DNA from: Methanocalculus alkaliphilus
GTDB taxonomy: Archaea; Halobacteriota; Methanomicrobia; Methanomicrobiales; Methanocorpusculaceae
DNA: 47,779 bases
Assembly (NCBI RefSeq): GCF_024170505.1
Contig: NZ_JALJYG010000015.1
Coordinates: forward strand, 1-47,779
Reading direction: 5' to 3'
In this document: in pieces, positions 1 through 47,779 of the stretch
Position numbering within the stretch: the stretch's first letter is position 1
How the letters are laid out: the number at the start of each line of letters is the position of its first letter
The notes under the pieces: model-generated
Databases searched by the model: none
The model's input: the letters and a program-made list of their open reading frames with translations, nothing else
Told to the model about the DNA's origin: nothing
Position numbers and translations under genes: made by a program

Positions 1-63
1 AAATGGGAGATCCAGTCTAATGCTATCGCCGACTACCTAAAGGATCCAAAGTATGCGCTCTAA
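1..63 (+). pseudogene. Transposase C-terminal fragment, cut by the window edge
   Basis: Frame 1 reads through from the first base and ends in a TAA at 61-63, giving a 20-residue tail that finishes DYLKDPKYAL. The same tail is encoded in the opposite direction at the far end of the window, which marks it as part of a multicopy insertion sequence. The rest of the gene lies outside the window. The IS family cannot be decided from 20 residues. Confidence 0.6.
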
Positions 64-95
64 ATTTTTTTCGGAGGGTTATGCGTAAGTCCTAT
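3..95 (+). mobile_element. Insertion sequence end, left copy
   Basis: These 93 bases are identical, in reverse complement, to 47687-47779. The match stops abruptly at ...AAGTCCTAT, so the element's outer end is at or very near base 95. The segment holds the transposase stop codon and about 30 bases of non-coding terminus (T-run, then GGAGGGTTATGCGTAAGTCC). Identity up to both window edges indicates that assembly stopped inside two copies of one element. Confidence 0.75.
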
Positions 96-251
96 ATTGT
101 TTATACTATCGCTTCGGGGGGGCGCCGGGAGGAGATAAAACCTATAGTATACTGAAAGTTTTTCTGGCTTTTTGTTATAGCATACTACACGTCGCTCCTC
201 GGCAAGCCCCCAACAATAATTATATCTATAATAATTACAATCATAATCATT
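96..251. other. AT-rich intergenic stretch with a short inverted repeat
   Basis: There is no convincing gene here. An 8-base inverted repeat, TATACTAT at 102-109 and ATAGTATA at 144-151, flanks a G-rich stretch. The AT-rich tract at about 217-254 may have been the promoter of the ATPase relic that follows. Confidence 0.35.
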
Positions 252-407
252 ATTGAATTCTATGAAAGGAGAGAAGAGCTCGGGCTGATGGAGCATCTCT
301 CTGCACAGAGCCCTTCGTTCCTTGTCCTCACCGGCAGGCGGGGGGTCGGAAAGAGGGTGCTGATCCCTGAGCTCTCACCATCTCCCCTCGAAGCCACATC
401 ACTTTAA
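252..407 (+). pseudogene. Relic of an archaeal AAA ATPase (ATPase_2 / PF01637 type), N-terminus only
   Basis: The frame from 255 to a TAA at 405-407 encodes about 50 residues starting EFYERREELGLMEHLS and reaching a P-loop-like GRRGVGKR. This is the characteristic opening of the large archaeal ATPase family (usual pattern FxxREEEL...GRRRVGKT). The position expected to be the start codon is ATT (252-254), and the residue after the P-loop Lys is Arg rather than Thr or Ser. The remaining roughly 300-400 residues expected for the family are missing. It sits between an IS end and an unrelated gene, so it is a decayed fragment. Family resemblance is judged by eye. Confidence 0.55.
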
Positions 408-417
408 TGCGTACTGT

Positions 418-1164
418 TCAGCCGAGGATCCAGCTGAAGAAGCCCTTCTTCTGCTCTTCCATCATCGCCCGTTCTTGAAGGCGGCGTTGCTCCTCCTCCA
501 TCGGGCCGAGCTGTTCAAGAAGGATCTCTGAGAGTTCCGGGTCCGTTGAAGAGCTGTTCTGGATGAGCTCACGAATCTCCTCTATCCGCCGCTCATTCTC
601 TTCTGCCTGTATTCTGATCCGGTCTGCTGCCTCCAGATCCCCTCCAAAGAGTGTACGCATGATGCCGGATCGCCTTTCTATTGTCATCTCATCCTTCCAC
701 TGGGCATTGACCGAGGCATTGTACTCTCGGGCGGTTTGAGCAACATGCGGACCGATACCGGTCATATTTTCAGCAGCCAGAAGGAAGAAGACAGCGTTTC
801 TGACCTGATTCTCATGGATATACCGTGCCCGTGCCTGCTGGGGGAGCGTCTTCACCTCTTCTGCCTGCATCTCCTGCCGGGTGCGGATAAGGGTTCTCAA
901 CCCTGCGGGATCAACAGAGTTGTTGATTCTCTCTTCCCGAACAGTTTCACGGACTCGTTCACCCTGCGATGCATCCGGAGGGGCTGCCATCACCGGGGGT
1001 GCGGGGGTTGTTACCGGAGGACCCCCGGACTTGTTCCCCGGTTCAGACGGGGGACCTCGTGCAACCGACGCCTGACCAGACTCGCCCCCCTGCTCTGCGG
1101 CAATAGCAGGAGCCACGGTTGTGAGGAGAAGAAAGAGACAGATGATGATCGATAATCGTCTCAT
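418..1164 (-). CDS. Secreted or membrane-attached protein of unknown function
   Basis: This is a 248-residue protein. It begins with a signal peptide (MRRLS, a hydrophobic stretch of about 15 residues, then an APAIAA cleavage-like site). A Gly/Pro/Ser-rich low-complexity linker follows to about residue 65. The rest is charged and helical, very rich in Glu, Arg and Gln, and likely forms a coiled coil (about residues 70-240). The last residues (FFSWILG) are hydrophobic. I do not recognise a named family. It is an exported protein, probably acting at the cell surface. A T/A-rich TATA-like stretch lies upstream at about 1192-1206. It is convergent with the ATPase relic and stands alone. Confidence 0.75.
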   Translation of the reverse strand: MRRLSIIICLFLLLTTVAPAIAAEQGGESGQASVARGPPSEPGNKSGGPPVTTPAPPVMAAPPDASQGERVRETVREERINNSVDPAGLRTLIRTRQEMQAEEVKTLPQQARARYIHENQVRNAVFFLLAAENMTGIGPHVAQTAREYNASVNAQWKDEMTIERRSGIMRTLFGGDLEAADRIRIQAEENERRIEEIRELIQNSSSTDPELSEILLEQLGPMEEEQRRLQERAMMEEQKKGFFSWILG

Positions 1165-1364
1165 ATCAACCTCTCACACTCCAGAGATGATAATCTTTTT
1201 TAAAAGAGGAGATGAACGATCCGATGGCAGAGCTGTGGGAGTCGGGATCTATTCCCCTAGCTCGATTGGCGGCAACATCCCATGAAATCAGAAATCATCT
1301 CTGCTGTTGCAATTCGAAGGAATAATGAGTAAATATGCCTCCTGCCCTTTCCAGGATGATCGCA

Positions 1365-1447
1365 TGCGAGTGGCAGGATTCGAACCTGCGAACCCCTACG
1401 GGAACCGATCTTGAGTCGGGCACCTTTGGCCTCTCGGTAACACTCGC
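1365..1447 (-). tRNA. tRNA-Leu (anticodon CAA)
   Basis: Read on the minus strand the sequence folds as a class II tRNA. The acceptor GCGAGTG pairs with CACTCGC and is followed by discriminator A. The D-arm is ACC...GGT, and the anticodon loop CTCAAGA gives anticodon CAA. A long variable arm (CCC GTA GGG core) precedes the T-arm GCAGG-TTCGAAT-CCTGC. The length is 83 nt without an encoded CCA. The outermost anticodon-stem pair appears mismatched (C-T). No intron is visible. Confidence 0.93.
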
Positions 1448-1495
1448 CCTGAAGATAGTATATTCGCTCTTCACTGCAAAAAAGCATTCCTCGAT

Positions 1496-4400
1496 CTACA
1501 TAAAATCTGCAAGACCGAGCTGGACCTTCTCCTCCTCCCCGAAGGTGGAATTGATCGAGGCGTCGATCACCCGGATCCGCTGTTTTGTGTACTCAGAGAT
1601 GGCGAACTGCTCACAGATGGACTGGGAAGCAGCAAGGTACTTCTTCACCGCCCCCTCGGTCACGGTCGCGATGATCCTCCCGCCACACCGGCACTTCCCG
1701 GCAAGCGGCATCCTCCGGAACTTGGCAGCGCAGCGTGGACACCGGAACCCCTGTTTTGAGAAAGCATTGAGGTTGCCGATCATATCACGAATGAAATGGG
1801 TCGTCAGCACCCGCTCAGCGAGGTCGTCCTCATCCACCGCCCGGATCTTCCGGGCAAGGAGGAGTTCGGCATCGAGCTTATCCACCATCGACCCGAGCCG
1901 GGTGTACATCGTCGTCTGAGGACCCGCAGAGATATCCGTGGTATCATGCGTAAACGAGAAGCCCTCATACTGGGCAGGCGTCCCGATCCGGAGCTCCACA
2001 TGATCCACCTCCTTCTCGAGATCCTTCGGAGCGGCATACCGGAGGCACCCTTCATAGACCGAGAGCGGATACCTGCTCACCAGATCGACATTCAGGGTCT
2101 CCTTATCCACCTCAGCCGGATCGATCCGGCTCGTCAGGACCAGGGGGGCATCCATCGATCCCCCACGGGTCTCCGGGAGGAAGGAGCGGGAGAAATTAAT
2201 CAGGCCGTCAAGGAGGAGCATCACACAATCCTCATCACCATCGCACTGGCCGGTGAAGATCCCGTTCGCATGGAGGGTATGATCCCCGGCAACCGTCAGG
2301 CAGTAGACACGATCATCAAGGCACGGAGTCGGCTCTGCGATCCGGATCGTATCTGCAAGCACCATCCCCCCTTCCATTACCGCGACCCGGTCTCCCGGCT
2401 TCACCTCAACAGCCCGGATCTTCCGGAGGTACGTGCAATCCCAGATCAGCATCGCGTGATCCGGGGTGACGGCGAGCCGTTTGCCCCGTTCGGTCTCAAA
2501 GAGGATGAGGTGATCGGGGGCACGGTGGACCGAGACCGAGGTGATCCGCCGCATCTTCGGTGTCCCGTTCGTATCGATCGCAACCGTCATATGGGGTATT
2601 GCAGGATCTGAATAGAATGTCCCGATACGGTCGATGCCCGGGGAGGAGAGATCAAAGTTCCCGACAACAAAATCACGGATCGGGAGTCTCTTCCAGCCAT
2701 CAGGACCCCGGACCTCGATCTCGGTATCGCCATGGAAGCAGTTCCTCCTCTTTGCTGCATGGAAGAAGGGGTGAGCGTATCCGACGAGGGCCTCTGAATA
2801 CCCGATAAGCCGTGCCAGCACCCCCGCGCTTGTATGCGGAGCAAGCCCGATCAGGAGCTGGCCGACGAGATCCGCAGGCGTCTGGGCATTATAGTACCGG
2901 GGAAGCCCGTAGACCTTCTCCAGGAGATCATCGACAAACCCTGCCACAGATACCAGGTACTCCCCGCAGTCCCGGGAGACGAGGATATCCTGGGGCCTCA
3001 GTTCAACCGTCTGATCCAGATCCACCAGATCCCGGCCTTCCATATCCGTATGATACCCAAGTTCACGGAGGCGTTCAGGGGAGACACCGATCTCTCGTGG
3101 CCGGAAATGCGTGAGGGGGAGATCGATCATATCGTATCTCACCGTTCCATCCTTAAAGGCGAAGAGATCCCGGACCGCACGGAGGATACCCTTCTCAATC
3201 GGCTCCACTGCCCGGTCCCGGGACTTCAGCTCCTTGAGCCCCTTTAAAAGCTTCAGGGCGTCGGGAAGAATGCCAAGGCGGGCAAGGGCATCATCATACT
3301 CTTTCTTAATATTGAGATCGACCTCATGCTGGCAGGTGGTCGGGGCATCACAGCGGGGGCACCGATCCTCCGTGACCTCCTTGTTACAATGGAGACACCG
3401 GAAGACCGGTTCGGTATGTTCACCGCACCCGCACCGGTTCCAGTAGGTCGTCACCCCACAACGGGGACATTTCCTCTCCCCAAGAGGGATACTGACCGTC
3501 CCTGTCGTCTCGATCTGCATCAGGAGATCCCCATCCGGAACGGTCCCGCCACTCTTCTTTGCACCGGCTCCCTGAAATGATCGCCTCGCACCACCGCCAT
3601 CCCCCACCGGGAAGAGGGCATGGGGTGCCGACTTCATCTTCCGTGGAGCAGACTTGCCGGGACGGCCCATCCGGCCACCGATCCGTGTCCCCGCCTTTGA
3701 GCGGATCATAAAACCGCTGAGATGCCGGGCGGCATCAAGGCCGTCTCCTGAAGCAGGAAGCGTCTTCCAGCCATCACGCCGGGAGAGATCCAGTGAGAGG
3801 CCGAGGCAGGCAAGAAGGGAGTAATAGGTCCGGATGACGATATCACCACCCTCCATGGTGTGGGGAATCAGGATCTCCTCAAACAGATGTTTGATCTCGG
3901 CATTATTCTGGATTCTGAGCTGATCAGATTCCACCCTCCCCCCTGCAGAAACCAGATCCGCAAGGAATCGAAACTCCTCCATTGTGAGATCATCAAAGAA
4001 CCAGGTGTAATCAGGGTGGAGATACGCACCATCCATCGCAAACCGTATCGCCTCCATCTCATCTTCAGGGTGGCGGGGACCCCGCTCCTGAAGCCACCAC
4101 TCCTCGCAGTACGACGGTGGAACAAGGGGATGGTTATTCTCGAGGAACTCTCCGAAGCTGATAAGCATCTCACCGACATCAAGGATCGCCTCAATATCAG
4201 AGATGAGTGCCACTGCATCCTCCTCCCGGTCTATCCGTCTCACCTCACCTGAGGTAAGAAGGACGGTGGGACCCTCAATGGTATCAACCGGAACCACACC
4301 GGCCGCCTTGCCCGGCCGTTCAACCTTCATCTGCGTTCCCGGCGAAAGATATTCACCGAGGATGAACATCGTTGCCGGGTTCAGACCGCCCGCGGCAAAA

Positions 4401-5389
4401 CCACTGTTCCTTCCACGGCCGAGCCGGAGCCGGAACCCACCTTTTCGCATCGGATAGGCAAAGACCGGCCGGCCGGCGATAGCATCCTTGAGATATTTAT
4501 CCTTCGGGTGGACACCGGTCTCCTCTTCCCCCCCTGATGACGAGGTACCGGCGACGAGGGTATCAAGCCACTCCCATCCCGACATCTTCATCTTCGCAAC
4601 ATTCTTCTGGATCTTTGGCGCCTTCAGTGCGAGTCCCTCGGCGATGACGAGTGCCATCCCCCCCCGGACCGCATTCGTCTCCACCCGTTCGAGATTGCGG
4701 TATCCTGAGACCTCATCCCGCTCGGTCGGCTCACCGTCGATACAGACCGGGCAGTTCTCGATGATCAGGCGGAGCTCTGCCTCTGTTGGAGCGTACTGAA
4801 GGCTCAGGATATTATTATACTGGCGGATCTCCTCGATGTAGCGTTCGATCTCTATCTGCCGTGGAATATACCGGTTGATCCCAAGCGCACGGCGGACATA
4901 GTCTCCGACGAGGACCGAGAGCGCCTGGGCTGTCCCGCCAGCGGACCGGATGGGACCTGCATAATAGATCCTGAGATACTCGGAGCCATCATCATTCTTC
5001 CCAAACGTCACCTTCGCGATCCCCTCGGTCGGTGCAGCGACGACTCCTTCGGTCAGCAGCGCCATTGAGCAGCGGATCGCATGATCAACCACCTCCTCTC
5101 GCGACGTCTCCCCAAACCGGCGTGCCACAAAATCATCACCGATTCGGAGTGCCGCCTCCTCACGCGACATCTCTGCCTCAAGCTCACGAATACGGGCAGC
5201 AACACCGGGGATATGCAGGAGTGCCTCGACACGATCAGCGAGATCATTGGCAATCGGGATCTCAGGAGTTGTTGAGGGATCGATCCCCCGCGATCGTGCC
5301 TCCCGCGCAATAGCGAGGGCTTCTTCGAGGGAGCGGTTCATCGAGGAGAGATATGCCTCCATCGCAGGAGACATCGCAGGGAGGCTCAT
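1496..5389 (-). CDS. polC: DNA polymerase II (PolD) large subunit DP2, intein-containing precursor
   Basis: This is the catalytic subunit of the archaeal family D replicative polymerase; the small subunit DP1 is not in this window. The precursor is 1297 residues. Removing a 165-residue intein (residues 884-1048) leaves about 1132, normal for methanogen DP2. The active-site motif NCDGDED is present but split by the intein between N and C. Zinc-binding Cys clusters occur at about residues 642-690 (CPRCG...CLHC...CPRC) and about 1215 (CPRC...CRCGG). The chosen start has a GAGGGG ribosome site about 8 bases upstream, inside the end of the preceding HEAT gene, so it is probably co-transcribed with that cluster. 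The Asp pair needed for catalysis is intact, so splicing should be essential for activity. Confidence 0.97.
2246..2740 (-). other. Mini-intein in DP2 (Pol-II site)
   Basis: This in-frame insertion of 165 codons begins with Cys ([10 protein letters not shown], block A), has block B with TPDH ([13 protein letters not shown]), and closes with blocks F/G ([17 protein letters not shown]...). Its last residue is Gln, followed by Cys of the host CDGDED motif. No LAGLIDADG homing-endonuclease blocks are present, so this is a splicing-only mini-intein. A terminal Gln instead of Asn is known from Pol-II inteins of other archaea. The junctions were placed by restoring the conserved NCDGDED motif. Confidence 0.93.
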
Positions 5390-5394
5390 CGCGT

Positions 5395-5907
5395 TTACCC
5401 CTCTTCATCAGGAAAGAGTGCTATGATCCCCTCTTCACCCATCCTGAAGAGGACGAGTTCGGCACAGGTACGGAGGAAGGGATCATCCCCGTCGGCCGCT
5501 TCCGAGAGGGCAGGAATTGCCGGCTCACCAATACGGCAGAGTGCAAGTGCGATGGCTCCACGGACATTGACATCATCATCGGCAAGATGCCTGATGAGAT
5601 GCGGGATCCCCGCCTCACCAAGCGATGCAAGGGATCCGGTCAGGTACCGGCGGAGATCCGGATCCCCGCTCAAACGAATCGCCTCGATCACCGGATCAAC
5701 AGAAGCAACGCCCATCCTGGCGATGGCGCGGGCAAGGTACCACCGCATCGTCGCCTGTGACTCCTCCAACGCTGCGATAATTTCGGGGATGGCTGACGGG
5801 CCGATCGCGGCAAGCGCCAGCTCCGCCTCTCTTCGTGCCTCGAGATCCGGTTCTCCGACCGCTCTGAATAATGCATATATCTCTTCTTTACCAGCCATGT
5901 GTCTCAC
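5395..5907 (-). CDS. HEAT-repeat protein (small, soluble)
   Basis: This 170-residue protein is built of consecutive helical repeats of about 30 residues (for example [50 protein letters not shown]). The pattern matches HEAT/PBS-lyase-type repeats, which usually act as protein-protein scaffolds. There is no signal peptide or membrane segment. Translation may start at the second Met (MAGKEE, 5898). It overlaps the end of the upstream MscS gene by about 20 bases and lies 5 bases before polC, so it belongs to the same transcription string. No enzymatic function is suggested. Confidence 0.85.
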
Positions 5908-6841
5908 CTGGTTTTGTCTTTTCCTCTTTTTCTATCGGCTGAAAGGGAATCTCCCGGATTGGGGGTGGTTCCTTAACACTCTTCATATCAGCCTTCAGGA
6001 TATTATTAAACCAGACCTCCTGCTGGGGGAATGGTATCTGGATGCCGTTCTTCTCAAGTTCAACCTTGAGTCTCCAGAGAAGTTCGGTCCGGAGCCCCCA
6101 CCAGTAGAGGGAGGGAGCCCAGATCTTGACGACGATATTGACGCTTGAGCTGTCAAGTTTGTCAACATAGACAGACGGACCCGGACTTTTTAAGGCATAC
6201 GGCTGTTTATCGATCATATCCCTGATGATCGAGATCGCTTTTCCCGCATCATCCCGATATCGTATGCCGATGGTATATTCGAACCGGCGGGCAGGATGGA
6301 TGACAAGATTTGTGATATCACTGGTGAAGAGCCTGGAATTAGGGATCCGGACATAGATGCCATCAAATGTCCGGACGATCGTCGACATAATCTGAATATT
6401 CTGGACGGTCGCCGTCATGGAGCCGATCGAGATATTATCACCGATCTTGATCGGCCGCTCGAACATAAGAAATAGTCCGGATACCAGGTTTGAGACGATA
6501 TTCTGGGTCGCAAACGCCAGGGCAAGTGCGATGATTCCTCCGGCGACGAAGAGACCCGAGAGATCAAAGTGCAGGTATGGCAGTATGACAAGGAAGGTCG
6601 CCAGATACAGAAGGTATGTCACGATCGTCGTCATAAAGTCGAGATCCGACTTTGGAACCCTGTCCCCGAAGCTCCGCTTCAGCTGGATCCTGACGACACG
6701 GATCAGGGTGAGTGCAAATATAAAGATGATGAGAACCCAGACGAGATCGAGCGGTGTCGTCTCTCCAATGACGGGGGTTGTCAGAAGGTGCAGAATTGTC
6801 CCTTCAGACCGAAAGATCGTCTCCGGATCAGAGATATCCAT
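5888..6841 (-). CDS. mscS: MscS-family small-conductance mechanosensitive channel
   Basis: This 317-residue membrane protein has hydrophobic segments at about residues 28-50, 75-95 and 100-130. The pore-lining helix is the Gly/Ala-rich GGIIALALAFATQNIVSNLVSG. A soluble beta/alpha-beta vestibule domain follows (GDNISIGSMTATVQNI, then IRIPNSRL), as in MscS channels that release solutes on hypo-osmotic shock. Its ATG directly follows the stop codon of the upstream DUF432-type gene (TAG-ATG), and its end overlaps the HEAT gene. The three are therefore tightly coupled and probably serve the same envelope-stress or osmotic function. Confidence 0.94.
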   Translation of the reverse strand: MDISDPETIFRSEGTILHLLTTPVIGETTPLDLVWVLIIFIFALTLIRVVRIQLKRSFGDRVPKSDLDFMTTIVTYLLYLATFLVILPYLHFDLSGLFVAGGIIALALAFATQNIVSNLVSGLFLMFERPIKIGDNISIGSMTATVQNIQIMSTIVRTFDGIYVRIPNSRLFTSDITNLVIHPARRFEYTIGIRYRDDAGKAISIIRDMIDKQPYALKSPGPSVYVDKLDSSSVNIVVKIWAPSLYWWGLRTELLWRLKVELEKNGIQIPFPQQEVWFNNILKADMKSVKEPPPIREIPFQPIEKEEKTKPGETHGW

Positions 6842-7555
6842 CTAACTCATCCCCTCCTCCATGGTATAGCTTATCGCACGCTCAACACCAGGGATCTTCC
6901 TTGAATAGTACAGTTCAATTGACTTCTGCATCCCCTCCCTCATCGGCTTATCGATAAATGAGGTCTCGGCTATCGTATGCTTGATTATCTGCATATGTGC
7001 TTTCATTGAGACGAGTTCCTGGTCAAAGTAGATCTTCATCCCATAGTTCTCAAAGACCACACGGGAGACCTCGATCCATCCTTTGGTTGTATTATGCATG
7101 GTGAGTTCAAGGACGCCTTCATACCAGGGATCCGGTGATGGACGATGGAGATAGACGGCGCTCCAGTAGTACCGGGTGATCACCCCGGTATCGGTTGGTC
7201 CATAGAGGGAGTACTTCTGGGGCATCCGGGAGAATACATCAATCAACTGGATAGCATCTGATTTTCCAAGGAACACCCCGATCTCGATCGGAAATGTCAG
7301 ATAGATCTGCCGGACAGCCTCCGGTTCGATAAGGATAGGCTCAAACCGGATCTCAAGGAAGCGGGTCACCTCATCAGGGAGGTTCAGGGGTTCAACCGGG
7401 TTGATATATACCGTTCCTGATTCTGATGCGACGATCCGCTCCACCGTCTTATCACCAAGGCTTCGGAAGTACCTGATAAAATCCTCATCCTTTGAGAAGC
7501 AGACCTTTAAATCGCCTTTTTCAACACAGAACTGGTACCCATACCGACCGTACAT
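6842..7555 (-). CDS. DUF432-like archaeal protein of unknown function
   Basis: This soluble protein is about 237 residues from the start MYGRYGYQF. An alternative start 20 codons upstream would overlap the preceding gene. It resembles the archaeal DUF432 family: a beta-rich body with regions such as PLNLPDEVTRFLEIRFEP and LTFPIEIGVFLG, and a C-terminal ELYYSRKIPGVERAISY. No catalytic motif is visible. An AT-rich TATA-like element lies about 30 bases before the chosen ATG, and the stop codon abuts the MscS start. That location suggests a partner or regulator of the channel. The family name is from memory and moderately certain; the function is unknown. Confidence 0.75.
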   Translation of the reverse strand: MYGRYGYQFCVEKGDLKVCFSKDEDFIRYFRSLGDKTVERIVASESGTVYINPVEPLNLPDEVTRFLEIRFEPILIEPEAVRQIYLTFPIEIGVFLGKSDAIQLIDVFSRMPQKYSLYGPTDTGVITRYYWSAVYLHRPSPDPWYEGVLELTMHNTTKGWIEVSRVVFENYGMKIYFDQELVSMKAHMQIIKHTIAETSFIDKPMREGMQKSIELYYSRKIPGVERAISYTMEEGMS

Positions 7556-7589
7556 CTGATGTGATCTGGTGAGGGAACACCAATAAAGA

Positions 7590-8810
7590 TTACCTCTTTC
7601 CGGGAATACCCGCAATAAGCCTGCCTGGGGAGGGGACCTCTTTCTTCAGCTCCTCGATGAAGACGGAGAGACCAGAGTCCCCTGACTCCTGAAGTGCCAT
7701 TGCCAGTTCCCTTCTCAGATCCGGATCGGCCTCCTCGATCATCTCGATCAGCGGACTCACCGTTCCTGGATCAGCAGAAAGGAGGAGGAGACCGGGGCGG
7801 AGATCCGGGGGTGCGGCCCATATTGCCTCGATAAGAGGAGGGATAACGGATGATCCGATTCGTGAAAGGGCCGATATCACCTCGGATCTGACACGGTCAT
7901 CGGGATCTGAAAGAGCAGTGATGAGGGCCGGAATCGCGTCCTGATTCCCCAGAATACCAAGGGCGGAAGATGCCGAAGCCCTGATGACCGGATCCTCGTC
8001 ACTAAGGGAGGCGATCAGATCTGATACCGCGGGTTCTCCGATGGTTGCCAGTGCAAGCGCGGCCCTGCTCCGGACATACGAGTCGGGATCAGAGAGGAGG
8101 GAGAGGAGGGGATCAATCGCCCGGGGGTCACGAATCTCACCAAGTGCAATTGCAACCTTCCACCTGACATCTTCATCCGGATCTGAGAGGAGGGAGAGGA
8201 GTGGACCGACGGCGGGAGATCCAATCCGGGCAAGTGCCTCCGCCGCCTTCCATCGCAGGCCGGAATAGGCATCACTCCTGAGGCTCTCGATGAGTGGTTC
8301 GATGGCACGTGGATCCCGGAGCCGCCCAAGGGCATCAATTGCTGCATACCGGGTATCCATCTCACCAAAGGTGAGAATTGCCAGGAGGGAAGGAAGATCA
8401 CAATCCTGGCGCATTCTGATGATATCCTTCTCAGAGACCATCCGTGCACGAACACGGCACATACTATTCTGGATAACCTCACTCACAGGAATATTAGCCC
8501 GGAGCCCGGACGCCAGAGCCGCAGAGAGGAGACCCGCTGCAATGAAGGAGGCTGCACGAATCATCGCATCGCCGGTCACCGATCCGGTGAGGGCAATATC
8601 TGCCATGATATGAACAGAACCAAGATATCCTCCGACTGCAACTCCCCAGAACCTGTAGTAGTATGCTGCGAGGATGATCACCAGGTAATAGATATGGGTG
8701 TATCCGGTGACGATACCGGCCCCGGCATGATAGACCAGCTCGGCTGCTGTTGCGATGAGAAGACCGAGGAAGATGAATACTGCCGGAAGGTTCCGGTACA
8801 GGGGATGCAT
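7590..8810 (-). CDS. Membrane-anchored HEAT-repeat protein
   Basis: From the Met at 8810 (MHPLYRNLPAVF) the protein is about 406 residues; upstream in-frame Mets at 8876 and 8954 are possible. The first 120 or so residues contain about four membrane segments (AVFIFLGLLIATAAEL, IYYLVIILAAYYY, and two more). About 230 residues of regular HEAT/PBS-lyase repeats follow, with the recurring pattern DPRAIDPLLSLLSDPD..VR..AALALATIG. The repeats probably face the cytoplasm and dock a partner. The gene overlaps the upstream part of the DUF432-type frame and begins the HEAT-DUF432-MscS-HEAT-polC string. A membrane sensor with a scaffold domain is an inference. Confidence 0.85.
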   Translation of the reverse strand: MHPLYRNLPAVFIFLGLLIATAAELVYHAGAGIVTGYTHIYYLVIILAAYYYRFWGVAVGGYLGSVHIMADIALTGSVTGDAMIRAASFIAAGLLSAALASGLRANIPVSEVIQNSMCRVRARMVSEKDIIRMRQDCDLPSLLAILTFGEMDTRYAAIDALGRLRDPRAIEPLIESLRSDAYSGLRWKAAEALARIGSPAVGPLLSLLSDPDEDVRWKVAIALGEIRDPRAIDPLLSLLSDPDSYVRSRAALALATIGEPAVSDLIASLSDEDPVIRASASSALGILGNQDAIPALITALSDPDDRVRSEVISALSRIGSSVIPPLIEAIWAAPPDLRPGLLLLSADPGTVSPLIEMIEEADPDLRRELAMALQESGDSGLSVFIEELKKEVPSPGRLIAGIPGKR

Positions 8811-9102
8811 AGCGATGATATCGTCTGATACAATAATAGTCTTCCCTATCAGGGCGCCGGGCAGAGTCTGCGGCATCCATTCGATTTCATAGACAAAACC
8901 GAATGAGTCACGGTAACCTGTTCCATCTCCGCACATTCTTTGGCGAGGAGTCATACCTCCCGAAGAGACTACGATAGTATCAGCGAGCGGGTGAGAAGGG
9001 GGAGCACCCCGATCGGGATGCAGAAATGATCAGAACCCTGCTCGCGACACGGAAGCGATACCATGCAGAAGAGCAGTCACACCAGACGGAGGGTTCACTA
9101 AT

Positions 9103-9399
9103 ATGGGTGTAAACAGTTCGATCAGAAGCCTCCATCACCAGGATGATGGAGAGCGGAGGGAGGCGGTTCGTTCCTTCCTCAGAGGTGCAGTACGATCAGA
9201 TATCCGCCTCTCCGGAGACGGAGTCAGAGAGGCATATGGAGGGGATAACCAGTAAGAAGAAGAGATGGAACTCCAAATTCCGGAACACGGAGAACCGGAA
9301 GGCGGAGAATGCGACAATAACCACTCAGCCATTGGTTATCAATCAAAACCTCATCCAGAACCTGTCAATACGCACGATACAATAGACGCACCAGCCTGA
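9103..9399 (+). other. Possible short genes or decayed gene in the 8955-9531 gap
   Basis: This 577-base gap holds no recognised gene. One frame is open from 9103 (ATG) to a TAA at 9253-9255 (50 codons, MGVNSSIRSLHH...GGDNQ). It continues in the same frame from an ATG at 9265 to a TGA at 9397-9399 (44 residues, MELQIPEHGEPEGGE...). A third short frame ends just upstream (...RTLLATRKRYHAEEQ...). Having two consecutive open stretches in one frame with a single stop between them could reflect a decayed gene or chance. No family is recognised. The remainder (9400-9531) carries the promoter of the DtxR-type gene. Confidence 0.2.
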
Positions 9400-9531
9400 C
9401 AGGAGATCTCCGATTACCTCTTTTCCATTGTTTGGGTTTTTCCTCTTTTACGAACATTATTCGGCACCACTTGATACCGACCAAACAGAAATAAGTACAA
9501 CCAACCAATCTTCAAAGAGGGATCTTCGTCT

Positions 9532-10023
9532 ATGCACAGCCATCACCATGGAGGAAAACATTGTTCATCAGGCACAGACCGAAGAACATGCGTCAGCAAC
9601 CTGTCACGGAAAGCAGAAGACTATCTCGAAGCAATCTACCGCGTTGCCACCGAGAAGGGGTATGCCAGGACGAAGGATGTCGCCCTCGAACTTGGGGTGC
9701 AGCCATCCACCGTCGTTGAGATGTTCCGGAAGCTCCACGGCTTTGGCCTCATCGAATATAGAAAATATGAAGGTGTCGTCCTCCGACCGGAAGGTGAAAC
9801 GATCGGGCGATCCGTTCACCTCCGCCACCAGACCCTCAAAGAGTTTCTCCTCCTTCTGAAAGTTCCTGAGCGGATCGCCGAAGATGATGCCTGCTTTATG
9901 GAGCATGAACTCCATCCTGAAACGATACAGCAGATCCGCCTCCTCCTCGACTGTATCGAGTCAAACCCGGATACTGCCGGGACACTCAGCCGCCACCTGC
10001 TGACGGCCCGCCTCTCCCGGTAA
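9532..10023 (+). CDS. DtxR/MntR-family metal-dependent transcriptional regulator
   Basis: This 163-residue protein opens with a metal-ligand-rich tail (MHSHHHGGKHC). The family's winged-helix DNA-binding domain follows at about residues 24-90 (SRKAEDYLEAIYRVATEKG, KDVALELGVQPSTVVEMFRKL, LIEYRKYEGVVLRPEG). The metal-binding/dimerisation helices come next (LRHQTLKEFLL, ECLL-like DDACFMEHELHPETI). There is no SH3-like third domain, so it is MntR-like in length. Such proteins repress metal-related genes when loaded with Fe(II) or Mn(II). It heads a plus-strand string with the permease and sulfur genes, which it may control. The His/Cys-rich tail is unusual and may add metal sensing. Confidence 0.9.
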   Translation: MHSHHHGGKHCSSGTDRRTCVSNLSRKAEDYLEAIYRVATEKGYARTKDVALELGVQPSTVVEMFRKLHGFGLIEYRKYEGVVLRPEGETIGRSVHLRHQTLKEFLLLLKVPERIAEDDACFMEHELHPETIQQIRLLLDCIESNPDTAGTLSRHLLTARLSR

Positions 10024-10087
10024 AGAGGCAACCTTTTTCCACTCTCCCCTCTCATCTCCCTGTATCCAGCAAGGAATGTGATGCAGA

Positions 10088-11866
10088 ATGGAGACCGGCA
10101 TCCTCCTCGTACTCCTCGTCCTCACAGGAACAGTCATCCTCTTCATCACCGAACGGATACGTATCGATGTTGTGGCAGTCCTTGCCGCCCTCTCTCTTGC
10201 ATGGCTTGGGCTCGTCACACCGATGGAGGCGTTCTCAGGTTTTGCGTCAAACGCCGTCATCGCGATGGTGTCGGTGATGATCCTCGGATATGGGATCGAG
10301 AGGACCGGGATTACATCCCGGCTTGCCGCGGCCATCGTCACGTATGCAGGTACTGAAGAGAGGAGGGTCAATGCCACCGTCTCGATGACGGTCGGTCTCC
10401 TCTCCTCGGTGATGCAGAATATCGGTTCCGCTGCCCTCTTCCTCCCGGCGATGAGGAGGATCAGCAGGCAGACGGCGATCCCGGTCTCCCGGCTGATGAT
10501 GCCGATGGGATTTGCCGCAATCCTCGGGGGAAGTGTGACGATGATCGGATCCGGACCGCTCATCGTCTTAAACGATCTTCTTATCCAGGCAGATGCAGAG
10601 CCCTTCTCACTCTTTGCGGTGACGCCGGTCGGCCTTGCCCTCCTCATCGCCGGGGTTGCCCTCTTTGCCTTCTTCGGAGATCGGATCCTTCCAAAGAAGG
10701 AGGAGAAGAAGAGAGGTCCGACGGTCGCCGAGATATGGGATATCGATCATCCGATATGGACCTGCACCATCTCACCGACCTCCCCGTTCATTGGAAAGAC
10801 CCGGGAAGAAGCCTTCTTCAAGCTCAGGTACGGACTTGATCTCCTGGCCGTCCGGACCTATAAGGAGATCACCATCGCCCCATCCCGCCATACACGGCTG
10901 GAGCCGGGCCAGGAGCTCGCCTTCCTCGGCACAAAAGAGGACTTTGAGAGATTCGTCAGTGATTCAGGGTGTAATCCCCCGGGAACTTCGAGCAGGCTCA
11001 GGGAGACACTGGACGGCGAGGGTTATGGATTTGCAGAACTGATCGTCCGGCCAAAGGCATCCATCGTCGGCCAGAGTATCAGGGAGATCGGGTTTCGCCA
11101 ACGGTTCTCGATCGAACCCATCGTCCACCAGAGCGGGGAGACCGAGACGAGGGCAGACTTCTCTGATACCCCCCTCACGGCAGGAGACACCATCGTCGCC
11201 TTCGGCTCATGGGATGCATTACGGGTCCTTGCAGGCAACCGTGATCTCCTCCTCCTCACCCATCCGGAGGTTGAGACGATACACCATGACAAAGGGGTCC
11301 GGGCAGTCCTGATCTTTGCCGCCGCACTCCTCCTCACTGTCACCGGCGTTCCGCTCTCACTTGCACTCCTCACCGGTGCGGCAGGGATGATCCTCTTTGG
11401 AATCCTCACCCCCGACGAGGTGTACCGGGCAGTGGAGTGGAAGACCATCGCCCTCATCGGCGGGCTGATCCCGCTTGGGATTGCGATGGAGAAGACCGGG
11501 GCTGCGGCACTCGTCGCCACATCCCTCACCGGGACGCTTGCCGGAACCCACCCGCTGGTCATCATGATCGCGGTTGCCATCCTCGCGACCATCCTCTCTC
11601 TCATCATCTCAAATGTCGCAGCAACAGTCCTCCTTGTGCCGCTTGTCATGCTCACCGGAGCAGGGACAGGGGTTGATCCACGTGCATTGGCACTCCTTGT
11701 TGCGGTCTGTGCCTCCAACTCCTTCATCCTCCCGACCCACCAGGTGAATGCACTCCTGATGGCTCCCGGTGGCTACAGCACACGGGATTACCTCAAGGCA
11801 GGGAGTGTCATGACGATCATCTTCATTGGCATCGCCGTAACACTCATCTATTTCCTCATCGCATAG
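10088..11866 (+). CDS. SLC13/ArsB-NhaD-type permease with two TrkA-C domains
   Basis: This 592-residue inner-membrane transporter has an N-terminal block of membrane helices (about residues 1-210). A cytoplasmic insert follows (about 215-395) with two TrkA-C/RCK-C-like modules (GKTREEAFFKLRYGLDLLAV; GQSIREIGFRQRFSIEPI), and then a C-terminal block of helices (about 400-592, including SNVAATVLLVPLVML and CASNSFILPTHQVNALLM). This is the layout of DASS-type anion permeases for sulfate, dicarboxylates and related ions. It begins 64 bases after the regulator and 14 bases before the persulfide dioxygenase gene. An oxyanion or sulfur-compound substrate is therefore plausible but inferred. Confidence 0.9.
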   Translation: METGILLVLLVLTGTVILFITERIRIDVVAVLAALSLAWLGLVTPMEAFSGFASNAVIAMVSVMILGYGIERTGITSRLAAAIVTYAGTEERRVNATVSMTVGLLSSVMQNIGSAALFLPAMRRISRQTAIPVSRLMMPMGFAAILGGSVTMIGSGPLIVLNDLLIQADAEPFSLFAVTPVGLALLIAGVALFAFFGDRILPKKEEKKRGPTVAEIWDIDHPIWTCTISPTSPFIGKTREEAFFKLRYGLDLLAVRTYKEITIAPSRHTRLEPGQELAFLGTKEDFERFVSDSGCNPPGTSSRLRETLDGEGYGFAELIVRPKASIVGQSIREIGFRQRFSIEPIVHQSGETETRADFSDTPLTAGDTIVAFGSWDALRVLAGNRDLLLLTHPEVETIHHDKGVRAVLIFAAALLLTVTGVPLSLALLTGAAGMILFGILTPDEVYRAVEWKTIALIGGLIPLGIAMEKTGAAALVATSLTGTLAGTHPLVIMIAVAILATILSLIISNVAATVLLVPLVMLTGAGTGVDPRALALLVAVCASNSFILPTHQVNALLMAPGGYSTRDYLKAGSVMTIIFIGIAVTLIYFLIA

Positions 11867-11880
11867 ACGACTGATCGCCT

Positions 11881-13248
11881 ATGATCATTCAGCAGTTTTT
11901 CATACCGGGAATAGCTCACAGTTCATATATCGTCGCAGGGGACAGGACCTGTGCGATAATCGACCCTGCACGGGATGTCGAGCGATATATCAGGGCAGCA
12001 GAGGAGATGGGGGTTGTCATCACCCATATCCTTGAGACCCATCTGCATGCGGACTTCATCTCCGGCCACCTGGATCTCGCAGACAGGACAGGAGCAACCA
12101 TTTATGCCCCGAAATCAGGGAACTGTGCATTCCCGCATTCAGCAGTAGAAGAAGGAGATATCATCGCTCTTGAGAATATCCGGTTCTCAGTCATCGATAC
12201 CGCCGGCCATACACCCGAGCATATCTGCTACATCGCAACAGATACCGCCCGGGGGGAGACACCGGTTGCACTCTTCTCCGGCGACACCCTCTTCGTCGGT
12301 GATGTCGGGAGGCCGGATCTCTTCCCCGGCCGTGCTGAAGAGCTTGCCACATCCCTCTATGAGAACCTGCATACCAAGATCATGACCCTCCCCGACGAAT
12401 GCGAGGTCTATCCGGCACATGGGATGGGATCCCTCTGCGGACGGGCGATGGCGGCCAAGCGGACGAGCACCATCGGATACGAGAAGAAGTACAACTATGC
12501 CCTCCTGATAAAGAGCCGTGAGGAGTTCATCAATGCACTCACATCCGATATGCCTGCGGCTCCTGATCACTTTGCACGATGCTCGGAGATCAACCGGAAG
12601 GGACCGGCACTGATGAAGGATCTCCCGGCGACAGTACCGGTTGATCCGAAAGCCTTCTCTGACACGATCCGATCCAACAGCGCAACACTGCTTGATGTCA
12701 GGAGCTACCCGGCATTCTCAGGGCTGCATATCCCCGGCTCCTGGCATATTGATCATGCAGGGAACTTTGCCACCCAGGCAGGGTGGATCCTTCCGGCAGA
12801 GAAAGAGATCATCCTTGTTGCCGAAGGGAAGGCACAGGCAGAAGAGGTGGCCCTCCAGCTCCACCGTGTCGGATTCGACCAGGTGACGGGATTCCTCAAA
12901 GGCGGAATGCTCGTCTGGGGAACTGCAGGACTCCCGATCAGCCGGGTGCCGGTCATCTCCCCGGAGGAGGCAGACCGGTTCATCAGAGGCGATGAAGCGG
13001 TGCTGATCGATGTCCGATCCACCGAAGAGTGGGATGCCGGTCATGCAGCAGGATCGGTGCATATCCCCTGGCATGATCTTCGGACAAGGTATACCGAACT
13101 GAATCCTGAGAAGCAGTATATTGTGATGTGCCGTGGCGGGCAGCGGGCGAGCATCGCCGCTTCCATTCTGAAGATGCATGGTATAGAGAGGGTGATGAAC
13201 CTTGGCGGCGGCTATACTGCATACAGCCGGGCCGGATTTGCACCATGA
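11881..13248 (+). CDS. Metallo-beta-lactamase persulfide dioxygenase fused to two rhodanese domains
   Basis: This 455-residue protein has three domains. Residues 1-235 are an ETHE1/persulfide-dioxygenase-type MBL fold with THLHADFISGH, DTAGHTPEHICY, FSGDTLFVGDVGRPDLF and YPAHGMGSLCG supplying the Fe ligands. Residues about 255-350 form a rhodanese domain without the catalytic Cys (LVAEGKAQAEE in the loop). Residues about 360-455 form a second rhodanese with an intact active loop, VMCRGGQRA. The order resembles CstB-type enzymes, which oxidise and transfer persulfide sulfur to give thiosulfate or sulfite. The YeeE pair directly follows (13 bases), supporting a role in sulfane-sulfur detoxification or trafficking. 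Confidence 0.93.
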   Translation: MIIQQFFIPGIAHSSYIVAGDRTCAIIDPARDVERYIRAAEEMGVVITHILETHLHADFISGHLDLADRTGATIYAPKSGNCAFPHSAVEEGDIIALENIRFSVIDTAGHTPEHICYIATDTARGETPVALFSGDTLFVGDVGRPDLFPGRAEELATSLYENLHTKIMTLPDECEVYPAHGMGSLCGRAMAAKRTSTIGYEKKYNYALLIKSREEFINALTSDMPAAPDHFARCSEINRKGPALMKDLPATVPVDPKAFSDTIRSNSATLLDVRSYPAFSGLHIPGSWHIDHAGNFATQAGWILPAEKEIILVAEGKAQAEEVALQLHRVGFDQVTGFLKGGMLVWGTAGLPISRVPVISPEEADRFIRGDEAVLIDVRSTEEWDAGHAAGSVHIPWHDLRTRYTELNPEKQYIVMCRGGQRASIAASILKMHGIERVMNLGGGYTAYSRAGFAP

Positions 13249-13261
13249 CCGGAGGATAGGA

Positions 13262-13786
13262 ATGATCGAATGGTTTACAGCGGCGACATGGTCGCCCTAT
13301 ATTGTCGGTGCAGGGATCGGGGTCTTGATCTGGACGGCGTTTCTCCTCTCGGACCGGCCCCTGGGATGTTCGACAGCTTATGCCAAGACCGCAGGGATGG
13401 TTGAGACCGCCGTATCGCGGGAGAAGGCTGAAGCGATGCCATATTATCAGAAGTTCACCCCGACGGTTGACTGGCAGTGGATGCTGATCATTGGAGTCCT
13501 GATCGGAGCCTTCATCTCGGCATATATCTCCGGTACCTTCTCGATCCTGATCGTTCCCCCGGTCTTTGCCGAAGGCTTCGGGACCGAACCCCTCCTCAGG
13601 GCAGGTGTCGCCCTCATCGGGGGAATCCTGATGGGGCTTGGAGCACGCTGGGCAGGGGGCTGCACATCAGGCCATGGGATCTCAGGAACGCTGCAGCTCT
13701 CCCTGGCAAGCTGGATTGCGGCTATATGCTTCTTTGTCGGGGGTATCGTGGTTGCAGGACTCATATACGGGTTTCCATTCATCTGA
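13262..13786 (+). CDS. YeeE/YedE-family sulfur transport protein, first half-unit
   Basis: This 174-residue membrane protein has about five hydrophobic segments. It contains the conserved GGCTSGHGISG motif at about residues 134-144, whose Cys is the thiol used by YeeE-type (TsuA) thiosulfate channels. The start at 13262 is supported by GGAGG about 8 bases upstream; an earlier in-frame Met would overlap the dioxygenase gene. Bacterial TsuA is a single long chain, whereas here the two halves are separate genes. The partner follows after 12 bases. The likely role is import or export of thiosulfate or another sulfur species. Confidence 0.9.
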   Translation: MIEWFTAATWSPYIVGAGIGVLIWTAFLLSDRPLGCSTAYAKTAGMVETAVSREKAEAMPYYQKFTPTVDWQWMLIIGVLIGAFISAYISGTFSILIVPPVFAEGFGTEPLLRAGVALIGGILMGLGARWAGGCTSGHGISGTLQLSLASWIAAICFFVGGIVVAGLIYGFPFI

Positions 13787-13798
13787 GGGGAGACAGAG

Positions 13799-14359
13799 AT
13801 GACATTTGATACTCTCAGATCCGATACAAAAGCCCAGATGATCCTCGGCCTCCTCTCCGGTATCGTCTTTGGATTCCTCCTCCAGAAGGGAGGGGTGACC
13901 GAGTACGGGGTGATCATCGGCCAGCTCCTCCTCACCGACTTCACGGTGGTGAAGGTGATGCTCTCTGCCGTCCTCGTCGGGATGATCGGTGTCTATGCCA
14001 TGAAGTGGATGGGCCTTGTCAATCTCCATTACAAGGTGGGATCGGTCGGATCCACCATCATCGGCGGACTCATCTTCGGTGCAGGTTTTGGCATCCTCGG
14101 CTACTGCCCGGGCACGGCAGCCGGTGCGGTCGGATCGGGGGCTATGGATGCCGCCATCGGGATGATCGGGATCGCTATCGGGGCAGGTATCTTCGCCCGG
14201 CTCTACCCCCGGCTCAACCGCTCGATCCTGAATAAAGGGATCTTCCCCGCAGAGACGATTCCGGAACTCGTCGGGATCCGATCAGAGGTTCAGGCAGTCG
14301 GGATCGTGGCGGTGCTGGTCGCCGGGATCCTCTATCTTCTCCATGCCATGGGGCTCTGA
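13799..14359 (+). CDS. YeeE/YedE-family sulfur transport protein, second half-unit
   Basis: This 186-residue membrane protein has about five hydrophobic helices. It includes the family motif GYCPGTAAGAVGSGAMDA at about residues 100-117, with the conserved Cys preceding PGT, and a C-terminal helix VGIVAVLVAGILYLLHAMG. It pairs with the preceding gene (12-base gap, GAGGGGAGA ribosome-site region). The two together have the domain content of a full-length YeeE channel. It closes the plus-strand sulfur operon and is followed by a T-rich terminator. Confidence 0.9.
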   Translation: MTFDTLRSDTKAQMILGLLSGIVFGFLLQKGGVTEYGVIIGQLLLTDFTVVKVMLSAVLVGMIGVYAMKWMGLVNLHYKVGSVGSTIIGGLIFGAGFGILGYCPGTAAGAVGSGAMDAAIGMIGIAIGAGIFARLYPRLNRSILNKGIFPAETIPELVGIRSEVQAVGIVAVLVAGILYLLHAMGL

Positions 14360-14365
14360 AGAGCC

Positions 14366-14384
14366 TGATTTTTTTTTAAAAGAG
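14366..14384. terminator. Bidirectional T/A-run terminator
   Basis: A run of nine T followed by four A (about 14369-14381) sits in the 36-base gap between two convergent genes. Read on either strand it provides the T-rich tract used by archaeal RNA polymerase to terminate, at least for the plus-strand sulfur operon. Confidence 0.55.
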
Positions 14385-14395
14385 GAGGAGAGAAA

Positions 14396-15196
14396 TCATA
14401 TCTCCCCGGGATCCTTTCGTGCCTCGATCTCAATTCTGTGTACAGGAACTGAGATCCGGCCGGCGGGTGAGGGGGGATAGAGGAGGGTATACTCACTGGT
14501 GATGGCCTTTGTAAAGAGGCTTTGCTGATCTTTTGGAACCCTCTCAATAAGATGGTACCAGAATACAACGATCCACCGGGCGAGGGAATCTTCCTCATTG
14601 AAGATGAGAGATCGTGAGAGGTGATCCAGCCTGAGGGTATAGAGCCCCGCATCTTCACAGCTCTGCATCATCTCCTCAGGAGAGGGGAGGGTGTAGGGGA
14701 GGGTATATCCGTCGAAGTACTCATTCCATGGATGTATTCTGATGAGTGCCTCAATCCGGGAGAGGATCGCCTCTGTCGGCCCCGACCCCTCCATCTGGAG
14801 GAGGAGCCTGCCACCCGGAGCAAGGAGACGTGCTGCCGCTGCATAGAATCTGTCTGGATCACACATCCAGTTCATCATATCCAGAGAGACGATACGGGTG
14901 AATGCCCCTTCGCCATCGATCCTGTCGATATCGTCTCCCAGAAAGCTGATGTTATTATATCGGTTCGAGGGGTAGGCATCCCGTGCAGACTGTATCATCA
15001 TCTCCGAGGGATCGATCCCAAGAACACTCCCCCGTGGGAGGCATGCTGCAATGGCTGCGGTCAGCTTCCCGTCACCTGATCCGAGATGAAGCACCCGCTC
15101 ATCTCCTTTCAGGGCAAGTTTCAGGATCAGTTCCCGTGCAAAATTCTCCGGAGATCCCGATCGTTCCCCCATACCGCCTGATACACCTGGATCCAT
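14396..15196 (-). CDS. Class I SAM-dependent methyltransferase
   Basis: This protein is about 266 residues from Met at 15196 (MDPGVSGGMGERSG); the frame is open to 15295 but that would overlap the next gene. It has the Rossmann-fold SAM site VLHLGSGDGKLTAAIA (motif I), an acidic VLGIDPSEMMI (motif II), a DRIDGEGAFTRIVSLDMMNWM stretch and LLAPGGRLLLQMEG (post-motif). This matches ubiE/trans-aconitate-type small-molecule methyltransferases. A TATA-like ATTTATTAA lies about 35 bases upstream of the chosen start. The substrate cannot be deduced. It is convergent with the sulfur operon and just downstream of aconitase X. Confidence 0.85.
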   Translation of the reverse strand: MDPGVSGGMGERSGSPENFARELILKLALKGDERVLHLGSGDGKLTAAIAACLPRGSVLGIDPSEMMIQSARDAYPSNRYNNISFLGDDIDRIDGEGAFTRIVSLDMMNWMCDPDRFYAAAARLLAPGGRLLLQMEGSGPTEAILSRIEALIRIHPWNEYFDGYTLPYTLPSPEEMMQSCEDAGLYTLRLDHLSRSLIFNEEDSLARWIVVFWYHLIERVPKDQQSLFTKAITSEYTLLYPPSPAGRISVPVHRIEIEARKDPGEI

Positions 15197-15239
15197 ACTA
15201 TCAACAAGAGAGATCGATCTGAGAGTTAATAAATGGGGG

Positions 15240-16421
15240 TTATTCGGTCGCGACCCTGACGCACTCTTCAATGGTGCCAAGGCGCGGAAGAACACCGCAC
15301 ATCGCCGGAAGATAAGTGAAGGCCTTGCCGGAGTTTGTCATCACGGAACCGAGGGTATCTGTTGCAGGAGAGACGACCATACAGGTATCGGGGTAGACAG
15401 ATGCACCCGACTTCTCGATGATCCCGACGAGATCATGATGCTCATCGATCATCTCCTTTGAGGCAAAGACGAAGAACTCCTTCTTCACCTTCTTTCCGGT
15501 GAGAAGCCCGGCAACAGTCCGGAGTTCATCCTCTGAGAGATGCGGACACCCGACGGCGACGGCATTCACATCAATGTCATTGAAGAGGGCATTGACCTCC
15601 GCAACGGGAATGGTGATCGTCTCCTTTTGATCGAGTGTAAATGACTTTTTAAAGAACGGTACCCGTGCCTCGGGCGTGATATCCTCAACATGGTAGAGGG
15701 CGACCGCCCCGCTTGCCGCCATCGCCGCTCCGAGTGATTTCAGCCGGTCCCGGTTTGGACGAATGGCTCTGAAACAGGGAATCCGGTTTCCTGCCTCTTT
15801 TCCTGCAAGGTAGCCAAGCGCCCCATACTCGGCAGGACCCCACTGCTTTGTTGCACCGGGATCATCCACCTCGATGACGAGATCCGGGACCCGGTTCTTC
15901 ACGATATGCAGCCCAAACTCCGGCGTCTTTCCAATTAACGCGGATGCAAGGGCAGACGGGCCACCTTCGCGGTTCGTCCGTGCACCGATGACAGAGTTGG
16001 CATACGAGACCGCCGACGACTCGGACCATGCGAGGTGATCGCCATAATGGACGAGCTGATGATAATACGGAGTGCAGGTACAGGAGAGTGAGATGCCCAG
16101 CCGCCGGTATGCTGCAAGGATCTCCTGCTGCTTCTCTGCAAACCCATCATCGATCTTCATTCTTTTCCAGTCATCCCTCGGCATCCCGATAGGGTTTAAA
16201 AATGCCGGAACGACGGCACGTGCATCCAGATTCTGGAGCCACTCAAGCCCGGCATCGCCTATCGTCTTGTATGATGCCCCGGCAACCTGGACACTGGATA
16301 CCGGAATCAGACGCTCCGCCCCGTATACCTTGCCGAGGGCGACAAGAATCTCCATACATATCCGCCGTGTCTCTCCGAATTCCCCTGCGAGAACCTCTTC
16401 ATCTGATCTGTCAAGTTCCAT
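15240..16421 (-). CDS. Aconitase X catalytic (large) subunit, probable phosphomevalonate dehydratase
   Basis: The protein is 393 residues from MELDRSDEEVLAGEFGE, a typical family N-terminus. The Met four codons upstream (16433) is less likely because the chosen ATG overlaps the upstream stop as TAATG. AcnX hallmarks include the iron-sulfur Cys residues in SLSCTCTPY and AVGCPHLS, SESSAVSYANSVIGARTNREG, and a C-terminal CMVVSP. In archaea this subunit pairs with a small DUF126 subunit to dehydrate mevalonate 5-phosphate to trans-anhydromevalonate 5-phosphate. The next two genes upstream encode the matching decarboxylase and its cofactor enzyme. The small subunit is not in this window. Confidence 0.92.
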   Translation of the reverse strand: MELDRSDEEVLAGEFGETRRICMEILVALGKVYGAERLIPVSSVQVAGASYKTIGDAGLEWLQNLDARAVVPAFLNPIGMPRDDWKRMKIDDGFAEKQQEILAAYRRLGISLSCTCTPYYHQLVHYGDHLAWSESSAVSYANSVIGARTNREGGPSALASALIGKTPEFGLHIVKNRVPDLVIEVDDPGATKQWGPAEYGALGYLAGKEAGNRIPCFRAIRPNRDRLKSLGAAMAASGAVALYHVEDITPEARVPFFKKSFTLDQKETITIPVAEVNALFNDIDVNAVAVGCPHLSEDELRTVAGLLTGKKVKKEFFVFASKEMIDEHHDLVGIIEKSGASVYPDTCMVVSPATDTLGSVMTNSGKAFTYLPAMCGVLPRLGTIEECVRVATE

Positions 16422-17674
16422 TACGCATCCCATCCTGCCCGTATAAACTCATCTTCTCTCCCCATGGGGATTGTCGCATCCACCCCGACCTTCACATTCA
16501 TGCCATCAGCAATCCGGGAGGGATCAAGGGATGATCCACGGACACCACTCACCACCATGATATCGGTATCTCCTCTGAGACGGGTTGCAATCGCAAACTC
16601 GACATCCTCGGGATTATGAATATCGATATCCGGATCGACGATGACGACATGCTTGAGCGAGGTATGTGCGGCAAAGGCTGCCATGATGGCGTTCTTGCCA
16701 TCACCCTCCGTCTGTTTCTCTATCGAGACGACGGCATGAAGATACCCGGCACCCCCCCGCGTCAGGAGAACATCACGGACCTTCGTCACCCCTGCAACCG
16801 ACTGATAGATTCTTGGCTCATAGGGTGCACCCATCAGGAGACGGTGCTCGGCACCTGCCGGAAGAATGCCATGATAGATTGGATCGGGCTTTGCCGCAAT
16901 CCCGGTGATCTCGATCACCGGCTGGGATCGGATCGGATCATAGGTCCCGGTGATATCCACAAATGGTCCTTCCGGAGCATTCTGCGCCGTAAGATACCCT
17001 TCAAGGACGATCTCCGCATCCGGAACCCGGACACCGTTTCCGAGGGTCCGGACACCGATCTCCCCACCGAGAAGCTCGGCTGCATACGCCAGTTCCCTCC
17101 CCTGTGGAACACGGGTGCATGATGCGAAGGTAACCGCCGGATGAACACCGATTGCAATTCCGATCGAGAGCTTCTCTCCGGCTGCATGGGCGGCCTTCAT
17201 CAGCTGATAGGTATGCCGCCCCTCGACGATACGGGCAATGAGCTGATCTCTTCCTGAGACGAGCATACGGTGTATCGCTGCATTCTCGACACCCCCATAT
17301 GAGGAGAAGACGATCCCTGCGGTGATATAGGGGCCTGCATCCAGTGGGAAGTGGGTCATAACCGGAACTTTGCTGAGATCCGGGGAATGTGTCTGAATAC
17401 TCCCCTCATCAATGATCACACCGTCGTACCTGCATGCGGCAAGTTCCGGAACCATCCGGGTGGTATCCTTCCGAAGGGCGAGGGCGAGGGTCTCCCTGCT
17501 CGCCGTCAGGTTCATGACACCACGGTGCCCCCCGCTGAGATTGTGGAAGAAAAGGGGGCGATCGGTTCCATATGCCAATTTCGGTGCATCAAAGACGATA
17601 TCCACCTCATCCTCATATTCGACGAGGAGATCCGCCTCCCTGAGACTATCGATATACTCACGCATGGTAACCAC
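16421..17674 (-). CDS. UbiD-family decarboxylase, probable anhydromevalonate phosphate decarboxylase
   Basis: This 417-residue protein has the UbiD fold signature regions: MREYIDSLREADLLVEYEDEVD at the start, FFHNLSGGHRGVMNLTASRETLALAL, a central ETLAL/EIVLEGYLTAQNAPEGPFVDITGTYDP segment, and VIVDPDIDIHNPEDVEFAIATR near the end. Family members use prenylated FMN to remove carboxyl groups. Positioned between UbiX (17-base overlap) and AcnX (TAATG overlap), it very probably converts trans-anhydromevalonate 5-phosphate to isopentenyl phosphate in isoprenoid lipid synthesis. Translation may begin at the fourth codon (MREY). Confidence 0.93.
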   Translation of the reverse strand: MVTMREYIDSLREADLLVEYEDEVDIVFDAPKLAYGTDRPLFFHNLSGGHRGVMNLTASRETLALALRKDTTRMVPELAACRYDGVIIDEGSIQTHSPDLSKVPVMTHFPLDAGPYITAGIVFSSYGGVENAAIHRMLVSGRDQLIARIVEGRHTYQLMKAAHAAGEKLSIGIAIGVHPAVTFASCTRVPQGRELAYAAELLGGEIGVRTLGNGVRVPDAEIVLEGYLTAQNAPEGPFVDITGTYDPIRSQPVIEITGIAAKPDPIYHGILPAGAEHRLLMGAPYEPRIYQSVAGVTKVRDVLLTRGGAGYLHAVVSIEKQTEGDGKNAIMAAFAAHTSLKHVVIVDPDIDIHNPEDVEFAIATRLRGDTDIMVVSGVRGSSLDPSRIADGMNVKVGVDATIPMGREDEFIRAGWDA

Positions 17675-18209
17675 TCCATCTGGTTCCTATTGAATGTTCT
17701 ATATGCAGGTGATCGAGGATCCGGGCGACGATCATATCTGCCAGATCAGAGATCCCCTCCGGCTTCTGGTAGAAGGGGGGGGATGCCGGGAGGATAAGCG
17801 CCCCTGCATCATGGGCAGCAAGCATATTGAGAAGGTGTACCCTCGAATACGGGGTCTCCCTCGGGACAAGGACGAGGGGGCGTCTCTCCTTGAGACAGAC
17901 ATCGGCAACCCGTGCAATCAGCGAATCCGATATCCCATGGGCAATTCCCGCAAGCGACTTCATCGAACAGGGGACGATCACCATCCCGTCGAACCGGAAC
18001 GATCCGCTTGCGATGCCGGCTGCAAGATCACTGTTCGTCTCATGAATAACATCGAATCCTGAGAATGAGACCCCTTCAAGCTCTGCGATCATCCCTGCCG
18101 TCTCAGAGACGATCAGATGTATCCGGCACCGTCCTGCCGTAACAGCAAGAAGCCGTTCTGCATAGATCATGCCGCTTGCGCCGGTCACCCCGACGACCAG
18201 TTCCTTCAC
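17658..18209 (-). CDS. ubiX: UbiX-type flavin prenyltransferase
   Basis: This 183-residue flavoprotein opens with MKELVVGVTGASGMIYAERLL (FMN-binding loop). It continues with IVPCSMKSLAGIAHGISDSLIARVADVCLKERRPLVLVPRETPYSRVHLLNM, the hallmark UbiX segment, and ends with a PPFYQKP loop. It prenylates FMN with dimethylallyl phosphate to make the prFMN cofactor that the overlapping UbiD-type gene requires. Its start codon directly abuts the stop of the HD gene upstream, so the string HD-UbiX-UbiD-AcnX is probably one transcript. Confidence 0.96.
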   Translation of the reverse strand: MKELVVGVTGASGMIYAERLLAVTAGRCRIHLIVSETAGMIAELEGVSFSGFDVIHETNSDLAAGIASGSFRFDGMVIVPCSMKSLAGIAHGISDSLIARVADVCLKERRPLVLVPRETPYSRVHLLNMLAAHDAGALILPASPPFYQKPEGISDLADMIVARILDHLHIEHSIGTRWSGYHA

Positions 18210-19460
18210 TTATCTTCCCTCCTCTTCATCTGTATCTATTAGGAGTTTATCTTGTTTTGTAACCGGCCTGAGATTGAGAACCTCGGCCGCTGCAGCAGCC
18301 ACCCGATCCCGGTGCTCTGCCGGAGCGTAGATCCCAAGCCGCCACTGGGATCGTCGTATCTCATTCATTCCCCGGATTAATGGAGAGATCTCATCAAGAG
18401 AGACGATATCATGGCGATTCTTCACCGAGACCCCGATCATGAGATCATGGGGAAACGGCGGGATATCAACGGCTACCGATCCGGGATCAACCCCGGCTGC
18501 ATCGGCGATCTCCCCGGCAAGCCGGAAGGAGTCACGAAGGTCCGGTTGCGGGATACGGGCACGGTTCAGCGATCCGACACCGACATAGACCGCCCTTTTA
18601 TAGAGATCCCGCGTGAGAAGGCGGTGTATGATTGAACGGGCCATCCCGCTCTCCGACTCCCGTAACGCCATAATACAGGCGGGATCATCCATCCTGACCA
18701 GCTCTTTCTGGTCTCCACCCTCCTCACAATGGGCCATCGCACCGATCAGAAACATCCGCTCTGCGATCCGCGAGACATGATGGTAATAGACGGCAGGCCG
18801 CATCAGGGTCCTCGCAACAAGGAGCGATTCTGCCGCCTGAACCCCTGACTCGTCAAGGACAAGCCCCTCCTCAGAGAGAAGGGTGCTCCTGATGATCCGG
18901 TTGGCATCAACCGCACCATAGGGCACCCCGGTATAATGGGCATCCCGATGGAGGTAATCCATCCGATCCACATCCAGTTCGCCATGAATCACCCCGGCAA
19001 GCCGGTGTTTCCCTGCAATCACCGCCGCAACCTCATCGGGATCGAGGTTCATCCCTGCAAGTGCGGAGGCGGTTGCCGGATCATCAAGGAGATCACGGAC
19101 ACGGTCATGTCCATGACCACAGAAGACCTCCATCACCGGCTCGGATGCATGGGAGAATGGGCCATGGCCGATATCATGGAGGAGGGCGGCCGCCCTGAGG
19201 AGATCCGTCTCCCCGGCTTCAAGGGAGAGGTGGCGGCAGAGATGGGTAGCCAGGTGCATCGTCCCGAGCGCATGTTCAAACCTGGTATGATTCGCACCCG
19301 GATACACAAGGAACGAAAACCCAAGCTGCCGGATCATCCGCAGCCTCTGGAGAGGAGGGGTATCCAGGAGACGCTCCATACCGGCATCGACCTCAATATC
19401 CCCATGAACGGGATCCTTGATCATTCTGCCGGGAAAGGTCCTCGCCCCGATCCTATGCAT
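18210..19460 (-). CDS. HD-superfamily phosphohydrolase (SAMHD1/dGTPase-like)
   Basis: The protein is about 416 residues from the Met at 19460; the family's usual beginning, MIKDPVHGDIEVD, starts at 19424 and is an equally good choice. The metal-binding residues are H in RFEHALGTMHLA, HD in LLHDIGHGPFSH, and the later D in LDVDRMDYLHRDAHYTG, the standard HD-phosphohydrolase pattern of COG1078. Such enzymes hydrolyse nucleotides, often dNTPs. It follows the histidine kinase gene and abuts ubiX. A link to the mevalonate genes is positional only. Confidence 0.9.
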   Translation of the reverse strand: MHRIGARTFPGRMIKDPVHGDIEVDAGMERLLDTPPLQRLRMIRQLGFSFLVYPGANHTRFEHALGTMHLATHLCRHLSLEAGETDLLRAAALLHDIGHGPFSHASEPVMEVFCGHGHDRVRDLLDDPATASALAGMNLDPDEVAAVIAGKHRLAGVIHGELDVDRMDYLHRDAHYTGVPYGAVDANRIIRSTLLSEEGLVLDESGVQAAESLLVARTLMRPAVYYHHVSRIAERMFLIGAMAHCEEGGDQKELVRMDDPACIMALRESESGMARSIIHRLLTRDLYKRAVYVGVGSLNRARIPQPDLRDSFRLAGEIADAAGVDPGSVAVDIPPFPHDLMIGVSVKNRHDIVSLDEISPLIRGMNEIRRSQWRLGIYAPAEHRDRVAAAAAEVLNLRPVTKQDKLLIDTDEEEGR

Positions 19461-19468
19461 GATCAGAT

Positions 19469-21799
19469 CTATGATGCAGGAGGACTGATATATATCTCCT
19501 TCCGCCACCGGCCACCGGGAACCCGGATACGGAACCCTGCACCACCCGTCTGCGAGGCGAGAGCCTCAATGGATATCCCGGTGAAGGAGAGGATCTCGCG
19601 GATTAGCAGAAGACCAAGACCGGATCCCCTCCTCGTTTCATTGAGGAAGAGGGAAGGGACGAGGGCAGGATCAAAGCCTGCGCCATCATCTTCGCAGATG
19701 ATATCCAGATGATCATCATCCTCGGTGCATCGTATCCTGATCCTGGAGATCCCCTCTCCACCATGCTTTCTGCTATTATCGATGAGGTTGTAGAAGACCT
19801 TCTCAAGGAGGGGATCGGCATAGATCGCATAATCACCTGTATCTATCTCAAGGGCAATCCCCCTCGGATCCCTGATCGCATACGCACGCCTCACAACCGC
19901 ATCGAGATCCTGCCACGCCGGACCGCTCAGCCCGACGCTCTGATAATCATATGTAAATCCGGCGATATCCCGGATCCGGTCGATGGCACGCTCCATCTCC
20001 GCACAATACCCTGAACACTCCGGATCAGTGATCCTCTCGGAGAGGAGGGAGGTGTATGCGGCTATCATCATCACCTGGTTAAGGATATCATGCCGGGTGA
20101 CACTCTGCAGGAGATTGAGCTTCTCATTGGACCTTGTTATCTCCTCCTCCATCCGGTGGCGGTCGGTGATGTCATAGATTGCTGCCTCGATCATCGAACG
20201 GCCATCTGCCCCGATCCGGTGCTGGAGCATCTCATGCACCCACCGGGTCCTGCCATCCCGGGTGATGATCCGGTAGTCCGCATCGAACCGATCGCCGGGC
20301 GTTGCATATAATGCTGCGTACCGTGGCCGGATCTCGCCGAGGTCATCGGGATGAATGAGGGACTCCCAGAGGGGATCTCCGGCTCGGATCTCCTCAGGGG
20401 TATATCCGGTGATCTCCCTGACAGCGCCATGGAGAAAGACGGGTTCTTCCTCACCACTCCTGTAGACAATACCCTGAAAGTGCTGCAGGAAGGACCGGTG
20501 CATCTCTTCGCTCTCAGAAAGCCTCCGTTCTGCATCCACCCGGAGGGAGATATCCTCGATCATCGCTATGTATCCAATACCCCCGGCCGCCCTGAAGGGT
20601 GCGACATCCGTCTGTGCCCAGATCTCACCCCCGTCCTTGCGAATATACCGTTTCCGGATTCTGTAATGATCCAGAGCTCCCCTGGTGAGCTCCTGAACAC
20701 CTGCCTCGTTATCGGTGAGATCATCAGGATGAGTGATATCCCGGTAGGTCCGGCCGATCAGATCCGATGCCGTATAGCCGGTCATCTCCAGAAATGCAGG
20801 ATTGAGATCGGTGATCCGGAGATTATGATCTGCGATGACCATCCCGATTGGTGCCTCTTCGAAGAGGCGCTGAAACCGGGTCTCACTTGCGGCAAGAGCA
20901 AGGCGGTCTGCTTCGCCTTCCATGGCAGCCCCGATGATCCGTGCTGCCGTCTCAAGTGCCAGAACCTCAGAATCACTCCAGATCCGATCATACCGGCACT
21001 CATCAAACCCGATAACCGCCGGGACCGTCCCCTGCACTATGATCGGGACGATCAGTATCGAGCGGAGATCCGGGGACGCCCGGAGCGCCGTCATGCCGAG
21101 GGGGCCGATACTCCCGACCGGCCCCCCGATCGTCATCCCGGAGAAGATCGCTTCGGCAGATCCCTCAAAATCTCTCTCGCTGAGATATGGAGGCGTACCC
21201 GCCTCAATGCCTTCAGCGGTCCACCCAGCGATGAGATGAGCAGAGAGACCCGGCGACCCGGCATTCAGCTGATAGATATAGACACGGGAGGCGTCCGAAG
21301 CCATGCCGAGACGCCGGATAACACCGGCGATCCGATCCTCCCATCCCTTTCCGGTCAGCAGCTCAGATGCCACATAGGAGGTTGCATCAAGAATCCTGTC
21401 ACGGGAGCGGAGATCAGATTCCCTCTGCCTCTCCTCTGTCCTGTCGCGGCCGATCCCTTCAATGAAGATACATCCGGTAACGGGATCGGGCTGGATGACA
21501 TTCTTCGTCTCGATGAACCGGATGCTGCCATCCCTGTGGAAGAGCCTGAATGACCAGGCGCATTCCCTTTCGCTGCCATCGATCCCCCGAAGGAGTCCGT
21601 GCTCTTCAGGAGGGAAAATGATCTGGAGAAATGACGGGTTCTGGTAACATTCAGCGGGATCATATCCAAGGATATGCCGGACGGATCCGGAGATATACAA
21701 TAGTTCCGGAGTTCCGTCAGGGAAGAGGCGAATCCGGTACACCAGATCCTCTGTCCTCTCCGCAAAGAAGGCCAGTTGTGACTCCTGATTGTTCTGCAT
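19469..21799 (-). CDS. Cytoplasmic PAS-GAF-PAS-PAS sensor histidine kinase
   Basis: The protein is 776 residues from MQNNQESQLAFF; upstream in-frame Mets exist but run into the promoter region. In order it has PAS (about 15-125), GAF (about 140-295), PAS (about 305-425, ending IEDIS), PAS with PAC (about 430-550, ending DITDR), a phospho-acceptor helix with His570 in VTRHDILNQ, and a HATPase domain (N box NLIDNSRKHG at 671-680, G1 DDGAGF, G2 GSGLGL). There are no membrane segments, so it senses an internal cue, perhaps redox or a ligand through PAS/GAF. No response regulator is adjacent; the nearest is at 29.1 kb. The RHDILNQ H-box is typical of methanogen kinases. Confidence 0.93.
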   Translation of the reverse strand: MQNNQESQLAFFAERTEDLVYRIRLFPDGTPELLYISGSVRHILGYDPAECYQNPSFLQIIFPPEEHGLLRGIDGSERECAWSFRLFHRDGSIRFIETKNVIQPDPVTGCIFIEGIGRDRTEERQRESDLRSRDRILDATSYVASELLTGKGWEDRIAGVIRRLGMASDASRVYIYQLNAGSPGLSAHLIAGWTAEGIEAGTPPYLSERDFEGSAEAIFSGMTIGGPVGSIGPLGMTALRASPDLRSILIVPIIVQGTVPAVIGFDECRYDRIWSDSEVLALETAARIIGAAMEGEADRLALAASETRFQRLFEEAPIGMVIADHNLRITDLNPAFLEMTGYTASDLIGRTYRDITHPDDLTDNEAGVQELTRGALDHYRIRKRYIRKDGGEIWAQTDVAPFRAAGGIGYIAMIEDISLRVDAERRLSESEEMHRSFLQHFQGIVYRSGEEEPVFLHGAVREITGYTPEEIRAGDPLWESLIHPDDLGEIRPRYAALYATPGDRFDADYRIITRDGRTRWVHEMLQHRIGADGRSMIEAAIYDITDRHRMEEEITRSNEKLNLLQSVTRHDILNQVMMIAAYTSLLSERITDPECSGYCAEMERAIDRIRDIAGFTYDYQSVGLSGPAWQDLDAVVRRAYAIRDPRGIALEIDTGDYAIYADPLLEKVFYNLIDNSRKHGGEGISRIRIRCTEDDDHLDIICEDDGAGFDPALVPSLFLNETRRGSGLGLLLIREILSFTGISIEALASQTGGAGFRIRVPGGRWRKEIYISPPAS

Positions 21800-21903
21800 A
21801 TCAGTATTGTGAACTATTGATAGGCAGGTGAGACGAAACGATAAATCTACCCATTCGATCCGTATAATAAGACTCATCTATCCTGAGCCACGATGTTATC
21901 ACC

Positions 21904-22809
21904 ATGATCACCCTCCTCTCAGGTGGAACAGGGACACCCAAGCTGCTCCGCGGAATCCGCCAGGTGCTCCATGACAGTGAGATCACCGTCATCGTCAATA
22001 CCGCTGAAGACCTCTGGATCTCAGGAAACCATCTCTCCCCGGATATCGATACGGTACTGTACCTCTTTGCCGGAATCCTCAATACCGAGACATGGTGGGG
22101 CATCCGGGGGGACAGCTTTGAGACGAACAGGTACCTGGAGCGGATCGGGATGCCGGAATCGATCTCCATCGGGGACCGGGATCGGGGGATCCATATTGCA
22201 CGTGGAGAGCTTCTCAGGCGAGGGGAGACCCTGACCGAAGCGACACGGGCCATCGGATCGGCTCTCGGTGTCGAGGCGGAGGTCCTCCCGATGTGCGACA
22301 CACCCGTAGCAACGCATGTGCAAACCGCAGACGGACCGATGCATTTCCAGGAGTACTGGGTGAAGCACCGGGGAAATGTCGCCATCTCGGGGATCATCAG
22401 GGAGGCAGAGACACCCCCAATCGCCACGGATGCCGCCATCGAGAGCATCAGAAAGAGTGATGCAGTGATCATCGGCCCCTCCAATCCCGTCACAAGCATC
22501 GGCCCCATCCTGGAGTGTGAACGGATGCAGGAGACCCTGCGGGAGACTTTCGTCATCGCCATCAGCCCGTTTATCGGGAGCAGGCCAATCTCGGGGCCGG
22601 CAGCAGCGCTGATGGAAGCGTGGGGATATCCTCCGGATTCACAAGGGACACGCGATGCATACGGGGATGTCGTCGATCTCTTCGTCCAGGATATTCGCGA
22701 TCCCATCGAGGTTCCGGGGAGCCTCAGGCTCGATACGATGATGACCGGAGTAAAGCAGAGCGAGTCCCTCGCCTGGGATCTCCTCTCGATCATCCAGGGG
22801 CGCCGATGA
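21904..22809 (+). CDS. cofD: 2-phospho-L-lactate transferase (coenzyme F420 biosynthesis)
   Basis: This 301-residue enzyme begins [20 protein letters not shown], the CofD nucleotide-binding start. It also contains [34 protein letters not shown], and the [12 protein letters not shown] loop. It transfers the phospholactyl moiety from the guanylylated intermediate to the deazaflavin Fo, making F420-0. F420 is the electron carrier used by the formate dehydrogenase at the other end of this window. The gene is divergent from the histidine kinase; a TATA-like CGTATAATAAGAC lies at about 21858-21870. Confidence 0.96.
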
Positions 22810-22837
22810 TGAAGGATCCCAGTAGATAAAAAAGGGT

Positions 22838-22848
22838 AAATATATACA
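22838..22848 (+). promoter_or_regulatory. TATA box for the HEAT-repeat gene at 22884
   Basis: AAATATATACA lies about 36-46 bases before the ATG, placing a transcription start near 22870. A GAGG ribosome site immediately precedes the start codon. Confidence 0.55.
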
Positions 22849-22883
22849 ATCCTTCCACCGATACCAACATACAGAGGAAGTCT

Positions 22884-24059
22884 ATGGGTTTTTTCAGAAA
22901 TCTCAGATCCCGTCTTGGAGCAGAAAAACAGAAGATTGAGGAAGAGGGAGAGGAAGAGGCACATCTTCCACGACTGTCGCTTGACGAGACACTCGGGAGC
23001 CCCGATCCGGAGGTCCGGCTACACGCCGTCTCGGCAATAGGAGAGATCGGCAAAGCAGCGGTCCCTCTCCTGATCACAGCCCTCCATGATGAGAGCTGGC
23101 GGGTCAGGCGGGGGGCGGCTGCGGGGCTTATTCGTATCAGGGAACCGGCAGTTGCTCCGATGATCCAGACATTTGAAGGGGGGAGGAGCGATGTCCGGAG
23201 GGAGTTGATCAGGGCCCTCCATCTCATCGGCGATACCGCATTCCCCTCACTCGTATCTGCACTCAACAGTCCGTCCCCGGAGATCAGATCAGGTGTAATC
23301 GAGACGATTGGCCTGATGGGTGGAGAGAGACGGATAGAACCACTGAATAAAGCGCTCAGCGATGAGGACCCCCGGGTCCGTGCAGCGGCTGCACGGGCAT
23401 ATGGATATCTCCCTGATGATCGGGCAATACCAACACTCCTTCTTCTTTTTGGGGATCAGGAGGAGCGGGTCAGAAATGCGGCTGTTCAGGCATGTACACA
23501 GCTTGGAGCAGCCGCTGTCCCGCCCCTCATCCAGGCACTCCAGGGGGCAGATCCGGAGATCAGACTACGGATCGAAGAGGTGATGGCCGAGATTGGCGAC
23601 ACTGCACGCGGGAAGATCGTCCCACTCCTTCAACATGAGGATCCAATAATGAGAATGACCGGGATTCGGATTCTTGGCAGGATCCGGGATCTCAATACCG
23701 TTTCACACCTCATCGGAGCTCTTGCGGATCCTGATCCGGAGGTCCGGGACGGGGCGATCATCGCCCTCACGGGTTTTGGGAAGGCGGCACTTCCGGAGGT
23801 CACCGCAGCCTTTGAGAGCAGCGAGAACCGAATCCGGGAGGGAGCAATGGAGATCCTGGCAGGGATTGGTGAGCCGGCGGTTCCAACCATGGTCACCTAT
23901 CTCCGCAATGAGGAGCCCGCCGTCAGAAGGCAGGCTGCCGTCGTCCTCGGTGAGATTGGCAGCCATGAAGCCCATGAGCCGCTCACCGATCTCCTCCGGG
24001 ACAGTGATCCCGCCGTCCGGAGGGAAGCGTTTCTGGCACTTGAGCACCTCAGAAGATAA
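22884..24059 (+). CDS. HEAT-repeat protein (PBS-lyase-like repeats)
   Basis: This 391-residue soluble protein has a basic/acidic N-terminus (MGFFRNLRSRLGAEKQ, then a Glu-rich run). About eleven HEAT/PBS-lyase repeats follow, with the pattern DPEVRLHAVSAIGEIGKAAVPLLITAL repeated to the end. There is no signal peptide or membrane segment. It is the third HEAT-repeat protein in the window and has its own promoter after cofD. It converges on UPF0316 with only 4 bases between stop codons. A scaffold role is likely; the partners are unknown. Confidence 0.88.
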   Translation: MGFFRNLRSRLGAEKQKIEEEGEEEAHLPRLSLDETLGSPDPEVRLHAVSAIGEIGKAAVPLLITALHDESWRVRRGAAAGLIRIREPAVAPMIQTFEGGRSDVRRELIRALHLIGDTAFPSLVSALNSPSPEIRSGVIETIGLMGGERRIEPLNKALSDEDPRVRAAAARAYGYLPDDRAIPTLLLLFGDQEERVRNAAVQACTQLGAAAVPPLIQALQGADPEIRLRIEEVMAEIGDTARGKIVPLLQHEDPIMRMTGIRILGRIRDLNTVSHLIGALADPDPEVRDGAIIALTGFGKAALPEVTAAFESSENRIREGAMEILAGIGEPAVPTMVTYLRNEEPAVRRQAAVVLGEIGSHEAHEPLTDLLRDSDPAVRREAFLALEHLRR

Positions 24060-24063
24060 TATC

Positions 24064-24666
24064 CTATTTTTGCTTTCGCCGGACCTTCATCGCATTGATC
24101 CGGGAGCTGAGGAAGCCCGGCCGTTCCATCGGGAATACCCCCTCCTTCACCGAGCGGACATCCTCTACCGAGTAAAAAGCATTCGGATTGAAGTGTTTAA
24201 TCAGCTCGATTACCTCCGGCAGACGGGACCGGTTGATCACAAGGAAGATAAGCTTCACCTGGCCGGTCGCCCCTTCGGCATCGATGGCGGTGACACCATA
24301 ATTCCCCTGTTTCAGCATCTCGACAAGGACGGAAGCATCCCGTCTGGTGATCACACGGACAATCACCTGGCCTATTGAGAGGCGATCCTCAAGGAGAATC
24401 CCCAGATAGTTCCCTAAAGCAAAACCGAGCCCATATGCAATATATGCCGCCGGATTATTCAGGTTCTTCATGATCTCGCCGATGGCGAGCAGCCAGATGA
24501 TCACCTCGAAGAAGCCAAGTGCCGGGGCAAGGAACCGGTATCCACGTGAGACGAAGATGATCCGAATCGTCCCGATGCTCACATCGAGGATACGTGCAAT
24601 GACGATGAAGAGAGGAATAAATACCCATGTATAGAGATCAGTCAGAGGAATACCAACGATCTCCAT
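24064..24666 (-). CDS. UPF0316-type membrane protein (DUF5698/DUF2179)
   Basis: This 200-residue protein has three N-terminal membrane helices (about residues 12-105: WVFIPLFIVIARILDVSIGTIR, APALGFFEVIIWLLAIGEI, NPAAYIAYGLGFALGNYLGILLEDRL). A cytoplasmic DUF2179-like domain follows (VIVRVITRRDASVLVEMLKQGNYGVTAIDAEG...). The layout matches UPF0316 (YebE type). No biochemical role is established. It lies 31 bases downstream of pdaD and is probably co-transcribed. Confidence 0.88.
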   Translation of the reverse strand: MEIVGIPLTDLYTWVFIPLFIVIARILDVSIGTIRIIFVSRGYRFLAPALGFFEVIIWLLAIGEIMKNLNNPAAYIAYGLGFALGNYLGILLEDRLSIGQVIVRVITRRDASVLVEMLKQGNYGVTAIDAEGATGQVKLIFLVINRSRLPEVIELIKHFNPNAFYSVEDVRSVKEGVFPMERPGFLSSRINAMKVRRKQK

Positions 24667-24697
24667 CTCATCTCCACCCCTTTAAAAAAAGGCTTAT

Positions 24698-25252
24698 TTA
24701 AAGGATAAAGACAGCTGCAGCGATGGTTGTGACCCACCGACCCTCAGCGTCGCCCTCAGCAGACTGGCAGATATGTGTCGTCTTGATGATCTTGCCACTC
24801 GCCTTATAGATCTGCTCCCTCTCCTGCCATGCCTTATCGGGATCAAACTCGATACCAAGAGTCGTTGCAAGCATCGTCGCGGCGAGATCCTCTGCATACT
24901 CACCGGAGACGAGTGCGGTCTCACCATAGGCGTGATGCTCGGAGAGATAGCCGTACTCATTGGCATCCTTTGGAAGTGCAAGCCCGATGGCGGCTGAGGA
25001 GAGCCTGTTTGGTTCCTTCGTCTCGCTCCGTGCCATGACACAATAGACGATCTCGCCTGCATGAAGATCCTTCAACCCTTCCTCACGGGATACAATCGTT
25101 GCGTTGGGTGGAAAGATGCTGGATACATAGACGAGATTATACTTCTCGATACCTGCCTTTCTGAGGGCAAGCTCAAAAGAGGCGAGTTTGTCCTTATGGA
25201 CACCGACACCCTTTGTGAAGAAGACCTTCTGGGGAACAACCATATGCATCAT
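24698..25252 (-). CDS. pdaD: Pyruvoyl-dependent arginine decarboxylase
   Basis: The protein is 184 residues from [31 protein letters not shown] ribosome site lies just upstream of the ATG pair; starts three codons later are also possible. The self-cleavage site is the Ser-Ser pair in [11 protein letters not shown] (Ser85-Ser86), where autocatalysis makes the alpha-chain pyruvoyl cofactor. The enzyme makes agmatine from arginine, the archaeal route to polyamines and agmatidine. Conserved [19 protein letters not shown] follows the cleavage site. It is in a minus-strand string with the MBL gene and UPF0316. Confidence 0.95.
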
Positions 25253-25268
25253 TCGTCCCCTCCGGAGT

Positions 25269-26135
25269 TTAAACTTTGTCAAGAGATACCGGATCCTCAT
25301 CCCAGGAGAGGTGGCTGCCAACCCCGATCGAGGTCACCCTGAGATGCCTGGAGAAGGCGATCGCTGCCGGAAGACCGGTGCAGTGGCAGGGGTAGATCTC
25401 CCCGACCCCCTCCCCCGCGCACCATTGCGCAACTCCGGCTATCCGTTCAGGAGATGCTGAATAGAGATGAAGGCCACCGATGATGGCTCTGACACGGTCA
25501 TATCCGCAGATCTCACGCGCATATGTGACGGTATGCTCTATCCCCGCATGAGTACAGCCACAGATGATGACAAGCCCCTCATCCCCGCAATAGACGAGGG
25601 CGGAGTCCTCGATCACCGGATCCAAAACCCATCCGTCGGGTCCTTCAACATACGCGGTACTCTTCTGGGTTCGGGAGGGGTCGGTCCGTGGTATTTCGCC
25701 AAGGAACCAGAGACGATCACTGATCCTGAGAGGGCGATCAGAGAGATGCAGATCCCCGATTGCGGCAAGCTGATCCCTTGTCACCGGACAGCCGACATCC
25801 CCTTCCCCTTCGGCAACCTTCCGCCGAAACGTCCCGGGATGCGTGATGATCGAAGGCCCCGTCTCCGGGGCACCCCTATCCGCCATCTCATGGTAGTAGT
25901 GCATGAGCCCAAGGAGCCCCCCGGTATGATCGATATGGCCATGGGAGAGGACGATGGTATCAATGGAGAGGAGATCGACCTTCATTGCATCCGCATTTGC
26001 GATGAGGAGATCGGAATATCCGCAGTCAAAGAGGATTCTGGTATCGCCATCCCGGAGTATGAAGGAGAGGCCGGGCTCACCCCGGTAGTATCTGTCGATG
26101 AGGGTTGTATTCTCAACAAGGACAGTGAGTTGCAT
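25269..26135 (-). CDS. MBL-fold hydrolase, methanopterin biosynthesis type (COG1237)
   Basis: The protein is 288 residues from [25 protein letters not shown]; a GAGGG ribosome site precedes this Met, while the longer frame runs to 26192. The metallo-beta-lactamase ligands are visible as [31 protein letters not shown] and GGLHLYSAS. The domain layout matches archaeal COG1237 proteins, annotated as dihydropterin-ribofuranosylaminobenzene phosphate synthase in tetrahydromethanopterin synthesis. This fits a methanogen, but the exact reaction is assigned by family only. It lies 16 bases before pdaD. Confidence 0.85.
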
Positions 26136-26194
26136 AGAGAATAATCGAACCCTCAGACGAAAGCATCTTTCATCTCCTGCGATGATGATCATGT

Positions 26195-27361
26195 ATGATG
26201 CGGGGAATTATCCCTCTTGCAATTCTCATCCTTCTCATTCCTTCTGCAGCAGGGTTTGTCGTCCTGGATTCAGATGGAATTGTGGATGGGTATCTCAGCC
26301 CGGGAGATGAAGAGACTATTATTGTCACCCTCGGCTTTCCCGGACTGGAGCTCCTCTCCTTCCCTTCCGGAGATATCCTTGAGCTCCGAACCGATCTCGC
26401 GAATCCGAAATGGAGCGTCGTCCTGATAAGAGGGGAGGCGGAGAGCACGCTCAGGCAGTCAGGGAGAGCACGTGAGGTGATAACAGGATGGGAACTCTCA
26501 TACCCGGTAGCTGAGGATATCAGCCTCTCTATCAGCCTCAGGGGAACGGTCCCTGACACAGGTTCGGATACGCCCCTCTCACTCATCAGGGTGCGGCAGC
26601 TTGATGGATCCCATCAGCTCCGCGGAGAGAATGAATACGAAGTCTCACAGCTCGTCATCCCATCAGGGAGCATTCCCCCCGGCGACAGACCGGATCCGGT
26701 CATCATTGCACCACCGCCACCGGATCTCTCCGCATTCACCCCATCATCCCGGTTAACCACTCCGGCAGGGGAGATGACACCCGGGGAAACGGTCACGCTC
26801 AGAACCCATCTCTCCTTCGATCGCCTCCAGACAACATCATTTCCATGGACAGATTCCCTCCGTCTCAGATCAGCTCTCCTTGATCCGCAATGGGAGGTGA
26901 CCCTTTTCCGGGATGGTGGAGAGATGCCATCATCCACACGGAGGAGCCCGTACTACACAATACCCGGCTTTGAGCTCTCCTATCCGCAGAGGGAGAATGT
27001 CGGCCTCAGGGTTGCCGTCACCGGAGAGGTTCCCGAGGTGGCAGGCTTCCCGCTCCTTGAGATCAGACAGTGTGGCCCAAACGGGTATGCACGTGAGGGG
27101 GCGATCTTTATCCACCCCGCGACCATCGCAGATCCAAGAGAGGTGCCGGTGCCGACACCCACCATGACCGTATCACCTACTCCGGTTCCTACAATCGAAC
27201 CGGAACCGCCCCATACCCCAAACCCCCTCCCGGTACCTGAGGATACCGGAGGGATCTATCCTGATCTCATCTCATTTGAAAAGATTGGAGCCCTCATCGA
27301 CTCCTTCATCGAATTTCTCATACCACAAATACAGAGGATCATCTCAGGAGTAGGGGGATAG
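26195..27361 (+). CDS. Exported protein with two tandem beta-domains and Pro/Thr-rich linker
   Basis: This 388-residue protein starts with a signal peptide (MMRGIIPLAILILLIPSAAG). Residues about 33-155 and 193-312 are clearly duplicated: each holds LSPGDEETI / MTPGETVTL, then L.LRT/S.L.(N/D)P.W.V.L.R., then GWELSYP / GFELSYP, then a closing ...(I)R(V)RQ. The predicted fold is Ig-like and extracellular. A PTPTMTVSPTPVPT linker follows, and the C-terminal segment (about 359-385, ISFEKIGALIDSFIEFLIPQIQRII) is amphipathic and may attach to a membrane or partner. No named family is recognised. It lies 4 bases before nrdJ, but a functional link is not obvious. Confidence 0.8.
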   Translation: MMRGIIPLAILILLIPSAAGFVVLDSDGIVDGYLSPGDEETIIVTLGFPGLELLSFPSGDILELRTDLANPKWSVVLIRGEAESTLRQSGRAREVITGWELSYPVAEDISLSISLRGTVPDTGSDTPLSLIRVRQLDGSHQLRGENEYEVSQLVIPSGSIPPGDRPDPVIIAPPPPDLSAFTPSSRLTTPAGEMTPGETVTLRTHLSFDRLQTTSFPWTDSLRLRSALLDPQWEVTLFRDGGEMPSSTRRSPYYTIPGFELSYPQRENVGLRVAVTGEVPEVAGFPLLEIRQCGPNGYAREGAIFIHPATIADPREVPVPTPTMTVSPTPVPTIEPEPPHTPNPLPVPEDTGGIYPDLISFEKIGALIDSFIEFLIPQIQRIISGVGG

Positions 27362-27365
27362 CAGC

Positions 27366-29054
27366 GTGAATGGGAGGATCCGGGATCATATCCTGAGGAG
27401 CAGGTATCTCCAGCCGGGAGAGGAGGGCTTCCCTGATATCTGCTCCCGTGTCGCATCTGCCATTGGAAGTGATGAGGTTGAGCGCGATCAGTTTCTCCGG
27501 ATGCTGCAAGGACAGCTCTTCCTCCCGAACTCTCCTGCCCTGATGAACGCAGGGACCAGAAATCCCCAGCTATCTGCATGTTTCGTTATTCCGGTCGGAG
27601 ATACCATCCCTGAAATCTTCAGGGCATTGCGGGAGGGGGCGATCATCCAGGTGAACGATGGCGGTACAGGATATTCATTTTCAGAGATTCCTCCCTCGGG
27701 AGCCCCCATTGGAGATCTGGAGGGGGCATCACCCGGGCCCGTTCGGATCATGGAGATCTTCGACACCGCCACCCGGATCATCCGGGAAGGGGGGAGGAGG
27801 AGGGGGGCAAACATGGGTATCCTCGATATCACCCACCCGGATATCCTCTCCTTCATCACAGCGAAGAAGGAAGAGGGGGTGCTTGAGAACTTCAATATCT
27901 CTGTGATGATCCCTGACCGGTATATGAAGGCGCTCACAGAGGGATCCGGGGACGAGATCCTCACTACCCACCCGGTCTCCGGAGAGGCGATCAGCATCCG
28001 GGAGGCTTTTTCATCTATTATCGATGGGATTCATCGTAACGGAGAGCCGGGAGTCCTCTTTGCTGATGCCATCAATGCAGCAAATCCGACACCTGCGCTT
28101 GGATCGATCAAGGCAACCAACCCCTGTGGTGAGGAGCCTCTCCTCCCCTATGAATCCTGTATCCTCGGAAGCATCAATCTGCCACGCTTTATTGAGAGTA
28201 AATCGGTTGTCTGGGAAAAACTCGAAGATATCATCCGTCTTGCGGTCCGTTTCCTTGATAATGCCATCGACCAGACGACCCATCCGCTCCCTGAGATTTC
28301 GGAGGCGACAAGAAAGACACGGAAGATCGGACTGGGGGTGATGGGGCTCCATGACGCACTTCTCCTATCTGGAGTACCGTACGATACAGAAGAGGCACGA
28401 ACCTTTGGCCACGAGGTGATGGCGTTCATCACGGCAACTGTAATTGATGAATCAAAACGACTTGGAAGAGAGAAAGGGGCATTTCCGGCATGGGAAGGAA
28501 GTATATGGAAGGAGCCGATCCGAAACGCAGCCCTCACCGCCATTGCACCGACCGGAACCATCTCTCTCATTGCAGAAGTCTCGCCAGGGATCGAGCCGGT
28601 CTACTCCTTTGCCTGTATCCGACACCATATCGCAGGGAAGGCATTTGAGATGATCCACCCGATCTTCTCCCGCGCACTTGATGAGGAGATCACACGCATC
28701 GGGTTGGGAGAGGAGAAGAGGCGGGAGGTGATCGACCATATCATTGTGACAGGGACGCTCCAGGATATCGAATGGCTCCCTGAAACGTTTCGCAGGCTTT
28801 ACCGTTCAGCCAGGGATATCCATCCCGATGACCAGCTTATGATGCAGGCCGTCTTTCAGCAGCATACCGATGCTGCCATTGCACGGACCATCAATCTCCG
28901 GGCCGGGACTCCAAAAGATGAGATAGCCCGGCTAATCATCTCTGCATGGAACCTGCATCTTAAAGGGGTGACATGCTATCGGATCGGAAGCAGGCGGGAC
29001 GCAGTATACATACCCCATGGTTGTCCTGCCTGTTTATATAAGGATCTTCAATAA
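27366..29054 (+). CDS. nrdJ: Adenosylcobalamin-dependent (class II) ribonucleotide reductase
   Basis: This 562-residue protein uses a GTG start. Active-site features are the redox Cys72 (LSACFV) and Cys265 (YESCILGSINL), the radical triad Asn252-Cys254-Glu256 in NPCGEEPLL, the phosphate loop APTGTIS (395-398), and a C-terminal CPAC pair for re-reduction. It makes deoxynucleotides using B12. The chain lacks an N-terminal ATP-cone and is shorter than many archaeal NrdJ proteins (often 700 or more residues), so allosteric control of overall activity may be absent. It begins 4 bases after the exported-protein gene. Confidence 0.94.
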   Translation: MNGRIRDHILRSRYLQPGEEGFPDICSRVASAIGSDEVERDQFLRMLQGQLFLPNSPALMNAGTRNPQLSACFVIPVGDTIPEIFRALREGAIIQVNDGGTGYSFSEIPPSGAPIGDLEGASPGPVRIMEIFDTATRIIREGGRRRGANMGILDITHPDILSFITAKKEEGVLENFNISVMIPDRYMKALTEGSGDEILTTHPVSGEAISIREAFSSIIDGIHRNGEPGVLFADAINAANPTPALGSIKATNPCGEEPLLPYESCILGSINLPRFIESKSVVWEKLEDIIRLAVRFLDNAIDQTTHPLPEISEATRKTRKIGLGVMGLHDALLLSGVPYDTEEARTFGHEVMAFITATVIDESKRLGREKGAFPAWEGSIWKEPIRNAALTAIAPTGTISLIAEVSPGIEPVYSFACIRHHIAGKAFEMIHPIFSRALDEEITRIGLGEEKRREVIDHIIVTGTLQDIEWLPETFRRLYRSARDIHPDDQLMMQAVFQQHTDAAIARTINLRAGTPKDEIARLIISAWNLHLKGVTCYRIGSRRDAVYIPHGCPACLYKDLQ

Positions 29055-29064
29055 TAATTGCAAC

Positions 29065-29076
29065 CTTTTAATATCA
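29065..29076 (+). promoter_or_regulatory. TATA box for the response-regulator gene
   Basis: CCTTTTAATATC lies about 21-32 bases upstream of the ATG at 29097. The spacing suggests a leaderless or nearly leaderless transcript. Confidence 0.5.
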
Positions 29077-29096
29077 GTTAGTATAATAATACAAAT

Positions 29097-29750
29097 ATGC
29101 GTGGTGACCCTGAGCCCGACGAGAAGGACGGTGGGATCGAGAGACTGATCCTCTTCGTCGACGATAACCCGGCCCTCAGGTTGATGATCCCCGATGTCCT
29201 CAGCCAGTATGGATATCATGTCATAACAGCTGGCGGTGGGGAGGAATGCATGGAGATCCTCTCCGATACAATCCCGGATCTCATTGTCCTGGATATCATG
29301 ATGGAGCCGATGGACGGGTGGGCCACACTCAGGGCAATCCGGAACATCCCCGCATATGAGGATATTCCGATACTGATCCTCACCGGAAAGGTCTTCCTTC
29401 CGATCGAGATGATCCGGTATGGGCCTGAGATCGTCGGATGGGTCAAAAAACCTGTCCGGATGGGGCAGTTCATCACGTTATTAAACAAGGTGTTCGACGA
29501 TCTCAGGCAGGATATGGAGATTGCCGAGAAGATGGGTGGATCACTCACCCCTGAGGAGCGCCGCCAGATCGCTATTCACCACCGCAGGCTCAGGGTTCTG
29601 CCGCAGGTCTATGATGGTATCATCTGCCAGTGCCTCTCACCAGGACGGTCAACATGTGCCTTTGGGGAAGAGACGAAGGATATGGAGAGCCTCATCGCCG
29701 AAGAAGAGCGCTGGTGCCGTGAGCACGGGATTCTTGTGGAAGATGAGTAA
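29097..29750 (+). CDS. Response-regulator receiver protein with a C-terminal extension
   Basis: This 217-residue protein has a receiver domain (about residues 16-140) with the acidic pair in FVDDNP, the phospho-acceptor Asp in LIVLDIMMEPMDGW, Thr in ILTGKV and Lys in WVKKPV. A helical extension of about 75 residues follows (LTPEERRQIAIHHRRLRVLP, then a Cys-containing IICQCLSPGRSTCAFGEE). There is no DNA-binding or known output domain. It may work through protein contacts or be the output for an orphan kinase such as the one at 19.5-21.8 kb; that pairing is inferred from proximity only. Confidence 0.88.
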   Translation: MRGDPEPDEKDGGIERLILFVDDNPALRLMIPDVLSQYGYHVITAGGGEECMEILSDTIPDLIVLDIMMEPMDGWATLRAIRNIPAYEDIPILILTGKVFLPIEMIRYGPEIVGWVKKPVRMGQFITLLNKVFDDLRQDMEIAEKMGGSLTPEERRQIAIHHRRLRVLPQVYDGIICQCLSPGRSTCAFGEETKDMESLIAEEERWCREHGILVEDE

Positions 29751-29820
29751 ATTTTCATGTTCATTACCTCCCGGACGGGTTAATCTCTTTGCCTTGTAAG
29801 AGATACACATACTCGATTTT

Positions 29821-31113
29821 ATGCGCATACCAATACAAGAGGTCACTTCGGATCTGGAGAAGGCAACGATAGCCGGCTGGGTACATGAAGAGCGGGATCT
29901 CGGCGGACTCGCGTTCTTCCTCATCCGGGACAGAACCGGTATTTTGCAGGTGACGATCCCGAAGAAGAAAGTTCCTGAAGCGGTTCTGCTTGCCATTAAA
30001 GAAGTCTCCCGTGAGTCGGTTGTCCGGGTGACAGGGGTGATCAAAGCGACCGATAAGGCTCCTGGCGGACGGGAGCTCGTCCCGGAAAGTTTTGAGATCC
30101 TGGCAAAGGCAGCCTCACCCCTCCCGCTTGATGTTGCAGAGAAGGTGCCTGCCGAGATCGATACCCGCCTTGATGGAAGGTTCCTCGATGTCAGGCGACC
30201 AAGAATCGCATCAATCTTCCAGATTCGATCCAGGGTGATGGAGGCAACACACTCCTTCCTCTTCGATGAGGGATTCATCAACATCACCACCCCGAAGGTG
30301 GTCGCTGCCGCAACCGAGGGCGGGACAGAGCTCTTCCCGATTGCATACTTTGAGAAGGAGGCGTTTCTCGGCCAGAGCCCGCAGCTCTACAAGCAGATGA
30401 TGATGGCGGGCGGTTGTGAGAAGGTCTTTGAGATCGGCCCGATCTTCCGTGCCGAAGAGCATAATACCGTCCGGCATCTCAACGAGGCGACATCGATCGA
30501 TGTCGAGGTCTCCTTTGCCGACCATGAAGATGTGATGCAGCTCCTCGAACGGCTGATGAGAACGGTCTACCAGGCAGTCGCCGATGACTGCACCGACCAG
30601 CTCGCCCACCTTGGGATCACCGACCTTGCCATCCCCGACGCAACGCTCCCACGACTCCCCTATGCCGAGGCGATCGAGATCGCGGCAAAGAAGAGCGAGG
30701 ATCCGATCACCTATGGCGATGATCTCGGGACGGCAAGTGAGCGGATCATCGGTGAGGAGATGGGAGCCCATTACTTCATCACCGAGTGGCCGACCGCCAT
30801 CCGCCCCTACTATGCGATGCCAAATGAGAGCGATCCCTCCATCTGCAACGCCTTTGACCTGATGCATCCAAGGATGGAACTCTCCTCAGGAGCCGAGCGA
30901 TGCCACATCCATGACCAGCTCGTCGAGCAGATCAGGAGCAAAGGCCTCTCACCGGAAGGATTTGAGTTCTATCTCAAACCATTCCGGTACGGGATGCCGC
31001 CCCATGCAGGCTGGGGTCTTGGAGCCGAGCGGCTCGTTATGACGATGTGCGGACTCCAGAACATCCGTGAAGCGGTCCTCTTCCCGCGTGACCGCCACCG
31101 CGTCACCCCGTAA
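29821..31113 (+). CDS. aspS: Aspartyl-tRNA synthetase, archaeal type
   Basis: This 430-residue class II synthetase has an N-terminal OB-fold anticodon domain (about 1-100, [22 protein letters not shown]) and the catalytic core with motif 2 ([13 protein letters not shown]), [14 protein letters not shown] and motif 3 ([11 protein letters not shown]). The length and lack of a GAD insertion match archaeal AspRS, which may be non-discriminating and also charge tRNA-Asn; specificity cannot be told from the sequence here. It is followed after 3 bases by metE. Confidence 0.96.
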
Positions 31114-31116
31114 ACC

Positions 31117-32028
31117 ATGTCTTCGCCTCGATTCGATCCCGGTATGATCCTCCCGACGACGGTCGTCGGGAGCTTCCCTGCGGTGAAAGGAACCGGGCTT
31201 GGAGCGATCATCGATCCCTACCGGCATGCGGTCCGGTTCGCTGTTGCAGAGCAGATCCGTGCGGGTGTCGATATCATCTCGGATGGACAGGTCCGTGAAG
31301 GGATGATCCAGGCATTCACAGGCAAGCTGCCGGGTGTCCGGGATGATACCGTCATCTCCCGTATCCTCCCTGCCGCATCCGGGATCACCGTCGGGGATAC
31401 CAGGTACGCCCTCTCCCAGACAGGGAAGGTCAAAGGAATCCTCACCGGCCCTTCCTCCATCGCCCATGCACTCCGGATAAAAACCCCCGAGTACAGAAAC
31501 AGGGATGAGGTCGTCCTTGATATCGCCGCTGCACTTGCTGTGGAGGCTCAGGCGCTTGCAAAGGAAGGAGTCTGCATGATCCAGATCGATGAGCCGATCC
31601 TCTCAACCGGTGCTGCGGATATTGCGACCGGGGCGGAAGCGATCGGGATCATCGCCCGATCAGTGGATCTCCCTGTCTGCGTGCATGTCTGCGGACCGCT
31701 TGCCGGGATCATCGATACCCTCCTCCGCCTCCCTGTCGCAGTCCTTGATATTGAGGCCGCAACCCAGCCGGAGAACCTTGAGATATTCGATGAAAAGGAT
31801 CTCAGAGGGAAGATGATCGGGTGTGGGTGCGTTGCATCATCAGATCACGAGGTGGAGAGTGTCGACCTGATCAGGGAGCGGATCGAGACCTGCATCGATA
31901 CCTTCTCGCATGACAGGATATTGATCGACCCGGACTGCGGATTGCGGATGCATACGCCGGAGGGGGCGGCTGCAAAGCTCTCCCGGATGTGCGAGGCGGT
32001 CAGGCTGGTGAGAAGGGAGTATGAATAG
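31117..32028 (+). CDS. metE: Archaeal short-form methionine synthase (MetE C-terminal domain type)
   Basis: This 303-residue protein corresponds to only the catalytic C-terminal domain of bacterial MetE. It begins with the family's TTVVGSFPAV. The zinc and substrate residues appear in CVHVCG (His and Cys), the Glu of DIEAATQPE, and Cys of DPDCGLRM near the end. Archaeal short MetE transfers a methyl group to homocysteine, using methylcobalamin or a corrinoid protein rather than folate-triglutamate. It is three bases after aspS, so probably co-transcribed. Confidence 0.92.
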   Translation: MSSPRFDPGMILPTTVVGSFPAVKGTGLGAIIDPYRHAVRFAVAEQIRAGVDIISDGQVREGMIQAFTGKLPGVRDDTVISRILPAASGITVGDTRYALSQTGKVKGILTGPSSIAHALRIKTPEYRNRDEVVLDIAAALAVEAQALAKEGVCMIQIDEPILSTGAADIATGAEAIGIIARSVDLPVCVHVCGPLAGIIDTLLRLPVAVLDIEAATQPENLEIFDEKDLRGKMIGCGCVASSDHEVESVDLIRERIETCIDTFSHDRILIDPDCGLRMHTPEGAAAKLSRMCEAVRLVRREYE

Positions 32029-32079
32029 AATGCGGGATACACAGTGCGATAACAGAACAGATCGAAAGAGCTTGTAGAA

Positions 32080-32299
32080 ATGGAGAAGGCAGATTATACA
32101 TATACGGATCTTCCGGGAGAGGGAGTCAGCGACCGGAAAATACGCAGGCTTGAGGAAGATAGCAGAATCTGGGCAAATCGTCGAAGAGATAGTTACGTCC
32201 CACTTTCTGCGATTAAAGACTGCGATTCTCCAGAGTGAGTTGGCCGGTGAGCTCAGTCATCTCCCTGAAATAACCTCTTTCTACGAGGCAGTGTTGTGA
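32080..32299 (+). pseudogene. Frame-disrupted relic or short unknown gene between metE and the KaiC-like gene
   Basis: An ATG at 32080 opens 52 codons (MEKADYTYTDLPGEG...) ending at 32238. In a second frame a protein-like stretch runs to a TGA at 32297-32299: GLRKIAESGQIVEEI, a helical segment, then SHLPEITSFYEAVL. That frame has no ATG and an upstream stop at about 32074. Together they look like one short helical protein broken by a frameshift and missing its N-terminus. The charged helices faintly resemble archaeal GINS subunits, but I cannot confirm this. It may equally be non-coding. Confidence 0.3.
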
Positions 32300-32310
32300 G
32301 ATCCATCTCC

Positions 32311-32892
32311 TCACACCACCCTTGACGTCGTCGAGAGCTCGATCCCATCCCCGGTGAGGATGAAGGGGACGGTCCGATCAGGGATCCGCATCCCCCGGTA
32401 CTTCATCACCTGGAGCCGGCGTTCGATCTGGGACTGGTGGACCTCTGTTCTGAGATAGATGACGATATCTGCCTGCCTGAAGATCAGGATCTCTTCATAC
32501 GGGGTATGCAGGCCTTCGTACAGCGTACAGAGGAGGCATCCCCCTTCCGACCGGAACGATTCTGTGGCGATGGTGAGGAGACGGATCGCCTGGGAGATGC
32601 CCCGGTCAAGGATCACCGAGGAGAGCGAGTCAAGGACTGCGGCAGAACCCCTGATATCATGGGCGATATCCTCGACCGAGAGGCCTGCAGCCACAAGTGC
32701 CGGGCCGACGGGCTCCTCATCAAGGGTCAGATACACCCCGTCTGCCGCTGCTGCAAACCGGGCCGCAAGTATCTCAATCCCGGAGAGGGCGGATCCATAG
32801 ACGATGATCCGGGCACCTGCCCGGTATCCGCCACCGAGGACCGGATCAAGCCCCGGTACCCCGCTTGTTCTCATCCCATGCTCTTCCATCAT
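32311..32892 (-). CDS. KaiC/RecA-like protein with a degenerate Walker A
   Basis: This 193-residue protein has the core layout of archaeal KaiC-like ATPases: TSGVPGLDPVLGGGYRAGARIIVYG at the start, then VYLTLDEEP, AAVLDSLSSVI (Walker B-like) and a C-terminal VMKYRGMRIPDRTVPFIL (usual KxR.. form). The P-loop reads GSALSGIEI instead of GxxGxGKT, so the catalytic Lys is missing and nucleotide hydrolysis is doubtful. It lies 6 bases after ecfT and ends the ligase-ECF string. It may be a regulator or chaperone rather than an enzyme. Confidence 0.8.
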   Translation of the reverse strand: MMEEHGMRTSGVPGLDPVLGGGYRAGARIIVYGSALSGIEILAARFAAAADGVYLTLDEEPVGPALVAAGLSVEDIAHDIRGSAAVLDSLSSVILDRGISQAIRLLTIATESFRSEGGCLLCTLYEGLHTPYEEILIFRQADIVIYLRTEVHQSQIERRLQVMKYRGMRIPDRTVPFILTGDGIELSTTSRVV

Positions 32893-32898
32893 CGTATC

Positions 32899-33687
32899 CT
32901 ACATCAGGGGTATGGCAACCACCATAACGGCAAGAAGCGACACCGCAGTGATAACAGCCCCGTCGAGACGGCCAAAGGTGATCGGATCCGGTTCAGCCTT
33001 CCCGCGTCTGTACCCACGCATATCGATCGTCATTCCTAGGGTATCAGCCTTTCCAAGAGAGTTAAAGATGAGGGGGAGGATGACCGGCCGGAGACCCCGG
33101 ACCTTCCCGATGAACCCGTCTCCGGGGGAGTACCCGCGTGCAAGCTGTGCCTCGCTTATCCGGATCCCCTCCCTCTGGAGCGTTGGAATGAAGCGGAGCG
33201 CGATGAGGAACATCAGTGTATAATCAATCGGCATCCGAAGCTGGCGAAGTGTCATGACCAGCTCCCCCGGCCTGGTCGAGATGACCAGAAGCTGGAATGC
33301 AAAGAGCATCACAGAGAACCGGAGTGCAAGGATCGTCCCAAAGAGGAGTGCCCCGCTCGTCACCGGAAGGGCACCACCGATGAGTGGAACGGCAGCCGGG
33401 ATGAGCGTCAGGATCACCTCGCCCCCCTGCATCGTCAGGACGGTGAAGAGGACAAGCATCCCACCAAGGATGAGGAGGAGCGGGATCTGTTCGGTGAGCC
33501 CGCGGGAGAGCCCCCCTGCCCATGCAGCAAGATAGACCGCAATGAGAAGACCGGAGAGGATGAGAAGATCTCCGGTCATGACGGCAAGCGCAACGAGGAT
33601 AACCGTGAATACAAGCTTTGTCAGGGGATGAATCCGGTGGAAGATGCCGGCTCCCGGGATATACTGCATAATCTCCTGCATCGTCAT
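32899..33687 (-). CDS. ECF transporter transmembrane component EcfT (CbiQ family)
   Basis: This 262-residue membrane protein has about five to six hydrophobic helices and the cytoplasmic coupling motifs of EcfT: the Arg-containing EAQLARGYSP (first A-R-G motif) and TIDMRGYRRG (second). The N-terminal FHRIHPLTKLVFTV is also typical. EcfT links the ATPases to the substrate-binding S component. It overlaps the end of the ATPase gene by 4 bases (ATGA type), which indicates coupled translation. Confidence 0.93.
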   Translation of the reverse strand: MTMQEIMQYIPGAGIFHRIHPLTKLVFTVILVALAVMTGDLLILSGLLIAVYLAAWAGGLSRGLTEQIPLLLILGGMLVLFTVLTMQGGEVILTLIPAAVPLIGGALPVTSGALLFGTILALRFSVMLFAFQLLVISTRPGELVMTLRQLRMPIDYTLMFLIALRFIPTLQREGIRISEAQLARGYSPGDGFIGKVRGLRPVILPLIFNSLGKADTLGMTIDMRGYRRGKAEPDPITFGRLDGAVITAVSLLAVMVVAIPLM

Positions 33688-35084
33688 GCCTCCTCGATCG
33701 ATACGATCCGCCCGCTGTTCATCCTGATGACCCGGTCCGCATAGGTTGTCGCGAGTCCGGGATTATGGGTGATCATCACGATCCCATGGCCGGCGTCTGC
33801 AAGACGCCCCAGGATATCCATAATCTGGAGCGATTCTGCAGGATCAAGCCCGGTTGTCGGTTCATCCAGGACGAAGACATCCTGGCCCATCGCGATGACG
33901 CAGGCGAGGGCGAGCCGCTGCCGTTCGCCCCTGCTGAGATGGCGTGGATTGACCTCCCCTTTTCCTGCAAGGCCGACCTCGGCGAGTACCGTTTCGATAC
34001 ATCCGGTATCCTTTCCGATATTCTTCAGGCCGAAGGCGACCTCCTTTTGAACAGTATCCTCAAAGAGCATCGTATCCGGATTCTGGAAGACGAGTCCGGT
34101 ATGCCGGGAGAGGAGAGAGACCGACTGGTCATGGCACCTCGTCCCGGAGACGAGGAGCGATCCTTCGGTCGGGCGGAGAAGGCCATTCATATGCTTCACA
34201 AGTGTCGTCTTGCCGGAGCCGTTCTCCCCGATGATCGCGATGATCTCACCACGGCTGAGTGTCAGATTCACACCATCAACAGCCCGGAGATCTCCGTAGC
34301 AATGAACAAGATTCTCCATCTCGATGAGGCGATCCCCGTTCGCCACTGATGTGCGTCTCCGGGCCGGCCGGAGTGACTCCTGTATCCGGCGTGAGACCTC
34401 TTGTGCCGATCCCGATGCGGTGATCCGCCCATCCTCAAGGAGGATACAGGCATCGGCATATGACGCGGCTTCATCGATCATATGCTCAACAAGGATGATC
34501 GTCTTCCCTTCATCAGCAAGCCGGCGGAGGAGGGAGAAGACGACACCCCTGGCGGCTTCATCAAGCTCTGATGTCGCCTCATCGAGGATCAGGATATCGG
34601 TTCCAAGTGCCAGTGTCGCTGCAAGTGCCGCCTTCTGCTTCTGGCCACCAGAGAGGGTATAGGGGGGTCGATCAACAAGGTCCCGGATCTCAAGAAGACC
34701 GAGGATCCGGTCCAGCTCCTCTTCCGTCTGACCCCGGGAGAAGCCCCGGTTCCGGAGACTGGTTGAGATCTCCTCACCGACCGTTGTGAAGATCAGCTGG
34801 GCATCGGCGTCATCAAAGACCATCGATACATCATAATAGAGCTCTTCGACGCCGTCATACGCCATAATATCCTTTCCTTTCACGGCAATGGAACCCTCAA
34901 GCCTCCCTGAGTAGAGATGGGAGAGGATCCCTGCCATCGCCCGGCAGAGGGTGGTCTTTCCTGACCCTGATGGGCCGGTGATGATCAGCATCGATCCCGG
35001 GGAGAGGGAGAGGGAGATCTCCCTGAGAACCGGTCTGTCCCCTCTGAGGTATGTGTAACTGAGATTCTGAATATCAATAGGCAT
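33684..35084 (-). CDS. ECF transporter ATPase, two ABC domains fused (EcfA-EcfA')
   Basis: This 466-residue protein contains two complete ABC domains. The first has Walker A GPSGSGKTTL, signature LSGGQKQKAALA and Walker B ILILDEATSELD. The second has Walker A GENGSGKTTL, signature LSRGERQRLALA and Walker B VFVLDEPTTGLD. The halves join at about residue 245. It provides both nucleotide-binding subunits for the importer, so no separate EcfA' gene is needed. It is 3 bases from the S component and overlaps ecfT. Confidence 0.95.
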   Translation of the reverse strand: MPIDIQNLSYTYLRGDRPVLREISLSLSPGSMLIITGPSGSGKTTLCRAMAGILSHLYSGRLEGSIAVKGKDIMAYDGVEELYYDVSMVFDDADAQLIFTTVGEEISTSLRNRGFSRGQTEEELDRILGLLEIRDLVDRPPYTLSGGQKQKAALAATLALGTDILILDEATSELDEAARGVVFSLLRRLADEGKTIILVEHMIDEAASYADACILLEDGRITASGSAQEVSRRIQESLRPARRRTSVANGDRLIEMENLVHCYGDLRAVDGVNLTLSRGEIIAIIGENGSGKTTLVKHMNGLLRPTEGSLLVSGTRCHDQSVSLLSRHTGLVFQNPDTMLFEDTVQKEVAFGLKNIGKDTGCIETVLAEVGLAGKGEVNPRHLSRGERQRLALACVIAMGQDVFVLDEPTTGLDPAESLQIMDILGRLADAGHGIVMITHNPGLATTYADRVIRMNSGRIVSIEEA

Positions 35085-35087
35085 CGT

Positions 35088-35612
35088 TCATCTCTCCAGG
35101 ATTCGTGAGGCAGACGGGTAGAGCATCTGGACGATGATTCCATTGACGACAGCGGTGATGAGAACAATCGGGACGATTGCCATGACAAAGCCGGTCAGGG
35201 TTACTGCCTTTGCAAGCATTCCCGGTGCTGCCAGGAGGAGGAGGACAACAACCCCCACGAAGGTAAATCCCGATGCAAGCGTCGCAATGGCGGTTGAGAT
35301 GCCGGGTGCCCCCACCCTGATCCGGTCCTTCACCAGCATGAAGACGAGGATGCAGACGACGGCACCGACGGGCTCGGAGATGAGGTTTGCCGGTGGGAAG
35401 ATCGAATGGCTGATCAGGGCAGATACCAGGCCGGCGATCGCCCCGATTCCGAGGGCCTCATTCACCTTCGGTACAACAAGGAGGATCGCGAGCGAATAAA
35501 ACGCTATGACAAGGTTGGCGACGATTGGTCCCGGAATGACGAGGGACATAAACCGGACGATGGCCCCGGCTGCAAGCAGGATGCCGACGATTGCTATATC
35601 TCTGGATTTCAT
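35088..35612 (-). CDS. ECF transporter S (substrate-binding) component
   Basis: This 174-residue protein is almost entirely hydrophobic, with about six helices (MKSRDIAIVGILLAAGAIVRF, NLVIAFYSLAILLVV, IGAIAGLVSALI, PVGAVVCILVFML and others). This matches the size and topology of ECF S components. The substrate cannot be read from sequence; no BioY, ThiT or RibU signature is evident. Its start overlaps the acyl-CoA ligase stop by 4 bases (ATGA), which hints that the cargo might be a carboxylic acid the ligase activates. That link is inference. Confidence 0.87.
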   Translation of the reverse strand: MKSRDIAIVGILLAAGAIVRFMSLVIPGPIVANLVIAFYSLAILLVVPKVNEALGIGAIAGLVSALISHSIFPPANLISEPVGAVVCILVFMLVKDRIRVGAPGISTAIATLASGFTFVGVVVLLLLAAPGMLAKAVTLTGFVMAIVPIVLITAVVNGIIVQMLYPSASRILER

Positions 35613-37141
35613 GGTGTCTGCCTTATTTTCTGTGAATAGTTTTCCCTGAGGCTCTTTCTCATCAGCTTCCAGCCATTGACCCGTGGAAGGTGATCAACGA
35701 TCTCCACCTCACGGGGAACCTTGTACCCTGCCAGATGCCGGCGGCAGTAGGTGATGATCTCCTCGATCCGGAGGGGGCGTTTCAGAATGACCGCCGCAAC
35801 CGGGATCTCGCCCCGCCGTGGATCGGGAACACCGAATATTGCCGCATCTGCGATATCGGGGTGGCGGAGGAGGACATTTTCCACCTCTGTGGGGTAGATC
35901 TTCCAGCCGGACATGATGATCATATCCTTCTTCCGGTCGGTGATCGAGAGCATTCCGTTCTCATCCAGGTACCCGATATCGCCGGTGAGGAACCAGCCGG
36001 ACGGGAGGAAGGCAGCCGCCGTCTCCTCCGGCATCCCATAATAGCCGAGGGCGACGGAGGGGCCGCGAAGGGCGATCTCCCCCTCCATACCTTCCGGGAG
36101 GACCACTGATGGATCCCCGGTATCGACGATCCGGACCTCTGAATAACCGGCAGGATGGCCGACCGAGAGGAACCGGTCTGCGAGCGGATAGTCGTCTGCA
36201 CGGATGGCGGTTCCTGTGCCGACGACGATCGTCTCGGAGAGGCCGTAGGCGTTGATGATCGGGATGGAAAACCGCTCATGAAAGGGTTTCCAGATATCAG
36301 GATGGAGCGGACCGCCACCTGAGATGATCTCCCGGACAGATGCAAGCAGGTCTTCGGTTCCCGGCGGGGAGGTGAGGAGGGTATGGATCACCGGAGGCAT
36401 CCCGGCAAGGACCGTCACCCGGTACTCCTCAGTCAGCCGGAGATATGCCTCCGGATCAAAGCGTTCCATCACAACGAAGCGTGCACCGGCCTTCAGGGCG
36501 GCGATCCCCCAGGAGATGCCGACATGGCCCATCGGGTAGATGCCAAGATAGATATCATCCGGACGGAGGCCAAGGACCTCGGCCTCGGCATCGAGTGCCG
36601 CCATCCATCCCCCCTGGGTGAGCATCGCACCCTTCGGCCGTCCGGTTGTTCCTGAGGTGTACTGAATGTGACAGAGATCTGATCCCTGGCAGTTCGCAGG
36701 TTCAATCCAGATCCGATCATCGGGGAGAAGTCTCCAGGGGACAGTTCCTTCCGGAGCATCGCCCCCTGCGACGATGACGGTGACATCCGGGATGGACGAT
36801 GCCATCTCCGAGCCCTCAGGATCGGTGATGATCACCTTGCTCCCGGAATCAGATACAGCGTAGGCAAGTTCATCCCTCGTTGCGACCCGGTTTGCCGGAA
36901 CGGCAACAGCACCGATCCGCCACGCGGCAAAGTATGCGATGAGATAGCCCGCAGAGCTCTCAAGGCAGATGGTGATCCGCTCCCCTTTTGAAACGCCATG
37001 GGAGAGGAGGAGCGACCCGAGAGTGCAGGTTGCATCAAGGAGATCCTGCATCGTGTAGGATTCACCCGTTGATGGAAGAATCAAGGCTGGGCCGCTTGAT
37101 CGTGCTGCACCGATATCAAGAAATGATGTGACGTTTGGCAT
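35609..37141 (-). CDS. AMP-dependent acyl-CoA synthetase/ligase
   Basis: The protein is 510 residues from MPNVTSFLDIGAARS, with a CTGGAG ribosome site just upstream and a TATA box about 40 bases away. The adenylate-forming signatures are YTSGTTGRPKGAMLT (A3), INAYGLSETIVVGTG (A5), GWFLTGDIGYLDENGMLSITDRKKDMI (A7/A8) and a C-terminal VPREVEIVDHLPRVNGWKLMRKSL with the catalytic Lys. It activates a carboxylic acid with ATP and joins it to CoA. The substrate is unknown. It begins a coupled string with the ECF transporter, which suggests a scavenged acid. Confidence 0.93.
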   Translation of the reverse strand: MPNVTSFLDIGAARSSGPALILPSTGESYTMQDLLDATCTLGSLLLSHGVSKGERITICLESSAGYLIAYFAAWRIGAVAVPANRVATRDELAYAVSDSGSKVIITDPEGSEMASSIPDVTVIVAGGDAPEGTVPWRLLPDDRIWIEPANCQGSDLCHIQYTSGTTGRPKGAMLTQGGWMAALDAEAEVLGLRPDDIYLGIYPMGHVGISWGIAALKAGARFVVMERFDPEAYLRLTEEYRVTVLAGMPPVIHTLLTSPPGTEDLLASVREIISGGGPLHPDIWKPFHERFSIPIINAYGLSETIVVGTGTAIRADDYPLADRFLSVGHPAGYSEVRIVDTGDPSVVLPEGMEGEIALRGPSVALGYYGMPEETAAAFLPSGWFLTGDIGYLDENGMLSITDRKKDMIIMSGWKIYPTEVENVLLRHPDIADAAIFGVPDPRRGEIPVAAVILKRPLRIEEIITYCRRHLAGYKVPREVEIVDHLPRVNGWKLMRKSLRENYSQKIRQTP

Positions 37142-37174
37142 CTGTTGCTCCAGAGATACAATATTTGTTCTTTG

Positions 37175-37187
37175 ATGTATATATTTG
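37175..37187 (-). promoter_or_regulatory. TATA box for the ligase-ECF string
   Basis: On the minus strand AAATATATACATC lies about 36-46 bases before the start at 37141. It serves as the only obvious promoter for the five coupled genes that follow down to 32311. Confidence 0.55.
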
Positions 37188-37212
37188 TACAATAGCCATT
37201 TAAAGTGACCGA

Positions 37213-38319
37213 TTATATGCCGGATCTGGCAATGGTTCTTCGTTCTGCGAGACCATATCCGCAGATGACGCGGATCGTCTCAGGAAAGGCCGCATCACAA
37301 AGACGATCACCGGTATCAATATGGAGAAGAGGTGTCCCACGGAGTTTTTCCGGTGTGGCAACGACGATGATATTCTCCGGTCCTATCCGGGAGATGGCTG
37401 CGGGTGTGATCACCTGCGTCCCACGGCCGAGGATGAACCCCTGGGATCCGATCGGGCTGATGATGAGGCGTGCATCCGGGTGGATCTCAAGGAATGAAAG
37501 GAGGGAACGGGCGTCAAGGTCACCTGCGAAGCGGGTACCGCCGGCATAGGCATCAATGCCCAGGAGGGTCTTTGGGAGCCCCATCTCCTCTGCTATCGCT
37601 TCTGTCGTCGATCCCGCACCAAGAATGAAGGGCCGGCCCGACGAGAGGACAGCTGCCATGAAACGGGCGATCTCTCTCCTCTGCCGCTCTTCATCTCCCT
37701 GCGTTCCATATGTCTCTTTCGCATGCTGGACAAAGCCGCTCCGGTAGGGAATCCGGGCAATACCATAGAGGCGGGTGCTGAGCCGGCCGGAACGGTACGC
37801 CTCCTCATCGACATCAAGGACCTCGGCATCGCGGAGCGGGAGCGAGCCGATATCCCGGATGAGGGGGGCGGCGGCCTGCGGATCGGTTGCAAAGACCGCG
37901 GAGTACATCTTGACCCCGGCCGGGATACCAAGGAGAGGGGTGCTGGTGCCGACTGCGGCAAGGACATCCCGTGCGGTGCCGTCACCACCGACGAAGAGGA
38001 TCAGGCCGGCTCCCGCATCTGCGTATGCCCTGCATGCCGCCACGGTATCCTTGGCAGTCGTTGTGGTATTGCATTCATAGAGGACCGTATACCGGGAGAT
38101 CCCGGCATTCCGGAGGGCATCCTCTCCCATCGGGCCTGATGCGGTCAGAAACTCTATCGGTTCATTTACAAGAAGGGAGAGGGTCTCTTCCGCACGAAGG
38201 AGTGAGCGGGGCTCAGCCCCCCGCTTCAATGCCTCTTCAGAGAGGCCGTCTGTCCCCTTCAGCCCGACGGTCCCCCCAAGGCCGGCAATGGGATTGATGA
38301 CAAGTCCGATCCTCTGCAT
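37213..38319 (-). CDS. AcoX-like ATP-NAD kinase family protein (COG3199)
   Basis: The protein is 368 residues from [16 protein letters not shown], with the start overlapping the trpB2 stop as TGATG; the longer open frame into trpB is a shadow. It carries the NAD-kinase/diacylglycerol-kinase superfamily motifs VINPIAGLGG, FVGGDGTARDVLAAV (GGDG) and GIPAGVKMYSAVFA. A C-terminal region of the COG3199 type follows. It probably phosphorylates a nucleotide-like or lipid-like substrate, but the true substrate is unknown. It is translationally coupled to trpB2. Confidence 0.88.
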   Translation of the reverse strand: MQRIGLVINPIAGLGGTVGLKGTDGLSEEALKRGAEPRSLLRAEETLSLLVNEPIEFLTASGPMGEDALRNAGISRYTVLYECNTTTTAKDTVAACRAYADAGAGLILFVGGDGTARDVLAAVGTSTPLLGIPAGVKMYSAVFATDPQAAAPLIRDIGSLPLRDAEVLDVDEEAYRSGRLSTRLYGIARIPYRSGFVQHAKETYGTQGDEERQRREIARFMAAVLSSGRPFILGAGSTTEAIAEEMGLPKTLLGIDAYAGGTRFAGDLDARSLLSFLEIHPDARLIISPIGSQGFILGRGTQVITPAAISRIGPENIIVVATPEKLRGTPLLHIDTGDRLCDAAFPETIRVICGYGLAERRTIARSGI

Positions 38320-39677
38320 CACCGGACCTTCGGGAGATGGGAGAGGGACTCTTTGATCAGGTCGTCGGGGCATTCATAATCGATGATCTCGCCTGCATGG
38401 TAGGCATCATATGCCGTCATGTCAAAGTGGCCATGGCCGGAGTTGCAGAAGAGGATCGTCTTCTCTTCACCGGTCTTCCTGCATTCAAGCGCAACATCAA
38501 TCGCCCCTTTGACCGCATGGGCAGCCTCGGGTGCGACGATGATCCCCTCGGCCCGGGCGAAGATCTCAGCTGCGGCGAAGACCTCATTCTGGAAGTACGC
38601 CCTCGGAGTGACGATCCCGTCATGGACGAGGCGGGAGACGATCGGGGAGTCGCCATGGTACCGCAGCCCTCCGGAATGGAGTGATGGCGGGACGAACTCA
38701 TGGCCGAGGGTGTACATCTTCATCATCGGTGTCAGGCCGGCAACATCGCCATAATCATATTCGTACAGCCCTTTGGTCATCGTCGGGCAGGCGGCAGGCT
38801 CGACGCCGATGATCTCCGTCCCTTTCGCCTTCCCGGTCAGGATATCTCCTGCAAATGGAAACGCAATCCCTGCGAAGTTCGATCCGCCGCCGACACTACC
38901 GATGACGACATCCGGGTAAGAATCAACCGTCGCAAGCTGCTCCCGTGCCTCAAGGCCGATCACCGTCTGGTGGAGGCAGACATGGTTTAAGACCGAGCCA
39001 AGGGCGTAATGGGTGTTTGCATTGGTCGCGGCATCCTCGACGGCTTCGGAGATGGCAATGCCCAGGCTCCCGGTCGTCTCGGGATCTTTTTCAAGGACCG
39101 CCCGCCCCGCTGCGGTTTTGGTGCTCGGGCTCGGGATACATTCTGCACCCCAGACATGCATCATGGATTTCCGGTATGGTTTGTGGGCATAGCTGGATCT
39201 GACCATGTAGATGGTGCACTCCAGATCAAAGATGTTCGTTGCAAAGGCGAGAGCAGACCCCCACTGGCCGGCCCCGGTCTCTGTCGCGATCCGCTCAATC
39301 CCCTCCTTCATATTGTAGTATGCCTGGGGAATGGCGGTATTTGGCTTATGGCTCCCTGCCGGGCTGACCCCTTCGTACTTATAGTAGATCTTCGCCGGGG
39401 TCTTGAGGTACTTCTCAAGCCGATGTGCACGATAGAGCGGGGCGGGCCTCCAGAGTTTGAGGATCTCCCGGACCTCATCAGGGACCGGGATTTCCCGCTG
39501 CTGGGTCATCTCCTGGAGGATGAGTTCCTTTGGAAAGATCGGGGCGAGATCATCAGGGATAACAGGCTTGCCGGTCGCCGGGTGGAGCGGAGGATCAAGC
39601 GGGGTCGGGAGATCAGCCTGGATATTATACCAGGTTCTGGGGATGCTCTCCTCATCAAGATATATTTTGGTCTGCAT
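38319..39677 (-). CDS. trpB: Tryptophan synthase beta chain, TrpB2 type
   Basis: The protein is 452 residues from [25 protein letters not shown] lies about 10 bases upstream and a TATA box about 45 bases away. The PLP Lys is in GSHKPNTA, the phosphate loop is GGGSNFAG, and the catalytic-site [10 protein letters not shown] matches the longer TrpB2 branch. TrpB2 proteins make tryptophan from indole and serine, often without TrpA. No other trp genes are nearby, so it may be a salvage or stand-alone enzyme. It overlaps the AcoX-like gene. Confidence 0.94.
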
Positions 39678-39719
39678 CTTACAAAAACCTCCATTCAAAT
39701 ACAAAGTTGTGGTATAATG

Positions 39720-39731
39720 AATATATATGTA
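39720..39731 (-). promoter_or_regulatory. TATA box for trpB2
   Basis: Minus-strand ACATATATATTC lies about 43-55 bases upstream of the start at 39677. It is consistent with a short leader containing the strong GGAGGT ribosome site at about 39687-39692. Confidence 0.6.
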
Positions 39732-39789
39732 CATCTAAATGATAAATGTATCCTTCAACCCGGCGATCAGATCTGATGGAAATATGGTA

Positions 39790-41034
39790 CTACCGTTTCC
39801 CTGCTTTTTTCTCCCGTTTCAGGGCATCACAGCCGTCGCAGGTCCCACAGCGGGATGCGGGGTACTTCTCACCGAAATGGGCGAGCAGGGAACGCCTCCG
39901 ACAGCCATCCCGTGAGCACCATGCAGCCATCCGGGAGAGGTTGGCGAGCCGGACCGGGTAGTTCTCTCTCCCATGATACTCCTGTGTGATAAGTTTTTCA
40001 GCGATAATGAAGTCACTTCGCGAGTATAATAGAAGAGATTCGGAGGGCTTTCCATCCCTCCCTGCCCTTCCGCTCTCCTGATAAAATGATTCGATATCCT
40101 TTGGGGGATGGTAATGGGCAACGAACCGGACATCCGGCTTGTCGATTCCCATCCCGAAGGCGACGGTGGCAGAGATGACTCGGATCTCCCCTCTGAGGAA
40201 AGCATTCTGTACACGGATCCGCTCATTTGCCGAGAGTCCGGCATGGTAGGGAAGAGCAGGAATCCCGCGTTCCCTGAGGTTTTCCGCAGTCTCTTCGACA
40301 GATTTCCGGGAGCGGCAATAGACGATCCCGGAGCCGGGATGGTTATTTGAGATGAACTGGACGAGACGGCGGAACCTCTCCTTCTCTGTTGCCACCTCCC
40401 TGACGGTATACCTGATATTCTCCCGGTCAAAACTTCCGATATACCGGGATGGTGAACGGAGCCTCAGTTCCCTGATGATATCATCCCGCACCTCCTCCGT
40501 CGCGGTCGCAGTGAGGGCGATGATCGGAACCTCCGGAAAGGTATCCCGGATCAGTGAGAGTGAACGGTAGTCTTCGCGAAACTGGTGACCCCAGTGGGAG
40601 ATGCAATGCGCCTCGTCGATGGCAAAGAGTTTCGGTCCGGCCTCTCTGAGAAGCTGCTGGAATGGGGGAAGCGCCATCCGTTCGGGAGAGACATAGAGGA
40701 TCCTGACGTTTCCATTCCGGATAGCCGCCTCCACCGCCTTCCTCTGGTCATAGGTCTGGCTGGAGGTGATGAGGGCGGCCTCGATCCCCTGATCCAGCAG
40801 GCTGTCCACCTGATCCTTCATCAGGGCAATCAACGGAGAGACGACGACCGAGAGTCCGCCGAGCTTTACGGCAGGGAGCTGGTAGCAGAGGGATTTACCA
40901 CCGCCGGTCGCCATGATCGCCAGGACATCACGGCCGGAGAGGATGTCTGCGATGATCGCCTCCTGGTTCGGACGAAAGGAGGTGAGGCCGAAGAAGGCTT
41001 CAAGGGTCTTCTGGGTTGTCGTCTCATCACTCAT
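39790..41034 (-). CDS. recQ: RecQ-type DNA helicase, short form
   Basis: This 414-residue superfamily 2 helicase has all core motifs: FRPNQEAII (motif 0), MATGGGKSLCYQLPA (I), SPLIALMKDQVDSL (Ia), IDEAHCISHWGHQFR (II/DEAH), LTATAT (III), IVYCRSRKSVEE (IV), ATVAFGMGIDKPDVRFVAHY (V) and YQESGRAGRDG (VI). A RecQ zinc domain with Cys residues follows (WCSRDGCRRR...CGTCDGCD). It ends there, without the winged-helix and HRDC domains of E. coli RecQ. It overlaps the SdpI gene by 8 bases. It unwinds DNA in repair or recombination. Confidence 0.94.
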   Translation of the reverse strand: MSDETTTQKTLEAFFGLTSFRPNQEAIIADILSGRDVLAIMATGGGKSLCYQLPAVKLGGLSVVVSPLIALMKDQVDSLLDQGIEAALITSSQTYDQRKAVEAAIRNGNVRILYVSPERMALPPFQQLLREAGPKLFAIDEAHCISHWGHQFREDYRSLSLIRDTFPEVPIIALTATATEEVRDDIIRELRLRSPSRYIGSFDRENIRYTVREVATEKERFRRLVQFISNNHPGSGIVYCRSRKSVEETAENLRERGIPALPYHAGLSANERIRVQNAFLRGEIRVISATVAFGMGIDKPDVRFVAHYHPPKDIESFYQESGRAGRDGKPSESLLLYSRSDFIIAEKLITQEYHGRENYPVRLANLSRMAAWCSRDGCRRRSLLAHFGEKYPASRCGTCDGCDALKREKKAGKR

Positions 41035-41668
41035 GGATCATCTCCAGCCGCTGATATTCACGGTAGCTGACGACGACGAGCCATGCCGTGGCCAAAAGGA
41101 CCGGGGCGATGATGAAGAGGAAGAGGTGATCGGGAAAGAAGGCACCAAGAAGTGTCAGCCCGGCCGCGATCCGGAAGGTCCGTGCACCCGCCTGATGCGT
41201 CCTCTCCCAGACGATTGGGCTCTTCATCGTCCAGGGTGTTCTGATCCCAAAGACAGGATTCGGGCTGGAGATCCGGGGGAGGAGGATCGAAATGCCAAGG
41301 GAGAGGAGAGCAAAGAGGACCGGGAAGAAGAGAAGGGGATCAACCGGATGGCCGAGTATGGTGAGGGCCTGGTATAGCTGGATTGCATACAGGAGACCAA
41401 GCACCAGGAAGATGAACCACCCCGCTGATCTCCGTGTCCGTATATCTCCGGAGCCGTAGCGTCTGAGCAGCATTCCGAAGAGGAGGGCGGCAGCAATGAT
41501 GATTGCGGGGATGATTGCAAGGCCAAACACTTGATCTGACCATGCATCGGGCTCGCCCGAGAGATTCCAGTGTGTCGGGATCATCTCCGGGGCAGCAGAG
41601 TAGATGAGTACAGCAGTAAGGAGTGATCCGGTGATGAGTATGAGTGTGGCGATCCGATGCGTCTCCAT
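41027..41668 (-). CDS. SdpI/DUF1648-family membrane protein
   Basis: The protein is 213 residues from METHRIATLILITGS; in-frame Mets further upstream are less likely. It has an N-terminal DUF1648-like part with the IPTHWNLSGEPDAWS motif after the first helix and about five more membrane segments. The C-terminal SdpI-like region contains NPVFGIRTPWTMKSPIVWERTHQAGARTF. SdpI in Bacillus protects against a toxin and controls a repressor; archaeal members are uncharacterised. Its end overlaps the recQ start by 8 bases. Confidence 0.88.
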   Translation of the reverse strand: METHRIATLILITGSLLTAVLIYSAAPEMIPTHWNLSGEPDAWSDQVFGLAIIPAIIIAAALLFGMLLRRYGSGDIRTRRSAGWFIFLVLGLLYAIQLYQALTILGHPVDPLLFFPVLFALLSLGISILLPRISSPNPVFGIRTPWTMKSPIVWERTHQAGARTFRIAAGLTLLGAFFPDHLFLFIIAPVLLATAWLVVVSYREYQRLEMIHE

Positions 41669-41853
41669 TGTGATGCATTCTATTGATCGCATACCTTCAA
41701 AAGGGATGCTGTTCCGGGGTACCCGGGATCTACCATACTCAGGTAATTCATAGTAAAAACCCGGGTAAATCCCATGCATATCAGAAAGAAGGGCAGAATC
41801 TTTGTTCCCGGCAGCGGAAACAATGAGATAGAGATACCCCCAGACAGTATCGA

Positions 41854-42141
41854 CTATGGATCATCCCGAAGACCGAGATCACAACACCCATCGTCATTCA
41901 GATCGGTAAACAAAGCACAATCCCCGACACCACCACTACAGGTCTTCCCAAACGGGCAGGCACCGGCAAGGGCGGCAGCTGCTTCATCGGGGGTCATCTC
42001 ACTTTGCTGAATCGAGTCACCCTCTTGCGGTGGAACGAGATGCCGGTCCCCTCCTGAGGATTCATCAACGCATCCGGAGACGCCACAGAAGAGACCAGCC
42101 AGAAGCATCAGCCGGACTGCGGTCAGGATAGTACTATTCAT
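41854..42141 (-). CDS. Small Cys/Asp-rich lipoprotein
   Basis: The protein is 95 residues from MNSTILTAVRLML; GGAGG lies 7 bases upstream. The earlier in-frame Met would contain this ribosome site and is rejected. A signal peptide ends in a lipobox-like GVSGC. After a linker, the last 35 residues carry five or six Cys and an EF-hand-like calcium loop (CPFGKTC...GDC...LFTDLNDDGCCDLG). It is probably anchored outside the membrane and may bind a metal or calcium, or stabilise a partner. It overlaps the DUF4405-like gene by 8 bases and is the last gene of the exported cassette. No named family is recognised. Confidence 0.75.
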   Translation of the reverse strand: MNSTILTAVRLMLLAGLFCGVSGCVDESSGGDRHLVPPQEGDSIQQSEMTPDEAAAALAGACPFGKTCSGGVGDCALFTDLNDDGCCDLGLRDDP

Positions 42142-42415
42142 CAGATCGCCTCCGTTCAAGAAACATTCTTTTTGTCATGATAATCATCCAGTTCCAGTGT
42201 ATGCGAATATGAATGGCAGCCAGAATACAGAGTACAAGCCCGCTCCAGTCATGGATAAGCGTAATTTCCGGAAACGGCAGGGACTGGTATGTCAGCCCAA
42301 GCTTCGGGATGAGCCCCGGCCATTTTAATATTCCTGTCAGAGCACAGAGGATGAATGAGATGAGCATCCCCATATTGACGGCATAGAGAAGAGATCTCCG
42401 TTCCATGCTACTCAC
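42134..42415 (-). CDS. DUF4405-like two-helix membrane protein (possible heme protein)
   Basis: This 93-residue protein has hydrophobic segments at about residues 10-32 and 50-80. The second contains His residues spaced as in membrane cytochromes (LIHDWSGLVLCILAAIHIRIHW). This resembles DUF4405, a family predicted to bind heme in membranes and often found with extracytosolic electron-transfer proteins. It lies 27 bases after the His-rich exported protein gene and overlaps the lipoprotein gene. Heme binding is inferred from the His pattern only. Confidence 0.75.
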   Translation of the reverse strand: MSSMERRSLLYAVNMGMLISFILCALTGILKWPGLIPKLGLTYQSLPFPEITLIHDWSGLVLCILAAIHIRIHWNWMIIMTKRMFLERRRSDE

Positions 42416-42442
42416 AAGAGATTCAAGGCAGGAGGAAGGGAG

Positions 42443-43618
42443 TTACTCCTTCCTGCGTTTCATCAGAACAATACCTGCACCAACCAGGAGAACCAATCCT
42501 CCCCCGATTACAGCGAACATCTTCATATTCAGGTGCCCCTCTTCAACCTCAACCTCAATAGGGCCGGACTCCCAGATAACAGCACCTGTGTCACGCTCAA
42601 TCAACTGGAAGACGACATAGGTATCCCCTTCATGATCCCCATAAATGTGGACATGGTCCCCGTGATCCGAGACCCGGGCAAATCCTGCCGGAGCCCCGTC
42701 TGCAATCCGTGCGGACATCGCATAGGCTGCACCGGGGTTCCGGGTTCCATGGTAGAGCGGAATAACTGATCCGCTTTCATCGATATACCGTGCCATCAGC
42801 TCGATATCCTCGCCTTCATGGATATGCGGGAGCCCTCCATGCCAGTGATCATAATGGAAATCGGCAACAACTTTGCCGGTACTCCGGTCGATGATCTCAA
42901 GCTCCACAACAACCGGGTGAGTGTTTGAGATCTCATTGAAGAGCCATGCATCTGATCGCTCCCTGTAGCGCTCCCCCACAAGAGCATACTCTTCGGCAAA
43001 CCGGAGAATCTCCTCGGGGGATGCTGTCTCCTCTACCTCCACCTTTCGCCTGGTGTCAAAATATCCCTCCGGAAAGACATGATCCGCAAAAGTGAGCGTT
43101 ACTGATTCACCTGTCGAGATCCGGGTCATGGTAAACCGATATGAATCAATTGTTCGTTCCCGTGATCCCCACTGGAGATCGTTCTGCTTTGGATCGGAGA
43201 TCAATGATCCATCAGCTCCGGTGAACCAGGCCTTCCCGCGATAAGCCGGATTCATATCCTCGAAATTGCCGGTGAGATACTTTGCCGACCGAACCGAACC
43301 CCTGGAGACGAGAGCAGATGTATACTCAATATCTGATCGCTCCGGGATCCCATCTCCCCAGATTTCAGATATCCCCGCAGCAAAAGCCCGGTAGGTTACC
43401 ACCATGCAGCAACCGATATGCGGGTTGTCACGGCCCTCAAGTTCTGCAAAATAGAGGGCCATATCATCAAGGGTGATCGATACCATTCTGCCATCCTCAG
43501 CAAGTACAATCGGAGGCAGATTCACATCCGGAGCATCACCATCATCATGCGGGTGGGCAGATGCCAAGCCGCAGAGACAGAGAGCACATACAAATAGTAC
43601 ACATAATTTCCTTATCAT
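42443..43618 (-). CDS. Exported His-rich protein with an FmdE-like domain and C-terminal anchor
   Basis: This 391-residue protein has a signal peptide (residues 1-21, ending LASA) followed by HPHDDGD. Residues about 46-120 resemble the FmdE fold (ITLDDMALYFAELEG...HIGCCMVVTYRAF...ALVSRGSVRSAKYLTG), with CC in place of the usual CPG. Two His clusters (about 255-267, HYDHWHGGLPHIHEG; 319-329, HGDHVHIYGDH) look like metal sites in beta-rich domains. A membrane helix at about 366-386 followed by KRRKE anchors it with the bulk outside. It heads a three-gene string with the DUF4405-like and lipoprotein genes. A metal- or electron-handling surface complex is an inference. Confidence 0.8.
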   Translation of the reverse strand: MIRKLCVLFVCALCLCGLASAHPHDDGDAPDVNLPPIVLAEDGRMVSITLDDMALYFAELEGRDNPHIGCCMVVTYRAFAAGISEIWGDGIPERSDIEYTSALVSRGSVRSAKYLTGNFEDMNPAYRGKAWFTGADGSLISDPKQNDLQWGSRERTIDSYRFTMTRISTGESVTLTFADHVFPEGYFDTRRKVEVEETASPEEILRFAEEYALVGERYRERSDAWLFNEISNTHPVVVELEIIDRSTGKVVADFHYDHWHGGLPHIHEGEDIELMARYIDESGSVIPLYHGTRNPGAAYAMSARIADGAPAGFARVSDHGDHVHIYGDHEGDTYVVFQLIERDTGAVIWESGPIEVEVEEGHLNMKMFAVIGGGLVLLVGAGIVLMKRRKE

Positions 43619-44008
43619 AATCCTTCATTCCTGTCATGTTAAACGAGACAATCGGGCAGGAATCGCCCTTTGTATCCACCCTTCCAGACCAGGGGGTACC
43701 TGATGTATTTGGTAATTCGGAAGGTATGAAGCGTCTCCAAACAAGATTCGGAAAAAGGTCAAAATCTCAAATAATTCGGTTTTGCAAGAAAATATTGCAT
43801 TGTTTCATCAAATGATTCATCAGAATCAGCTATCGCGGAATTTAACCAGGAGTAACCGATGGAACCCTGGAAAGAAGAATATAACCATGAATTCCCCATC
43901 GAATTGAAGATCAATTCCAATTATATGAAGAAGATATCAGAAAAAGAAGCGATTGGGAAGGAACACGCATCCCCCCAATTCCGTGTCATAGTACTCCGCA
44001 CAGGCTTT
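43619..44008. other. AT-rich intergenic region, possible short gene at 43859
   Basis: This 390-base gap separates the exported cassette from fdhB. A GAAGGATT ribosome-like site precedes the cassette's start at 43618. On the plus strand an ATG at 43859 follows AGGAG by 7 bases and opens about 50 coding-like residues (MEPWKEEYNHEFPIE...) before running antisense into fdhB. It may be a truncated or spurious gene. Nothing else is recognised. Confidence 0.25.
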
Positions 44009-45163
44009 CTAGTTTTTATATGGGGCATCACCAAGCTTCGGGAGATATGTCGCATCCGCCTCTGCCCTCACGGCATGAGAGTAGAGAGCAAGCGGGATAT
44101 CCATCGGGCAGAGCTCTTCACACTGGCCGCAGTTGATACAGGAGTCGGAGATGTGGGCGAGCCGCCGCATATGGAACATCGGGTTTGGCGGGATCTGGCC
44201 TGTCGGGACCATCGTTGTCGCTCTCTTCAGCTCCTCTTCCTTGGGGAGACAGACCGGGCAGCTCTCGATGCATGAGTAGCACTTGATACACCGGGAGGTC
44301 TCTTTCTGGATATCATCCCAGAGGTTCTCGGAGAGGGCGGCAAAGTCATGCTGCCTCCACTTCTCACCAAGCTTCAGCATGGCATTCTCGACTTTGCCAC
44401 GAATTGCGATACCCTTTGGATCAGCTGCCGATGTGGCGACAGCTCCTGCAGCCTCTGCCTTGCTGACGAGATCGGCCCCCTTCTCAGAACAGACCTCAAC
44501 GAAGGTTGCCTTACCGGCCTTGTCACCGACGACACCCCAGTTTCCACAGGCGAGATCTGCCTGGCGGGGAACTTTGTACTGGCACCGGCGGCAGTTGCTC
44601 CTCCGGCCATAGCCTTCCTCTTCAAGCTCATCGATGGAGATGCCCTTGTGGGCGCCATCCTTTGTGATGACGATGAACTGACCCTTGTCGATCTCCTCTT
44701 TCACAACATCAGAGGGATCAAGGTTAAACTTCTCCTTGATCATCTTCCGAGCACTCACAGGAGCGATTGATCCTCCACAATTAAGGCCGATCAGAACAAG
44801 GTTGTCAAGGTTGACCTGGTTTCTCCGTGCAAGCTCGAGGAGACCCATCATATCACAGCCCTTCACCGGGAGGGCGAGCTTTTTGTTGTTTGCTCCCTCC
44901 GCATATTTTGTGAGGATCTTTGAGAGGAGGAGGGTTCCACAGTGGAGTGAGCCTGCTCCTTTCTCAACATCAGCCGGATCGGTGACGATCTCGACACTGG
45001 CGTCATAAATATCGGCTCCCTTCTTTACTGCAAGGACACCATCAACCATCCTGCTGTCAAGGGCATATTTCAGGAGAGCAGTAACTGCCCCTCCGCACTC
45101 GCCTTTCTCAAGGCATGCTGCGTCAGATGCCCATGCATATATCATATCGCCTTTTGCAACCAT
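44009..45163 (-). CDS. fdhB: Formate dehydrogenase subunit beta, F420-reducing
   Basis: This 384-residue iron-sulfur flavoprotein has the FrhB/FdhB-type N-terminal region (ECGGAVTALLKYALD), GSLHCGTLLLSK, LPVKGCDMMGLLELARRN, LIGLNCGGSIAP and RRSNCRRCQY...ADLACGNWG. Two ferredoxin motifs, CIKCYSCIESCP and CINCGQCEELCP, lie near the C-terminus. It accepts electrons from FdhA and reduces coenzyme F420. It lies 5 bases downstream of fdhA and is co-transcribed with it. Confidence 0.97.
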   Translation of the reverse strand: MVAKGDMIYAWASDAACLEKGECGGAVTALLKYALDSRMVDGVLAVKKGADIYDASVEIVTDPADVEKGAGSLHCGTLLLSKILTKYAEGANNKKLALPVKGCDMMGLLELARRNQVNLDNLVLIGLNCGGSIAPVSARKMIKEKFNLDPSDVVKEEIDKGQFIVITKDGAHKGISIDELEEEGYGRRSNCRRCQYKVPRQADLACGNWGVVGDKAGKATFVEVCSEKGADLVSKAEAAGAVATSAADPKGIAIRGKVENAMLKLGEKWRQHDFAALSENLWDDIQKETSRCIKCYSCIESCPVCLPKEEELKRATTMVPTGQIPPNPMFHMRRLAHISDSCINCGQCEELCPMDIPLALYSHAVRAEADATYLPKLGDAPYKN

Positions 45164-45168
45164 CGTAA

Positions 45169-47241
45169 TCAGGCCTCCTTGATCTTCTCAACGGCAACAG
45201 CACAGGCCTTGAACTCCGGAATCTTCGATATTGGATCGAGGGCGTCGTTTGTCAGGACGTTGGCTGCACATTCGGCAAAGTGGAACGGCATGAACATCAC
45301 GCCTTTCATGATATCCTTTGTCACACGGGCAGGCACATTGATCTGGCCACGCCGGGTCTTTGCGATGATCATCTCGTTGTCGGCGATACCGAGTGCTTTG
45401 GCATCATCGACATTGATCTCGATCCACCCGGTGGGCTGTTCGCTGTCAAGTGATGCGGAACGCCGGGTCATACCACCGGTGTGCCAGTGGAATAAGCTTC
45501 GGCCGGTCGTCAGGATGAACGGATACTCGGCGTCAGGAACCTCTGCCGGCGGCTTGAACGTGATCGCCGTCATCAGACCCTTGCCGTCGGGCATGACCGG
45601 GGCAAATGCCGTGGTATGCAGGATCGGGGTACCCGGGTGGTCGGCTGCAGGGCAGGGCCACTGAAGCGCTTCGGGTTTGTTGAGACGCTCATAGGACATA
45701 CCGGCATAGGACGGGGTCAGGCTGGTGATCTCGTTGAAGATATCTTCAGCAGACTGCCAGGCGAACTGCTCGGCATAGCCCATCTTTGCGGCAACCTCGG
45801 CGATGATCTGCCAGTCGAGTTTTGCCTGGCCGGGGGCTTCCTGTGCCTTTCTGAGACGCTGGACACGACGCTCGGTCGAGACCTGGACACCATCCTTCTC
45901 GGCAAAGCAGGTGGCGGGGAGGACGACATCGGCCATCTCGGCGGTCTCGGTCATGAAGATATCCTGGACGACGAGGAACTCAAGCTTCTCAAGCGCATCC
46001 TTCACATGGGAGAGGTTGGCATCAGAGAGCATCGGGTTCTCGCCCATGATGTACATGCCCTTGAGTTCACCAGGCTTCTCATTGAGCGTCTTGAGCATGA
46101 TGGTGACCTCATAGCCGTTCTCGGGTTTGCAGATACCGTCCGAAAAGCCCCAGGCATCGGAGAACTTCTTGTGGGCAGCTTCATCGATGACCTTCTGGTA
46201 GCCGGTGAAGACGACAGGGAGACAGCCCATGTCACAGGCGCCCTGGACATTGTTCTGGCCACGGAGCGGGTTCACACCGGTGCCGGGACGGCCGATGTTG
46301 CCGGTCAGCATGGCAAGGTTTGCAATGGATTTGACGTTGTCAACACCGGTGGTGTGCTGTGTGATACCCATTGAGAAGATAACCGAGGAGGCGCCGCTTG
46401 TGGCATACCATTCGGCGGCCTGCTTCAGCTGGGCGGCGGGGATGCCGGAGATGGTCTCGACGTTCTCAAGCGAGTATTCGGGCTTCATGACTTCGCCTTT
46501 CAGGGCATCATACTCGACACACCGCTTCTCGATGAACTCCTTGTTCTCCCAGCCGTTTTTGATGATCTCCTGCATCATCGCGTTGAAGATGGCGACATCG
46601 GTCCCGCTCCGAAACTGCATATACATGTCAGCCTGCTTGCCGGTCGGGGTGAGACGGGGGTCGGCGTAGATCACCTTACCGCCGTTCTTCCGGGCACGGG
46701 CGACACTCCGGCCGATGAGCGGGTGCTGCTCATAGGTGTTGCTCCCGATGATGAAGATGCACTTCGATTCGGCGATGTCGGCGATCGAGTTGGTCATTGC
46801 ACCGGAGCCAAACGTTGTTGCAAGGCCGGCAACGGAGGAGGAGTGGCAGAGACGGGCACAGTGGTCGATGTGCGTCGTCTTCAGGGCACCACGGGCGAAC
46901 TTCATGATCGCGTAGTTGTCCTCGTTGCTGACACGGGCAGAGGCAAGGACGCCAACCTCGCTCGGCTGGTACGATTTCAGCTTGCTGGCGATGAGCTCGT
47001 ATGCCTCGTCCCAGCTGGCTTCGACGAACTTCCCGTCCTTCTTGATGAGCGGGGTGGTCAGCCGGTCTTCACTGTTGATGAACTCGTGCGCATAGACGCC
47101 CTTTGGACAGAGCTTCCCCTCGTTGACGGGGGAGCGCTGGTACGGGGCGACGCCCACGACCTTGCCGTCGTTGACGACCAGGTTCATGCTGCAGCCTGTC
47201 CCGCAGTACGGGCAGGTGGTTTGTACATATTTCATTGCCAT
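45169..47241 (-). CDS. fdhA: Formate dehydrogenase subunit alpha, molybdopterin type with Cys
   Basis: The protein is 690 residues from MAMKYVQTTCPYCGTGC; an AGGT ribosome site lies 8 bases upstream, and the open frame extends 10 codons further but into the leader. The N-terminal 4Fe-4S cluster Cys are 10, 13, 17 and 45 (LCPKG). The metal ligand is Cys132 in ARLCHSSSVAGL, with Cys rather than selenocysteine. Molybdopterin domains follow (FIIGSNTYEQHP, GVNPLRGQNNVQGACDMG, TTGRSLFHWHTGGMTRR). It oxidises formate to CO2 and passes electrons to FdhB. No fdhC transporter is in the window. Confidence 0.97.
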   Translation of the reverse strand: MAMKYVQTTCPYCGTGCSMNLVVNDGKVVGVAPYQRSPVNEGKLCPKGVYAHEFINSEDRLTTPLIKKDGKFVEASWDEAYELIASKLKSYQPSEVGVLASARVSNEDNYAIMKFARGALKTTHIDHCARLCHSSSVAGLATTFGSGAMTNSIADIAESKCIFIIGSNTYEQHPLIGRSVARARKNGGKVIYADPRLTPTGKQADMYMQFRSGTDVAIFNAMMQEIIKNGWENKEFIEKRCVEYDALKGEVMKPEYSLENVETISGIPAAQLKQAAEWYATSGASSVIFSMGITQHTTGVDNVKSIANLAMLTGNIGRPGTGVNPLRGQNNVQGACDMGCLPVVFTGYQKVIDEAAHKKFSDAWGFSDGICKPENGYEVTIMLKTLNEKPGELKGMYIMGENPMLSDANLSHVKDALEKLEFLVVQDIFMTETAEMADVVLPATCFAEKDGVQVSTERRVQRLRKAQEAPGQAKLDWQIIAEVAAKMGYAEQFAWQSAEDIFNEITSLTPSYAGMSYERLNKPEALQWPCPAADHPGTPILHTTAFAPVMPDGKGLMTAITFKPPAEVPDAEYPFILTTGRSLFHWHTGGMTRRSASLDSEQPTGWIEINVDDAKALGIADNEMIIAKTRRGQINVPARVTKDIMKGVMFMPFHFAECAANVLTNDALDPISKIPEFKACAVAVEKIKEA

Positions 47242-47280
47242 GGTTAAACCTCGGACAAATAAGTGGTGCAATATTCATGG

Positions 47281-47292
47281 CTTAAATATGTT
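47281..47292 (-). promoter_or_regulatory. TATA box for fdhA-fdhB
   Basis: Minus-strand CATATTTAAG lies about 40-50 bases upstream of the fdhA start. The A-rich stretch before it (AAATTCAAATCAA) could be the TFB element. The implied leader is about 20 bases and contains the AGGT ribosome site. Confidence 0.55.
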
Positions 47293-47686
47293 GATTTGAA
47301 TTTTAGTTGATTAATGGAGCTCTTTTCGGTAATAACCCGTTACATTAACCCGATTATCACATTGATGTTTTTTGTTTTATATATAACGAACATATAGCCG
47401 CTCAAGGACCAGAAGCGATCATCAGACCGAAGAGAAGGGTATTCCTTTGAGACATGAGTATTCCAAGCTGTTTTATAGGTTTTGATAAGGTATATTAGGT
47501 GCATGTTCACAAGGATATAAAGGAGCGGTACAATGCGCGCCATATTACAATTAATATACAAATATCAGAGGTCCTGCATTTCCGGAATACCGGGCTGATC
47601 AGGAGAGGTCCGGTATCTTCCAGGAGGAGAAAAGGGGCGGAGGAGGAGAAGGGTAGAATTTGAGAGTGAAATTAAAATTATATTTG
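47293..47686. other. AT-rich upstream region of fdhAB
   Basis: This is about 390 bases between the fdh promoter and the right IS end. A 73-codon minus-strand frame (47340-47561, MYINCNMARIVPLLY...) has no recognisable family and an AT-biased composition unlike its neighbours, so it is not called as a gene. Several TATA-like runs (for example 47376-47385) could belong to regulation of fdhAB. Confidence 0.3.
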
Positions 47687-47779
47687 ATAGGACTTACGCA
47701 TAACCCTCCGAAAAAAATTTAGAGCGCATACTTTGGATCCTTTAGGTAGTCGGCGATAGCATTAGACTGGATCTCCCAT
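47687..47779 (-). mobile_element. Insertion sequence end, right copy, with transposase C-terminus
   Basis: This is a 93-base exact reverse complement of 3-95. On the minus strand it encodes the same transposase tail, with its stop codon at 47719-47721, and then the IS terminus reading AAGTCCTAT. The element's outer end therefore faces into the window, as it does on the left. The two copies are in opposite orientation. Confidence 0.75.

What the first reader, a model, noticed from the sequence alone, without database searches (positions are those of the whole stretch)
32311..37141. Acyl-CoA ligase coupled to a complete ECF importer and a KaiC-like protein
Five genes run in one direction with ATGA overlaps or gaps of 3-6 bases: ligase, S component, fused A-A', T component, KaiC-like. 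Group-specific ECF importers are normally named by their S component, but here the S component matches none of the vitamin types I recognise. A CoA ligase translated first suggests uptake and activation of a carboxylic acid by vectorial coupling, a combination I do not know as described.
Basis: partly seen in the sequence, partly recalled or inferred. Interest (0 to 1): 0.5.

Follow-up and report, generated by a model that had tools for sequence, protein, structure and literature searches.

The report
Aromatic importer paired with CoA ligase
In a group of methane-making archaea, a gene set for an ATP-driven nutrient importer of the tryptophan-transporter type has repeatedly settled next to the gene of an enzyme that attaches coenzyme A to acids, which suggests that these microbes pull in and immediately lock up an aromatic building block.

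Summary
The five genes are real, on the minus strand, at the stated coordinates and spacing, in a Methanocalculus-like methanogen. The S component is not a vitamin type: the window copy matches no Pfam or NCBIfam model, but relatives pass the curated cut-off of TrpP, the tryptophan transporter, and the predicted fold is that of an S component. The ligase link is more than chance. Within Methanomicrobiales S almost never occurs without the ligase (49 of 50 genomes with S in the phylum sample). The importer cassette sits beside the ligase in three different layouts in separate lineages, and the whole unit apparently passed to gut Methanimicrococcus. In one Methanofastidiosum bin a ligase of another family, phenylacetate type, takes the same operon position. 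Against a universal partnership: Methanosarcina has the importer without this ligase. The KaiC-like gene is a bystander: kept where both others are lost, missing where both are kept. Best reading: a dedicated TrpP-type importer functionally linked to CoA activation, most likely of an aromatic acid used for aromatic amino acids. The substrate is not shown; plain tryptophan import is the main rival.

The parts
35609..37141 (-). AMP-forming acyl/aryl-CoA ligase (510 aa; possible earlier TTG start at 37192)
   Evidence: PF00501 and PF13193; A3 motif YTSGTTG and a lysine in the A10 region; single orthologue in 51 of 61 relatives
35088..35612 (-). ECF S component, TrpP-like (174 aa, six helices)
   Evidence: AlphaFold model pLDDT 87.7; closest solved folds are S components, PanT 6zg3_C Z 17.6, rmsd 2.8 over 172 residues; relatives pass PF17099 TrpP
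33684..35084 (-). fused ECF ATPases A-A' (466 aa)
   Evidence: TIGR04520 358 bits in the N half, TIGR04521 346.2 bits in the C half, both over cut-off
32899..33687 (-). ECF T component (CbiQ/EcfT family, 262 aa)
   Evidence: PF02361 101.9 bits
32311..32892 (-). short KaiC-like protein, Walker A lysine missing; judged a bystander of the ancestral locus
   Evidence: PF06745 47.2 bits; degenerate in 31 of 31 homologues; present in 5 genomes that lack both S and ligase, absent in all 25 genomes of genus g2 searched
37213..38373 (-). NAD-kinase-like protein directly upstream of the ligase; likely start at 38319 (neighbour, probably not part of the unit)
   Evidence: PF01513 71.5 bits, PF20143 46.7 bits; 71-base gap to the ligase ATG
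38319..39734 (-). TrpB-like (TrpB2) enzyme, upstream neighbour in Methanocalculus
   Evidence: NF009057 726.2 bits, TIGR01415 624.5 bits, both over cut-off

Best explanation
The four genes ligase, S, A-A' and T form a dedicated (group I type) ECF importer of TrpP-like specificity that works together with a CoA ligase. The S component binds a scarce aromatic compound outside, and the A-A'-T module drives its release inside by ATP hydrolysis. The ligase turns the imported carboxylic acid into its CoA thioester, which keeps it in the cell. The thioester could be fed to the indolepyruvate-type oxidoreductase (IOR), which every relative searched matches, and so to an aromatic amino acid. Shown here: gene content, family by profile, fold, co-occurrence, repeated adjacency, shared transfer. 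Inferred: that the ligase acts on the imported compound, that the compound is aromatic, and the IOR step. The KaiC-like protein is not part of it.
For: S family profile TrpP: 13 of 27 aligned members match PF17099 at E up to 1, best 8.3e-13; 7 of 10 in a second set, overlapping the first, are over the cut-off, among them the ligase-linked Methanoregula (46.3 bits) and Methanimicrococcus (27.9 bits, cut-off 27.2) copies. TrpP of Bacillus is the known tryptophan importer (PMC13170310, passages). Co-occurrence: in 61 relatives both 43, S only 0, ligase only 8, neither 10; in 294 genomes of the phylum sample S in 58, ligase in 51, both in 49. Adjacency in three layouts: ligase before S, ligase after T (Methanoregula), and divergent (G042); sister lineages have the ligase unlinked; at least 6 changes of linkage on the ligase tree. 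Methanimicrococcus groups with Methanocorpusculum in the ligase tree (100/100) and the S tree (100), with the same fused S-A-A'; M. blatticola has lost trpABDFGE (PMC9723798, passage) and host-associated Methanocorpusculum have reduced tryptophan synthesis (PMC10035134, passage). In Ca. Methanofastidiosum a PaaK-like ligase (TIGR02155 428 bits) ends 2 bases before S.
Against: All 45 relatives of at least 90% completeness already carry two PaaK-type ligases, and all match IOR alpha, so a further ligase for the same aryl acids is not obviously needed. Outside the order S occurs without the ligase: 5 Methanosarcina-family and 3 other genomes, and G236 inside the order. G002 and G036 keep the ligase without S. 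The PaaK-like score is below the family cut-off (646) and comes from a single bin with two contigs. Loss of IGPS does not go with S beyond chance (11 of 12 against 27 of 33, p = 0.65). No ligand or activity was measured.
Confidence: 0.4

Rival explanations
1. The importer takes up L-tryptophan (or another aromatic amino acid) itself, as Bacillus TrpP does. The ligase belongs to a parallel scavenging route for aromatic acids, or acts on a breakdown product, and the two genes are neighbours because both serve aromatic amino acid supply.
For: Family profile TrpP; TrpP known as tryptophan importer (PMC13170310, passages); S without the ligase in Methanosarcina and three further genomes outside the order; TrpB2 upstream of the ligase in Methanocalculus; tryptophan pathway loss in Methanimicrococcus (PMC9723798, passage).
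Against: An amino acid is not the expected substrate of a ligase with an acyl-CoA-ligase type A4 region (recalled family knowledge); within the order the importer is almost always accompanied by the ligase, which a plain tryptophan importer would not need.
Confidence: 0.35
2. The imported compound is a non-aromatic acid, such as a branched-chain or medium-chain fatty acid that these methanogens need as a growth factor, and the TrpP resemblance reflects only the fold.
For: The closest NCBIfam model of the ligase is a long-chain acyl-CoA ligase subfamily (PRK06187, 382.6 bits, below the cut-off of 476), and the closest solved chain is named fatty-acyl-CoA synthase; the window S copy itself has no TrpP match.
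Against: Full-length TrpP matches in many relatives; a phenylacetate-type ligase in the same position in Methanofastidiosum; among the five best solved relatives are feruloyl-CoA synthetase and two 4-coumarate-CoA ligases.
Confidence: 0.12
3. The neighbourhood is fortuitous: the ECF cassette happens to have landed at the AspRS-MetE-KaiC-ligase locus, and co-occurrence only reflects shared descent in one order.
For: KaiC-like and ligase are neighbours across most of the order without the cassette; in most genera the ligase is unlinked; S is absent from G002 although ligase and KaiC-like stay adjacent.
Against: Three different layouts beside the ligase in separate lineages, transfer of the unit to another order, and joint absence of both in five of six genomes of family f3 and in G052. 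A rough binomial estimate (20 relocations, 4 slots of 2000 genes, all assumed) gives about 9e-6 for three or more hits.
Confidence: 0.13

Closest known systems
TrpP (PF17099), tryptophan transporter of Bacillus subtilis and relatives
   Same: Nearly full-length profile match above the cut-off in several members of this S family; aromatic nutrient theme.
   Different: The window copy itself has no match; here S has its own fused A-A' and T genes beside it and, in part of the family, is fused to A-A'; a CoA ligase neighbour is not mentioned in the passages on Bacillus TrpP that I saw.
Group I ECF transporters with dedicated modules
   Same: S, A-A' and T in one operon; predicted S-component fold.
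   Different: Coupled to a CoA ligase; helix-1 motif is G-x-x-x-A (G in 27 of 27, A in 26 of 27) and not A-x-x-x-A (PMC11109136 section 10).
Phenylacetate-CoA ligase plus IOR route for aryl acids in methanogens
   Same: CoA activation of an acid followed by reductive carboxylation is the proposed use; mentioned for methanogens (PMC6737245 passage; PMC4162585 passages on Methanococcus maripaludis).
   Different: The window ligase is of the FadD/4-coumarate-ligase type, not PaaK, and comes with an importer; the PaaK pair is present separately.
Vectorial acylation (FadL/FadD fatty acid uptake; recalled)
   Same: Uptake made one-way by CoA activation.
   Different: ECF-type primary transporter instead of an outer-membrane channel; archaeon; substrate unknown.

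Membership tests
ECF transporter (complete) | Two ECF-type ATPases (A and A') | tested here: met
   TIGR04520 358 bits (cut-off 315) and TIGR04521 346.2 bits (cut-off 330) in the two halves
ECF transporter (complete) | T component | tested here: met
   PF02361 101.9 bits, cut-off 25
ECF transporter (complete) | S component: six-helix fold | tested here: met
   Model with six helices, pLDDT 87.7; the 13 best VIA rows are S components, metal-type ones included, Z 17.6 to 11.8. Foldseek alone gave no hit at E up to 0.001
ECF transporter (complete) | A-x-x-x-A motif in helix 1 | tested here: inconclusive
   G10-x-x-x-A14 instead: G in 27 of 27, A in 26 of 27; motif from PMC11109136 section 10
TrpP (PF17099) | Profile match over the curated cut-off | tested here: inconclusive
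   Window copy: no match at E up to 0.1 or 1. Relatives: 7 of 10 over the cut-off, 3 of 10 no match; 13 of 27 match at E up to 1
TrpP (PF17099) | Transports tryptophan | not testable with these tools
   No ligand data
AMP-forming acyl-CoA ligase (ANL superfamily) | AMP-binding domain and C-terminal domain with core motifs and catalytic lysine | tested here: met
   PF00501 259.9 bits, PF13193 74.6 bits; GTTG of the A3 motif and the lysine of the A10 region in the 43 rows listed, though with tryptophan in place of the usual glycine before it
Characterised CoA-ligase equivalogs (PaaK, 4-coumarate ligase, o-succinylbenzoate ligase and others) | Score over an NCBIfam cut-off | tested here: not met
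   Best 382.6 bits against a cut-off of 476 (PRK06187); none of the 25 models listed (of 110 matched) is over its cut-off
KaiC clock protein | Walker A P-loop | tested here: not met
   No GK[ST] in 31 of 31 homologues; 193 aa, 43.9 bits against a cut-off of 408 for the KaiC model

The most novel reading that the evidence does not exclude
An ECF importer for an aromatic carboxylic acid whose transport cycle is completed by a dedicated CoA ligase: ATP-driven vectorial activation of indole- or phenylacetate-like compounds for amino acid synthesis in methanogens, in part with S, A and A' as one covalent polypeptide, so that S cannot leave the module as the dissociation model of ECF transport requires.
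Probability: 0.25. Interest if true: 0.7.

Novelty: new variant of a known kind. Interest (0 to 1): 0.45.

Why it matters
ECF importers are known mainly for vitamins and metals. A TrpP-type ECF importer tied to a CoA ligase would extend them to acids that are activated on entry, and would explain how methanogens that have lost aromatic amino acid synthesis, among them gut species, obtain the precursors. The in-frame S-A-A' fusions in Methanocorpusculum and other Methanomicrobiales are a natural test case for whether S must dissociate from the module during transport.

Tried and rejected
Rejected: a five-gene unit. The KaiC-like gene is kept in five genomes without S and ligase (G034, G044, G049, G052, G059) and absent from all 25 genomes of genus g2, 21 of which have the ligase.

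Rejected: my first guess that the conserved genes beside S in family f2 were an IOR-PaaK-ACT cluster; they are a CitMHS transporter, a Usp protein and an unmatched protein.

Led nowhere: IGPS loss as a sign of tryptophan import (p = 0.65). Mapping of 4-coumarate ligase pocket residues by eye on the alignment gave no decision (pocket positions recalled, not from a call). TrpP relatives on plasmids: no match. A second Methanofastidiosum-group genome with the PaaK-S operon: 1 of 115 genomes of that phylum has S, the same bin. Foldseek alone gave no hit at E up to 0.001.

Literature: the listings of searches in an open-licence library showed no title or abstract on an ECF importer paired with a CoA ligase; most subscription papers are not held, nor is Rodionov 2009. 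I read passages only, plus section 10 of PMC11109136.

Rows dropped before counts: G052's 33% ligase hit counted as absent; in the fusion count 24 of 129 loci could not be assessed and are not in the 105; nine duplicate S rows and two duplicate ligase rows were removed before trees, and S copies without a single matched stretch of 150 residues were not in the S tree.
Full report
WHAT IS THERE. The finding is confirmed in every particular that can be read from sequence. On the minus strand from 37141 to 32311 lie an AMP-forming CoA ligase, a six-helix membrane protein, two fused ABC ATPases, a CbiQ/EcfT-type protein and a short KaiC-like protein, with junctions of -4, +3, -4 and +6 bases. The names I use for other G genomes rest on the same kind of match.

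THE S COMPONENT. The window copy has no Pfam or NCBIfam match. Its family does: 13 of 27 aligned members match TrpP, PF17099, at E up to 1 with a best of 8.3e-13, and in a second set of 10, partly the same members, 7 are over the curated cut-off across nearly the full profile and 3 have no match. The AlphaFold model has six helices with pLDDT 87.7. The closest solved chains by VIA-align are S components, first PanT (6zg3_C, Z 17.6, rmsd 2.8 over 172 residues); Foldseek gave probability 1.00 for the same chain but an E-value of 0.24. Membership of TrpP is thus likely for the family and not proven for this copy. TrpP is described as the known tryptophan importer of Bacillus subtilis (PMC13170310, passages).

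THE LIGASE LINK. Among 61 relatives both genes occur in 43, S alone in 0, the ligase alone in 8, neither in 10; five of the eight ligase-only genomes (G021, G023, G024, G028, G032) are drafts under 85% complete. Outside the own family the table is 21, 0, 1, 6. These genomes are related, so the Fisher values overstate the case. In 294 genomes of the phylum S occurs in 58 and the ligase in 51, all of the latter in the order; both in 49; ligase alone in G002 and G036; S alone in G236 and in eight genomes outside the order. So S needs no such ligase outside Methanomicrobiales.

ANCESTRAL LOCUS AND REPEATED ADJACENCY. In most of the order the ligase sits next to the KaiC-like gene in a stretch with AspRS, a MetE-like gene and CDC48, and the importer cassette is elsewhere. 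The cassette is beside the ligase as ligase-S-A-A'-T in Methanocalculus, Methanocorpusculum and G039; as S-A-A'-T-ligase-KaiC in two Methanoregula bins; and divergently in G042. In one search, 15 of 80 named loci have the ligase orthologue in the held flank; some flanks are short. On the ligase tree (40 rows, 20 linked) linkage changes at least six times. G002, in the window's genus, has KaiC-like and ligase side by side and no S. The ligase of G039 groups with family f4 (83/67, weak), its S with family f6 (99), so there the cassette was probably acquired. A rough chance estimate under assumed numbers is about 9e-6 for three independent landings; it is an illustration, not a test.

TRANSFER OF THE UNIT. 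Two Methanimicrococcus loci carry the ligase and a fused S-A-A' followed by T; in L113 the ligase frame as held is broken between two open frames, so it may be damaged or misread there. They group with Methanocorpusculum in the ligase tree (100/100) and in the S tree (100), although Methanimicrococcus is a Methanosarcinales member. M. blatticola has lost trpABDFGE (PMC9723798, passage), most intestinal Methanosarcinales lack aromatic amino acid synthesis (PMC11362671, passage), and host-associated Methanocorpusculum have reduced tryptophan synthesis (PMC10035134, passage). In our relatives, however, IGPS loss does not go with S beyond chance.

A SECOND KIND OF LIGASE. In the Ca. Methanofastidiosum bin, on two contigs, a PaaK-like protein (TIGR02155, 428 bits for the complete copy, cut-off 646) ends two bases before S, which is followed by A (and on the other contig A, A', T). 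On one contig an IOR alpha gene lies 3 kb away on the other strand, with a CbiM/Q/O-like set between (the Cbi names are my reading of the translations). Only this one bin of 115 genomes of its phylum has S.

MECHANISM PROPOSED. Import by S with A-A'-T, trapping by CoA, use by IOR. IOR alpha is matched in 61 of 61 relatives, over the cut-off in 54. Assimilation of phenylacetate or indoleacetate by reductive carboxylation in methanogens is in print (PMC6737245, passage; PMC4162585, passages). Against it: two PaaK genes are in all 45 relatives of at least 90% completeness, including those without the window ligase, so the window ligase must serve another acid or another situation. The substrate is open.

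THE KAIC-LIKE GENE. It is found in 16 of 17 genera, all but Methanocorpusculum (g2), including G034, G044, G049, G052 and G059, which lack S and ligase; G054, a 77% complete draft, has no match. It has no Walker A lysine in 31 of 31 homologues. It is a neighbour at the ancestral locus and not part of the importer system.

FUSIONS. S is fused in frame to A-A' in 24 of 105 loci that could be assessed: Methanocorpusculum, Methanimicrococcus and several other Methanomicrobiales. I saw no description of such fusions in the listings; the library is incomplete.

VERDICT. A real, evolutionarily supported partnership of a TrpP-like ECF importer and a CoA ligase; a new variant of a known kind; substrate and coupling untested.

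Noticed in passing
L042, L045, L046, L047, L113, L115 and others: S component fused in frame to A-A' in 24 of 105 assessable loci, which would stop S from leaving the module.
   Followed up: partly
L035:8274-9263, L036:9084-10076, L042:10546-10971: A histone-deacetylase-like gene (PF00850) lies just upstream of S in Methanoculleus, and a GNAT gene just after T in L042; this recalls the AcuA/AcuC control of acyl-CoA synthetases by acetylation (recalled).
   Followed up: no
window:35609-37141: In all 43 ligase rows listed a tryptophan, not the usual glycine, precedes the A10 lysine.
   Followed up: no
L083, L091, L101, L102, L105, L158: In Methanosarcina another acyl-CoA synthetase (31-36% identical; PRK12583 type in L105) lies within about 5 kb downstream of T on the opposite strand.
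   Followed up: no
L046, L048, L050 and others of family f2: An extra S paralogue precedes the fused S-A-A' in several family f2 genomes, next to a CitMHS transporter and a Usp gene.
   Followed up: no
window:38319-39734 and 37213-38373: TrpB2 and an NAD-kinase-like gene stand directly upstream of the ligase in Methanocalculus, also in G002, which lacks the importer.
   Followed up: partly
window:42443-43618, 26195-27361; L117:4140-5636, 5626-6369: Long open frames without any Pfam match at E up to 0.001.
   Followed up: no
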